Assembly (NCBI GenBank): GCA_017694495.1
Contig: JADIMU010000046.1
Coordinates: 1 to 39,832 of the forward strand
From: Candidatus Aphodenecus pullistercoris
Lineage (GTDB): Bacteria > Spirochaetota > Spirochaetia > Sphaerochaetales > Sphaerochaetaceae
Direction of reading: 5' to 3'
DNA: 39,832 bases
Numbering within the stretch: position 1 is the first letter of the stretch; each line of letters begins with the position of its first letter. Positions 1-39,832 of the stretch are shown here, piece after piece. A program made the translations under genes and the position numbers. The notes beneath the pieces are model-generated. The model had not been told where the DNA came from, searched no databases, and worked only from the letters and a program-made list of their open reading frames with translations.

Positions 1-1055
1 GGAGGAGCGGCAAGGAGATGCCTGCCGACAGGGAGGAGTACGAGGCCGCACTGGCCGATGGAGTGGCCTTCCACTTCCTGTCCACCCCGATCGACTTCAG
101 CGACGGCGCGCTCACGCTCTCGCGCATGGTCCTCGGCGAGAAGGACGAGGGTGGCAGACGTCGCCCCGTCGACTCCGGCGAGACCTTCATGATCGGCTGC
201 GACCTCCTCGTGATGGCCATAGGCGACAGGGCCTCGAGCCCTCTGCTCGATGGTCTCAGCCTCGAGACGAAGGACGACTACAAGGTAGGCGACCACGTCT
301 TCGTCATCGGTGACAGCGTCAGCGGCCCCTCGACTGTCGTCCGTGCCATGGCGAGCGCCCGCCATGCCGTAGACGAGTGCATCGACCTGACACTCGACGA
401 GCTCGCGGACGAGGATGATGACGACGATGATGATGAGTGCGGCTGTGGCCACCACCATGAGGATGGAGAGGAGTGCGGCTGTGGACATCATCACCATGAT
501 GACGATGACGAGTGCGGTTGCCACGATGAGGACGAGGACTTCACGGCACGTGAGGACGAGTACTTCAAGGAGCTTGTCAGGAAGAAGACGCACATCTGCG
601 TATCTGGTGGCGACGACCTCCTCAAGAAGGAGGCCGGGCGGTGCATGGAGTGTTCCTACCTGTGCAACAAGTGCGTGGACGTCTGCCCCAACCGGGCCAA
701 CGTGGCCATCGACATGAGGGACAGCGGACTCTTCGACGACCCCTTCCAGATCCTCCACCTCGACGCCTATTGCAACGAGTGCGGCAACTGCGAGACCTTC
801 TGCCCCTACGATGGAGGTCCGTACAGGAAGAAGTTCACCCTCTTCTCCAGTGCCCACGACTTCCTCGACAGTACGAACGAGGGCTTCTGTGTGGAGGGTG
901 ACCTGGTGAGCGTGCGCAGCGAAGGCTGTGTACGCCAGGCACATATCGACAAGGAAGGCAACCTGGAGATGGACATCGACGAGAAGCTGCTGGCCATCAT
1001 CAGCGAAGTCTTCATCTCCTATCCCTACCTGCTCAACGCAGTCGACAAGGACTAG
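1..1055 (+). CDS. ygfK: YgfK, putative selenate reductase / purine hydroxylase FeS-flavin subunit (3' part)
   Basis: The frame is open from the left edge (codons from base 3), so only the C-terminal ~350 residues are present. The visible part begins in a flavoprotein pyridine-nucleotide oxidoreductase domain (motifs DLLVMAIGD and HVFVIGDS, typical of GltD-like subunits). It ends with ferredoxin-type cysteine clusters: CMECSYLCNKCVDVCP at about 635-700 and CNECGNCETFCP at about 771-805. YgfK is the electron-transfer subunit thought to partner the XdhD/YgfM Mo-hydroxylase, and here it heads ssnA, ygeY, ygfM and xdhD as in the E. coli and Clostridia clusters. Oddity: between the two domains lies an insertion of about 44 residues made almost only of Asp, Glu, Cys, His and Gly, with three ECGC-type units (408-539). 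Cytoplasmic. The family call is strong; the substrate of the complex is uncertain. Confidence 0.9.
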   Translation, partial: RSGKEMPADREEYEAALADGVAFHFLSTPIDFSDGALTLSRMVLGEKDEGGRRRPVDSGETFMIGCDLLVMAIGDRASSPLLDGLSLETKDDYKVGDHVFVIGDSVSGPSTVVRAMASARHAVDECIDLTLDELADEDDDDDDDECGCGHHHEDGEECGCGHHHHDDDDECGCHDEDEDFTAREDEYFKELVRKKTHICVSGGDDLLKKEAGRCMECSYLCNKCVDVCPNRANVAIDMRDSGLFDDPFQILHLDAYCNECGNCETFCPYDGGPYRKKFTLFSSAHDFLDSTNEGFCVEGDLVSVRSEGCVRQAHIDKEGNLEMDIDEKLLAIISEVFISYPYLLNAVDKD

Positions 1056-1070
1056 CAAGGAGGAGAGCTT

Positions 1071-2402
1071 ATGACGACAGTCGTGAAGAATGTGCGCATC
1101 ATGCAGACGTGCGAGCCCTTCGAGGTCCTGGAGAACCAGGACGTCGTGGTCCAGGACGACACCATTGCCGCAATCGGAATCGGTGTCGGCTCCGGCTTCA
1201 AGGCCGACCGGACCATAGACGGAAGCGGCTGCACGCTCATGCCTGGCAACGTCTGCTCCCATCACCACTACTACTCCGGTCTGAGCCGCGGCATGCTGAT
1301 TTCAGCCGGCCCCCAGACGGACTTCATCCAGGTCCTCAAGGAATGGTGGTGGCGTCTGGACAGGGGCCTGGACGAGGAGGCGTGCTACTACTCCTCGCTG
1401 ATCTGCTCGCTCGACGCAATCGCCTGCGGAACGACGGCATGTGTCGACCACCACGCCTCTCCAAACTACATCCGCGGCTCCCTGTCCACCATAGCGAAGG
1501 GCATGGAGGAGTGCGGACTGCGCGGTGTGACATGCTACGAGGTCACTGACCGCAACGGAGGAATGAAGGAAGTGGAGGAGGGCGTCGAGGAGAACGTCCG
1601 CTTCGCCAAGGAGGTGTCCGGCAGGAAGAAGCCGCTCGTCGAGGCCATGATCGGAGGCCATGCCCCCTTCACACTGCCTGACGAGGCGCTTCGCCTGATG
1701 GGCGAGGCCGTGAGGGAGACGGGACGTGGAATGCATCTCCACGTGGCCGAGGACAAGTACGACGTCGTCTACAGCCACCACTTCCATGGCAAGGACATCG
1801 TGCGCCGCCTCGAGGAGGCCGGACTCATCGACGAGAAGACCCTCCTCGTCCACGCCCTCCACCTCAGCGGTGAGGAGATCGACGAGATCAACCGCCTTGG
1901 CGCCTTCGTCGCCCACAACCCGCGAAGCAACATGAACAACCACGTCGGCTATCTGAAGAACCTCACGAAGGTGGACAAGCTCGTCATCGGTACGGACGGC
2001 TGCGGCGGCAACATGTTCGAGGAAGTCAAGATCGGCTTCTTCAAGCACAAGGATGAGGGCGGCCCCTGGTGGCCAGCCGACTTCGTGGGTGCGCTCTCGC
2101 GTGGCAACCGCCTCCTCGAGAGCTGCTTCGCCGATGGACGCAGGTGGGGCAGGGTGGCTCCCGGCTACGTCGCCGACCTCGTCCTCCTGGACTACAGGAA
2201 CCCGACGCCACTGGTCGCCGAAAACGCGGCTGGCCACTTCGTCTGGGGCATGGGCTCGGGCTGCGTCAAGTCGGTCATCATCGATGGCCGCCTCGTCTAC
2301 GACGACAGGCACTTCGTTGGAATGGACGTCGAGAGGATCTACCGCGAGGCCGCGCGTGTCGCGGCGCGTGTGTGGAAGACCGTCGACAAGATCAAGGCAT
2401 AA
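1071..2402 (+). CDS. ssnA: SsnA family aminohydrolase
   Basis: 443 residues, amidohydrolase superfamily. The metal-binding His cluster is seen in NVCSHHHYYSGLSRG (about residues 62-76), with later metal and catalytic positions in HLHVAED, LLVHALHLSGEEI and the aspartate of VIGTDGCGGN. This is the pattern of SsnA/TrzA-type cytosine- or guanine-deaminase-like enzymes. SsnA proteins are fixed members of selenium-dependent Mo-hydroxylase/purine clusters and probably hydrolyse or deaminate a purine-derived intermediate; the exact substrate is not readable from sequence. The start is supported by AAGGAGGAG a few bases upstream, and the gene follows ygfK by 15 bases in an operon that continues into ygeY. 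Confidence 0.93.
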   Translation: MTTVVKNVRIMQTCEPFEVLENQDVVVQDDTIAAIGIGVGSGFKADRTIDGSGCTLMPGNVCSHHHYYSGLSRGMLISAGPQTDFIQVLKEWWWRLDRGLDEEACYYSSLICSLDAIACGTTACVDHHASPNYIRGSLSTIAKGMEECGLRGVTCYEVTDRNGGMKEVEEGVEENVRFAKEVSGRKKPLVEAMIGGHAPFTLPDEALRLMGEAVRETGRGMHLHVAEDKYDVVYSHHFHGKDIVRRLEEAGLIDEKTLLVHALHLSGEEIDEINRLGAFVAHNPRSNMNNHVGYLKNLTKVDKLVIGTDGCGGNMFEEVKIGFFKHKDEGGPWWPADFVGALSRGNRLLESCFADGRRWGRVAPGYVADLVLLDYRNPTPLVAENAAGHFVWGMGSGCVKSVIIDGRLVYDDRHFVGMDVERIYREAARVAARVWKTVDKIKA

Positions 2403-2421
2403 ACATTTTAGGGAGATGAAC

Positions 2422-3642
2422 ATGGAGATCACGAAGACAATCAGGGAAATGGCCGAGAAATACCGTGACTACACGGCGACCAACCTCAGCAAGCTCGTCA
2501 GGACCAAAAGCTATTCCTCGAAGGAGGAGGACGTGTGCCGCCTGATCGTCGAGCTGTGCAAGGAGGCCGGCTTCGACGAGGTCCGCATCGACGGTCTTGG
2601 ATCCGTCATCGGACGCGTAGGATCCGGACCCAAGTCGCTCGCCTTCGACGCCCACATCGACACGGTCGAGGTCGGCAACATGAAGAACTGGAACTTCGAC
2701 CCCTTCTGTGGCGAGATCAAGGATGGCCTCGTCATGGGACGCGGAGCCAGCGACCAGAAGGGTGGTGCCGCAAGCATGATCACCGCCGGCCGCATCCTCA
2801 AGGAGCTGGGCTACGGCGGCGAGTACACGATCTGGTTCACCTTCACCGTCATGGAGGAGGACTGCGACGGAATGTGCTGGAAGTACCTCATCGAGGAGGA
2901 GGGCTTCAAGCCTGACCTCATCGTCTCGACCGAGCCGACGAGCTGCCGCATCTACCGCGGCCACAGGGGCAGGATGGAGATCCGCGTCATTCTGCGTGGC
3001 ATCTCCTGCCACGGATCGGCACCCGAGCGTGGCGTGAGCGCCGCATACAAGGCCGCACGCGCCGCCCTGGCGATCGAGCAGCTGAACAAGGACCTCCAGC
3101 CGGATGACGACAACTTCCTGGGCAAGGGCACGATCACGGTCAGCCAGATGGACGTCAAGGGCCCCAGCCAGTGCGCCGTCGCCGACTACGCCATGCTCTA
3201 CCTCGACCGCAGGCTCACCTGGGGCGAGGACGCCGATCTTGCCATCAGCCAGGTGCGCGAGTACGTGTCCAAGGCCACAGGAGACGACCCCGACTCGATC
3301 ATCGTCGAGATGCCCAACTACGAGAAGGTCGGCTGGACGCAGAAGCCCTATTCCCAGGAGCTCTACTTCCCGACCTGGAAGCTCGAGCCGAGCCATCCTC
3401 TCGTCCAGGCCGCAGTGCGTGACTACGAGGCCCTCTACGAGAAGGAGCCCGTCGTCGACAAGTGGACATTCTCGACCAACCTGGTCGCCACCACCGGCCG
3501 CCACAAGATTCCGGCCATCGGCTTCGGTCCTGGCGACGAGGCCCAGGCCCATGCGCCCAACGAGATCAACAGGGTTGAGGACCTCGTCATCTGCGCAGGC
3601 TTCTACGCCCTGCTTCCATACGCTCTGGAGCAGAAGGTCTGA
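2422..3642 (+). CDS. ygeY: YgeY family selenium-metabolism-linked hydrolase (M20 peptidase fold)
   Basis: 406 residues, M20/ArgE/DapE metallohydrolase fold. The first metal motif is FDAHIDTVEV, followed by GRGASDQKGG, the catalytic pair MEEDCDG, STEPTS, and the dimerisation-domain motif CHGSAPERG. ATG 2422 was preferred over ATG 2416 because AGGGAG at 2410-2415 gives a normal 6-base spacer only for 2422; the open frame further upstream overlaps ssnA and is not used. In published gut purine-degradation clusters YgeY works with YgeX/YgeW/SsnA on products of purine ring opening, probably as an amide or dipeptide hydrolase. It lies 19 bases after ssnA and ends just before a GC-rich hairpin. Confidence 0.92.
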   Translation: MEITKTIREMAEKYRDYTATNLSKLVRTKSYSSKEEDVCRLIVELCKEAGFDEVRIDGLGSVIGRVGSGPKSLAFDAHIDTVEVGNMKNWNFDPFCGEIKDGLVMGRGASDQKGGAASMITAGRILKELGYGGEYTIWFTFTVMEEDCDGMCWKYLIEEEGFKPDLIVSTEPTSCRIYRGHRGRMEIRVILRGISCHGSAPERGVSAAYKAARAALAIEQLNKDLQPDDDNFLGKGTITVSQMDVKGPSQCAVADYAMLYLDRRLTWGEDADLAISQVREYVSKATGDDPDSIIVEMPNYEKVGWTQKPYSQELYFPTWKLEPSHPLVQAAVRDYEALYEKEPVVDKWTFSTNLVATTGRHKIPAIGFGPGDEAQAHAPNEINRVEDLVICAGFYALLPYALEQKV

Positions 3643-3661
3643 GACAGGTGATGTCTGGTGA

Positions 3662-3690
3662 GGGGAGCCGCCTTCGGGCGGCTTTCCCCA
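3662..3690 (+). terminator. GC-rich hairpin after ygeY, probable terminator or attenuator
   Basis: The inverted repeat GCCGCC-TTCG-GGCGGC (core 3667-3682) has a UUCG tetraloop and flanking GGGG...CCCC that can extend the stem with an A/T step. It follows the ygeY stop by about 20 bases and precedes the promoter of the next operon. There is no long T-run, so termination may be inefficient. Confidence 0.6.
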
Positions 3691-3707
3691 TCAATGGACG
3701 CTTTCCT

Positions 3708-3736
3708 TTGCCTGTGCACCCAAGTGGGTGTATACT
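3708..3736 (+). promoter_or_regulatory. sigma70-type promoter of the xdh operon with operator-like palindrome
   Basis: TTGCCT (3708-3713), a 17-base spacer, then TATACT (3731-3736). The spacer contains the inverted repeat CACCC-AAGT-GGGTG (3717-3730), which abuts the -10 and would be well placed for a repressor. The predicted start is near 3743, giving a leader of about 80 bases. Confidence 0.65.
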
Positions 3737-3749
3737 GTGGGCGAAAGCT

Positions 3750-3790
3750 TCCCCTTTGGGGACAATTCACCATTATGTAAAACAATACAT
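3750..3790 (+). promoter_or_regulatory. Structured 5' leader of the xdh operon
   Basis: Two inverted repeats lie in the leader: TCCCC-TTT-GGGGA (3750-3762), and ATGTA near 3775 paired with TACAT near 3786. They could be RNA hairpins or binding sites. The leader is too short and does not show the conserved helices expected for a Moco riboswitch, so no class is assigned. Confidence 0.35.
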
Positions 3791-3822
3791 GATGGAAAAC
3801 GCAGACTCTGGAGGCAAGTGCT

Positions 3823-5946
3823 TTGACCAGGATTGACGACAAGATAAGGAGGGTCGACGCCCTCGAGAAGGCCAGGGGAGAAGCGAAATACCTGGCCGAC
3901 CTGAGCTTCGACGACATGCTCTATGCCCGCTTCGTCCGCTCGACTGTGGCACGTGGAAGGATCGTTTCGGTTGAACTTCCCGATCTCCCCGAAGGCTACT
4001 GGTACATCAGTGCGAAGGACATTCCCGAAGGCTGCGCCAACAGCCTCGTCATGATAGCAGGCGACTGGAGGTGCTTCGCCGATGGCGATGTGCGCTATGT
4101 CGGCGAGACGATAGGTGTGCTCGTCGGCCGCAGCCGGGCCGTGCTCAAGGCCCTCGAGGAGGCCATCACGGTCACCTACGAGGAAGGAGAGCCGGCGGTG
4201 AGCATCGACGACGCCCTGGCACTTAAGGGTGGCCCCATCCTGGAGAAGGACGACATCCACTGTTCCCTCGTAAGCGAGAAGGGCGAGGATGTCGAGGAGG
4301 TCCTGGCAAGGGCCGAGACGATTGTCGAGGAGACTGTGGAGACCGGTTTCCAGGAGCACGTCCACCTCGAGACGAACAGCGCACTGTGCTGCATCGAGGA
4401 CGGCCGCTACACCTTCTACATCTCATGCCAGTGCCCCTTCTATGTGCGCAAGAGCGTAGCCGGCCTGCTGGGCCTCAAGCCCCAGGACATAAGGGTGAAG
4501 CAGACGACGACTGGCGGCGCCTTCGGCGGCAAGGAGCACTTCCCTGACGTCCTTGCAGGCCCCTTGCTTGTCGCAGAGAGCGTCGTCAGGAAGCCGATCA
4601 AGCTCGTCTTCGACCGAGAGGAGGACATGCTCTACTCGGTCAAGAGGCATCCCTCGAAGGTCACCTTCCGCACGGGCCTCGACAAGGACGGGCGCATCAT
4701 GGGAAGCGACATCAACGTCTACTACAACTGCGGAGCCTACCTCTCCTCGAGCTACGTCGTCCTCCAGCGCGGCGTCTTCCACGCCAACGGCGTCTACAAC
4801 TTCCCCTCGACGAGGATCCACGGCTATGGCATGGCGACCAACACCTTCCCCTCCGACGCCTTCCGCGGCTTCGGAGCGCCCCAGACCCTCTTCGCGATAG
4901 AGACCCACATGGACCATATCGCCCACCGCCTGGGCGTCGACCCTGTCGAGTACAAGAGGAGCTGTTTCCTCTGCCAGGGCGACGAGACGGTCACCCAGGG
5001 CCACATCGTGGAGAAGGTCGTCCTCGAGGAGATGCTCGAGCAGGTCGCGGCCAAGTCCGACTACTGGCGCAAGTCGAAGGAGTATGGACGCGGCAGCGGC
5101 AAGGGCATCGGAATGAGCTTCTACAACCACGGAGGCGCCTTCACAGGCAATGGTGAGCAGGCCATCATCAAGGCCCACCTGAAGCTGGTCAAGGACGGTG
5201 GACACTTCACCATCCTCTGCGGTCAGACCGAGATGGGCCAGGGCTTCAGGACGATCCTGCGCAAGATCGTCGCCTCCGTCCTGGAGGTCGACCTGGACGA
5301 CATCACCTACGACAACCCGGACACGGACCTCGTCCCCGACAGCGGACCTACCGCCGCAAGCCGCTCGACCATGATCGTCGGACGCCTGGCCGAAGAGGCC
5401 GCGACGAAGATGAAGGAGCGTCTGGGAGAGGACCATGTCGAGATCGAGACGGAGTACAGCCATCCCGAGGGCCATCCCTGGGACCAGTCGACCTTCAAGG
5501 GCGACGCCTACCTCGGCTACGGCTGGGGCTGCGCCTGCGTCGAGGTCGAGGTCGACCCGATCACGAACGAGGTGAAGGTCGTCGGCATCTGGTCGAGCCA
5601 TGACATCGGGCGCGCCATCGACGAGCTCATCGTCCATGGCCAGGTCAACGGGGGCATCATCCAGTCGCTCGGCTACGCTTCGATGGAGAAGATGGAGAAC
5701 AGGGGCGGACACTTCCGCCAGACGAGCATGTCGGACTACGTCATACCGACGAGCATGGACTTCCCTCGCCAGGAGTGGGGCCTTGTGGACAACCCCTACG
5801 AATGGGGACCCTACGGCGCCAAGGGCATGGGAGAGCTCGTATTCAACGGAGCCGACGCGGCCTACATCGACGCCGTCGAGAGGGCCATGGATGTGACTAT
5901 CAACAAGATCCCGATGCCTGTCGAGGATCTGGAGGCTGTCAGATGA
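3823..5946 (+). CDS. xdhA: Xanthine dehydrogenase-type molybdenum-binding subunit
   Basis: 707 residues, large Mo-pterin subunit of the xanthine oxidase family. The N-terminal a/b hammerhead domain is followed by the pterin-binding region TTTGGAFGGKEHF (about residues 228-240), DAFRGFGAPQ, GQTEMGQGF and the C-terminal GAKGMGEL, whose glutamate matches the catalytic Glu of the family. The start is TTG, chosen because GGAGG at 3810-3814 sits 8 bases upstream and no in-frame ATG fits. It is the first gene of a five-gene operon, and its stop overlaps the 2Fe-2S subunit by four bases. It probably hydroxylates xanthine, hypoxanthine or a related purine. Neighbouring selenium genes suggest the Mo site carries a labile selenium ligand; this is inference. 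Confidence 0.92.
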   Translation: MTRIDDKIRRVDALEKARGEAKYLADLSFDDMLYARFVRSTVARGRIVSVELPDLPEGYWYISAKDIPEGCANSLVMIAGDWRCFADGDVRYVGETIGVLVGRSRAVLKALEEAITVTYEEGEPAVSIDDALALKGGPILEKDDIHCSLVSEKGEDVEEVLARAETIVEETVETGFQEHVHLETNSALCCIEDGRYTFYISCQCPFYVRKSVAGLLGLKPQDIRVKQTTTGGAFGGKEHFPDVLAGPLLVAESVVRKPIKLVFDREEDMLYSVKRHPSKVTFRTGLDKDGRIMGSDINVYYNCGAYLSSSYVVLQRGVFHANGVYNFPSTRIHGYGMATNTFPSDAFRGFGAPQTLFAIETHMDHIAHRLGVDPVEYKRSCFLCQGDETVTQGHIVEKVVLEEMLEQVAAKSDYWRKSKEYGRGSGKGIGMSFYNHGGAFTGNGEQAIIKAHLKLVKDGGHFTILCGQTEMGQGFRTILRKIVASVLEVDLDDITYDNPDTDLVPDSGPTAASRSTMIVGRLAEEAATKMKERLGEDHVEIETEYSHPEGHPWDQSTFKGDAYLGYGWGCACVEVEVDPITNEVKVVGIWSSHDIGRAIDELIVHGQVNGGIIQSLGYASMEKMENRGGHFRQTSMSDYVIPTSMDFPRQEWGLVDNPYEWGPYGAKGMGELVFNGADAAYIDAVERAMDVTINKIPMPVEDLEAVR

Positions 5947-6410
5947 TTGGATTCACACTCAATGGAAGGCCCGTCAAGTGGGAGGGCAATCCCCTGACGA
6001 GGCTGGTGGACGTGCTCAGGGAGGACTTCGGCCTCACCGGCACGAAGGAAGGCTGTGGAGAGGGCGAGTGCGGAGCCTGCTCCGTGCTTCGGGGCGGCAA
6101 GCTCGTCACGAGCTGCCTGATACCGATGGGCTCCCTCGAGGGGGACGACATCGTGACCATCGAGGGCCTCAGGGATACGGACCAGGGGCGTTGCCTCGTC
6201 GACGCCTTCGCCGAGGCCGGTGCCGTCCAGTGCGGTTTCTGCATCCCCGGCATGGTCATGGCGGCCCAGGCCCTCCTGCTGACGAACAGCAAGCCTACGG
6301 AAGAGGATGTGCGCCTTGCGATCAGCGGAAACATCTGCCGCTGCACGGGCTACGACCTCATCGTCGACGCCATACTTCTGGCAAGCAGGAAGGGGGAGGG
6401 ACTATGGTAG
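5943..6410 (+). CDS. xdhC: Xanthine dehydrogenase-type [2Fe-2S] subunit
   Basis: 155 residues with the two-cluster arrangement of Mo-hydroxylase small subunits. The plant-ferredoxin-like cluster is GCGEGECGAC plus a later Cys in VTSCLIP. The second cluster is CGFCIPGM with CRCTGYD. All eight expected ligands are present, so it can pass electrons from the Mo subunit to FAD. The ATG overlaps the stop of the Mo subunit (ATGA) and its own end overlaps the FAD subunit, which implies translational coupling. E. coli naming (XdhC) is used; other systems call this subunit XdhA or CoxS. Confidence 0.93.
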   Translation: MIGFTLNGRPVKWEGNPLTRLVDVLREDFGLTGTKEGCGEGECGACSVLRGGKLVTSCLIPMGSLEGDDIVTIEGLRDTDQGRCLVDAFAEAGAVQCGFCIPGMVMAAQALLLTNSKPTEEDVRLAISGNICRCTGYDLIVDAILLASRKGEGLW

Positions 6411-7264
6411 AGTGCTACACACCGAAAAGCCTGGATGAGGCTCTTGCCATCAGGCGCCGGACGGGCGCGAGGCCTCTGGCCGGAGGCACGGACCTCATGG
6501 TCCAGTACAAGCAGGGCGTGGGCATCACGCCGGTCTTCCCATTCCCCGTGATGATCATCAGCGGCATCGATGAGCTGAAGGGCATCGAGACGTGCGAGGA
6601 CGGCAGCGTCCTCATCAAGGCGCTGACGACACCCAGCCAGATCGCCTCGTGCGAGGCTGTGCCATACCTCGTCAGGGCCGCCGCCGGGCGTATGGGAGCC
6701 GTGGCGCTGCGCAACAGCGCGACGATCGGAGGCAACATAGGCAACGCATCCCCCAAGGGTGACCTGCCCCAGCCCCTGATCCTCCTGGATGCGACCGTAA
6801 TCCTCCGCAGCCAGGACGGCGAGAGGGAGCTGCTTCTGGACGACTTCATCCTGGGCAGCAAGAAGACGGACCTCCACGACGACGAGATCATCTACGCCGT
6901 GCGCATCCCCAAGGTTGAGTACAGCTACATCTACTACCGCAAGATCGGCACAAGGAGGGCGAACGCGATCTCGAAGCTCTCGCTCTCGGCCCTGGCCCTG
7001 GTCCAGGATGGGCGCATCATCGACTTCCGTGCCTCTTCGGGCGCCGCGGGACCCAAGGTCATCCGCAGCCATGAGGCCGAGGCCCTGGTAGTCGGACAGC
7101 GTCTGGAGGACATCCAGGCCATCCTGCCCGGCTTCCTTGCCGCCTGGGATGCCGCGATCAGTCCCCATGCCATGCCGCAGTACAGGAGGAACACTACGCG
7201 CAGGATGCTCGAGCACTTCCTCACCACAGTAGCCACGGCGCCTCAGGAAGGCGTCATCGAATAA
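6404..7264 (+). CDS. xdhB: Xanthine dehydrogenase-type FAD-binding subunit
   Basis: 286 residues, CoxM/XdhB family. FAD motifs are ARPLAGGTDLMVQ (about residues 23-35) and NSATIGGNIGNASPKGDL (about 104-121), and the later RKIGTRRANAISKLSL is typical of the family. ATG 6404 has GGGGGAGGG just upstream and overlaps the previous stop by seven bases. The longer open frame to the left lies inside the 2Fe-2S gene and is not coding. It accepts electrons from the small subunit and passes them to NAD(P)+ or another carrier. With the two genes before it, it forms a complete three-subunit hydroxylase. Confidence 0.92.
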   Translation: MVECYTPKSLDEALAIRRRTGARPLAGGTDLMVQYKQGVGITPVFPFPVMIISGIDELKGIETCEDGSVLIKALTTPSQIASCEAVPYLVRAAAGRMGAVALRNSATIGGNIGNASPKGDLPQPLILLDATVILRSQDGERELLLDDFILGSKKTDLHDDEIIYAVRIPKVEYSYIYYRKIGTRRANAISKLSLSALALVQDGRIIDFRASSGAAGPKVIRSHEAEALVVGQRLEDIQAILPGFLAAWDAAISPHAMPQYRRNTTRRMLEHFLTTVATAPQEGVIE

Positions 7265-7274
7265 GGAGCAGCAG

Positions 7275-7985
7275 ATGCACATACTGAAGGCCAAGACGCT
7301 GGGCGAGGCCTACGAGGCACGCACAGGCAATGCTGACGCCCTCTACCTGTCGGGTGGCAGCGAGGTCCTCCGCAAGGGAGGACGGGCAGGGGAGGAGACT
7401 CTGGTCATCGATTTGACGGACCTCCTGTCGGGCGGAATCTCGAAGGAGGGCGACATGCTCGTCGTCGGAGCCCTGGCGAGCTTCCAGGACCTGGTCGAGG
7501 CCCCGGATGCTCCTTCCTGGCTCAGGAAGGCGGCCCACGGCATGGCCTCCCTCTCGCTGCGCATGCAGGCGACGGTCGGCGGCCAGATCGCCAGCCTGAG
7601 GGACGACTCCTATCTCATACCGGCCCTGCTGGCCGCAGGAAGCAGAGTGCGCGTCTGGGGCAAGGAGGGTGGGCATGAGCTCATGCTCCTGGACTATGTG
7701 CGCCGCGGCGGATGCGACTGCATCATCACGCATGTCGTCATCCCGTGTACCGCCAGGGTCGCGCTCAAGCGGATCGCACGCTTCTCATCAAGCCACAGCG
7801 CACTGAGCATCGCCCTCGCCTCGGATGGCGGCTGCCATGCCGCCGTCAAAGGTTCCGGCTATGCCCACTCGCGTGGCGCTCTGGAGACGATGGAATACGT
7901 CGACGACATCACGGGCAGCGCCGCCTACAAGCGCTACATCGCCCTTGAGTGCGCCGACATCCTCGCCAAGGAGGTGGACGCATGA
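7275..7985 (+). CDS. ygfM: YgfM-like FAD-binding subunit of the second Mo-hydroxylase
   Basis: 236 residues, a short member of the CoxM/FAD family. The LYLSGGSEVLR motif replaces the usual AGGTDL loop near residue 18, and MQATVGGQIAS matches the second FAD loop. It lacks the full C-terminal domain of XdhB, as is usual for YgfM. It starts ten bases after xdhB behind AAGGAG and ends in a four-base overlap with xdhD, the same pairing as ygfM-xdhD in E. coli. The predicted role is the flavin subunit of the XdhD/YgfK hydroxylase, once labelled probable selenate reductase and now mainly linked to purine catabolism. Confidence 0.85.
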   Translation: MHILKAKTLGEAYEARTGNADALYLSGGSEVLRKGGRAGEETLVIDLTDLLSGGISKEGDMLVVGALASFQDLVEAPDAPSWLRKAAHGMASLSLRMQATVGGQIASLRDDSYLIPALLAAGSRVRVWGKEGGHELMLLDYVRRGGCDCIITHVVIPCTARVALKRIARFSSSHSALSIALASDGGCHAAVKGSGYAHSRGALETMEYVDDITGSAAYKRYIALECADILAKEVDA

Positions 7986-10855
7986 CAGTATTCACACTGA
8001 ACGGAAAACGGATCGAGACCAGTCTCGACATGACGATGCGGCTGCGCGATGCCCTCTACCGCCTTGGATGCACGAGCGTTCGCGACAGCGACGACGCTGA
8101 GGGCTTCACGGGCAGCGATGTTGTCATCATGGACGGCAAGCTGCGCTCGTCCAACCTGACTCTCCTCTACCAGGTCCAGGGCCATGAGATCCGCACTGCA
8201 GAAAGCCTCAGGCATGGCCAGCAGCTCAACGACGTCCAGGAGGCGATGATCGCCGCCGGCGTCGTCCAGAGCGCCTACAACTCGCCCACAGTCGCCCTGA
8301 TCCTGACCTGGCTCCTGGAGAGGAAGGCCGACGCCACGCGCCATGACGTCGACGAGGCCCTCTCCTCGGTCTTCATCCGCGACGCAGGCTACGAGCACTT
8401 CCATCTGGCCGTCCAGCTCGTCCAGGAGAAGAGGCGCTATGGCGAATACAGGACGAAGACGGGACCCAGCTTCCGCGATGGCCTGAAGTACATAGGAAAG
8501 CCGACCGGCAAGGTCGATGGACGTGCCCTCGTATCTGGCGAGAAGGTCTTCGTCGAGGACAAGGTGGAAGAGGGTGCCTACGTGCTCGCCGTCCTCCGCT
8601 CGCCCTTCGCCATGGCCTACATCACATCGATCGACACGAGCAGGGCCGAGGCCCTCGAAGGCGTCGAGTGCGTCATCACGCACCTCAACTGTCCTGACAT
8701 CTACTACATGCAGGCAGGCCAAGGCGAGCCTGAGCCGAGCCCATACGACAGAAGGCTGATGAACCGCAAGGTGCGCCATGTCGGCGACCGCGTGGCCGCC
8801 GTCGTCGCCGTCGACAGGAAGACGGCAGAGAAGGCCCTCTCCCTGATCGATGTGGCCTACGAGCCACTCAGCCCGGTGCTCAGCGTAGAGGACGCCATGG
8901 CTGAAGGCGCTCCTCTCGTCCACAACGGCAAGGTCGAGTATGTCAGCGGAGCGCCATCGGACCTGGACCAGTACAACAGCACGGCCGACGAGAGGGATGG
9001 CAAGGTCATCTACCAGTTCCCCCTCCATGGCGACATCAGGCACAACATCGCCGCCGGCGCCCATGGTGGAATAGGAGATGTGGAGAAGGCCTTCCGCGAG
9101 GCCGACGCCGTCGTCGAGGAGACCTACAGGACCAGCCAGGTCCAGTGCACACCCCTCGAGCCCCATGTGTGCTACAGCCTCATGGAGAACGGACGTCTGG
9201 TGCTGCACTGCTCGACCCAGGTGCCCTACCACGTGAGACGCATCGTGGCGAAGATCTGCCAGATTCCCGAGAACCGCGTCCATGTGGTCAAGGAGCGCGT
9301 CGGCGGAGGCTACGGCTCCAAGCAGGACATACTCGTCGAGGACCTTTGCGGCTATGCGACCTGGATCACAGGCAAGCCTGTCTACTACCGCAACAGCCGC
9401 GAGGAGGAGTTCATCGCCAACTCGACCCGCCATCCGATGCGCCTTACGGTGAAGATGGCTGGAAAGAAGGATGGCACGATCACGGGCATCTACATGGATG
9501 TCAGGGCCAATACGGGCCCCTATGGCAACCACTGCCTCACCGTCCCGATGAACGCCAGCAGCAAGACGCTGCCCCTCTTCAAGGTCGACAACATGTACTA
9601 CGACCTGAACACCTACTACTCCAACATCCCACCGGCTGGAGCCTACCAGGGCTACGGTGCCCCCAAGGGCTATTTCGCCATCATGAGCTGCATGGACGAG
9701 CTGGCCCACAAGCTCGGTGTGGACAGCCTCGAGATGGCGCTGAAGAACGTCGTCGACGAAGGCTACATGCTCGAGATCCTCAAGGGCCTTGGCGAGGGCA
9801 GGGAAGGCAATGTCGTACCTGTCGGCTCATGTGGCGTCAAGGAGGCCTTGAGAAAGGGTGCTGAGATGATAGGTTGGGGCCACAGGGAGGTCAGCGACGA
9901 TCCCGACTGGGCCATAGGAAAGGGTTTCGCCATGATCCAGCAGGGCTCTGGCCTGCCCGGCCTCGACCAGGCCAACGCGCAGTGCAAGCTCCTGCCTGAC
10001 GGCTCCTTCGTCCTCCTTTCGGGCGGCGCCGACATTGGCACGGGACTGGATACGATCAGCGCGAAGATCGTATGCGAGCTGATGTGCGTCGACCCGTCCA
10101 GGGTGACGGTCGTCTCCGGCGATACGGACAGCTGCCTCTTCGACACGGGCGCCTACGCTTCGAGCGGCACCTACTTCTCCGGCAACGCCTCGCTGAATGC
10201 GGTCAAGGACCTCAAGGCCAAGGTGCTCGCTGAAGCGGTCCTCCAGCTTGGAGAGGAGGTCGACGACCTGGAGCTGCGCGCTCCCGGAGAGGTCCATTCG
10301 AAGCGGACGGACCGCGTCCTGGGCTACGCCAAGCTCAGCCATGACGCCCTGGCCGGCGACGGCAGGGGGGCCATCATCGGGACGGGAAGCTTCGCCACGG
10401 CCAATTCGGCCATTCCCTACGGCGCGCACTTCGCCCAGGTGGCGGTCAACCGCAGGACCGGCGAGATCAAGGTTCAGAAGTTCTATGCCCTCCAGGATGC
10501 CGGCACTCCGATCAACCCCGAGCTGGCGCTGTGCCAGATGTACGGCGCGGCGATGAAGTCGATCGGCCACACCCTCTACGAGGACATGGTCCTCGACAAG
10601 GATGGCCGTTGCCTCAGTGCGGACTTCACCGACTACGGCGTGCCCATGGTCGGCGAGGCTCCAGAGGACTTCAAGGCAGTCCTGATCGACGTCGACGACC
10701 AGTATGGCCCCTTCGGCGCGAAGAGCATCTCGGAGATTGCGACCAACGGCGCGGCCCCGGCGATCGCCAATGCGATCTATGACGCTGTGGGCGTCAGGGT
10801 CAGAAGCTGGCCGATCACACCGGAGAAGATCCTCCACGAGATGGGGAAGTTCTGA
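7982..10855 (+). CDS. xdhD: XdhD-like Mo-hydroxylase large subunit (probable selenate reductase / purine hydroxylase)
   Basis: 957 residues. The N-terminal ~150 residues keep the shape of a [2Fe-2S] subunit (MTVFTLNGKRIE at the start, VVQSAYNSP, RDAGYEH) but every cluster cysteine is replaced, as I recall also for E. coli XdhD. The rest is the Mo-binding subunit: HVGDRVAAVVA, RVGGGYGSKQD, GAYQGYGAPKG, GGADIGTGLDT and the C-terminal GPFGAKSISEI with the catalytic-type Glu. It is the last gene of the operon begun at the TTG-started Mo subunit and is followed by a strong hairpin. Partners are probably YgfM and YgfK. Its substrate is not established; purine (uric acid pathway) is more likely than selenate. 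Confidence 0.92.
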   Translation: MTVFTLNGKRIETSLDMTMRLRDALYRLGCTSVRDSDDAEGFTGSDVVIMDGKLRSSNLTLLYQVQGHEIRTAESLRHGQQLNDVQEAMIAAGVVQSAYNSPTVALILTWLLERKADATRHDVDEALSSVFIRDAGYEHFHLAVQLVQEKRRYGEYRTKTGPSFRDGLKYIGKPTGKVDGRALVSGEKVFVEDKVEEGAYVLAVLRSPFAMAYITSIDTSRAEALEGVECVITHLNCPDIYYMQAGQGEPEPSPYDRRLMNRKVRHVGDRVAAVVAVDRKTAEKALSLIDVAYEPLSPVLSVEDAMAEGAPLVHNGKVEYVSGAPSDLDQYNSTADERDGKVIYQFPLHGDIRHNIAAGAHGGIGDVEKAFREADAVVEETYRTSQVQCTPLEPHVCYSLMENGRLVLHCSTQVPYHVRRIVAKICQIPENRVHVVKERVGGGYGSKQDILVEDLCGYATWITGKPVYYRNSREEEFIANSTRHPMRLTVKMAGKKDGTITGIYMDVRANTGPYGNHCLTVPMNASSKTLPLFKVDNMYYDLNTYYSNIPPAGAYQGYGAPKGYFAIMSCMDELAHKLGVDSLEMALKNVVDEGYMLEILKGLGEGREGNVVPVGSCGVKEALRKGAEMIGWGHREVSDDPDWAIGKGFAMIQQGSGLPGLDQANAQCKLLPDGSFVLLSGGADIGTGLDTISAKIVCELMCVDPSRVTVVSGDTDSCLFDTGAYASSGTYFSGNASLNAVKDLKAKVLAEAVLQLGEEVDDLELRAPGEVHSKRTDRVLGYAKLSHDALAGDGRGAIIGTGSFATANSAIPYGAHFAQVAVNRRTGEIKVQKFYALQDAGTPINPELALCQMYGAAMKSIGHTLYEDMVLDKDGRCLSADFTDYGVPMVGEAPEDFKAVLIDVDDQYGPFGAKSISEIATNGAAPAIANAIYDAVGVRVRSWPITPEKILHEMGKF

Positions 10856-10866
10856 CAAGGACAGGG

Positions 10867-10884
10867 GGAGGGCCGAGGCCCTCC
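10867..10884. terminator. Bidirectional hairpin between xdhD and the cysteine hydrolase
   Basis: GGAGGGC-CGAG-GCCCTCC, a perfect 7-bp stem between two convergent genes. Only a short T/C tract follows on the + strand (CTCCTT), so it may serve both genes. Confidence 0.6.
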
Positions 10885-10890
10885 CTCCTT

Positions 10891-11409
10891 CTATCTGACA
10901 ATCACCTGGCAACTTGCCATCGTCTCGAGGGCCGCCTGATGGCGCTCTGTGGTGACTCCGGCGCAGCATGAGCTGTCGACGATGATGGGCGTCTCGCTCA
11001 GGACGGCCTTGAGGATCAGGGCGTTCGAGACGACGCATATGTCAGTGCACAGTCCGACGAGCTCGACCGATTCGATCTCGTCCTTCCTCGCCGCCAGATG
11101 GTGGGCAAGGGCAGTGGAGCCGAAGGTCGGCTTCTCGAATCGCAGGCAGCCATGGGCGGAAGCGAAGTCTTCCAGACCTTCGTCGAGCTTCCAGCCCTCG
11201 GTCCCCTTCACGCAATGGGTGACGGGCAGCATGCGCCCCTCCTGGCTGGAGAGGTAGTCCTCAGTGTGGGTGTCCAGGGTGAAGATGACCTCACCGTCGA
11301 AGGAGGCGACCTTGCGCCTCACAGCCTCCACGATCCCCTGCGCCTCAACTGTGCCCAGGGCGCCCGTGATGAAGTCGTTCTGCATGTCGACTACGACAAG
11401 AATCCTCAT
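10891..11409 (-). CDS. Isochorismatase-family cysteine hydrolase (nicotinamidase-like)
   Basis: 172 residues. The catalytic triad is visible as Asp9 in VVDMQNDF, Lys93 in FEKPTFG and Cys125 in GLCTDICVVSNA. TLDTHTEDYLSSQEG and the following LPVTHC segment match the metal-binding and substrate loop of nicotinamidase-like enzymes. ATG 11409 has GGAGG at a normal distance, and a longer upstream frame overlaps the divergent gene. It lies convergent to xdhD and divergent from the desulfidase-like gene. Nicotinamide deamidation is the simplest guess, but the family also hydrolyses carbamoyl and ureido compounds, so a role in purine breakdown is possible. Cytoplasmic. Confidence 0.82.
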   Translation of the reverse strand: MRILVVVDMQNDFITGALGTVEAQGIVEAVRRKVASFDGEVIFTLDTHTEDYLSSQEGRMLPVTHCVKGTEGWKLDEGLEDFASAHGCLRFEKPTFGSTALAHHLAARKDEIESVELVGLCTDICVVSNALILKAVLSETPIIVDSSCCAGVTTERHQAALETMASCQVIVR

Positions 11410-11428
11410 GGCGAACCTCCATGCCACG

Positions 11429-11480
11429 AGTCTAGTAGGAATAAGCCGTGATGGAAAGACTGTGACCCTTGTGCTAGAAT
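11429..11480. promoter_or_regulatory. Back-to-back promoters sharing one -35 hexamer
   Basis: Leftward promoter: TTTCCA (complement of 11452-11457), 17 bases, TAGACT (complement of 11429-11434). Rightward promoter: TGGAAA (the same 11452-11457), 17 bases ending in TGC, then TAGAAT (11475-11480). The rightward start would fall 3-4 bases before the ATG at 11491. Confidence 0.55.
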
Positions 11481-11490
11481 TCCTGGTGTC

Positions 11491-12771
11491 ATGACAAGCG
11501 ACTGTATGCACACCTTCACACAGATCCTCGCCGAGGAGCTCCAGCCGGCCCTCGGATGTACCGAACCCATCGCGATAGCCTATTGCGCCGCTGTGGTGCG
11601 CAAGACCCTGGGCGCCATGCCTGAGCACATGGACATAGCCACCAGCGGGAACATAATAAAGAACGTCAAGGCCGTCACAGTGCCCAACTCGGGTGGAATG
11701 AAGGGAATTGAGGCCGCAGCCTGCCTCGGCGCCCTCGCCGGTCGGGATGACCTCGTCCTCGAGGTCCTCTCGTGCGTAGACGATGAGGCGAGGGCGAAGG
11801 CGGCTCATCTCGTCGACTCTGGAGTGTGCTCGCTTTCCCTCGCAAAGGACGTCCCCTCTCTCTATATAGACATCACGGGGAGGGCCGGTGACCACAGCGT
11901 TAGGTGCACGGTCGCAGGCGAGCATACGAACATCACGCATCTGGAGAAGGACGGGACCGTCATCCTGGACAAGAAGGCCAGGTGCGCCACCAGTGACAAT
12001 CAGGACAAGGCCGACAGGTCTCAGCTGTCCGTATGCCGCATCATAGACTACGCGAAGAGCGTCGGCATAGATGAGATCGCTCCCATCCTGGAGCGCCAGA
12101 TCGAGTGCAATGTCGCGATCGCGAAGGAGGGCCTGTCGCGCAAGTACGGCGTGTCCGTCGGTCGGACCTTGCTGACCCATTACGATGCCGGCGATGTGCG
12201 CATCCGCGCCCGTGCCATGGCCGCGGCTGGAAGCGATGCGAGGATGTCGGGCTGTCCCCTTCCTGTGGTCATAAACTCAGGCTCGGGCAACCAGGGCCTC
12301 ACAGTCTCCTTGCCTGTGATCGAATACGCCCGCGCCTATGGCAAGAGCCATGAGGAGCTGCTGCGCGCCCTGGCCTTGTCCAATCTGACCGCGATCCACC
12401 AGAAGCGCTACATCGGTCCGCTTTCGGCCTTCTGCGGAGCCGTCAATGCGGCCACAGGTGCCGCCGCAGGCATCTGCTTCCTTCTTGGTGGCAGCGATGA
12501 CGAGATCAGCCAGACGATTACGGACGTGCTCGCCAACGTCGGCGGCATCGTATGCGACGGCGCCAAGCCCAGCTGCGCGGCCAAGATCTCCTCAGCCCTG
12601 GAGGCGGCCATCCTGAGCTACGAGATGACGAAGGAAGGCAACTGCTTCAAGCGGGGCGAAGGACTCGTCGGGCGCGACATCGAAGCCACGATCGAGAGCT
12701 TCGGCCGCGTCGGCCGCGAGGGCATGAAGGAGACGGACAACGAGATACTGAAGATCATGCTTGAGGAGTGA
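11491..12771 (+). CDS. L-cysteine desulfidase / serine-dehydratase-alpha-like FeS protein (CyuA/YhaM family)
   Basis: 426 residues, CyuA/UPF0597 family. Family marks are ALGCTEPIAIAYCAA near the N-terminus, ATSGNIIKNVKAVTVPN, INSGSGNQGLTVSLP, and the cysteine-bearing SAFCGAVNAATGAAAG and GIVCDGAKPSCAAK. The cysteines probably bind an Fe-S cluster. Known relatives release sulfide from L-cysteine. Its place between the hydroxylase and selenium-supply genes makes cysteine, selenocysteine or a purine-derived amino acid plausible substrates (inference). ATG 11491 lies ten bases after a -10 box and has no Shine-Dalgarno, so the mRNA is nearly leaderless; Met6 is the alternative. Its end overlaps the convergent xdhC-like gene by 17 bases. 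Confidence 0.85.
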   Translation: MTSDCMHTFTQILAEELQPALGCTEPIAIAYCAAVVRKTLGAMPEHMDIATSGNIIKNVKAVTVPNSGGMKGIEAAACLGALAGRDDLVLEVLSCVDDEARAKAAHLVDSGVCSLSLAKDVPSLYIDITGRAGDHSVRCTVAGEHTNITHLEKDGTVILDKKARCATSDNQDKADRSQLSVCRIIDYAKSVGIDEIAPILERQIECNVAIAKEGLSRKYGVSVGRTLLTHYDAGDVRIRARAMAAAGSDARMSGCPLPVVINSGSGNQGLTVSLPVIEYARAYGKSHEELLRALALSNLTAIHQKRYIGPLSAFCGAVNAATGAAAGICFLLGGSDDEISQTITDVLANVGGIVCDGAKPSCAAKISSALEAAILSYEMTKEGNCFKRGEGLVGRDIEATIESFGRVGREGMKETDNEILKIMLEE

Positions 12772-13645
12772 AGGCGATCGTCACAGCCCCTCCGCATACC
12801 ATGCCGGCACCGCCTCCCTTGGAAAGGTCGTAGTCGACCAGGTGGGCTCGCACAGTACGCTTCGCCTCCTCGATGGCGAGCCGCTCCACCTCGCCGCCGC
12901 CGACCGTTCCATGGACTTCGTCACCTTCGATGAGCATGAGGGCTCCCTCCTTTCCAGGCGAGGAGCCGGAAGCCTTGACGATGCGGCACACAGTACCTCT
13001 GGATGCGGCGATGCGTTCGATGAGGGAGCTGTCGACGAAGATGGTCGACTTGTCCTTCCTGTAGACGGAGATGATCTCGGCCATTATCGCGACTGCGATC
13101 TCCGCCGGGCTGACCGCGTTTATCGCAAGGCCGATCGGGCTGTGGATGGTGGACAGGACTTCTTCAGAGACTCCTCTGGCGTGTGCGACCTCCTTGCATG
13201 CCTCGATCTTTCGCCTGGAGCCTATCATGCCGATGTATGCGCTCTTCCTCGTCCCCGCCCAGCTGAGGCATTCAGCATCCGCGCTGTGCCCATGTGTGAA
13301 GATGCAATAGTAGGGCTTCGCGATCCTCTCCAGCCTCTGCTCGGGCAGCTCGGTGAAGGGGGAGTGGATGAGCTCTGTCCCTTGGGGAAAGTGGTCATAG
13401 GTGAGCACCTCGGCCCTGTCGTCGACGACTGTCGCTCGGATGCCGCACGCTTTGGCCATCGGGGTGAGGGCCTGTGCGATGTGCCCACCTCCGAAGAGGA
13501 CGAGGTGGGGCGGGTAGGCCAGGCGGCTGACCTGTTCTCCACCTTCGCCAAGCCATTCCTCGAAGGTTCCGTCGTCAAGCCTCCTCGTCGAGAGGATGAC
13601 GTCCTCTGTCCTCAGTCTCATCGCGAGCTCTTCATATATTCCCAT
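12755..13645 (-). CDS. XdhC/CoxI-type Mo-hydroxylase maturation protein with swapped domain order
   Basis: 296 residues. After a short N-terminal segment comes the Rossmann XdhC_C domain (residues about 46-195: LVLFGGGHIAQAL, VVDDRAEV, FTHGHSADAECL, MIGSRRKI, AVSPAEIAVAIMAEI). A CoxI-type domain follows at the C-terminus (about 217-295: VKASGSSPGKEGALML, GTVGGGEVE, GMVCGGA). Classical XdhC proteins have CoxI first and Rossmann second. XdhC inserts the terminal sulfur, or here presumably selenium, ligand into Moco and hands it to the hydroxylase; YqeB-like proteins do this in SDMH clusters. AAGGAGGTG supports the ATG. It overlaps the upstream PLP enzyme by 14 bases, so the two are coupled. Confidence 0.87.
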   Translation of the reverse strand: MGIYEELAMRLRTEDVILSTRRLDDGTFEEWLGEGGEQVSRLAYPPHLVLFGGGHIAQALTPMAKACGIRATVVDDRAEVLTYDHFPQGTELIHSPFTELPEQRLERIAKPYYCIFTHGHSADAECLSWAGTRKSAYIGMIGSRRKIEACKEVAHARGVSEEVLSTIHSPIGLAINAVSPAEIAVAIMAEIISVYRKDKSTIFVDSSLIERIAASRGTVCRIVKASGSSPGKEGALMLIEGDEVHGTVGGGEVERLAIEEAKRTVRAHLVDYDLSKGGGAGMVCGGAVTIAFTPQA

Positions 13646-14771
13646 CGAGCACCTCCTTCAGCGTCCTTGTCAGGATCTCATAGTCTTCTTCCGTGGTGAA
13701 GGGTCCTGCCGAGAAGCGCAAAGTTCCGCCGGGCCAGGTCCCCAGAGCCCTGTGGGCGCATGGCGCGCAGTGCATGCCGACCCGGCTCTCTATCCCGGCC
13801 CTCCGGCTCAGCTCCACAGTCAGCCTGGAAAGGTCCATCCTCCCGGTCGTGACGGAGAAGAGCGGCACATGGCGATCAAGGTCCGTCCTGCCCACGATCT
13901 CCAGGCCGTCGACCCTGGCGAGGGCTTCGTAGAGCCTCACTGTGGCCTTCCTCTCGGCATCCCTCAGCTCTTTCCTGTGCGCTTCAAGATGTGCCAAGGC
14001 GGCATCCAGACCTGCGATGGCTGGCGTGTTCAAGGTGCCGGCCTCATAGCGGTCAGGTATCGATGTTGGCATTTCGAGACTGTCCGACTGGCTGCCTGTA
14101 CCTCCCGCGATGAGCGGACTGAGCTGACAGAGGTAGTCGTCGGTGGCGATGAAGCCTCCAAGCCCTTCCGGTGCGAGGAGGCCCTTGTGTGCTGTGAAGG
14201 CGAGGGCGGAGATGCCTAGAGCCTCCATGTCGATGTCCATGTATGGCGTCGCCTGGGCCGTGTCCACGACGAGCGGGAGCGCGTGGCGGCGGGCGAAGTC
14301 GGCAGCCCTCTCCAGGTCGGCGACGATGCCGCTGACGTTGCTTGCCGCGTTGACGACGAGAAGTGTGCAGCTGTGGTCGACGAGCTTGTCGGCCTCGTCC
14401 CAGAGTGTGCCTCCGCTTGTGTCGTGTGGAAGGAGGCGGAAGGGGATGGAGTGCATGGCCAATGTCCTCATGACAGCATTGTGCTCAAAGGACGTGCACA
14501 GGACTGTGCCATCCTTGTTGCCACGCCCTGCGATCAGGACGTTCAGAGCTTCGGTGAGGCTGGGAGTGAAGACGGCCGTACTCCTGGTCCCGAAGAGGGC
14601 CGAAAGCCTGTCCCTGAGAGCGAGCAGCCTGTCCTCCTCCGCTTCCATGGCCTTGGAGAAGGTGCGGTTCGGATTCACGCACTCGTCTTGAAGATGGCGC
14701 ATGACGGCCTCGGGAACTCCAGGGGCCTTGGGCCAGCTCGTGGCCGCGTTGTCGAAGTAGACGCGTCTCAT
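13632..14771 (-). CDS. Cysteine desulfurase-like PLP enzyme of SDMH clusters
   Basis: 379 residues, class V aminotransferase fold. The N-terminal VYFDNAATSWPKAP is characteristic. The PLP lysine is Lys196 in FTAHKGLLAPEG, VVDTAQATPY carries the PLP aspartate, and the C-terminal GMHCAPCAHRALG contributes Cys335/Cys338 for persulfide or perselenide chemistry. It matches the cysteine desulfurase family found beside selenium-dependent hydroxylases in enterococci and clostridia. A likely role is mobilising S or Se for Moco maturation by the XdhC-like protein, which follows and overlaps it. The second Met (14771) was chosen: the first ATG (14780) lies inside the -10 box, and 14771 fits a leaderless transcript. 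Confidence 0.88.
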   Translation of the reverse strand: MRRVYFDNAATSWPKAPGVPEAVMRHLQDECVNPNRTFSKAMEAEEDRLLALRDRLSALFGTRSTAVFTPSLTEALNVLIAGRGNKDGTVLCTSFEHNAVMRTLAMHSIPFRLLPHDTSGGTLWDEADKLVDHSCTLLVVNAASNVSGIVADLERAADFARRHALPLVVDTAQATPYMDIDMEALGISALAFTAHKGLLAPEGLGGFIATDDYLCQLSPLIAGGTGSQSDSLEMPTSIPDRYEAGTLNTPAIAGLDAALAHLEAHRKELRDAERKATVRLYEALARVDGLEIVGRTDLDRHVPLFSVTTGRMDLSRLTVELSRRAGIESRVGMHCAPCAHRALGTWPGGTLRFSAGPFTTEEDYEILTRTLKEVLDGNI

Positions 14772-14778
14772 GGTGACC

Positions 14779-14824
14779 ATTCTAGCACAAGCCCATTGTT
14801 TTTACAGATTGCTAATGGTAGAAT
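14779..14824. promoter_or_regulatory. Interleaved divergent promoters for the PLP enzyme (-) and yedE (+)
   Basis: Rightward: TTGTTT (14796-14801), 17 bases, TAGAAT (14819-14824), then 8 bases to the yedE ATG. Leftward: extended -10 TGC-TAGAAT (complement of 14779-14784), then 7 bases to ATG 14771; its -35 region (14802-14807) abuts the rightward -35. Neither gene has a Shine-Dalgarno, so both mRNAs are predicted leaderless. Confidence 0.65.
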
Positions 14825-14832
14825 CGAAAAGC

Positions 14833-15903
14833 ATGAAAGTTCACAGAGAGAGACTTGTACTGTTTTCAGCAGGCGCTGTCGTCGCGGCGGCCGCCTTCAT
14901 CCTGGTACTTCTGGGCAATCCTGGAAACATGGGCTTCTGCATCGCATGCTTCCTGCGTGACATCGCCGGATCGCTCGGCTTGCACTCCAGCGCTACGACC
15001 CAGTACCTTAGACCTGAGATACCTGGCCTGGTGCTCGGCGCCTTCATCGTCGCCCTGGCACGCGGCGAGTTCCGGCCGACTAGCGGCTCGTCGCCCGTCA
15101 TCAGGTTCATCATCGCGGCCTGCGTCTCGATCGGCGCCCTGGTCTTCCTCGGCTGTCCGCTGCGCATGGTCCTCCGTCTGGCGGCAGGAGACCTCAACGC
15201 ACTCTTCGGCCTTGTCGGCTTCGTCATCGGAATCGGTCTGGGATGCATCGCGCTGAACTTCGGCTTCAGCCTCGGACGGACGAAGGAGTGCAGCGCCATC
15301 GAAGGCACATCGGCACCTCTCCTGTCGGTCTTCCTCCTCATCCTCGCCTTCACGGCGCCTTCCTTCCTCAAGGCCAGCACCGAGGGACCGGGAAGCATGC
15401 ACGCCCCGATCTTCGCCTCGCTGCTGATGGGCCTGGTCGTAGGCGCCCTGGCTCAGCGCTCCCGCCTGTGCTTCGCAGGAGGCGTCAGGGACATCTTCCT
15501 CATGCGTGACACCACTTTGATCACAGGCTTCGCTTCCGTCTTCGCCGTCGCCCTGGTCCTGAACCTCGTCTCCGGCAACTTCAGGCTCGGTTTCGAAGGC
15601 CAGAGCGTCGCACACACCGACTGGCTGTGGAACATACTCGGAATGGTCGTCGTCGGCTTCGGCAGCGTGCTGCTTGGAGGCTGCCCGCTGCGCCAGCTGA
15701 TCCTCGCTGGCGAGGGCAGCGGCGACAGCACGGCCGCAGTGCTCGGCCTCGTCATAGGAGGAGCCTTCGCCCACAACTTCGGCCTTGCAAGCTCCACCGC
15801 CGGTGCGACGGGTGCAGGCAAGGTCGCGACCGTCCTGATAATCGTTTTCTTCGCCCTGCTTTCGGTGACGGTCGTCGTCGCGAACAGAAGAAAGGAGGCC
15901 TGA
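14833..15903 (+). CDS. yedE: YedE-type selenium transport membrane protein
   Basis: 356 residues, YeeE/YedE family, about ten hydrophobic helices in two related halves. Each half carries a cysteine motif pair: GFCIACFLRD with GCPLRM in the first, RLCFAGGVRD with GGCPLRQ in the second. In YeeE homologues such cysteines relay thiosulfate through the membrane; YedE beside yedF and selD is thought to carry a selenium species. ATG 14833 was chosen over an upstream in-frame Met because TTGTTT-17-TAGAAT ends eight bases before it. First gene of the yedE-yedF-DUF3343-selD operon. Confidence 0.9.
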   Translation: MKVHRERLVLFSAGAVVAAAAFILVLLGNPGNMGFCIACFLRDIAGSLGLHSSATTQYLRPEIPGLVLGAFIVALARGEFRPTSGSSPVIRFIIAACVSIGALVFLGCPLRMVLRLAAGDLNALFGLVGFVIGIGLGCIALNFGFSLGRTKECSAIEGTSAPLLSVFLLILAFTAPSFLKASTEGPGSMHAPIFASLLMGLVVGALAQRSRLCFAGGVRDIFLMRDTTLITGFASVFAVALVLNLVSGNFRLGFEGQSVAHTDWLWNILGMVVVGFGSVLLGGCPLRQLILAGEGSGDSTAAVLGLVIGGAFAHNFGLASSTAGATGAGKVATVLIIVFFALLSVTVVVANRRKEA

Positions 15904-15904
15904 G

Positions 15905-16114
15905 ATGAAGAGGATAGACACAAGTGGACTGAGCTGCCCAGAACCCGTCATCATGACGAAGAAGGCGGTCAAGGGCCTTGATGGCGGCATCGAGGTCGTC
16001 GTCGACAACGTCGCCAGCCGTGAGAACGTCACCCGCTTCCTCGAAGCGACCGGCTTCACGGTGGAGCGCATTGAAGAGGGAAAGGGATGGCTGCTGAAGG
16101 CAAGCAGATCCTGA
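15905..16114 (+). CDS. yedF: YedF/TusA-like selenium (sulfur) carrier
   Basis: 69 residues, one TusA domain. The persulfide/perselenide-accepting Cys11 sits in GLSCPEPVIMTKKA, the family CPxP motif. TusA passes sulfur between proteins; YedF is the selenium-associated version and always travels with YedE and SelD. It starts one base after the yedE stop region and its end overlaps the DUF3343 gene by 28 bases. In many bacteria the YedF protein carries TusA and DUF3343-like parts together; here they are two overlapping genes. Confidence 0.88.
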   Translation: MKRIDTSGLSCPEPVIMTKKAVKGLDGGIEVVVDNVASRENVTRFLEATGFTVERIEEGKGWLLKASRS

Positions 16115-16329
16115 TCACCTTCCATTCCCACTACGATGCGGCCAGAATGAAGAGGAACCTCAGCGCACTGGGCCTGGGCTGCCAGCTGGTTCCGGTTCCA
16201 CGCTCCATCTCATCGAGCTGCGGGACCGCCCTCATCGTCACGGGAGAGGCTCCTCTTGAGGAGTGCGGCAGCCATGAGGCCGTGTATGTCATGAAGGAGG
16301 GACGATGGTCCGTCTTACAAGCACAGTGA
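16087..16329 (+). CDS. DUF3343 putative Se/S transfer protein
   Basis: 80 residues. The N-terminus ILITFHSHYDAARMKRNL and the segment LVPVPRSISSSCGTAL match small DUF3343 proteins, which resemble the C-terminal part of some YedF proteins and have one conserved Cys (about residue 45). It lies inside an operon between yedF and selD and overlaps both, so translation is probably coupled. The activity is unknown; the context suggests handing selenium on towards SelD. Confidence 0.82.
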   Translation: MAAEGKQILITFHSHYDAARMKRNLSALGLGCQLVPVPRSISSSCGTALIVTGEAPLEECGSHEAVYVMKEGRWSVLQAQ

Positions 16330-17324
16330 AGACTTCGGGCTGTGCGGCGAAGCTGCCGCCGGCCCAGCTGGAGAAGATACTTTCATCCTTGCCTCTGATG
16401 GAGGACGAGCGCCTCATCGTAGGCATCGAGACGGGGGACGACGCCCTTGCCTGGGACCTTGGTGATGGCAGGGTCATGATAGAGTCCGTCGACTTCTTTC
16501 CGCCCGTCGCGGATGATCCATACGAGTATGGCCAGATTGCCGCAGCCAATGCCCTGAGCGACATCTATGCGATGGGTGGGGAGCCTGCGGTCGCGATGAA
16601 CGTGATGTGCTTCCCGTCATGCATGGACTTGAATATCATGCGCTCCATCCTCCTCGGCGCCCAGGACAAGGTCCGCGAGGCTGGCGCCGTGATCGCCGGA
16701 GGCCATACGATAGCCGACAGCACGATCAAGTACGGCCTTTCCGTCACCGGTTTCACGACGAAGGACAGACTGTGGACGAACAAGGGTGCGCGCCCAGGCG
16801 ATGTCCTGGTCATCACGAAGAATCTTGGCGTGGGGATCATCAACACGGCGACCAAGGCCGGCATGGCAAGCGTTGAGGCTACTGCCAAGGCGCTTGAGAG
16901 CATGAAGACGCTCAACCGAAGGGCCTGCCAGGTGGCCAGTGGTCTGGCTGTGAGCGCCGCGACGGATATCACCGGCTTCTCACTGCTTGGACATGTGAAC
17001 GAGATGTGCCAGGGGGCCGGCCTGTCCTTCATCCTCGACTCCACTAGCATCCCCGTCTTCGACGTGGCCCTGGAATACGCCCGCTACGGCCTGATTCCAG
17101 AGGGCGCCTACAGCAACAGGGAACATCTTGAGGGCAAGGTGCACGTCTCCTCCACATTGCCAAGGGAGCTTGAGGACGTCCTCTACGACCCCCAGACTTC
17201 AGGTCCGCTCGCCCTCGCCATGACTGAAGGCGAGGCGGAGCGCTTCCTGGAAACCTTCGGCGACGATGGCAGGATCGTCGGACACTTCCAGGAAAGGGGC
17301 GAGTGGGTCATCGAAGTGCGCTGA
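16305..17324 (+). CDS. selD: Selenophosphate synthase SelD (cysteine form)
   Basis: 339 residues. The catalytic loop is TSGCAAKLPP with Cys13 and Lys16; it is cysteine, not selenocysteine. Nucleotide and metal-binding marks are ETGDDALAW, ESVDFFPPV, AAANALSDIYAMGG, IAGGHTIADS and DITGFSLLGH. It makes selenophosphate from selenide and ATP. AAGGAGGGA supports the start, which lies inside the end of the DUF3343 gene. Last gene of the selenium operon. In this setting selenophosphate probably feeds the selenium cofactor of the Mo-hydroxylases; selA/selB are not in the window, so Sec or selenouridine synthesis cannot be judged. Confidence 0.95.
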   Translation: MVRLTSTVKTSGCAAKLPPAQLEKILSSLPLMEDERLIVGIETGDDALAWDLGDGRVMIESVDFFPPVADDPYEYGQIAAANALSDIYAMGGEPAVAMNVMCFPSCMDLNIMRSILLGAQDKVREAGAVIAGGHTIADSTIKYGLSVTGFTTKDRLWTNKGARPGDVLVITKNLGVGIINTATKAGMASVEATAKALESMKTLNRRACQVASGLAVSAATDITGFSLLGHVNEMCQGAGLSFILDSTSIPVFDVALEYARYGLIPEGAYSNREHLEGKVHVSSTLPRELEDVLYDPQTSGPLALAMTEGEAERFLETFGDDGRIVGHFQERGEWVIEVR

Positions 17325-17330
17325 CGACTC

Positions 17331-17389
17331 CACTTTTGCAACACTCTGCAACACTTTTGCTTGTCAGCTGTCGAAAGCCGTGCTAGAGT
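17331..17389 (+). promoter_or_regulatory. ygeW promoter with tandem operator-like repeats
   Basis: TTGTCA (17361-17366), 17 bases ending in TGC, then TAGAGT (17384-17389). Just upstream are two direct copies of TGCAACACT (17337-17345 and 17347-17355), ten bases apart, inside the larger repeat CACTTTTGC (17331 and 17352). One helical turn between copies suits an activator or a repressor dimer. The leader is about 40 bases long with AGGAGA before the ATG. Confidence 0.6.
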
Positions 17390-17431
17390 GTGGCTATAGA
17401 CAAAGCACATTCTTCACATAGGAGACAAGAC

Positions 17432-18631
17432 ATGAGGACACAAGCCGAAATCAAGGCCATGATCGAGGTGCTGGCGAAGCTCGACACCAGCAGAATGTAT
17501 CTCAACGACTTCTTCCACACCTGGAAGGAGAGCGACGACGAGATCGCAGCCGTCTTCCAGGTCGCAGAGATTCTGAGGGCTATGCGCGAGGACAACATCT
17601 CGACCAAGGTCTTCGACTCCGGCCTTGGAATCTCCATCTTCCGCGACAACTCGACGCGCACACGCTTCTCCTTCGCCTCGGCGTGCAACCTGCTCGGCCT
17701 CGAAGTACAGGACCTCGACGAGAAGATCTCCCAGATCGCCCACGGCGAGACCGTCCGCGAGACGGCCAACATGGTCTCCTTTATGGCCGACGTCATCGGC
17801 ATCAGGGACGACATGTACATCGGCAAGGGCCACACCTACATGAAGACGGTCGCCGACAGCGTGGCCGAAGGCTACAAGGACGGCGTGCTCGAGCAGAGGC
17901 CGACTCTGGTCAACCTCCAGTGCGACATCGATCATCCGACCCAGTCCATGGCCGACATGCTCCATGTCATCAACCACTTCGGCGGGGTCGAGAACCTCAA
18001 GGGCAAGAAGATCGCAATGACCTGGGCCTATTCGCCTTCCTATGGCAAGCCGCTCTCAGTTCCCCAGGGCATCATCGGACTCTTCAGCCGCTTCGGCATG
18101 GAAGTCGTCCTGGCACATCCCGAAGGCTATGACATCATGAAGGACGTCGAGGACGTTGCCGCCGCGAACGCCAAGGCTTCCGGAGGATCCTTCCGCAAGG
18201 TCGACTCGATGGAGGAGGCCTTCAAGGATGCCGACATCGTCTACCCGAAGAGCTGGGCTCCCTACGCCGTCATGGAAGAGAGGACCCGCCTGGTCGAGGC
18301 TGGCCGCTTCGACGACCTCAAGGACCTCGAGAAGCGCTGTCTCGAGAACAATGCGAAGTTCAAGGACTGGACATGCACCGAGGATCTGATGAAGACGACG
18401 AAGGACGGCAAGGCGCTGTACATGCACTGCCTGCCAGCCGACATCACAGGCCTTTCATGCAAGGAGGGCGAGGTCGACCGCTCCGTCTTCGACCGCTACC
18501 TCGTTCCCCTCTACAAGGAGGCCAGCTACAAGCCTTACATCATCGCCGCGATGATCTTCCTCTCGAAGTTCGAGAAGCCTTCCGCCAAGCTCCAGATGCT
18601 GCTTGACGAGGCTAGGCCGAGAATCAAGTAA
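17432..18631 (+). CDS. ygeW: YgeW knotted carbamoyltransferase
   Basis: 399 residues, aspartate/ornithine carbamoyltransferase superfamily, YgeW branch. The carbamoyl-phosphate motif is FRDNSTRTRFSF (about residue 70), and MHCLPAD carries the second phosphate-binding element. Length and the segments AYSPSYGKPLSVPQ and YPKSWAPYAVMEE fit YgeW rather than ArgF/PyrB. In purine clusters YgeW probably uses a carbamoylated or ureido intermediate to yield carbamoyl phosphate and hence ATP, but its acceptor is not settled. The ATG has AGGAGA seven bases upstream; the open frame before it is leader. It has its own promoter and is followed by a 13-bp hairpin. Confidence 0.9.
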   Translation: MRTQAEIKAMIEVLAKLDTSRMYLNDFFHTWKESDDEIAAVFQVAEILRAMREDNISTKVFDSGLGISIFRDNSTRTRFSFASACNLLGLEVQDLDEKISQIAHGETVRETANMVSFMADVIGIRDDMYIGKGHTYMKTVADSVAEGYKDGVLEQRPTLVNLQCDIDHPTQSMADMLHVINHFGGVENLKGKKIAMTWAYSPSYGKPLSVPQGIIGLFSRFGMEVVLAHPEGYDIMKDVEDVAAANAKASGGSFRKVDSMEEAFKDADIVYPKSWAPYAVMEERTRLVEAGRFDDLKDLEKRCLENNAKFKDWTCTEDLMKTTKDGKALYMHCLPADITGLSCKEGEVDRSVFDRYLVPLYKEASYKPYIIAAMIFLSKFEKPSAKLQMLLDEARPRIK

Positions 18632-18649
18632 GACTCAAGCGAGAAACAA

Positions 18650-18689
18650 GCCAAGGGCCTTGTGGGATCACTCCTGCAAGGCCCTTGGC
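18650..18689 (+). terminator. Long-stem hairpin after ygeW
   Basis: GCCAAGGGCCTTG (18650-18662) pairs perfectly with CAAGGCCCTTGGC (18677-18689) around a 14-base loop. It sits 18 bases after the ygeW stop. No T-run follows. Confidence 0.6.
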
Positions 18690-18878
18690 ATATCCAGGGA
18701 CGACACGACAGACAAACAACGCCTCGCAGACTCTCACAACCCAGGAAGGGAAGGGGACGGTGGGGGCCACTCTTTGTCTGAATACGTCCAGACTTAAGAG
18801 AATGCCGCATCAAATCCTACAACAAAAATATAATGCCAAAATCAGAATTGAATATATGATTTAACAACTATAAGAAAT
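18690..18878. other. Non-coding stretch between ygeW and the IS200-type element
   Basis: No gene is seen. Composition shifts from GC-rich to AT-rich around 18800 (runs such as CAACAAAAATATAATG). A weak GTCTG...CAGAC repeat lies at 18776-18793. The AT-rich part marks the start of the accessory region and probably the insertion target of the IS200-type element. Confidence 0.5.
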
Positions 18879-18976
18879 CCACAGGCTAAGCCTGTGGTGC
18901 GGTAGAGGGTTAAACCGAAAACCTCCTGTGGTAATGTAGAGGGGCGTACCAATGCACCAATACAGCCACAGGAGGA
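18879..18976 (+). promoter_or_regulatory. Transposase-repressing leader with sequestered ribosome binding site
   Basis: CCTCCTGTGG (18922-18931) is the exact complement of CCACAGGAGG (18966-18975), which contains the GGAGG Shine-Dalgarno of tnpA. Pairing would hide it, as known for IS200. CCACAGG and CCTGTGG each also occur in the left-end hairpin (18879-18897), so alternative, mutually exclusive pairings are possible. Confidence 0.65.
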
Positions 18977-18981
18977 GAAGG

Positions 18982-19398
18982 ATGCCAGATAAGAGCCAAG
19001 CCCATACGAAGTGGGATTGTACGTATCATATCGTATTCATCCCTAAGTATAGGCGGAAAGTCCTGTACGGAGAAGTCAGGAAGAAGCTGATGCTCATCAT
19101 CAAGCGGTTGTGCCACAACAAGGGGATAGAGATGGTTGAGGGGGCGATGTGCATCGACCATGTGCACATCAGCCTGAGGATTCCCCCGAAACTATCAGTA
19201 GCGGAAGTGATGGGTTGCCTGAAGGGGAAGAGCGCACTGCAGCTGATCGACGAGAACCTGGATTAGAGACGCCGGACTGGTCGGGACAGGACGCTGTGGG
19301 CTCGTGGGTATTATGTCAGTACGGTAGGGTTGAACGAATCGGTGATCCGTCAGTACATAAAGGATCAGGAAGAGGCCGACCAGTTCGGCGTCGAGTGA
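18982..19398 (+). pseudogene. tnpA: IS200-family transposase TnpA, broken by an in-frame TAG
   Basis: ATG 18982 has GGAGG six bases upstream. The first 94 codons give a normal Y1 transposase: KWDCTYHIVFIPKYRRK, then the HUH metal motif in CIDHVHISL, then the LSVAEVMGCLKGKSA helix. Codon 95 is TAG (19264-19266). The same frame then continues for 43 codons with the expected family C-terminus (FWARGYYVSTVG-like sequence; VIRQYIKDQEE), which carries the probable catalytic tyrosine in RQYIKDQ, and stops at TGA 19396. A point nonsense mutation therefore removes the nucleophile; there is no frameshift. The truncated product might still bind DNA. Confidence 0.85.
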
Positions 19399-19406
19399 TG
19401 TGAAGT

Positions 19407-19423
19407 GGCCCCATCTTGGGGCC
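19407..19423 (+). terminator. Hairpin after tnpA
   Basis: GGCCCC-ATCTT-GGGGCC lies nine bases after the second tnpA stop. No T-run follows. It could end tnpA transcription or be part of the right-end structure. Confidence 0.45.
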
Positions 19424-19559
19424 TGATGCGGTGATAGGTGCATTGGTACGCGGCTTTTAGCCGCTGCCGGTAATGGGCCCCTTATAGGGGCATCTCATAC
19501 CACCAGCTGTGCTAGTGGTCATGATTACTATGTTACTTAGACGCACAATTCTGATTAAA

Positions 19560-19587
19560 CCGTATCTTCTGAATTTAGGGTATATGG
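19560..19587 (+). repeat. Left terminal inverted repeat of the IS1634/IS4-like element
   Basis: 28 bases from CCGTATCTTC to ATATGG, matching the complement of 21278-21306 with a few single-base differences and gaps. Confidence 0.85.
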
Positions 19588-19631
19588 CCTAAACAGTGAA
19601 ATCCAAGTAATTCTTGAAGAAACAACATTCT

Positions 19632-19665
19632 GGGGCTTGCAAAAGCCCCTTTCTCATGCTAGAAT
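19632..19665 (+). promoter_or_regulatory. Terminator hairpin overlapping the transposase promoter
   Basis: GGGGCTT-GCAA-AAGCCCC followed by TTT (19632-19652) looks like an intrinsic terminator that would block read-in from outside. Its loop contains the -35 TTGCAA (19637-19642); a 17-base spacer ending in TGC leads to TAGAAT (19660-19665). Transcription from outside is stopped while the element's own promoter still works. Confidence 0.65.
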
Positions 19666-19694
19666 CATATTACCTAACTTAGGGGATATGAGAC

Positions 19695-21272
19695 ATGGCA
19701 CAGAAACCGGACTATGTTGCTTCTTTCAAGAAGCCGCCAAACACAGAGATCAAGCTCATCAGCGGCAAGTGGTATCTCTACCGCACGAGCTGCGAATATG
19801 ACAAGGAGAGCAAGAGGCCCCGGAAGAAGAGTGGCGAGTATCTCGGCGCCATAAAGGAGGATGGGTTCCATCCCAAGAGGGGTGCAGCTCTGCCAGAAGT
19901 GGAAGAGGAGATCGAGATCAAGGAGGCTGGAGCCACCTCCTATTTCTACAAAAGGTGCGAATACATCCGCACCCAGCTGCAGGTCCATTTCCCTGATTGC
20001 TGGCAGCAGCTGTTTGCCATCGCACTTATAAGGGCTGTCCACGAATCCCCGCTCAAGAGGATTGCAGACAGGTATGAATGTTCAATCCTGTCGGAAATAC
20101 ATCCTGAACTGAGGCTTTCAAAGGACGACATCACTCCGCTTCTGCAGAGGGTCGGCAGGGACAGGAAACACATCAGGCTGTTCATGGTAGGCGCTTATGA
20201 GAAGAAGTCGTCATCGTTCATGCTCTTTGATGGGCACCGTCTGATCTCCCATTCAGAGACACTTGAGAGCGCCCATCTCGGATATGATTCGAAGATGAGG
20301 TTCGAGCCCCAGTCCAATCTGATCTGTGCGTTTTCCATCGACGGCAGCGAGTGTTTTCCCGCCTACTACAAGGCGGAAGATGGAGATGTCATAGACAGTG
20401 TTGCATTCTCGGATGTCATCGCAGAGATGGGAATAGACAAGAAGAATGTGGCCATCATCGGCGACAAGGGATTCAACGGGGAAGGAAACATCGATCTCAT
20501 GGAAGATAAGGATCTGAATTATGTTCTTCCCTTGAAAAGGAACAGCAGTGAACTTTCTCCGCTCATGCCTGTCAGCGAGGCTCTTTACCAGGGCGGTTTC
20601 ACCTATGCGGGAAGGCCTATTCTTTTCAAGGACTGCATGCTTGAGGATGGAAGACGAATCTGCATCTTCCTTGACCAGAAGATGCGGCAGAAGGAGATGG
20701 GAGACAGCTTCAGGAGAACCGCCAGGCTGAATGCAGAAAACCTTGAAAGGGCCCGCAAGGAGGAGGAAAGACGTACCAAGGGGTGGACGCCGCTGCTCTC
20801 CGACGAGCGTCTTGCCGAACTGAAGTGTCCTGTTGATCCATTGTCCGTATTCGGGGATCCCACCCGTGCCGGCACATTGTCATTGATTACAAACATTGCA
20901 TCCTGCAGTGCAGAGGACATCTACCAGTACTACAAGAAGCGCGAGTGGATAGAGGACTTCTTCCGCATCTACGACAACACTCTCGACTTCGATTCCTCAT
21001 TCATGCGTGACAGGTATTCCTTCGAGGCCTGGCTGTTCCTGAACCACCTCTCGAGCTTGATGGCCTACGATGCATTGCATGACATAAAGAGCAACAACAT
21101 GCTGAAAAACCTTTCCTTCAAGGATTTCAGAGTGAAGCTCTCATCGATTGCAGCATGCAGGAGCACGGGAGAGTGGAAAGTGCAGAAGCTTACCGATAAA
21201 AGGAAGGCTTTCCTCTCGAAGTTCAATGTAGATATTGAAGGTGTACTGGCAGGCCTCAATACTTCAGCTTGA
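19695..21272 (+). CDS. IS1634/IS4-like DDE transposase
   Basis: 525 residues. Catalytic region marks: an early aspartate in MLFDGHRL (about residue 178), the second in VAIIGDKGFNGEGN (about 256), and the Y-(2)-R-(3)-E signature in QYYKKREWIEDFFR (about 417). Between the second and third lies a charged beta-insertion (RRTARLNAENLERARKEEER), usual in IS4-like enzymes. The frame is unbroken. ATG 19695 has AGGGGA about ten bases upstream and a promoter at 19637-19665. The family name rests on length, architecture and ends; IS1634 is preferred over other IS4 groups. Confidence 0.85.
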   Translation: MAQKPDYVASFKKPPNTEIKLISGKWYLYRTSCEYDKESKRPRKKSGEYLGAIKEDGFHPKRGAALPEVEEEIEIKEAGATSYFYKRCEYIRTQLQVHFPDCWQQLFAIALIRAVHESPLKRIADRYECSILSEIHPELRLSKDDITPLLQRVGRDRKHIRLFMVGAYEKKSSSFMLFDGHRLISHSETLESAHLGYDSKMRFEPQSNLICAFSIDGSECFPAYYKAEDGDVIDSVAFSDVIAEMGIDKKNVAIIGDKGFNGEGNIDLMEDKDLNYVLPLKRNSSELSPLMPVSEALYQGGFTYAGRPILFKDCMLEDGRRICIFLDQKMRQKEMGDSFRRTARLNAENLERARKEEERRTKGWTPLLSDERLAELKCPVDPLSVFGDPTRAGTLSLITNIASCSAEDIYQYYKKREWIEDFFRIYDNTLDFDSSFMRDRYSFEAWLFLNHLSSLMAYDALHDIKSNNMLKNLSFKDFRVKLSSIAACRSTGEWKVQKLTDKRKAFLSKFNVDIEGVLAGLNTSA

Positions 21273-21277
21273 GGCCT

Positions 21278-21306
21278 CCATATTACCTAAAACTCAGAAG
21301 ATACGG
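21278..21306 (-). repeat. Right terminal inverted repeat of the IS1634/IS4-like element
   Basis: Complement of the left repeat, ending in GATACGG next to the ATTAA target duplication. Confidence 0.85.
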
Positions 21307-21510
21307 ATTAAGAGATATAAGATAGACAAAGAAAGGAATCTTGTTGTATGTCCACAGGGGCGGCTTCACAGAAGATCTCTTTCGTCCTGTATGAATTGTT
21401 CGGTGTTCCTTGGTACAGAAAATACGCGAAGTTTTTTTCGTTATGTCAGGCGGTTTGAGTGGCTGTCCTTTTCTACCGATGCGATTTGTTTCCTTTCAAT
21501 TTTTCCTTGA
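21307..21510 (+). pseudogene. Probable remnant of a transposase (IS1182-like zinc-knuckle part)
   Basis: A short open stretch reading KRYKIDKERNLVVCPQGRL and then SSCMNCSVFLG resembles the cysteine-bearing middle of IS1182-type transposases (Y..D.......CP.G, then C..C). It has no start or complete domain and decays into T-rich non-coding sequence by about 21430. The open frame appears to continue to the left across the IS insertion point (TTAGACGCACAATTCTG before 19554). The family call is tentative. Confidence 0.4.
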
Positions 21511-21536
21511 CCAAACGCCTGTTCCACCCGGACAAT
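21507..21536 (+). promoter_or_regulatory. Promoter of the small outer-membrane-type gene
   Basis: TTGACC (21507-21512), an 18-base spacer, GACAAT (21531-21536). The leader to ATG 21593 is about 50 bases. Confidence 0.45.
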
Positions 21537-21592
21537 TCAAGTAGGGGTTCGGTATGAATCACCATCCAATATTCATATGTCAGGAGGGGTTA

Positions 21593-22132
21593 ATGGTGAA
21601 GAAGTTTTCTTTGGTCCTGATTTTATTGCTCATTGTTTTTCCGGCAGCTTTTGCCGCGGCACAGGTGGATCTGGTCGGAGGTATCGGCGGTTCCGCAATC
21701 AGCATGGGCTTCGGTACGCAGGGAGGAAACACCGGAGGCGACTTCCAGATGGTCTTCGATGTTTCGGCGGAAACGGATGTCATGTTCAATGCGAATCATG
21801 GCCTTTATGCCGGTCTCGGAGTGAGTGCGACAGCTGCGCGCAACGGATCAGCATCGCTTGTGCTTTCTGCCGGATACATGTTCAAAACGCCCGTCAAGAA
21901 TTTCGATCTGGTTGTCGGAGTCGGGCCTCATGTCAGCGGGATAGGCTCAGACGAAGGACGTTTCGGAGTATCCTCGAGCGTGAGTCTGGACTACTACATG
22001 ACCGAGCGGGTGTTCCTGCGTGGAGGTGCAGGGGTGAGGATGGATTTCCTCCGGTTCGGCGGAAGGACGAGCAACGGTATGTTCTGGGTGACGCTTACCG
22101 GTCCGTTCTTCTCTCTCGGTTACTCCTTCTAA
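21593..22132 (+). CDS. Small secreted outer-membrane beta-barrel-like protein
   Basis: 179 residues. A clear signal peptide (MVKKFSLVLILLLIVFPAAF, then AAAQ) is followed by alternating short hydrophobic and glycine-rich strands: VDLVGGIGGSAISMGFG, HGLYAGLGVSATA, NFDLVVGVGPHVSGIG, VFLRGGAGVRMDFL. It ends FFSLGYSF with the terminal aromatic residue typical of outer-membrane barrels. Size suits an eight-stranded OmpX/OmpA-like or spirochaetal surface protein. ATG 21593 was chosen because GGAGGGG lies just upstream and the signal peptide starts there; an in-frame ATG 39 bases earlier lacks this. It sits alone among transposase remnants. Function unknown. Confidence 0.7.
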   Translation: MVKKFSLVLILLLIVFPAAFAAAQVDLVGGIGGSAISMGFGTQGGNTGGDFQMVFDVSAETDVMFNANHGLYAGLGVSATAARNGSASLVLSAGYMFKTPVKNFDLVVGVGPHVSGIGSDEGRFGVSSSVSLDYYMTERVFLRGGAGVRMDFLRFGGRTSNGMFWVTLTGPFFSLGYSF

Positions 22133-22141
22133 GGATTTTGA

Positions 22142-22174
22142 GGCCTGTGTGTCCTATGGCCATGCAGGCTTTTG
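22142..22174 (+). terminator. Probable terminator of the outer-membrane-type gene
   Basis: GCCTG...CAGGC with a long loop is followed by TTTTGTTT, about ten bases after the stop. The stem is short and imperfect beyond five pairs. Confidence 0.45.
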
Positions 22175-22213
22175 TTTCCGCCGATGATATTTCCGAATAA
22201 AGATTCTTGATTC

Positions 22214-22240
22214 CGGATCATTGCATTTCTGTATGATCCG
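22214..22240. other. 8-bp hairpin in the gap before the IS66 remnant
   Basis: CGGATCAT (22214-22221) and ATGATCCG (22233-22240) with an 11-base loop. It may belong to an IS end or act as a terminator; not resolved. Confidence 0.4.
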
Positions 22241-22257
22241 TTGTGTAAAATTGCGGA

Positions 22258-22446
22258 GATGGACTAGTTGTTAGCGTCAGGCGAAATCAACCATCCGGGG
22301 ATGCGGACTGGGAGGCCCTCCTGCCCTGGAACATCGACCTGAAGGGAATCCAGGAGGCCAGGAGGCTCCGCCTCGAAGCGGTCCCCGATCCGGACAGGAA
22401 GACCCCATACCATCTCACAGGCGACCTTGTTGCCAGAGTGCGCTGA
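22258..22446 (+). pseudogene. C-terminal remnant of an IS66 TnpC transposase
   Basis: The frame has no start codon and reads DADWEALLPWNIDLKGI, then VPDPDRKTPYHLTG, ending at TGA 22446. ALLPWN(x)DL is the C-terminal signature of IS66-family TnpC, and the PDP.R..PY.L.G tail fits spirochaetal copies as I remember them. Only about 55 residues survive. It reads on the + strand and overlaps the opposite-strand IS66 TnpA-like gene by about 30 bases, which cannot be an original IS66 layout. Confidence 0.6.
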
Positions 22447-22846
22447 GCGCACTGACGACAGCCCCTATCGTCGTCTCGTCGGCGAGGATCCTCGCACCTC
22501 CGATCTCCACCGGGATGGCCCTGGGCGCATCCTGGGATGGTCCTGCTACTGGCGCACCGCCCTTTCTGACCAGCACGAGAGGCTGGCCTCCAGACTTTTC
22601 GCGTCTCCTGTTTCCATTCCAGTTGAGGTAGGAGGCTGGCACCTCCATCCCGATGCTGGCGCGGTAGGCGCCAATCCTCCTCATGACGGTGGATTCATGG
22701 ATCCCCTCGCGAATTGCGATTGATCGTATGCTTTCTCCGTTGACGTTGGCCTCATGGTAGAGCTTCCCGATTGCGAGCCGCTCGTCATTGGCGCAGACTG
22801 CTTTCATGGCACCTTTCTGACAATCTGTATCATGGTTCTGGTTCAT
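22415..22846 (-). CDS. IS66 TnpA-like accessory protein (orphan)
   Basis: Up to 143 residues; Met14 (22807) is an alternative start. The N-terminal half has a helix-turn-helix-like stretch (GESIRSIAIREGIHESTVMR). The C-terminal segment IPVEIGGARILADETTIGAV matches the end of IS66 TnpA/OrfA proteins, where a V-E-I-x-G-G-A-R-I motif precedes the last helix. No tnpB follows on the same strand; instead a TnpC tail lies head-on. This looks like a rearranged IS66 fragment. Whether it is expressed is unknown. Confidence 0.55.
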   Translation of the reverse strand: MNQNHDTDCQKGAMKAVCANDERLAIGKLYHEANVNGESIRSIAIREGIHESTVMRRIGAYRASIGMEVPASYLNWNGNRRREKSGGQPLVLVRKGGAPVAGPSQDAPRAIPVEIGGARILADETTIGAVVSALSALWQQGRL

Positions 22847-22884
22847 GCCCTCATGGTAAACACCTAAGGGAGCATTATGAATGG

Positions 22885-23319
22885 ATGGCTAATAACCGCT
22901 TACGAACAAGGCTTGAGATGCTCACGAAGAAGTGTCTTGAGCTGCAGGACGAGCTGTGGACGACCGGGTGGAGCAACCTCACCTGTGAGGCTACTGTGGT
23001 CTATCTTGAGGCCCTCGTCGGCAAACTCAGAAAGCTGGTCAGCGAGGAGATCTTCCACCGCCACGCGATACGTTCCCTCGTGGCGGTCTCGAAGAAGTAC
23101 GACACGGCCACATTGCAGAATGTTGCCGAGAACGTATCCTCAGACTACGGTTTCAAGAACTGGGAGTGGGATGAGTACTACAACAGCAGAATTGCAAAAG
23201 GTGCATCCTGCAGACATCCAGTCACAGATGAGGTGAAAGATTCCGAGGATGACGGACCATACCTTTTCGACGTGAGGCCGTACATGACTCCAACATTCGC
23301 CCCGGAAGAAGACAGGTAG
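22885..23319 (+). CDS. Hypothetical protein, 144 residues
   Basis: Not recognised. A mostly helical, charged protein: MANNRLRTRLEMLTKKCLEL at the start, then a repeat-free helical region with LRKLVSEEIFHRHAIRSLVA, and a Tyr/Asp-rich tail (NWEWDEYYNSRIAKG, DVRPYMTPTFAPEEDR). No signal peptide or membrane segment. ATG 22885 has GGGAG about 12 bases upstream, which is long. It is bounded by the IS66 fragment and a clear terminator at 23340. Codon use resembles the accessory region more than the core genes. It may be mobile-element cargo. Confidence 0.5.
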   Translation: MANNRLRTRLEMLTKKCLELQDELWTTGWSNLTCEATVVYLEALVGKLRKLVSEEIFHRHAIRSLVAVSKKYDTATLQNVAENVSSDYGFKNWEWDEYYNSRIAKGASCRHPVTDEVKDSEDDGPYLFDVRPYMTPTFAPEEDR

Positions 23320-23339
23320 TCCTCTTCCTTGTTTCCGTC

Positions 23340-23358
23340 AGCCCCTTCGGGGGCTTTT
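23340..23358 (+). terminator. Intrinsic terminator
   Basis: AGCCCC-TTCG-GGGGCT followed by TTT, 21 bases after the hypothetical gene. Tight UUCG loop. Confidence 0.8.
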
Positions 23359-23486
23359 GTCGTCTTTGGCGGTCATGGCATCTTGGCAGACACTCTTTAT
23401 TCACGGACAAAGCATGCCGGCAGCAAGTGGTCAGGAGTTCCAAGCAATTTGAGGACAGACTAAGCTAGCAAACACACTTCGGCTTT

Positions 23487-23594
23487 ATGAAAGACAATCT
23501 CATGCTCCATGGTGGTGCAATCGTTAAAGCTGTCTTCTTGATTGGCGTCGTAATCTACTTCGTCAGGAGTGTAAACTCGGACGTCGCAGTTTGA
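23487..23594 (+). CDS. Possible 35-residue membrane peptide
   Basis: ATG 23487 to TGA 23594 encodes one hydrophobic helix (GGAIVKAVFLIGVVIYFV) with a basic residue on the cytoplasmic side and a short polar tail. There is no clear Shine-Dalgarno. It ends about 115 bases before the ImmA/PIN pair in the same direction. Such peptides can be small toxins or holin-like proteins, but chance cannot be excluded at this length. Confidence 0.3.
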   Translation: MKDNLMLHGGAIVKAVFLIGVVIYFVRSVNSDVAV

Positions 23595-23708
23595 GCCAAG
23601 TCATTGCTTGTGGTCGGGTATCGTATTGATCTGACAGAACCTCGCCCCAAAATAGACCGTAAAGCTCAGGACGATGTGGCAGAAATCATGTATAATTCAT
23701 TTGAGATT

Positions 23709-24812
23709 ATGCGTGCGTCAGTCAGTGTACATGATGGTATCATCCCCTGGATCCGTTCCATCGCGGATCCAGACGCAGTGCGAGCCAATGAGCATGAGCT
23801 TTTACAGTGGGAAGAAGGAAAGAGGCCGACTCTCAAACAGATTGCCGAGATGAGTAAACAGCTCATGGTTCCATTCGGTTATTTCCTATTGACTCAGCCT
23901 GTCGCATTTGAACAGGACTCTCCGGCCTTCAGGACTCTTGGCAGCAGGTTGAAGCATGACATGAGCCCGAACCTCCGTGATACTGTCGGCAAAATGGAAG
24001 CCATACAGGACTGGTTGCGCGACGAAGCTGAGGAAGTGGAGCTTGACCGATGTCCTATCGCGGCGATACTGAATGGTCAGTCTGTCATGGAGGCCGCTTC
24101 TCTGCTCAGAAAAGCGCTTCATCTTGATGTCGACTGGTACAGGTCCGTCTCCAGCGACAAAGCCTATGACCATATTCGCTCTATCGCTGGCAAGTGTCAG
24201 GTATTCATCTTCGAGAGTGGAATCGTTTCCGACAACACTCATCGTGTCCTCAGCCTTGACGAATTCCGGGGGTTTGCACTCTATGACAGCATTGTGCCCT
24301 TGATTTTCATAAATTCAAGGGACAATGTCCGTGCCAAAGCCTTCACTCTTCTTCATGAACTTGTCCATATCGCGAAGGGAAGTGATGATCTGATGCGTGG
24401 TGTTGATGAAGAGTCGTTCTGCAATCGGGTGGCTGCGGAAATCATGGTTCCTGAAGCTGAGCTTAGAGAATTCTGGGCAGCACAGAATCTTATCTCCAAG
24501 GCATCAAGTCTCGATGCTGTTGCAAGCAGATTCAGATGCTCAAAGTCTGTAGCCGTCCATAGGACATACAGCTTGGGCTTGATTTCTTCTGATGTGCGGG
24601 ATGAGGTTCTCTCTACAATCTCCAATGCTATCGCCAAGAGGAAAGCAGGGGGCAACTATTACAACACGAAGGCCGCCCGCCTCGACCACAATTTCCTCAA
24701 TATGCTCAGGGCAAGTCTGCAGGAAGGTCGGACCAGATACACGGATGCTTTCCGCCTGACCGGATGCTGGGGCAGCAAATATGACAAACTGATGGCTCAG
24801 GTGACGGAATGA
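23709..24812 (+). CDS. ImmA/IrrE-family metallopeptidase, antitoxin-like partner of the PIN protein
   Basis: 367 residues from ATG 23709. The N-terminal part contains an Xre-type helix-turn-helix remnant (LLQWEEGKRPTLKQIAEMSK, then VPFGYFLLTQP). The centre carries the zinc motif HELVH (His216, Glu217, His220) with downstream ESFCNRVAAEIMVPEAEL supplying the third ligand. ImmA-type proteins of this layout are commonly coupled to DUF4411 PIN proteins. TATAAT (23691-23696) lies 12 bases before the chosen ATG; an earlier TTG (23604) is open but has no ribosome site. It overlaps the toxin-like gene by four bases (ATGA). Confidence 0.8.
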   Translation: MRASVSVHDGIIPWIRSIADPDAVRANEHELLQWEEGKRPTLKQIAEMSKQLMVPFGYFLLTQPVAFEQDSPAFRTLGSRLKHDMSPNLRDTVGKMEAIQDWLRDEAEEVELDRCPIAAILNGQSVMEAASLLRKALHLDVDWYRSVSSDKAYDHIRSIAGKCQVFIFESGIVSDNTHRVLSLDEFRGFALYDSIVPLIFINSRDNVRAKAFTLLHELVHIAKGSDDLMRGVDEESFCNRVAAEIMVPEAELREFWAAQNLISKASSLDAVASRFRCSKSVAVHRTYSLGLISSDVRDEVLSTISNAIAKRKAGGNYYNTKAARLDHNFLNMLRASLQEGRTRYTDAFRLTGCWGSKYDKLMAQVTE

Positions 24813-25285
24813 GCAGCCTTCTTCTGGACTCGAACATACTGATTACTGGTGAGCGGGACTATTATCCACATGATATCTTCCCAAGCGTATGGGAAGCGGT
24901 TTCCGCTTCGATTGTGGAAAAGAGGGCCATCGTCCTTGATGTGGTCTACAATGAAATCGTCAAGGGGCAAGGCTGGCTTGCCGAGTGGATGAAGAGGCAC
25001 AAAACATATGTTGTAGGAACTGACCAGCAGGATATAGTTGACGCCTACCAGCAAGTACTCGCATTCGTATTCAATCCCGGAAACAAGTTCACCAAGGCGG
25101 CCAAGGATGCCTGGTTTGCAAATATAGATGTAGCCGATCCATGGTTGATCGCATCCGCAATCGTTACTGGAAATACTATCGTTTCGTTCGAAGTCTTCGC
25201 CTCTCCCGGGTGCCGAAAAAGGATCAAGATTCCAAATGTCGCTGACCATTTGCCATTCCATGCATTGGAATTGTCGATTACATAA
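24809..25285 (+). CDS. DUF4411 PIN-like ribonuclease, putative toxin
   Basis: 158 residues. PIN-type acidic positions are visible: Asp7 in LLLDSNILI, Glu near residue 49 in VVYNEIVKG, and aspartates in NIDVADPWLIASAI followed by NTIVSFE. DUF4411 proteins are PIN-like and nearly always follow an ImmA/Xre gene, as here, with a four-base overlap. The predicted role is a metal-dependent RNase controlled by the upstream protein. It is cytoplasmic. The pair sits in the transposon-rich stretch, which fits horizontal acquisition. Confidence 0.82.
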   Translation: MSSLLLDSNILITGERDYYPHDIFPSVWEAVSASIVEKRAIVLDVVYNEIVKGQGWLAEWMKRHKTYVVGTDQQDIVDAYQQVLAFVFNPGNKFTKAAKDAWFANIDVADPWLIASAIVTGNTIVSFEVFASPGCRKRIKIPNVADHLPFHALELSIT

Positions 25286-25369
25286 GAACACTTGGATTTG
25301 TGCTGTGATTTGACTTGGAAGCAGGATTGCCTCAATGAAGTACTTCTGAATGGGGTGTGGGTATGAGGA

Positions 25370-25394
25370 AGGGGCCGGCGATGTGCCAGCCCCT
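25370..25394. terminator. Hairpin between the PIN gene and the ABC binding-protein gene
   Basis: AGGGGC-C-GGC-GATGT-GCC-A-GCCCCT, a stem with one mismatch, between convergent genes. It lies 20 bases beyond the stop of the leftward gene, for which it is the best-placed terminator. Confidence 0.55.
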
Positions 25395-25414
25395 CCTTGT
25401 GCTTGCCGTTGTCC

Positions 25415-26476
25415 TCAGATTCCGTACTTGGCCAGGTCCGTGTCCTGGAGCTCATAGCCGTAGAAGAGGCTGTAGTAGCGTTCGGCCTCGGCTTTGACGT
25501 CGACTCCAGCCTGGTCGTCGTAGAACATGTCGGCAGCCCAGTAGATGCCGATGAGGCGATTGATCGAGGGCGGGCTGTCGATCCAGTTGTTCAGCAGCTC
25601 GGGAACAAGGTAGACGCGGCCTTCTTTCACGGCGTCGAGGCTCTCCCAGTCGCTTGAGGGGGCGGTGACCGTCTTGTATGCGTCCTCGTCTCCGAGCACG
25701 ATGACGTCAGGGTTCCAGATGAAGATCTGCTCCAGGCTCATCGCATTGCCTCCGCTGGAGAAGGTGGCGGGACAGACGTTGACTCCACCCACAGCCTCGA
25801 GGACCTCGCCGTGGAAGTTGCCTTCAGGGATGGCCTCCAGTCCGTCGACCGCAGACGAGTAGTAGAAGGTCACCTGTCCTCCGAGTTCCGCCTTTATGTC
25901 TGCCGCGTAGGCTACCACCTCGTCGGCATAGGCGGCCAGGTCCTCGCCACGCGCCTCATCGCCAAGCAGCTCGCCCAGACGGCGGTATGTCGAGCCCGTG
26001 TCGGCAAGGTAGCTCTCGACGAAGACGACAGGGATGCCGATCTGCTCCTGGAGGACGTCCAGGTCGCTGACCATCTCGTTCGTCGAGCCCTTGATCTCTC
26101 CGATGTCGATGACGACGTCGGGATCGACAACAATCAGGGCCTCCTTGTTGAGGTTGGCCTTCTTGCCATAGAAGGTGCCCAGGACGGGGATGTCCGTCTT
26201 GAGGCCGGAGTAGTAGTAGGCGGCCTCCTCACTGTCCATGGAGGTTGTGAGACCGTCGATCAGGCTGGCGTCGAAGGTCAGCAGAATGACCTGGGCCATC
26301 GAGCCGGAGGGTGCGACGCTGTCGATTGAGGACGGAACCTCTACAGTCCGTCCGAGGTCGTCTGTGAAGCTTCTCGTCTCCTCCGTCGCATTGGTGTCCA
26401 CTTCGGCGGCTCCCTGGGCGCCCAGTGTGCCCAGTGCCATGGTGAAGACGAGCATCATGATTGCGATTCTCTTCAT
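25415..26476 (-). CDS. ABC transporter periplasmic binding protein (siderophore/B12/metal-chelate type)
   Basis: 353 residues. A signal peptide (MKRIAIMMLVFTMALGTLGA) without a lipobox cysteine is followed by a class III binding protein: RSFTDDLGRTVEVPSSIDSV near the start, then VVDPDVVIDIGE, NVCPATFSSGGNAMSLEQI, IWNPDVIVLGD and the C-terminal NRLIGIYWAADMFY. This matches FepB/BtuF/TroA-like helical-backbone proteins. It is the last gene of a leftward operon (permease, ATPase, methyltransferase, binding protein). The ligand cannot be read from sequence; iron chelate, cobalamin, haem or molybdate/tungstate (MolA type) are all compatible. Confidence 0.85.
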   Translation of the reverse strand: MKRIAIMMLVFTMALGTLGAQGAAEVDTNATEETRSFTDDLGRTVEVPSSIDSVAPSGSMAQVILLTFDASLIDGLTTSMDSEEAAYYYSGLKTDIPVLGTFYGKKANLNKEALIVVDPDVVIDIGEIKGSTNEMVSDLDVLQEQIGIPVVFVESYLADTGSTYRRLGELLGDEARGEDLAAYADEVVAYAADIKAELGGQVTFYYSSAVDGLEAIPEGNFHGEVLEAVGGVNVCPATFSSGGNAMSLEQIFIWNPDVIVLGDEDAYKTVTAPSSDWESLDAVKEGRVYLVPELLNNWIDSPPSINRLIGIYWAADMFYDDQAGVDVKAEAERYYSLFYGYELQDTDLAKYGI

Positions 26477-26482
26477 ATTATT

Positions 26483-27136
26483 TCAGTTCCTTTTCTTTTC
26501 GATGATGAATATTGTGAAGGCCTTGCCGCACTCGACCACGATCGGCCAGAGCTGGGTCCGTCTACTTACGGGGCGTGTCAGAGTGCGGCCCCTTCTCGTG
26601 TAGTTCTCCTGTGTCCACTCGGCAAGCTCCACTTCGTCCAAAAGGGGCTGGTCGAAGGAGAGCGAGCACCTCTTGGCTGTGAAGCGACATCCCCTGTCTT
26701 TCAGGAAGGCCTCGGTTGATGCGCTGATGTGCCAGTCGCACTGGGCCGCGTCGGCGTGCTCGTTGGCGATGTAGACGAGGCGCTGTGTGCATGTGTCCAT
26801 CAGCCTTGTGAGGTTGTCGTCCACTGTTGGGCGGCCGAAGAAGACTGCGAGGGAAGTGTCGGCCACATCCTTCAGGCTGTAGCAGTCCTCGCCGCTGAAG
26901 GAGGAGAGGGGGAAGTGGGACCTTGCGTAGGCGAGGGCCAGCGGGTCGGTGTCGTAGCCTGTCACGACATGGCCTCTCCGTCTCAGCTCGTCCGTCATGA
27001 AGCCTAGTCCACAGCCTAGCTCGGCGATGCTGCCCGTCAGGCAGGGCTCGATGAGGTCCGCCAGCTGGCTTGTGAATGGAGATGCTTCCTGGGCCCGCTC
27101 GTAGAAGGCGATGCGCTTTTCAGTCCACCATGCCAT
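26483..27136 (-). CDS. Class I SAM-dependent methyltransferase in the ABC operon
   Basis: 217 residues. Motif I is AELGCGLGFM (about residue 38) and the acidic loop is TGYDTDPLALAYARS; a beta strand with LAVFFGRPTVDD follows. The start at 27136 was chosen because GGAGG sits six bases before it; an in-frame ATG directly after the GGAGG is too close. It overlaps the end of the ATPase gene by 17 bases, so it is firmly part of the import operon. The substrate is unknown. It may modify the imported chelate or corrinoid, or protect against it; this is inference from position only. Confidence 0.8.
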   Translation of the reverse strand: MAWWTEKRIAFYERAQEASPFTSQLADLIEPCLTGSIAELGCGLGFMTDELRRRGHVVTGYDTDPLALAYARSHFPLSSFSGEDCYSLKDVADTSLAVFFGRPTVDDNLTRLMDTCTQRLVYIANEHADAAQCDWHISASTEAFLKDRGCRFTAKRCSLSFDQPLLDEVELAEWTQENYTRRGRTLTRPVSRRTQLWPIVVECGKAFTIFIIEKKRN

Positions 27137-27911
27137 CGTCATCCTCCGTCTGGGGTATGCATACGTAGTGTCCCCTGATGCGCTCCACGCTCACGTCCAG
27201 TCCGTAGAAGCTGGACAGCGAGCCTTGCATGGCAAGCTCCTGTGGGGAGGCGTCGGCCACGAGCTTGCCGTCGCACAGCATGACGATGCGGCTGGCATAG
27301 TTCAGCGCCTGCTCGAGGTTGTGGGTCGAGACGATGGCCAGGTAGCCCTCCTTCGTCAGTCTCCTTATGTTCTCGAGCGTGCGTATCTGGTTGCCCCAGT
27401 CCAGGCTGCTCGTAGGCTCGTCGAAGAGGAGGATGGGCGCATTCTGCGCCAGGGCGCGGGCGCACATGACGAGCTGACGCTCTCCACCCGAGAGGCTGTC
27501 GACCCGTCTGCTTGCAAGATCCTCTATGCTGAAGCGTCTCAGGGCGGCCAGGGCGGTTTCCATCTCCTTCTGGCCGGGGGAGGCGAGGGTGGAGATCTGG
27601 CTTGTCGTCCCCATGAGGACGGTCGTCAGGACGCTGTAGGAGAAGCTTGGGTGGCTTTCCTGAGGGATGTAGGCGATGCGCTTGGCCCTCTCTTTGGCGC
27701 TGAGGTGCAGAAAGTCGACACCGTCGACTTCGACAGTGCCACTCTGGGGCCTCAACAGTCCAAGCAGGTTGCGGAAGAGCGTCGTCTTGCCCGCTCCGTT
27801 ACGGCCGAGCACGACGACAAAGTCGCCGGAGCTGAAGGTAAGGTCGAGCTTGTCGAGGATCTGACGCTGACCATCGTAGCTGAATGAGAGGCCTCTGATG
27901 TCGAGTCTCAT
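27120..27911 (-). CDS. ABC transporter ATPase (FecE/BtuD type)
   Basis: 263 residues. Walker A GRNGAGKTT (about residue 35), Q-loop IAYIPQESH, signature SLSGGERQL, Walker B ILLFDEPTSSLD and switch STHNLEQA. This fits the metal-chelate/B12 import subfamily. ATG 27911 overlaps the permease stop by four bases (ATGA); the long open frame further upstream lies within the permease gene and is not used. It powers the FecCD-type permease at the inner face of the membrane. Confidence 0.92.
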   Translation of the reverse strand: MRLDIRGLSFSYDGQRQILDKLDLTFSSGDFVVVLGRNGAGKTTLFRNLLGLLRPQSGTVEVDGVDFLHLSAKERAKRIAYIPQESHPSFSYSVLTTVLMGTTSQISTLASPGQKEMETALAALRRFSIEDLASRRVDSLSGGERQLVMCARALAQNAPILLFDEPTSSLDWGNQIRTLENIRRLTKEGYLAIVSTHNLEQALNYASRIVMLCDGKLVADASPQELAMQGSLSSFYGLDVSVERIRGHYVCIPQTEDDDGMVD

Positions 27912-28948
27912 GTCCGCCGTCCCTCCCTGATGATCAGATAGAGGAAGAAGGGCGCTCCGATGAAGCTCGTGAGGATGCCTATGGGAATCTCGCTGGTCGT
28001 CGCTATCCTGGAGATGGTGTCGACGGCCATGAGGAAGCTCGAGCCGAGCAGCAGGGTCGCTGGGATCGTCTTGCGGTAGTCGCAGCCCGTCATCATGCGC
28101 ACGAGGTGGGGGATGACGAGGCCGATCCAGCCGATCATGCCTGCAGCGGCCGTCGAGACTGCCGTCATCAATGTGGCGCATGCTATGGCGACAAGACGCG
28201 TCAGCCTCGTGTCGACGCCAAGGCTCACCGCCTCCTCCTCGCCGAGCGTCATCACATTCAGCGGCCAGCGGAAGAGGTAGAGTATGATCGAGCATGCGCT
28301 GACGATGATGGCGCATGCGACCAGGTCGCTGTCGCGTGTGCTCGTCAGGCTTCCGATGAGGTAGTAGGTGATCTGGGGAAGCACGTCGTCCGTGTCGGCG
28401 ACGAGCTTGATGAAGCTCAGGGTCGAGTTGAAGAGGCTGGAGACCATGATTCCCGCCAGGACGAGGCCAAGCACGGGCTGGGAAGGGACGCGCCGCGCAA
28501 TCAGGAGGACGATGGCCACGGCCAGCAGACCGCCCAGGAAGCTCATGGCGCCGATGGAGAAGTAGCCCATGCCAAGCAGGATGCCAAGCGCGCTTCCGAC
28601 GGCAGCTCCGCTCGTCGAGCCAAGCACATCCGGAGAGACCATGGGATTCTGGAAGATGCCCTGGTAGACGAGGCCGGACAGGCTCAGGCCCGCTCCGATG
28701 AAGGCCCCGATCAGGACGCGGGGCAGGCGTATGTTGAAGATGACAGTCTCCACCTGCCGGCTCCAGGTGACGGGGATGTCGACCACGCGGGAGAGGAGGA
28801 CCTTCACAAGCGTGATCGGGTCTACAGGATAGCGGCCCAGGGCGAAGGAGACGAAGAAGATGACCACGAAGGCCACGGCGAGGAGGGGAATGGTCCTTCC
28901 TCCATCGTCGACCTTGAAGCCTACACGCTCTCTCGCTTCCTTTCTCAT
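27908..28948 (-). CDS. FecCD/BtuC-family ABC permease
   Basis: 346 residues with about ten membrane helices. Family marks: RLPRVLIGAFIGAGLSLSG (about residue 75), YQGIFQNPMVSPDVLGSTSG, GWIGLVIPHLVRMMTG and the C-terminal GILTSFIGAPFFLYLI. The start at 28948 was chosen over an upstream Met because TTGCAT-17-TAGAAT places the -10 box only seven bases before it, and the upstream Met codons lie inside the promoter. It is the first gene of the leftward four-gene import operon. Confidence 0.92.
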   Translation of the reverse strand: MRKEARERVGFKVDDGGRTIPLLAVAFVVIFFVSFALGRYPVDPITLVKVLLSRVVDIPVTWSRQVETVIFNIRLPRVLIGAFIGAGLSLSGLVYQGIFQNPMVSPDVLGSTSGAAVGSALGILLGMGYFSIGAMSFLGGLLAVAIVLLIARRVPSQPVLGLVLAGIMVSSLFNSTLSFIKLVADTDDVLPQITYYLIGSLTSTRDSDLVACAIIVSACSIILYLFRWPLNVMTLGEEEAVSLGVDTRLTRLVAIACATLMTAVSTAAAGMIGWIGLVIPHLVRMMTGCDYRKTIPATLLLGSSFLMAVDTISRIATTSEIPIGILTSFIGAPFFLYLIIREGRRT

Positions 28949-28955
28949 AGGAAGC

Positions 28956-28984
28956 ATTCTAGCAGGTGGAAAGCCAATATGCAA
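28956..28984 (-). promoter_or_regulatory. Promoter of the ABC import operon, leaderless type
   Basis: On the - strand: TTGCAT (complement of 28979-28984), 17 bases ending in TGC, TAGAAT (complement of 28956-28961), 7 bases, ATG. No Shine-Dalgarno is present. Confidence 0.7.
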
Positions 28985-29005
28985 ACGATAGTATAATGGT
29001 TTCCG

Positions 29006-30121
29006 TCAGGCGTAGTCGGGATCGATCCAGAACTCGAAGTCGAAGTCGGGCCACTCTTCCTTCAGTCTGGCCTCGAGCTGCTTCTTGAGCTCGGCGTAGT
29101 TGTGGACCCGGAAGTCGACGACGACGTCGAAGTGGACCATGCGCGTGTCGAAGTGGACGTGGAAGGCGTGGAGGGAGAGGACGCTGTCAGAGGCTTCCTT
29201 CATGACGGCGAGGGCACGCTCCTTCATCTGCCTGACGTCGCTCCTGTAGTCGTTGACCGCATACATGCCGAAGGTCAGGTAGATTCCCATGCTCTTCATG
29301 ATGTCATGCGTCGCATCCGTCATCGCGTCGAAGATGTCCTCTGCGTGGGTGTCGATGGGAACCTCGACGTTGCATGTGCCCAGCGTGCGCTCGGGGCCGT
29401 AGCTGTGGAGGATGATGTCGTAGCCGCCCTTGAGCGGGGGATGCTTCGCGATGACTGCCCTGATCTTGCCTACCGTCTCGGAGTCGGGGCGCTCTCCCAT
29501 GATCGAGCTGGCCGTCTCGAGGATGGACGAGATGCCTGCGTAGAGGATGAAGAGGGAGACGAGCACACCTGCGATGCCGTCGACGGGCAGCTTCGTCAGC
29601 GGGCCCAGGAGGGCGGAGATGAGGGTCAGCGAGGTGACGAGGACATCGGAGAGCGCATCCTTGCCAGTCGCGACGAGGGCCTGGGAGTCGACACGCCGTC
29701 CGCTTGTGGTGCTGATTCGGCTGAGGAAGACCTTGGCCAGGATCGAGACGACGATTACGGCGATGCCCAATGCGTTCATGTCGGGGACGCTGGGGTTGAT
29801 GATCGCCTCGATGGCGCTCCTGAGGCACTGGACGCCGGTCACGAGGACGAGGAGGGAGACGATGAGGGCCGACAGGTACTCCATGCGGCCGTAGCCGAGG
29901 GGGTGCTTGCGCGTGGGCCTCCTCTTGCCGATGGAGTAGAAGGCCATCGTGACGATGGATGAGACCGAGTCGGCCGCGTTGTTCACCGCGTCGTTGATCA
30001 CCGATACCGAGCCTGATGCAAGGCCTGTTGCCGCCTTGAAGACGACAAGTATCGTGTTGACCACGATGCCCGTGAGGCTCACACGGGTTATTGTCGCCTG
30101 CCTGTCCTCTTTCCTGACCAT
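29006..30121 (-). CDS. Cation diffusion facilitator (CDF) metal transporter
   Basis: 371 residues. N-terminal six-helix CDF domain with VSVINDAVNNAADSVSSI in helix 2 and LVATGKDALSDVLVTSLTLI in helix 5. The metal site is of the N/D..D type rather than the HxxxD of zinc exporters, which is seen in manganese- or iron-like CDF groups. KRRPTRKHPLGYGRMEYLSA is the loop typical of the family. A C-terminal cytoplasmic domain of about 170 residues is longer than usual and His/Asp-rich (LHAFHVHFDTRMVHFDV). It exports a divalent metal; which one is not known. A perfect-spacing promoter ends eight bases before the ATG. Confidence 0.88.
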   Translation of the reverse strand: MVRKEDRQATITRVSLTGIVVNTILVVFKAATGLASGSVSVINDAVNNAADSVSSIVTMAFYSIGKRRPTRKHPLGYGRMEYLSALIVSLLVLVTGVQCLRSAIEAIINPSVPDMNALGIAVIVVSILAKVFLSRISTTSGRRVDSQALVATGKDALSDVLVTSLTLISALLGPLTKLPVDGIAGVLVSLFILYAGISSILETASSIMGERPDSETVGKIRAVIAKHPPLKGGYDIILHSYGPERTLGTCNVEVPIDTHAEDIFDAMTDATHDIMKSMGIYLTFGMYAVNDYRSDVRQMKERALAVMKEASDSVLSLHAFHVHFDTRMVHFDVVVDFRVHNYAELKKQLEARLKEEWPDFDFEFWIDPDYA

Positions 30122-30129
30122 AGCATGAG

Positions 30130-30158
30130 AAGATACGCCGTCGCCATCCGGCTGTCAA
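30130..30158 (-). promoter_or_regulatory. Promoter of the CDF gene, leaderless type
   Basis: On the - strand: consensus TTGACA (complement of 30153-30158), 17 bases, TATCTT (complement of 30130-30135), 8 bases, ATG. The -35 overlaps the last codons of the TetR gene upstream. Confidence 0.7.
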
Positions 30159-30679
30159 CGCAGACTTGCGAGCGTGCGCCTTGCGATGTCGTCCAGATCC
30201 ATGCCTCCATGCGCCAGGCCTTCGTAGAGCGCAGAGGAGAAGAGGAGGGCCATGAGCTGGACGTCTGCGTCCTTCCTCGAGTCGATGTGCTCGAAGATGG
30301 CCTCGCTCTGGCTCTGGACCATCAGGCGCAGGCTGTTGGCGTCCCTCCAGGCCCTCTCGTCCACGTCGCGCCTCTGCTCCACCATCGATATGAAGAGGCT
30401 GCGCTCAGGGGATGTGAAGATGCTCCTCCAGTGGGAGAGGGCCGTCGAGAGGACCTCGTCGGCCGGCCGGGAGAAGTCGACGCTGAAGCCGAGGTGGAGC
30501 ATGTCTGCCTCGTAGTGGGTGTAGATGGCATCTATGATCTCCTCCTTGCTTGAGAAGTGGTGGTAGATGCCAGCCTTGCTCACGCCCAGCTCCTGGGCCA
30601 GGGACGAGAGCGTTAGCCTGTCGTAGCCGTCCTCGGCGACGATCCTCACGGCCTTGCGGATGATCTCTTGGGATGTCAT
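30155..30679 (-). CDS. TetR-family transcriptional regulator
   Basis: 174 residues from ATG 30679. The N-terminal helix-turn-helix is standard: RIVAEDGYDRLTLSSLAQEL followed by VSKAGIYHHFSSKEEIIDAI. The ligand-binding C-terminal half contains MLHLGFSVDFSRPADEV and ALYEGLAHGGMDLDDI. The longer open frame upstream lacks family sequence and crosses an operator-like palindrome, so it is leader. It precedes the CDF gene on the same strand and may control it, itself or the import operon. No ligand can be inferred. Confidence 0.87.
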   Translation of the reverse strand: MTSQEIIRKAVRIVAEDGYDRLTLSSLAQELGVSKAGIYHHFSSKEEIIDAIYTHYEADMLHLGFSVDFSRPADEVLSTALSHWRSIFTSPERSLFISMVEQRRDVDERAWRDANSLRLMVQSQSEAIFEHIDSRKDADVQLMALLFSSALYEGLAHGGMDLDDIARRTLASLR

Positions 30680-30713
30680 GATGCAATCGAAGCAGAAACG
30701 GAGCCTCTTGTCT

Positions 30714-30727
30714 ACCGTTCGTTCGGT
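30714..30727. promoter_or_regulatory. TetR-type operator candidate
   Basis: ACCG-TTCGTT-CGGT, a 14-bp palindrome of the ACCGn(6)CGGT form common for TetR regulators, 35 bases upstream of the TetR ATG. It overlaps a possible -35 (TAGACA on the - strand) and suits autoregulation. Confidence 0.5.
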
Positions 30728-30776
30728 CGAATTCCCTTTTTTTCTCCTCTTCGTGGTCCTTTCCCCTCCATTGCGC

Positions 30777-30805
30777 TTGCCACAGTCGGCGGCTACGGCT
30801 AAGCT
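30777..30805 (+). promoter_or_regulatory. Promoter of the rplU-rpmA-obgE operon
   Basis: TTGCCA (30777-30782), 17 bases, TAAGCT (30800-30805). The leader of about 30 bases has GAGAGGA before the rplU ATG. Confidence 0.5.
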
Positions 30806-30840
30806 CCGTGGAGAAATCAAAAGACTCGAGAGGAAACGCA

Positions 30841-31152
30841 ATGTACGCACTCGTAGAAATTCTCGGCAAGCAGTACAAGGTCGAAGAGGGCCAGAGTCTG
30901 CAGGTCGATCTGCTCAACATGGAAGAGGGATCTTCCTATGAGACGGACAAGGTTCTCGCTGTCATCGATGGGGACAAGGCCAGCTTCGGCACTCCCTACG
31001 TCGCAGGCGCCTCCATCAAGGCCACTGTGGGCAGCGAAGTCAAGGGTGAGAAGATCAAGGTCTACAAGTTCCACCGCAGGAAGGGCTACCGCAGGACTCA
31101 GGGCCACAGGCAGCAGTACACCATGATCACGGTCGACAAGATCAACGCATAA
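30841..31152 (+). CDS. rplU: 50S ribosomal protein L21
   Basis: 103 residues, the usual length. MYALVEILGKQYKVEEGQ at the start and KVYKFHRRKGYRRTQGHRQQ near the end are diagnostic of L21; it binds 23S rRNA in the large subunit. ATG 30841 was chosen over an upstream in-frame Met because of GAGAGGA and the normal L21 N-terminus. First gene of an operon running through rsfS. Confidence 0.97.
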   Translation: MYALVEILGKQYKVEEGQSLQVDLLNMEEGSSYETDKVLAVIDGDKASFGTPYVAGASIKATVGSEVKGEKIKVYKFHRRKGYRRTQGHRQQYTMITVDKINA

Positions 31153-31164
31153 GGAGGCGCTTCA

Positions 31165-31422
31165 ATGGCACACAAGAAGGGCGGCGGCTCATCACGCAAT
31201 GGACGCGACTCTAAGGCTAAGCGCCTTGGCGTCAAGCGCTTCGGAGGTCAGGTCGTCAAGGCAGGCGAGATCCTCGTCCGCCAGAGGGGCACTGTCATCC
31301 ACCCGGGCAAGAACGTCGGACTCGGTACCGACTACACCCTCTTCGCTCTTGTCCCCGGCACGGTCGAGTACGTCAACAGGAACAACCGCAAGTACGCGAC
31401 CATCGTCGAGGCGGCCGAGTGA
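31165..31422 (+). CDS. rpmA: 50S ribosomal protein L27
   Basis: 85 residues. [20 protein letters not shown] is the mature L27 N-terminus that reaches the peptidyl-transferase centre. There is no cleavable N-terminal extension and no prp protease gene between rplU and rpmA, unlike Firmicutes. AAGGAGG precedes the ATG. Confidence 0.97.
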
Positions 31423-31430
31423 GGTAGGCC

Positions 31431-32489
31431 TTGTTCGGCTTTTCTGACGAGACCTATATAGACGTTGCCTCCGGAGACGGAGGCAACGGTTGTGTATCCT
31501 TCCACCGTGAGAAGTTCGTGCCCAAGGGCGGTCCGGATGGAGGAGACGGTGGAAAGGGTGGCGACGTCGTCTTCGTCGTCCGCGAGAACCTGCGCACGCT
31601 CGGACACCTGAAGATGGTGCGCACCTACCGCGCCGAGAACGGACGGCCCGGACAGGGCGACCGCTGCTTCGGACGCAACGGCGCCGACGTCGAGATTCCT
31701 GTGCCTCCCGGAACCGTCATCAAGGACGCATCCACCGGCGAGGTGATCAAGGACCTGACGGGTGAGAGCCGCTTCGTCTTCCTCAAGGGAGGGCGGGGAG
31801 GCCAGGGCAACTGGCACTTCCGCACGGCCACGCGCCAGACGCCGCGATTCGCCCAGCCGGGCGAGAAGGGTGAGGCGATGAGGGTCGGCGTCGAGCTCCT
31901 AGTCATCGCCGACATCGGCTTCGTCGGCTTCCCCAACGCAGGCAAGAGCAGCCTGCTGAACCTCCTGACCAACGCCAGGAGCAAGGTTGCAGGCTATCCC
32001 TTCACGACGAAGATCCCTCAGCTGGGAGCGATGCGCTACGACGACCAGGACATCATCCTGGCCGACATCCCGGGCATCATAGAAGGTGCGAGCCAGGGTG
32101 CGGGCATGGGCTTCAAGTTCCTGCGCCACATCTCCAGGACCAAGGCCCTGGCCTTCCTGATCGACCTGTCGGACGAAGGCTACCTCGACAGCTACAGGAT
32201 CCTTTGCAAGGAGCTGGGCGACTACGCTCCGGCCCTCCTCGAGAAGCCCCAGATCATCATCGCGAGCAAGGTCGACGAGGATGAGGACGGCAGCCGGCTC
32301 AAGGCGCTCACCGAGCTCTTCGCTCCGACGCCTGTCCATCCGCTGTCGATCTACATGGACGAGACCGTGGAGGAGGTCAAGAAGGCCTTCATCCATACGG
32401 TCAGCCAGGCCGGCATCGTGAAGAAGGACGAGGACGGAGGCTTCACCAGCCGTGTCGACAACACTGCCCACTACCGCGACGAGTACTGA
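31431..32489 (+). CDS. obgE: Obg/CgtA GTPase
   Basis: 352 residues. The glycine-rich Obg fold (VASGDGGNGCVSFHREKF, GGPDGGDGGKGGDV) fills the first ~155 residues. The G domain has G1 GFPNAGKSS, switch region GYPFTTKIPQ, G3 DIPGIIEGAS and the probable G4 ASKVDED. It works in ribosome assembly and stress control. The start is TTG, with GAGG ahead and the expected N-terminus; no ATG fits. A C-terminal OCT extension is absent. The end overlaps nadD by 38 bases. Confidence 0.95.
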   Translation: MFGFSDETYIDVASGDGGNGCVSFHREKFVPKGGPDGGDGGKGGDVVFVVRENLRTLGHLKMVRTYRAENGRPGQGDRCFGRNGADVEIPVPPGTVIKDASTGEVIKDLTGESRFVFLKGGRGGQGNWHFRTATRQTPRFAQPGEKGEAMRVGVELLVIADIGFVGFPNAGKSSLLNLLTNARSKVAGYPFTTKIPQLGAMRYDDQDIILADIPGIIEGASQGAGMGFKFLRHISRTKALAFLIDLSDEGYLDSYRILCKELGDYAPALLEKPQIIIASKVDEDEDGSRLKALTELFAPTPVHPLSIYMDETVEEVKKAFIHTVSQAGIVKKDEDGGFTSRVDNTAHYRDEY

Positions 32490-33081
32490 CAGGAAGAGGA
32501 CGCTGCTCTTCGGGGGCAGCTTCGACCCTGTGCACAGCGGACACCTCTACATCGTATCCAAGGCGATCGAGCTGACAGACTACCAGCGCATCATCGTCAT
32601 GCCCACATGTGTGTCGAGCTTCAAGCCGGGCAGCCATCCTGCAAGCGGCGCCGACCGTCTGGCCATGCTGCATCTTGCCTTCGAGAATTTCGACACCAGA
32701 GGCCGGGAGCTCGTCATCAGCGGCTGGGAGGTCGCCAAGGGAGGCGTGAGCTACACGCTCGAGACCGTCAAGGCCATCTACTCCCTCTTCCCTGTTGAGG
32801 GCACTCTGGGCTTCCTCATGGGTGACGACCTGCTTGCGGGCCTTGAGCGATGGTATGGCTACGAGGAGCTCGTGAAGCTCGTCCACTTCGTCTGCCTCAC
32901 CAGGGGCGGAGCGGTTGCACATCCGGCCGGCGCCTGTGTAGAATTCCTGTCTGTCGCGCCCCTCAGGGCAAGCAGCACGGCTGTAAGGTCGGGCGAGGAA
33001 GGGGAGGGCCTGGAGAAGGTGCGCGCCTACATAGAGGAACATGGACTATACTACGCTGGAAGAAATCGTGAGGGAGGCTGA
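32452..33081 (+). CDS. nadD: Nicotinate-nucleotide adenylyltransferase
   Basis: 209 residues from GTG 32452. The nucleotidyltransferase motif LLFGGSFDPVHSGHL lies at about residues 18-32, and RASSTAVR near the C-terminus replaces the usual ISST.IR. It makes deamido-NAD from nicotinate mononucleotide and ATP. The GTG is supported by GGAGG about 11 bases upstream; there is no start codon after the obgE stop that keeps the motif at a normal depth, so a real overlap with obgE is likely. Its 3' end overlaps yqeK by 41 bases. Confidence 0.92.
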   Translation: MSTTLPTTATSTDRKRTLLFGGSFDPVHSGHLYIVSKAIELTDYQRIIVMPTCVSSFKPGSHPASGADRLAMLHLAFENFDTRGRELVISGWEVAKGGVSYTLETVKAIYSLFPVEGTLGFLMGDDLLAGLERWYGYEELVKLVHFVCLTRGGAVAHPAGACVEFLSVAPLRASSTAVRSGEEGEGLEKVRAYIEEHGLYYAGRNREGG

Positions 33082-33619
33082 GAAGCCCAGCCGTTTTGAG
33101 CATTCGCTGGGCGTCGTCGAGGTCTGCGCCCTCCTTTCCCGACGCTTCCATCTCGATGTCGAGCTGGCGAGGATGGCCGGCATCTTCCACGACTATGCCC
33201 GCTACATGGACGGCCAGGAGATGCTCGCCTTCTGCGACAAGCATGGCATCCAGGTGGAGGACGAGGAGAGGGAGAGCCCCATGCTGCTGCACGGAGCCGT
33301 CGCGGCCTGGTACTTCCCAAGGATCACCAACAACTGGGACGAGAGGGCCCAGCTGGCCATCCGCCACCATACCCTCGCCAGTGTGGACATGGGGGCCCTG
33401 GGGGCCGTCGTCTACGTCGCCGACTACTCCGAGAAGGGCAGGAGGCACCTTGACGACAACGACAGGCTGACGATCTGGGGCAAGACCAGCCTTGAGGACA
33501 TGGTCCTCGAGGTCCTCTGTCGAGAGGAGGAGTACTCCTTCACGGTCAACCGGAAGATGGCCGCCGTCTCGCTGCGCTGCCGGGACTTCCTGCGCTCAGG
33601 AGGTCGTTTTGCGCGCTAG
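33041..33619 (+). CDS. yqeK: YqeK-type HD-domain hydrolase (diadenosine tetraphosphatase)
   Basis: 192 residues. HD-superfamily metal ligands are His21 in FEHSLGV, the HD pair in GIFHDYARY (about residue 50), and later histidines in MLLHGAVAAWY and IRHHTLAS, with the aspartate in VVYVADYSEKGR. Members split Ap4A symmetrically. The fixed nadD-yqeK-(LytR_C or lipoprotein)-rsfS order supports the call. The ATG lies inside nadD behind AGAGGA. Confidence 0.92.
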   Translation: MDYTTLEEIVREAEKPSRFEHSLGVVEVCALLSRRFHLDVELARMAGIFHDYARYMDGQEMLAFCDKHGIQVEDEERESPMLLHGAVAAWYFPRITNNWDERAQLAIRHHTLASVDMGALGAVVYVADYSEKGRRHLDDNDRLTIWGKTSLEDMVLEVLCREEEYSFTVNRKMAAVSLRCRDFLRSGGRFAR

Positions 33620-34124
33620 GGCGCTTGCCGCGGCCATTGTCCTGGCCTTGCTGCTGACGGCTTGCACGGGCCGCATGGGTGTCCACTTGCTGGAGACGCA
33701 GGAGGAGGCCCGCCTCTACATAAGACGGGCCGACGCCATCGTGGAGGTCCGCATCCCGCAGGACCTCCTCGGGACGGTCGCTGACGGCTTCTTCGGCCTC
33801 GTACCCGACAACCGGGAGCTTGTGGATGCTGAAGTGATGGAATCGCGCGATGGGCTCTACGCCAGCCTGGCCAGTGCCCTCGCACAGGACGACCCCATCC
33901 TGACGGCGGCACGCCACAGCCGTGAGCTCAGGTCCTCCGGCTTCTGTGAGGTTGTGGACCGTCTGACGGGCACCTTCGACGAGGAGGCCTTCATGAAGGA
34001 CCTTGAGGGTGCCACGAGGCACTACGTCTACAACCTGGACGAAGTCCTGTCCCATCTGCCGGAAGGAGGGGATGTTGACGCCTTCATGGCCTTATGGTTG
34101 AATTCTGCCCTGGATCTTGATTGA
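33609..34124 (+). CDS. Predicted lipoprotein, function unknown
   Basis: 171 residues from a TTG start; GGAGG at 33599-33603 lies five bases upstream. The signal sequence MRARALAAAIVLALLLTAC ends in a lipobox with Cys19 as the lipidated residue, so it is anchored on a membrane surface. The rest is acidic with no recognised motif (ARLYIRRADAIVEVRIPQDL, HSRELRSSGFCEVVDRL). In related bacteria this slot between yqeK and rsfS often holds a LytR-CpsA-Psr or LytR_C envelope gene, but no such sequence is visible. It overlaps yqeK by 11 bases. Confidence 0.7.
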   Translation: MRARALAAAIVLALLLTACTGRMGVHLLETQEEARLYIRRADAIVEVRIPQDLLGTVADGFFGLVPDNRELVDAEVMESRDGLYASLASALAQDDPILTAARHSRELRSSGFCEVVDRLTGTFDEEAFMKDLEGATRHYVYNLDEVLSHLPEGGDVDAFMALWLNSALDLD

Positions 34125-34146
34125 AAATACTGGAGAATATTGAAAT

Positions 34147-34500
34147 ATGAAAGAAAAGACACGCGAGGACAGCCAGCGCATCGCAGCCTTCCTTGAGGAG
34201 CACAGCTGCAAGGACGTGACTGTCATGGATCTCGAGAACTGCTCCTGGACGGACTGCTTCGTCGTCGGCACGGTCAACTCGGTCGGCCACCTCAAGGGTG
34301 TGGTCCACCAGATCTGGGACCTGCTGAACGGGCTTGGCCTGAGCGTCACGAACCGCCACAAGAATCCCGGAGAGGACGGCTGGACGCTGATCGACACCGG
34401 CGACATCGTCATCCACCTGATGAGCCAGGAGCTGAGGGACTTCTACAGCCTCGAGAAGCTGTGGAAGAGCTACGAGGAGAGTGCAGGCTCAGATGACTGA
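34147..34500 (+). CDS. rsfS: Ribosomal silencing factor RsfS
   Basis: 117 residues. VTVMDLENCSWTDCFVVGT and the later WTLIDTGDIVIHLMSQELR match the RsfS/DUF143 core; RDFYSLEKLW is the conserved end. It binds L14 and blocks subunit joining when nutrients are low. GGAG lies about 13 bases before ATG 34147. The last 12 bases overlap the convergent MATE gene, leaving no room for a terminator. Confidence 0.95.
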   Translation: MKEKTREDSQRIAAFLEEHSCKDVTVMDLENCSWTDCFVVGTVNSVGHLKGVVHQIWDLLNGLGLSVTNRHKNPGEDGWTLIDTGDIVIHLMSQELRDFYSLEKLWKSYEESAGSDD

Positions 34501-35838
34501 CTTCTCCTTCCAGCCGCCCTTCAGCCAGCGGCCCAGGAAGAAGACGATCCTGACATACCAGTCGATGACCATGGCCCAGCTCGTGCCGTAGAGGCCGAAG
34601 CCGAGGTAGGCGAAGAGGTAGGCGAGGGCGACGCGGCAGATCCACATGCTGCCCATCGCCACGGCCATCGTGTAGCGGGCGTCCCCGGCCGCCCTGAGGT
34701 AGTTGGGCAGCGTGAATGACATCGGCCAGAAGATTGCCGTCTGGATCAGGAGCATCCTGGTGCACTTCACGCTGAGCGCGAGGGCCTCCTGTGAGAGGTT
34801 GTAGAGACCGCTGAGCTGGGGCGTGAGGATGTAGAAGACGAGGCAGGTGAGCGCCATCATCAGGTAGGTGGTGACCATCAGGAGGCGCGCGTAGTACTTC
34901 GCCTGGTCGATGCGCCTGGCGCCGCAGCACTGGCCGATGACCGTGATCGAGGCCATGCCTATGACGGAGCCCGGGATGTTGGCGAAGGTCGTCAGGTTGT
35001 TGATGACGGCGTTGGCCGCGATCGAGGGTGTGCCGAAGGTCGCGACCAGCGACTGGACGAGGATCTTTCCGATGTGGAAGGTGCTGTTCTCGATGCCTGA
35101 GGGCAGGCCGATGCGCAGGATGCGGCGGACCATCATGCCGTTCCACTCGAAGTGGAGGAGACGGTCGATGTGGATCTCCAGCCTGCTGTTGCACACCACA
35201 GTCAGCATTATGATGGCGCCGACGACGCGGCTTGCCAGGGAGGCGATGCCGGCTCCGGCGGTGCCCAGTCCGGCTCCGTAGATCAGGATGGCGTTGCCTC
35301 CGATGTTGATCACATTCATTATCAGGGAGACCGTCATCGTGATCTTGCTCTTTCCCATGCTGCGGCACAGTGCATTGCAGCTGTTGGCCAGGGCCAGGAA
35401 GGGGTAGGAGAGCGTGATGAAGATGAAGTAGTCCTCGGCGGCCGTCATGACGTCGGCCTCGATCTGGCCGAAGACGAGGCGCAGCAGGTGCCTGTTGCCT
35501 CCGATCAGGACAAGCGCTATGGCCCCCGAGACGATCAGCGTGATGTAGACCAGCTGTTTGGCCGCCTTGCATGCGTTGCCCTTGTCCCCTCGACCAAGAT
35601 ACTGGCTCGCGACGACCGCACCGCCCGTGGCGAAGGCCGAGAAGAGCTGGATGAAGAGGTTCGAGATGCTGTCGACCAGCGAGATTCCGCTAACCGAGGC
35701 CTCTCCGACGGCCGCGACCATGATGGTGTCGGCCATGCCGATGGTTATCGTGAGGATCTGCTCGAAGAAGAGGGGGACGATCAGGGCCCTGAGGTACTTG
35801 CCCGTGAACATCCTGTCCTGTATGGCTGCGCTTTTCAT
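34489..35838 (-). CDS. MATE-family multidrug/sodium exporter
   Basis: 449 residues with about twelve membrane helices. Family marks: ALIVPLFFEQILTITIGMAD in helix 1, VGEASVSGISLVDSISNLF, VVASQYLGRGDKGNA, and in the second half IGLPSGIENSTFHIGK and VIGQCCGARRIDQAK. Met at 35838 was chosen because TATCAT lies ten bases before it and the upstream GTG/ATG codons overlap the promoter. It is an inner-membrane antiporter for drugs or metabolites; substrate unknown. It is transcribed against the ribosomal operon. Confidence 0.92.
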   Translation of the reverse strand: MKSAAIQDRMFTGKYLRALIVPLFFEQILTITIGMADTIMVAAVGEASVSGISLVDSISNLFIQLFSAFATGGAVVASQYLGRGDKGNACKAAKQLVYITLIVSGAIALVLIGGNRHLLRLVFGQIEADVMTAAEDYFIFITLSYPFLALANSCNALCRSMGKSKITMTVSLIMNVINIGGNAILIYGAGLGTAGAGIASLASRVVGAIIMLTVVCNSRLEIHIDRLLHFEWNGMMVRRILRIGLPSGIENSTFHIGKILVQSLVATFGTPSIAANAVINNLTTFANIPGSVIGMASITVIGQCCGARRIDQAKYYARLLMVTTYLMMALTCLVFYILTPQLSGLYNLSQEALALSVKCTRMLLIQTAIFWPMSFTLPNYLRAAGDARYTMAVAMGSMWICRVALAYLFAYLGFGLYGTSWAMVIDWYVRIVFFLGRWLKGGWKEKSVI

Positions 35839-35848
35839 GACAGTCAGC

Positions 35849-35877
35849 ATGATAGCCACAAGAGTGGAAAGTGAAAA
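35849..35877 (-). promoter_or_regulatory. Promoter of the MATE gene, near-leaderless
   Basis: On the - strand: TTTTCA (complement of 35872-35877), 17 bases, TATCAT (complement of 35849-35854), 10 bases, ATG. Confidence 0.5.
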
Positions 35878-35937
35878 CCATGTGAAAACCGCCTATTCTT
35901 GTAGGAAAGAGACATGAGGCCGGCAGAGGCGACCCCC

Positions 35938-35989
35938 TTGAATCAAATCCTTATGTCGCATATCATCATCACCTGTGCGCGTCGCGCAC
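35938..35989 (+). promoter_or_regulatory. rplY operon promoter with palindrome at the mRNA 5' end
   Basis: TTGAAT (35938-35943), 17 bases, TATCAT (35961-35966). The perfect palindrome GTGCGCG-T-CGCGCAC (35975-35989) begins where transcription should start, so the mRNA would open with a stable hairpin. The leader is about 75 bases long and has AAGGAGAGA before the ATG. Confidence 0.65.
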
Positions 35990-36047
35990 TAGTCAATCCA
36001 TGGTAATTGGGGGCCAAGTCCTCCAATGAGAGTACAAGGAGAGAAGA

Positions 36048-36689
36048 ATGAGCGATAGAGTCACTCTTTCCGCGAAGGCGAGGACAACCGATTTCGGTTC
36101 CGCCGGAAGTCGCCGCCTCGTCCGCGCCGGTTTCATCCCGGCCGTCATCTACGGCAAGCAGGAGCCCGTCCACTGCGCCGTCGTCGCCAAGGAATTCATG
36201 ATGAAGATGCACACCTTCACCGCCAGCACCCTGATCACTCTGGATGTCGACGGCAAGGAGCACACAGTCTTCGTCAAGAGCATCCAGGAGAACCTGCTCA
36301 AGGGCATCGTCCAGCACATCGACTTCTATGAGGTCACCGCAGGCGAGAAGGTCCGCACCCATGTCTTCATCGAGCTGGTCGGCAACCCCGCCGGCGTCAA
36401 GGATGGAGGCGTCCTCGACCAGGTCCTGCATGAGATCGACATCGAGTGTCTGCCCAAGGATCTGCCCAGCGAGCTGAAGGTCGACGTCAGCGCTCTGCAG
36501 ATGAACGAGTCCCTCCGCGTCGCGGACCTCCAGATCCCTGCCGGTGTCAAGGTCCACACGCCTGGTGACGAGACGGTCGCAACGGTCAAGCCCGTCAAGG
36601 TCGAGGTCGAGGCCGAGGCCCCCGCAGCCACCGATGATGCCACCGCCGATGCGACGGCAGGTGCCGCAGCCAGCACTGAGACGAAGTAG
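36048..36689 (+). CDS. rplY: 50S ribosomal protein L25/general stress protein Ctc
   Basis: 213 residues. The L25 5S-rRNA-binding domain (residues about 5-92: TDFGSAGSRRLVRAGFIPAV, KEHTVFVKSIQENL) is followed by the Ctc beta domain (VRTHVFIELVGNPAGVKDGG, IECLPKDLPSELKVDVSAL) and a low-complexity Ala/Thr/Asp/Glu tail of about 25 residues. It binds 5S rRNA in the large subunit. First gene of the rplY-pth-tilS operon, one base apart from pth. Confidence 0.95.
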   Translation: MSDRVTLSAKARTTDFGSAGSRRLVRAGFIPAVIYGKQEPVHCAVVAKEFMMKMHTFTASTLITLDVDGKEHTVFVKSIQENLLKGIVQHIDFYEVTAGEKVRTHVFIELVGNPAGVKDGGVLDQVLHEIDIECLPKDLPSELKVDVSALQMNESLRVADLQIPAGVKVHTPGDETVATVKPVKVEVEAEAPAATDDATADATAGAAASTETK

Positions 36690-36690
36690 C

Positions 36691-37260
36691 ATGCTGGTCA
36701 TCTTTGGCTTGGGCAACCCCGGGTCGAAGTATGAGGGCACTAGGCACAATGCCGGAGTGGAGACGCTCCGGCGCCTGGCAGCGTCTTGTCACAAGAAGTT
36801 GACAAGGCGCTGTTTTTCTTCATACCAGTCCTGCGTGGTCACGACTGAGGCGGGCAGAAGCGCCCGTCTCGTCTTTCCGCTCACGTACATGAACAGCTCA
36901 GGCGAGGTCGTACCAAAGGTCGTGGGCGAGGGTGATACTGTCCTCGTCATCTGCGACCAGATGGATCTGCCTTGCGGCCGGATGCGCCTGAGGACCAAGG
37001 GCTCGAGCGCCGGCCACAACGGCCTCAAGTCCATGATGGCCCATCTCCCGGAAGGCTTCTGGCGCCTCTACATCGGCGTCGGCCGGCCGGATGAGGGCGT
37101 GAGCGTCATCGACCATGTCCTCACGCGCTTCAGCCCTGAGGACAGGCGCCTTGTCGAGCTGTGCGAAGAGGAGGCGGCGCGCCAGATCTTGCGCATCATC
37201 GACGGCGCAGAGAGCTTCCAGGTCGTGGAGCAGGCGATCAACTCCTACAGGGCCGAGTGA
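36691..37260 (+). CDS. pth: Peptidyl-tRNA hydrolase
   Basis: 189 residues. MLVIFGLGNPGSKYEGTRHN contains the catalytic His19 and Asn20-equivalent positions; later LTYMNSSGEVVPK, VICDQMDLPCGRMRL and GSSAGHNGLKSM complete the active site. It recycles tRNA from prematurely released peptidyl-tRNA. It starts one base after rplY and shares its last base with the tilS ATG. Confidence 0.97.
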   Translation: MLVIFGLGNPGSKYEGTRHNAGVETLRRLAASCHKKLTRRCFSSYQSCVVTTEAGRSARLVFPLTYMNSSGEVVPKVVGEGDTVLVICDQMDLPCGRMRLRTKGSSAGHNGLKSMMAHLPEGFWRLYIGVGRPDEGVSVIDHVLTRFSPEDRRLVELCEEEAARQILRIIDGAESFQVVEQAINSYRAE

Positions 37261-38522
37261 TGGAAGCCATCAGGGCCGTCGCGGCCTTCCTCGACGCACA
37301 TCCCGAACTGGGGAAGGGGAGGATCACAGTCGCCTTCTCCGGCGGCTATGACTCCCTATGCCTCCTCTCCTGCCTCAAGGCCCTCGGCTGCGATGTCGTG
37401 GCACTGTACGTCGACCACCGGCTCAGGAGCCCTGAGGAGCTGGAAGAGGAGGCGAGGCTGAACGAGGCCAACTGCCGCACCCTGGGCGTCCCGCTGGAAG
37501 TCGTCCATCTCGCCGACGGCCAGGTGGAGGCCCTCTGTGATGAGCTGGGCTGTGGCCTCGAGGCCGCAGCGCGCATCCTCCGCTACAAGGTGCTTGAGGA
37601 CAGGGGCATCGTCGCGACGGCCCACAACAGGGACGACCAGGCGGAAAGCCTCATGATGAGGCTGACAAGCGGTTGCACCATCCTTTCCCTCTCGGGCATC
37701 AGGGCGGTGCGGGGCCGGATCGTCAGACCGCTTCTGGCTGTCCCCCGCTGTGACATCGTCCGCCATGTCGACTCGCTTGGCCTCAATGCGAGCCACGACA
37801 CCACGAACGACGAACTCTTTTGCATGCGCAACAGGATGCGCCACCTCGTCATGGACAGCCTAAGTGAGGAAGTCAAGGACAGACTTTGCCGCATCGCGGC
37901 CAACATGCAAGCCATCGAGGCCAGACTGGATGACCTTGAAGTGGTAGACCACGGCCTGTGGTGCTCCGCAAGCAGGTCGGCCTACCTCGCCCTCTCTCCG
38001 CTTGCACGCCAGAAGGCGCTCTTCCAGATCCATTCGCGCTTCTCGACGCGCCGCCTCAGCGAGGGAGGACGCGTGGCAGTCGACGAGGCTGTGGAGAAGG
38101 GGCGGGGTCTGGAAGGCGCCGACCTCATCCTCCGCCAGAAGGCGGGCATGCTCTCCTTCTTCCCTCCCAGACTCTTCTTCTCATGCTCCTTCAAGGAAGG
38201 AGTCCATCTGCCCTATGGCCTCGTGATGAGGCGCACTGGTGGAGAAAAGGCGCTCCACTTCGATCCCTCCCGGCTCGAAGGCACTGCAATACTCCGCCTG
38301 AGCGAGGAGGGCGACAGGATGCTGACGAAGGGAAGGCTTGTGCCAATCAGCGACCTTCTGTCGGCCTGGGGCTGTCCCTACGGCCTTGTCCTCCAGGATG
38401 CGGTGGGCGTCAGGGCCGTCTTCGCCAGCCCCTTCGGAGGCAGGGACCGCCTTGCGGACAGCCTTCTGGAGGCCGACTGGGCCCCGCTGCCGCCCTGGCT
38501 TCCTTGCCATGAATCGACCTAA
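37260..38522 (+). CDS. tilS: tRNA(Ile)-lysidine synthase
   Basis: 420 residues. The PP-loop ATP motif is [12 protein letters not shown] (about residues 24-35), with family marks [44 protein letters not shown] and RNRMRHLV. It makes lysidine at C34 of the AUA-reading tRNA(Ile). SGGYDS replaces the usual SGGxDS serine context only at a variable position. The start overlaps pth by one base. pth-tilS-ftsH is a widely kept order. Confidence 0.94.
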
Positions 38523-38532
38523 GCACTATATT
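38504..38532 (+). promoter_or_regulatory. ftsH promoter
   Basis: TTGCCA (38504-38509), 17 bases, TATATT (38527-38532). It starts inside the tilS end and leaves a leader of about 25 bases; GGGA lies just before the ATG. Confidence 0.65.
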
Positions 38533-38563
38533 TGTATCCACTGTTTTCTTTTTTTGGGAATTT

Positions 38564-39832
<1,269 letters not shown>

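Follow-up and report, generated by a model that had tools for sequence, protein, structure and literature searches.

The stretch of DNA analysed here, the window, is 39,832 nucleotides long and opens within ygfK. The open frame at 3-1055 encodes the C-terminal end of YgfK and matches TIGR03315 with 281.4 bits over positions 700-1012 of the 1012-position profile; the score stays under the full-length cut-off, since only 350 residues of the protein fall within the window. The reading frame is cut by the contig start, and the N-terminal 697 residues, 71% identical to a relative and free of stops, form the end of contig C37. Since the N-terminal part sits at the end of C37, we infer that C37 and the window contig carry one ygfK, split by assembly rather than broken, and a truncated pseudogene was ruled out. 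The name 'selenate reductase' is outdated for YgfK, which is now known as a yanthine reductase. The E. coli enzyme uses NAD(P)H to reduce yanthine (2,8-dioxopurine); product formed only when SsnA was also present, in an assay that contained 1 mM ZnCl2 (PMC12507026). The FAD/NAD(P)H half of YgfK resembles NfnABC, NfnL/GltD and dihydropyrimidine dehydrogenase. Downstream of ygfK lie genes for SsnA, YgeY and Mo hydroxylases, then YedE, SelD and YgeW, and the adjacency of ygfK and ssnA is kept in nearly all loci, with or without the Cys/His-rich linker described below. The features of the locus are as follows.

3 to 1055, + strand: C-terminal 350 residues of YgfK (yanthine reductase family, TIGR03315), from the profile match; the 5' part is on contig C37
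408 to 539, + strand: YgfK linker, rich in Cys, His and Asp and predicted to be disordered, from translation and the AlphaFold pLDDT of a same-genus homologue
435 to 458, + strand: repeat unit 1, ECGCGHHH, with ECGC at 435-446, from translation and TRF
471 to 497, + strand: repeat unit 2, ECGCGHHHH, with ECGC at 471-482, from translation and TRF
510 to 524, + strand: repeat unit 3, ECGCH, with ECGC at 510-521 and then HD, from translation
642 to 689, + strand: Cys motif CMECSYLCNKCVDVCP of the C-terminal 4Fe-4S domain, from the domain match; cysteines invariant in orthologues
771 to 806, + strand: second Cys motif CNECGNCETFCP of the C-terminal 4Fe-4S domain, from the domain match; cysteines invariant in orthologues
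1071 to 2402, + strand: SsnA, amidohydrolase family, coupling partner of YgfK (PMC12507026), from TIGR03314 at 529.5 bits, over the cut-off

The window that holds ygfK, ssnA and ygeY also carries the genes for the YedE selenium transporter, SelD and YgeW, at 14770-18631. An IS1634-family transposase lies near this purine/selenium gene cluster at 19695-21272, and a 426-aa frame at 11491-12771, between the Mo-hydroxylase genes and YedE, has no NCBIfam match.

The linker follows the FAD/NAD(P)H domain, which ends in ...ARHAVDECI, and precedes the cysteines of the C-terminal 4Fe-4S domain. A reading of the sequence alone had described an insertion of about 44 residues with three ECGC units, two of them followed by His runs, and translation of 408-539 on the + strand confirmed it as the 44-residue segment DEDDDDDDDECGCGHHHEDGEECGCGHHHHDDDDECGCHDEDED with 16 Asp, 8 Glu, 8 His, 6 Cys and 6 Gly. 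The GAT/GAC-rich DNA repeat proposed in the same reading was likewise found: TRF places a repeat with a period of 39 and 2.4 copies at 429-517, and the GAT/GAC-rich lead covers 408-437. The AlphaFold model of a same-genus YgfK (L032, 26 sequences) has a mean pLDDT of 86.9. Its linker drops to 37-52, with residues 849-885 below 50, between helices at 821-846 and 891-909, so in this model the segment is most likely intrinsically disordered. The linker alone has no match among PDB sequences. Three linkers searched against Pfam at E values up to 10 gave no match either, metallothionein included, in a search limited by low-complexity queries.

Relatives were drawn from 196 genomes and a contig collection. 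Several linkers are identical to those in named relatives, with L032 equal to G009 and L034 to G117 (Spirochaetales/Spirochaetaceae MAGs), L038 to G104 (Sphaerochaeta sp.), and L037 to G004 and L039 to G059 (Sphaerochaetaceae); because of these identities, family f1 is most likely Sphaerochaetaceae. In f1, 78 of the 96 YgfK linkers are Cys/His-rich (at least four Cys plus His) and 75 contain CxC. Their forms range from HDHEHE in G016 through ECSCGHHH repeats in genus g16 and HECHCHDHEDGE in G008 to segments with 22-23 Cys in G026 and G022, and the number of linker cysteines in orthologues runs from none to more than 20. The Cys/His linker is absent from G004, G007 and G013 of the same genus, from six of the seven members of genus g8, and from all of g13; G004, G007 and G062 have acidic linkers that lack Cys and His. 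Linkers in nearby families are His/Asp-rich or only weakly of this type (G120, G121, G134, G147, G157, G166). In the Photobacterium, Klebsiella, Aeromonas and clostridial-type YgfK proteins sampled, the linker is short and has no Cys/His-rich stretch. On the question of whether the loop is shared by most YgfK proteins, then, most of f1 carry it, in very different forms, and the other sampled phyla do not. On an unrooted tree of the flanking sequences, where gain and loss are not separable, the trait changes about 12-13 times.

The suggestion that the repeat varies in length was borne out between close relatives. G006 has two repeat units and G010 four, with flanks 92% identical, and the linker of G066 holds five more HD than that of G037. 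Between close pairs, substitution in the linkers was 3% for Cys, 5% for His and 6% for Asp/Glu, as compared with 18% for other residues, and whole units were gained or lost. The residue and motif counts come from linkers that share descent and hence are not independent, and read with that in mind they are as follows: in the 96 f1 linkers His is 7.7 times as frequent as in the rest of the frame, and Cys is enriched 3.2-fold even against a control that includes the Fe-S cysteines; of the residues that a single codon change can reach from Asp (GAY), His occurs 533 times versus 45 for Asn, 49 for Tyr, 51 for Val, 186 for Ala and 317 for Gly; Cys occurs 465 times versus 33 for Phe and none for Trp; CxC is enriched fourfold (204 observed, about 50 shuffled) and CxCGH was seen 71 times versus 0.5 after shuffling; and CxxC is depleted (13 observed, 49.5 shuffled). 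Drift of an Asp repeat alone would yield His no more readily than Asn, Tyr, Val, Ala and Gly, and was ruled out by these codon and motif counts. Since CxC is enriched and CxxC depleted, a zinc ribbon or ferredoxin-type site was ruled out as well. Judged from sequence comparison, the pattern of turnover fits selection that keeps the metal ligands and leaves copy number free, because Cys and His are seldom substituted while units come and go.

Other carriers of such segments in this genome were sought by pattern searches. A TPR protein (G000 C4, about 46487-47760; L077:325-1596) has a hypervariable Cys/His/Asp C-terminal tail that ends in GHDHECGCGHDHDHHHHDDGDDDG... Its core is found across the class, and the Cys/His-rich tail occurs only in f1 among the genomes compared, reaching 14 Cys and 34 His in G027, while the G010 tail has six units of the HECHCHDDE type. 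In G118 the TPR gene is directly upstream of a gene that is TsaE-like by inspection. Several of the DNA-pattern matches for CxCGH[HD] and CxCH[DH] were out of frame or, by inspection, zinc ribbons of an AccD-like protein, and were set aside. Elsewhere in f1, a protein that by inspection is NifX/PF02579-like (L208, G019 C2:42000-44400) has a Cys/His tail, PTCGCHHHDDGCGQHGHGCDCGHHC. A further protein of this genome (L091, contig C15:48791) is ZnuA-like by inspection, a substrate-binding protein with an ordinary His/Asp loop, EDEHDHDHGHGD, and if so identified it is a sign of zinc uptake in this genome.

The TPR tail raises the possibility that the host protein hardly matters, and that Cys/His/Asp repeats are added to the disordered ends and linkers of unrelated proteins, YgfK and the TPR protein among them, as a general cytosolic metal sink for storage or detoxification. 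We hold this to be possible, though rather unlikely. The hypervariable tails on a class-wide core are confined to f1 among the compared genomes, the g1 species without the linker among those tested (G004 and G007) are also without the TPR tail, and linker and tail have a Spearman correlation of 0.47 at the species level. However, the genus-level value is 0.33 (p 0.17), the co-variation is not significant on the tree (5 independent pairs, about 1.5 same and 0.1 opposite) and is thus suggestive only, and the pattern searches of this genome gave only two proteins of the linker/tail type. A related and distinctly tentative proposal, which we think unlikely, is that f1 runs distributed metal buffering, in which fast-evolving CxC/His/Asp repeats on the YgfK linker and the TPR tail would replace a dedicated metallothionein or SlyD.

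The other rivals to metal buffering by the linker are all improbable. Acidic residues dominate the linker, its length changes in slippage-like steps and some orthologues have the acidic linkers without Cys or His noted above, as a neutral spacer grown by GAY/GAR slippage and devoid of metal function would have; the excess of His and Cys over other one-step codons, the CxC enrichment and the low rate of Cys/His substitution make such a spacer improbable nonetheless. An Fe(II) store or extra redox relay beside the Fe-S domain is suggested by the position of the linker between the FAD and 4Fe-4S domains. Yet the linker cysteines vary from none to more than 20 in orthologues whose cluster cysteines are invariant, so that no fixed cluster in the linker can be obligatory, and we rate this reading as quite improbable. 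The proposed delivery of metal to the FeS/Mo centres was unsupported. The likeness in composition to segments of SlyD, HypB and Hpn would suit a segment that stores Ni(II) for nickel enzymes or chaperones it to them, a role which we regard as very improbable: neither this genome nor most relatives that carry the linker have a HypA match above the cut-off, although some, such as G003, G006 and G010, do. With HypA, which the search covered, missing from this genome, a nickel-hydrogenase role is unlikely here. The tie to selenium that had been drawn from the linker's setting did not hold. The window also encodes SelD, the Se transporter YedE and Mo hydroxylases, which would fit a loop that binds selenium or delivers it to Se-dependent Mo hydroxylases; however, the SelD-negative one-contig genome G069 has a His/Asp-type linker with one Cys, the SelD-negative drafts G050 and G120 have linkers too, SelD-positive g8 and g13 genomes are without one, and the His/Asp linkers of G016 and G147, lacking Cys, cannot bind Se via thiols. 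The E. coli protein, moreover, is a yanthine reductase (PMC12507026). Because linkers are found in SelD-negative genomes and SelD-positive genomes can be without one, a role in selenium was rejected and is the least probable of the explanations considered.

A chelating loop for soft or borderline metals, as first proposed from the sequence, is the best reading of the linker given the conservation of its ligands, the CxC enrichment and the predicted disorder, and binding of a zinc-type metal is likely on these grounds. The disordered linker would bind several d-block ions, with clustered Cys-x-Cys thiolates, His and carboxylates as ligands; Zn(II) and borderline ions like it are the most likely metals. 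The linker is grafted between the FAD/NAD(P)H and C-terminal ferredoxin domains of YgfK, whose fold does not need it. By analogy with the tail of SlyD, the segment may serve as a metal buffer on a pathway enzyme and keep zinc exchangeable, a reading to which we give about even credence. The zinc could go to hydrolases of the pathway that depend on metal (YgeY, or SsnA encoded next door) or to the cytosol as a whole. Handover from the YgfK linker to SsnA is a guess, because ygfK and ssnA are equally adjacent with or without the Cys/His linker. In favour of the buffer, orthologous linkers that vary in length and copy number share ligand chemistry, be it as His/Asp only, as CxC/His repeats or with 22-23 Cys; the unrelated TPR protein has variable tails of like type in the same genomes; and ygfK-ssnA adjacency, the activity of YgfK only with SsnA and the ZnCl2 in the assay point the same way. 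Against it, the linker is dispensable, being absent from G004, G007, G013, most of g8 and all of g13, and its Cys:His ratio varies widely, so that the identity of the metal is not fixed. A role specific to YgfK is unproven, and the like tail of the TPR protein suggests a general one.

YgfK acts in the pathway by which gut bacteria degrade uric acid anaerobically, and a linker in this reductase, if it binds metal, would link purine breakdown to metal supply. The roughly 100 orthologues, with zero to more than 20 cysteines at one site, form a natural series on the origin and role of disordered metal-binding segments.

As compared with YgfK of the E. coli reductive uric acid pathway, the protein described here belongs to the same family and has the same neighbours (SsnA, YgeY, Xdh) and conserved cluster cysteines. 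The gamma-proteobacterial YgfK proteins sampled, those of Enterobacteriaceae included, differ in their short linker without Cys/His repeats. The His-rich segments of Hpn, Hpn-like proteins and HypB are likewise low-complexity metal stores, but they belong to nickel proteins tied to hydrogenase or urease, and this genome is without HypA. Metallothioneins are Cys-rich and dominated by CxC, as are the extreme orthologues of G022 and G026; unlike them, the linker sits inside an enzyme, is mostly Asp/His-rich and has no Pfam match. The frame itself is not SlyD, as it is YgfK and has no FKBP match, and this genome showed no FKBP frame of SlyD size. In SlyD the tail follows an FKBP isomerase domain at the C-terminus, whereas the segment described here lies inside a flavin/Fe-S reductase, as a linker, and has regular CxC repeats. 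The SlyD tail is unstructured, variable in length and rich in H, C, D and E, and the E. coli protein binds up to 7 Ni(II) and that of H. pylori 3.3 Zn(II) (PMC7055735). In its predicted disorder, variable length and richness in His, Cys and acidic residues the YgfK linker resembles this tail, which by analogy would be its closest working parallel.
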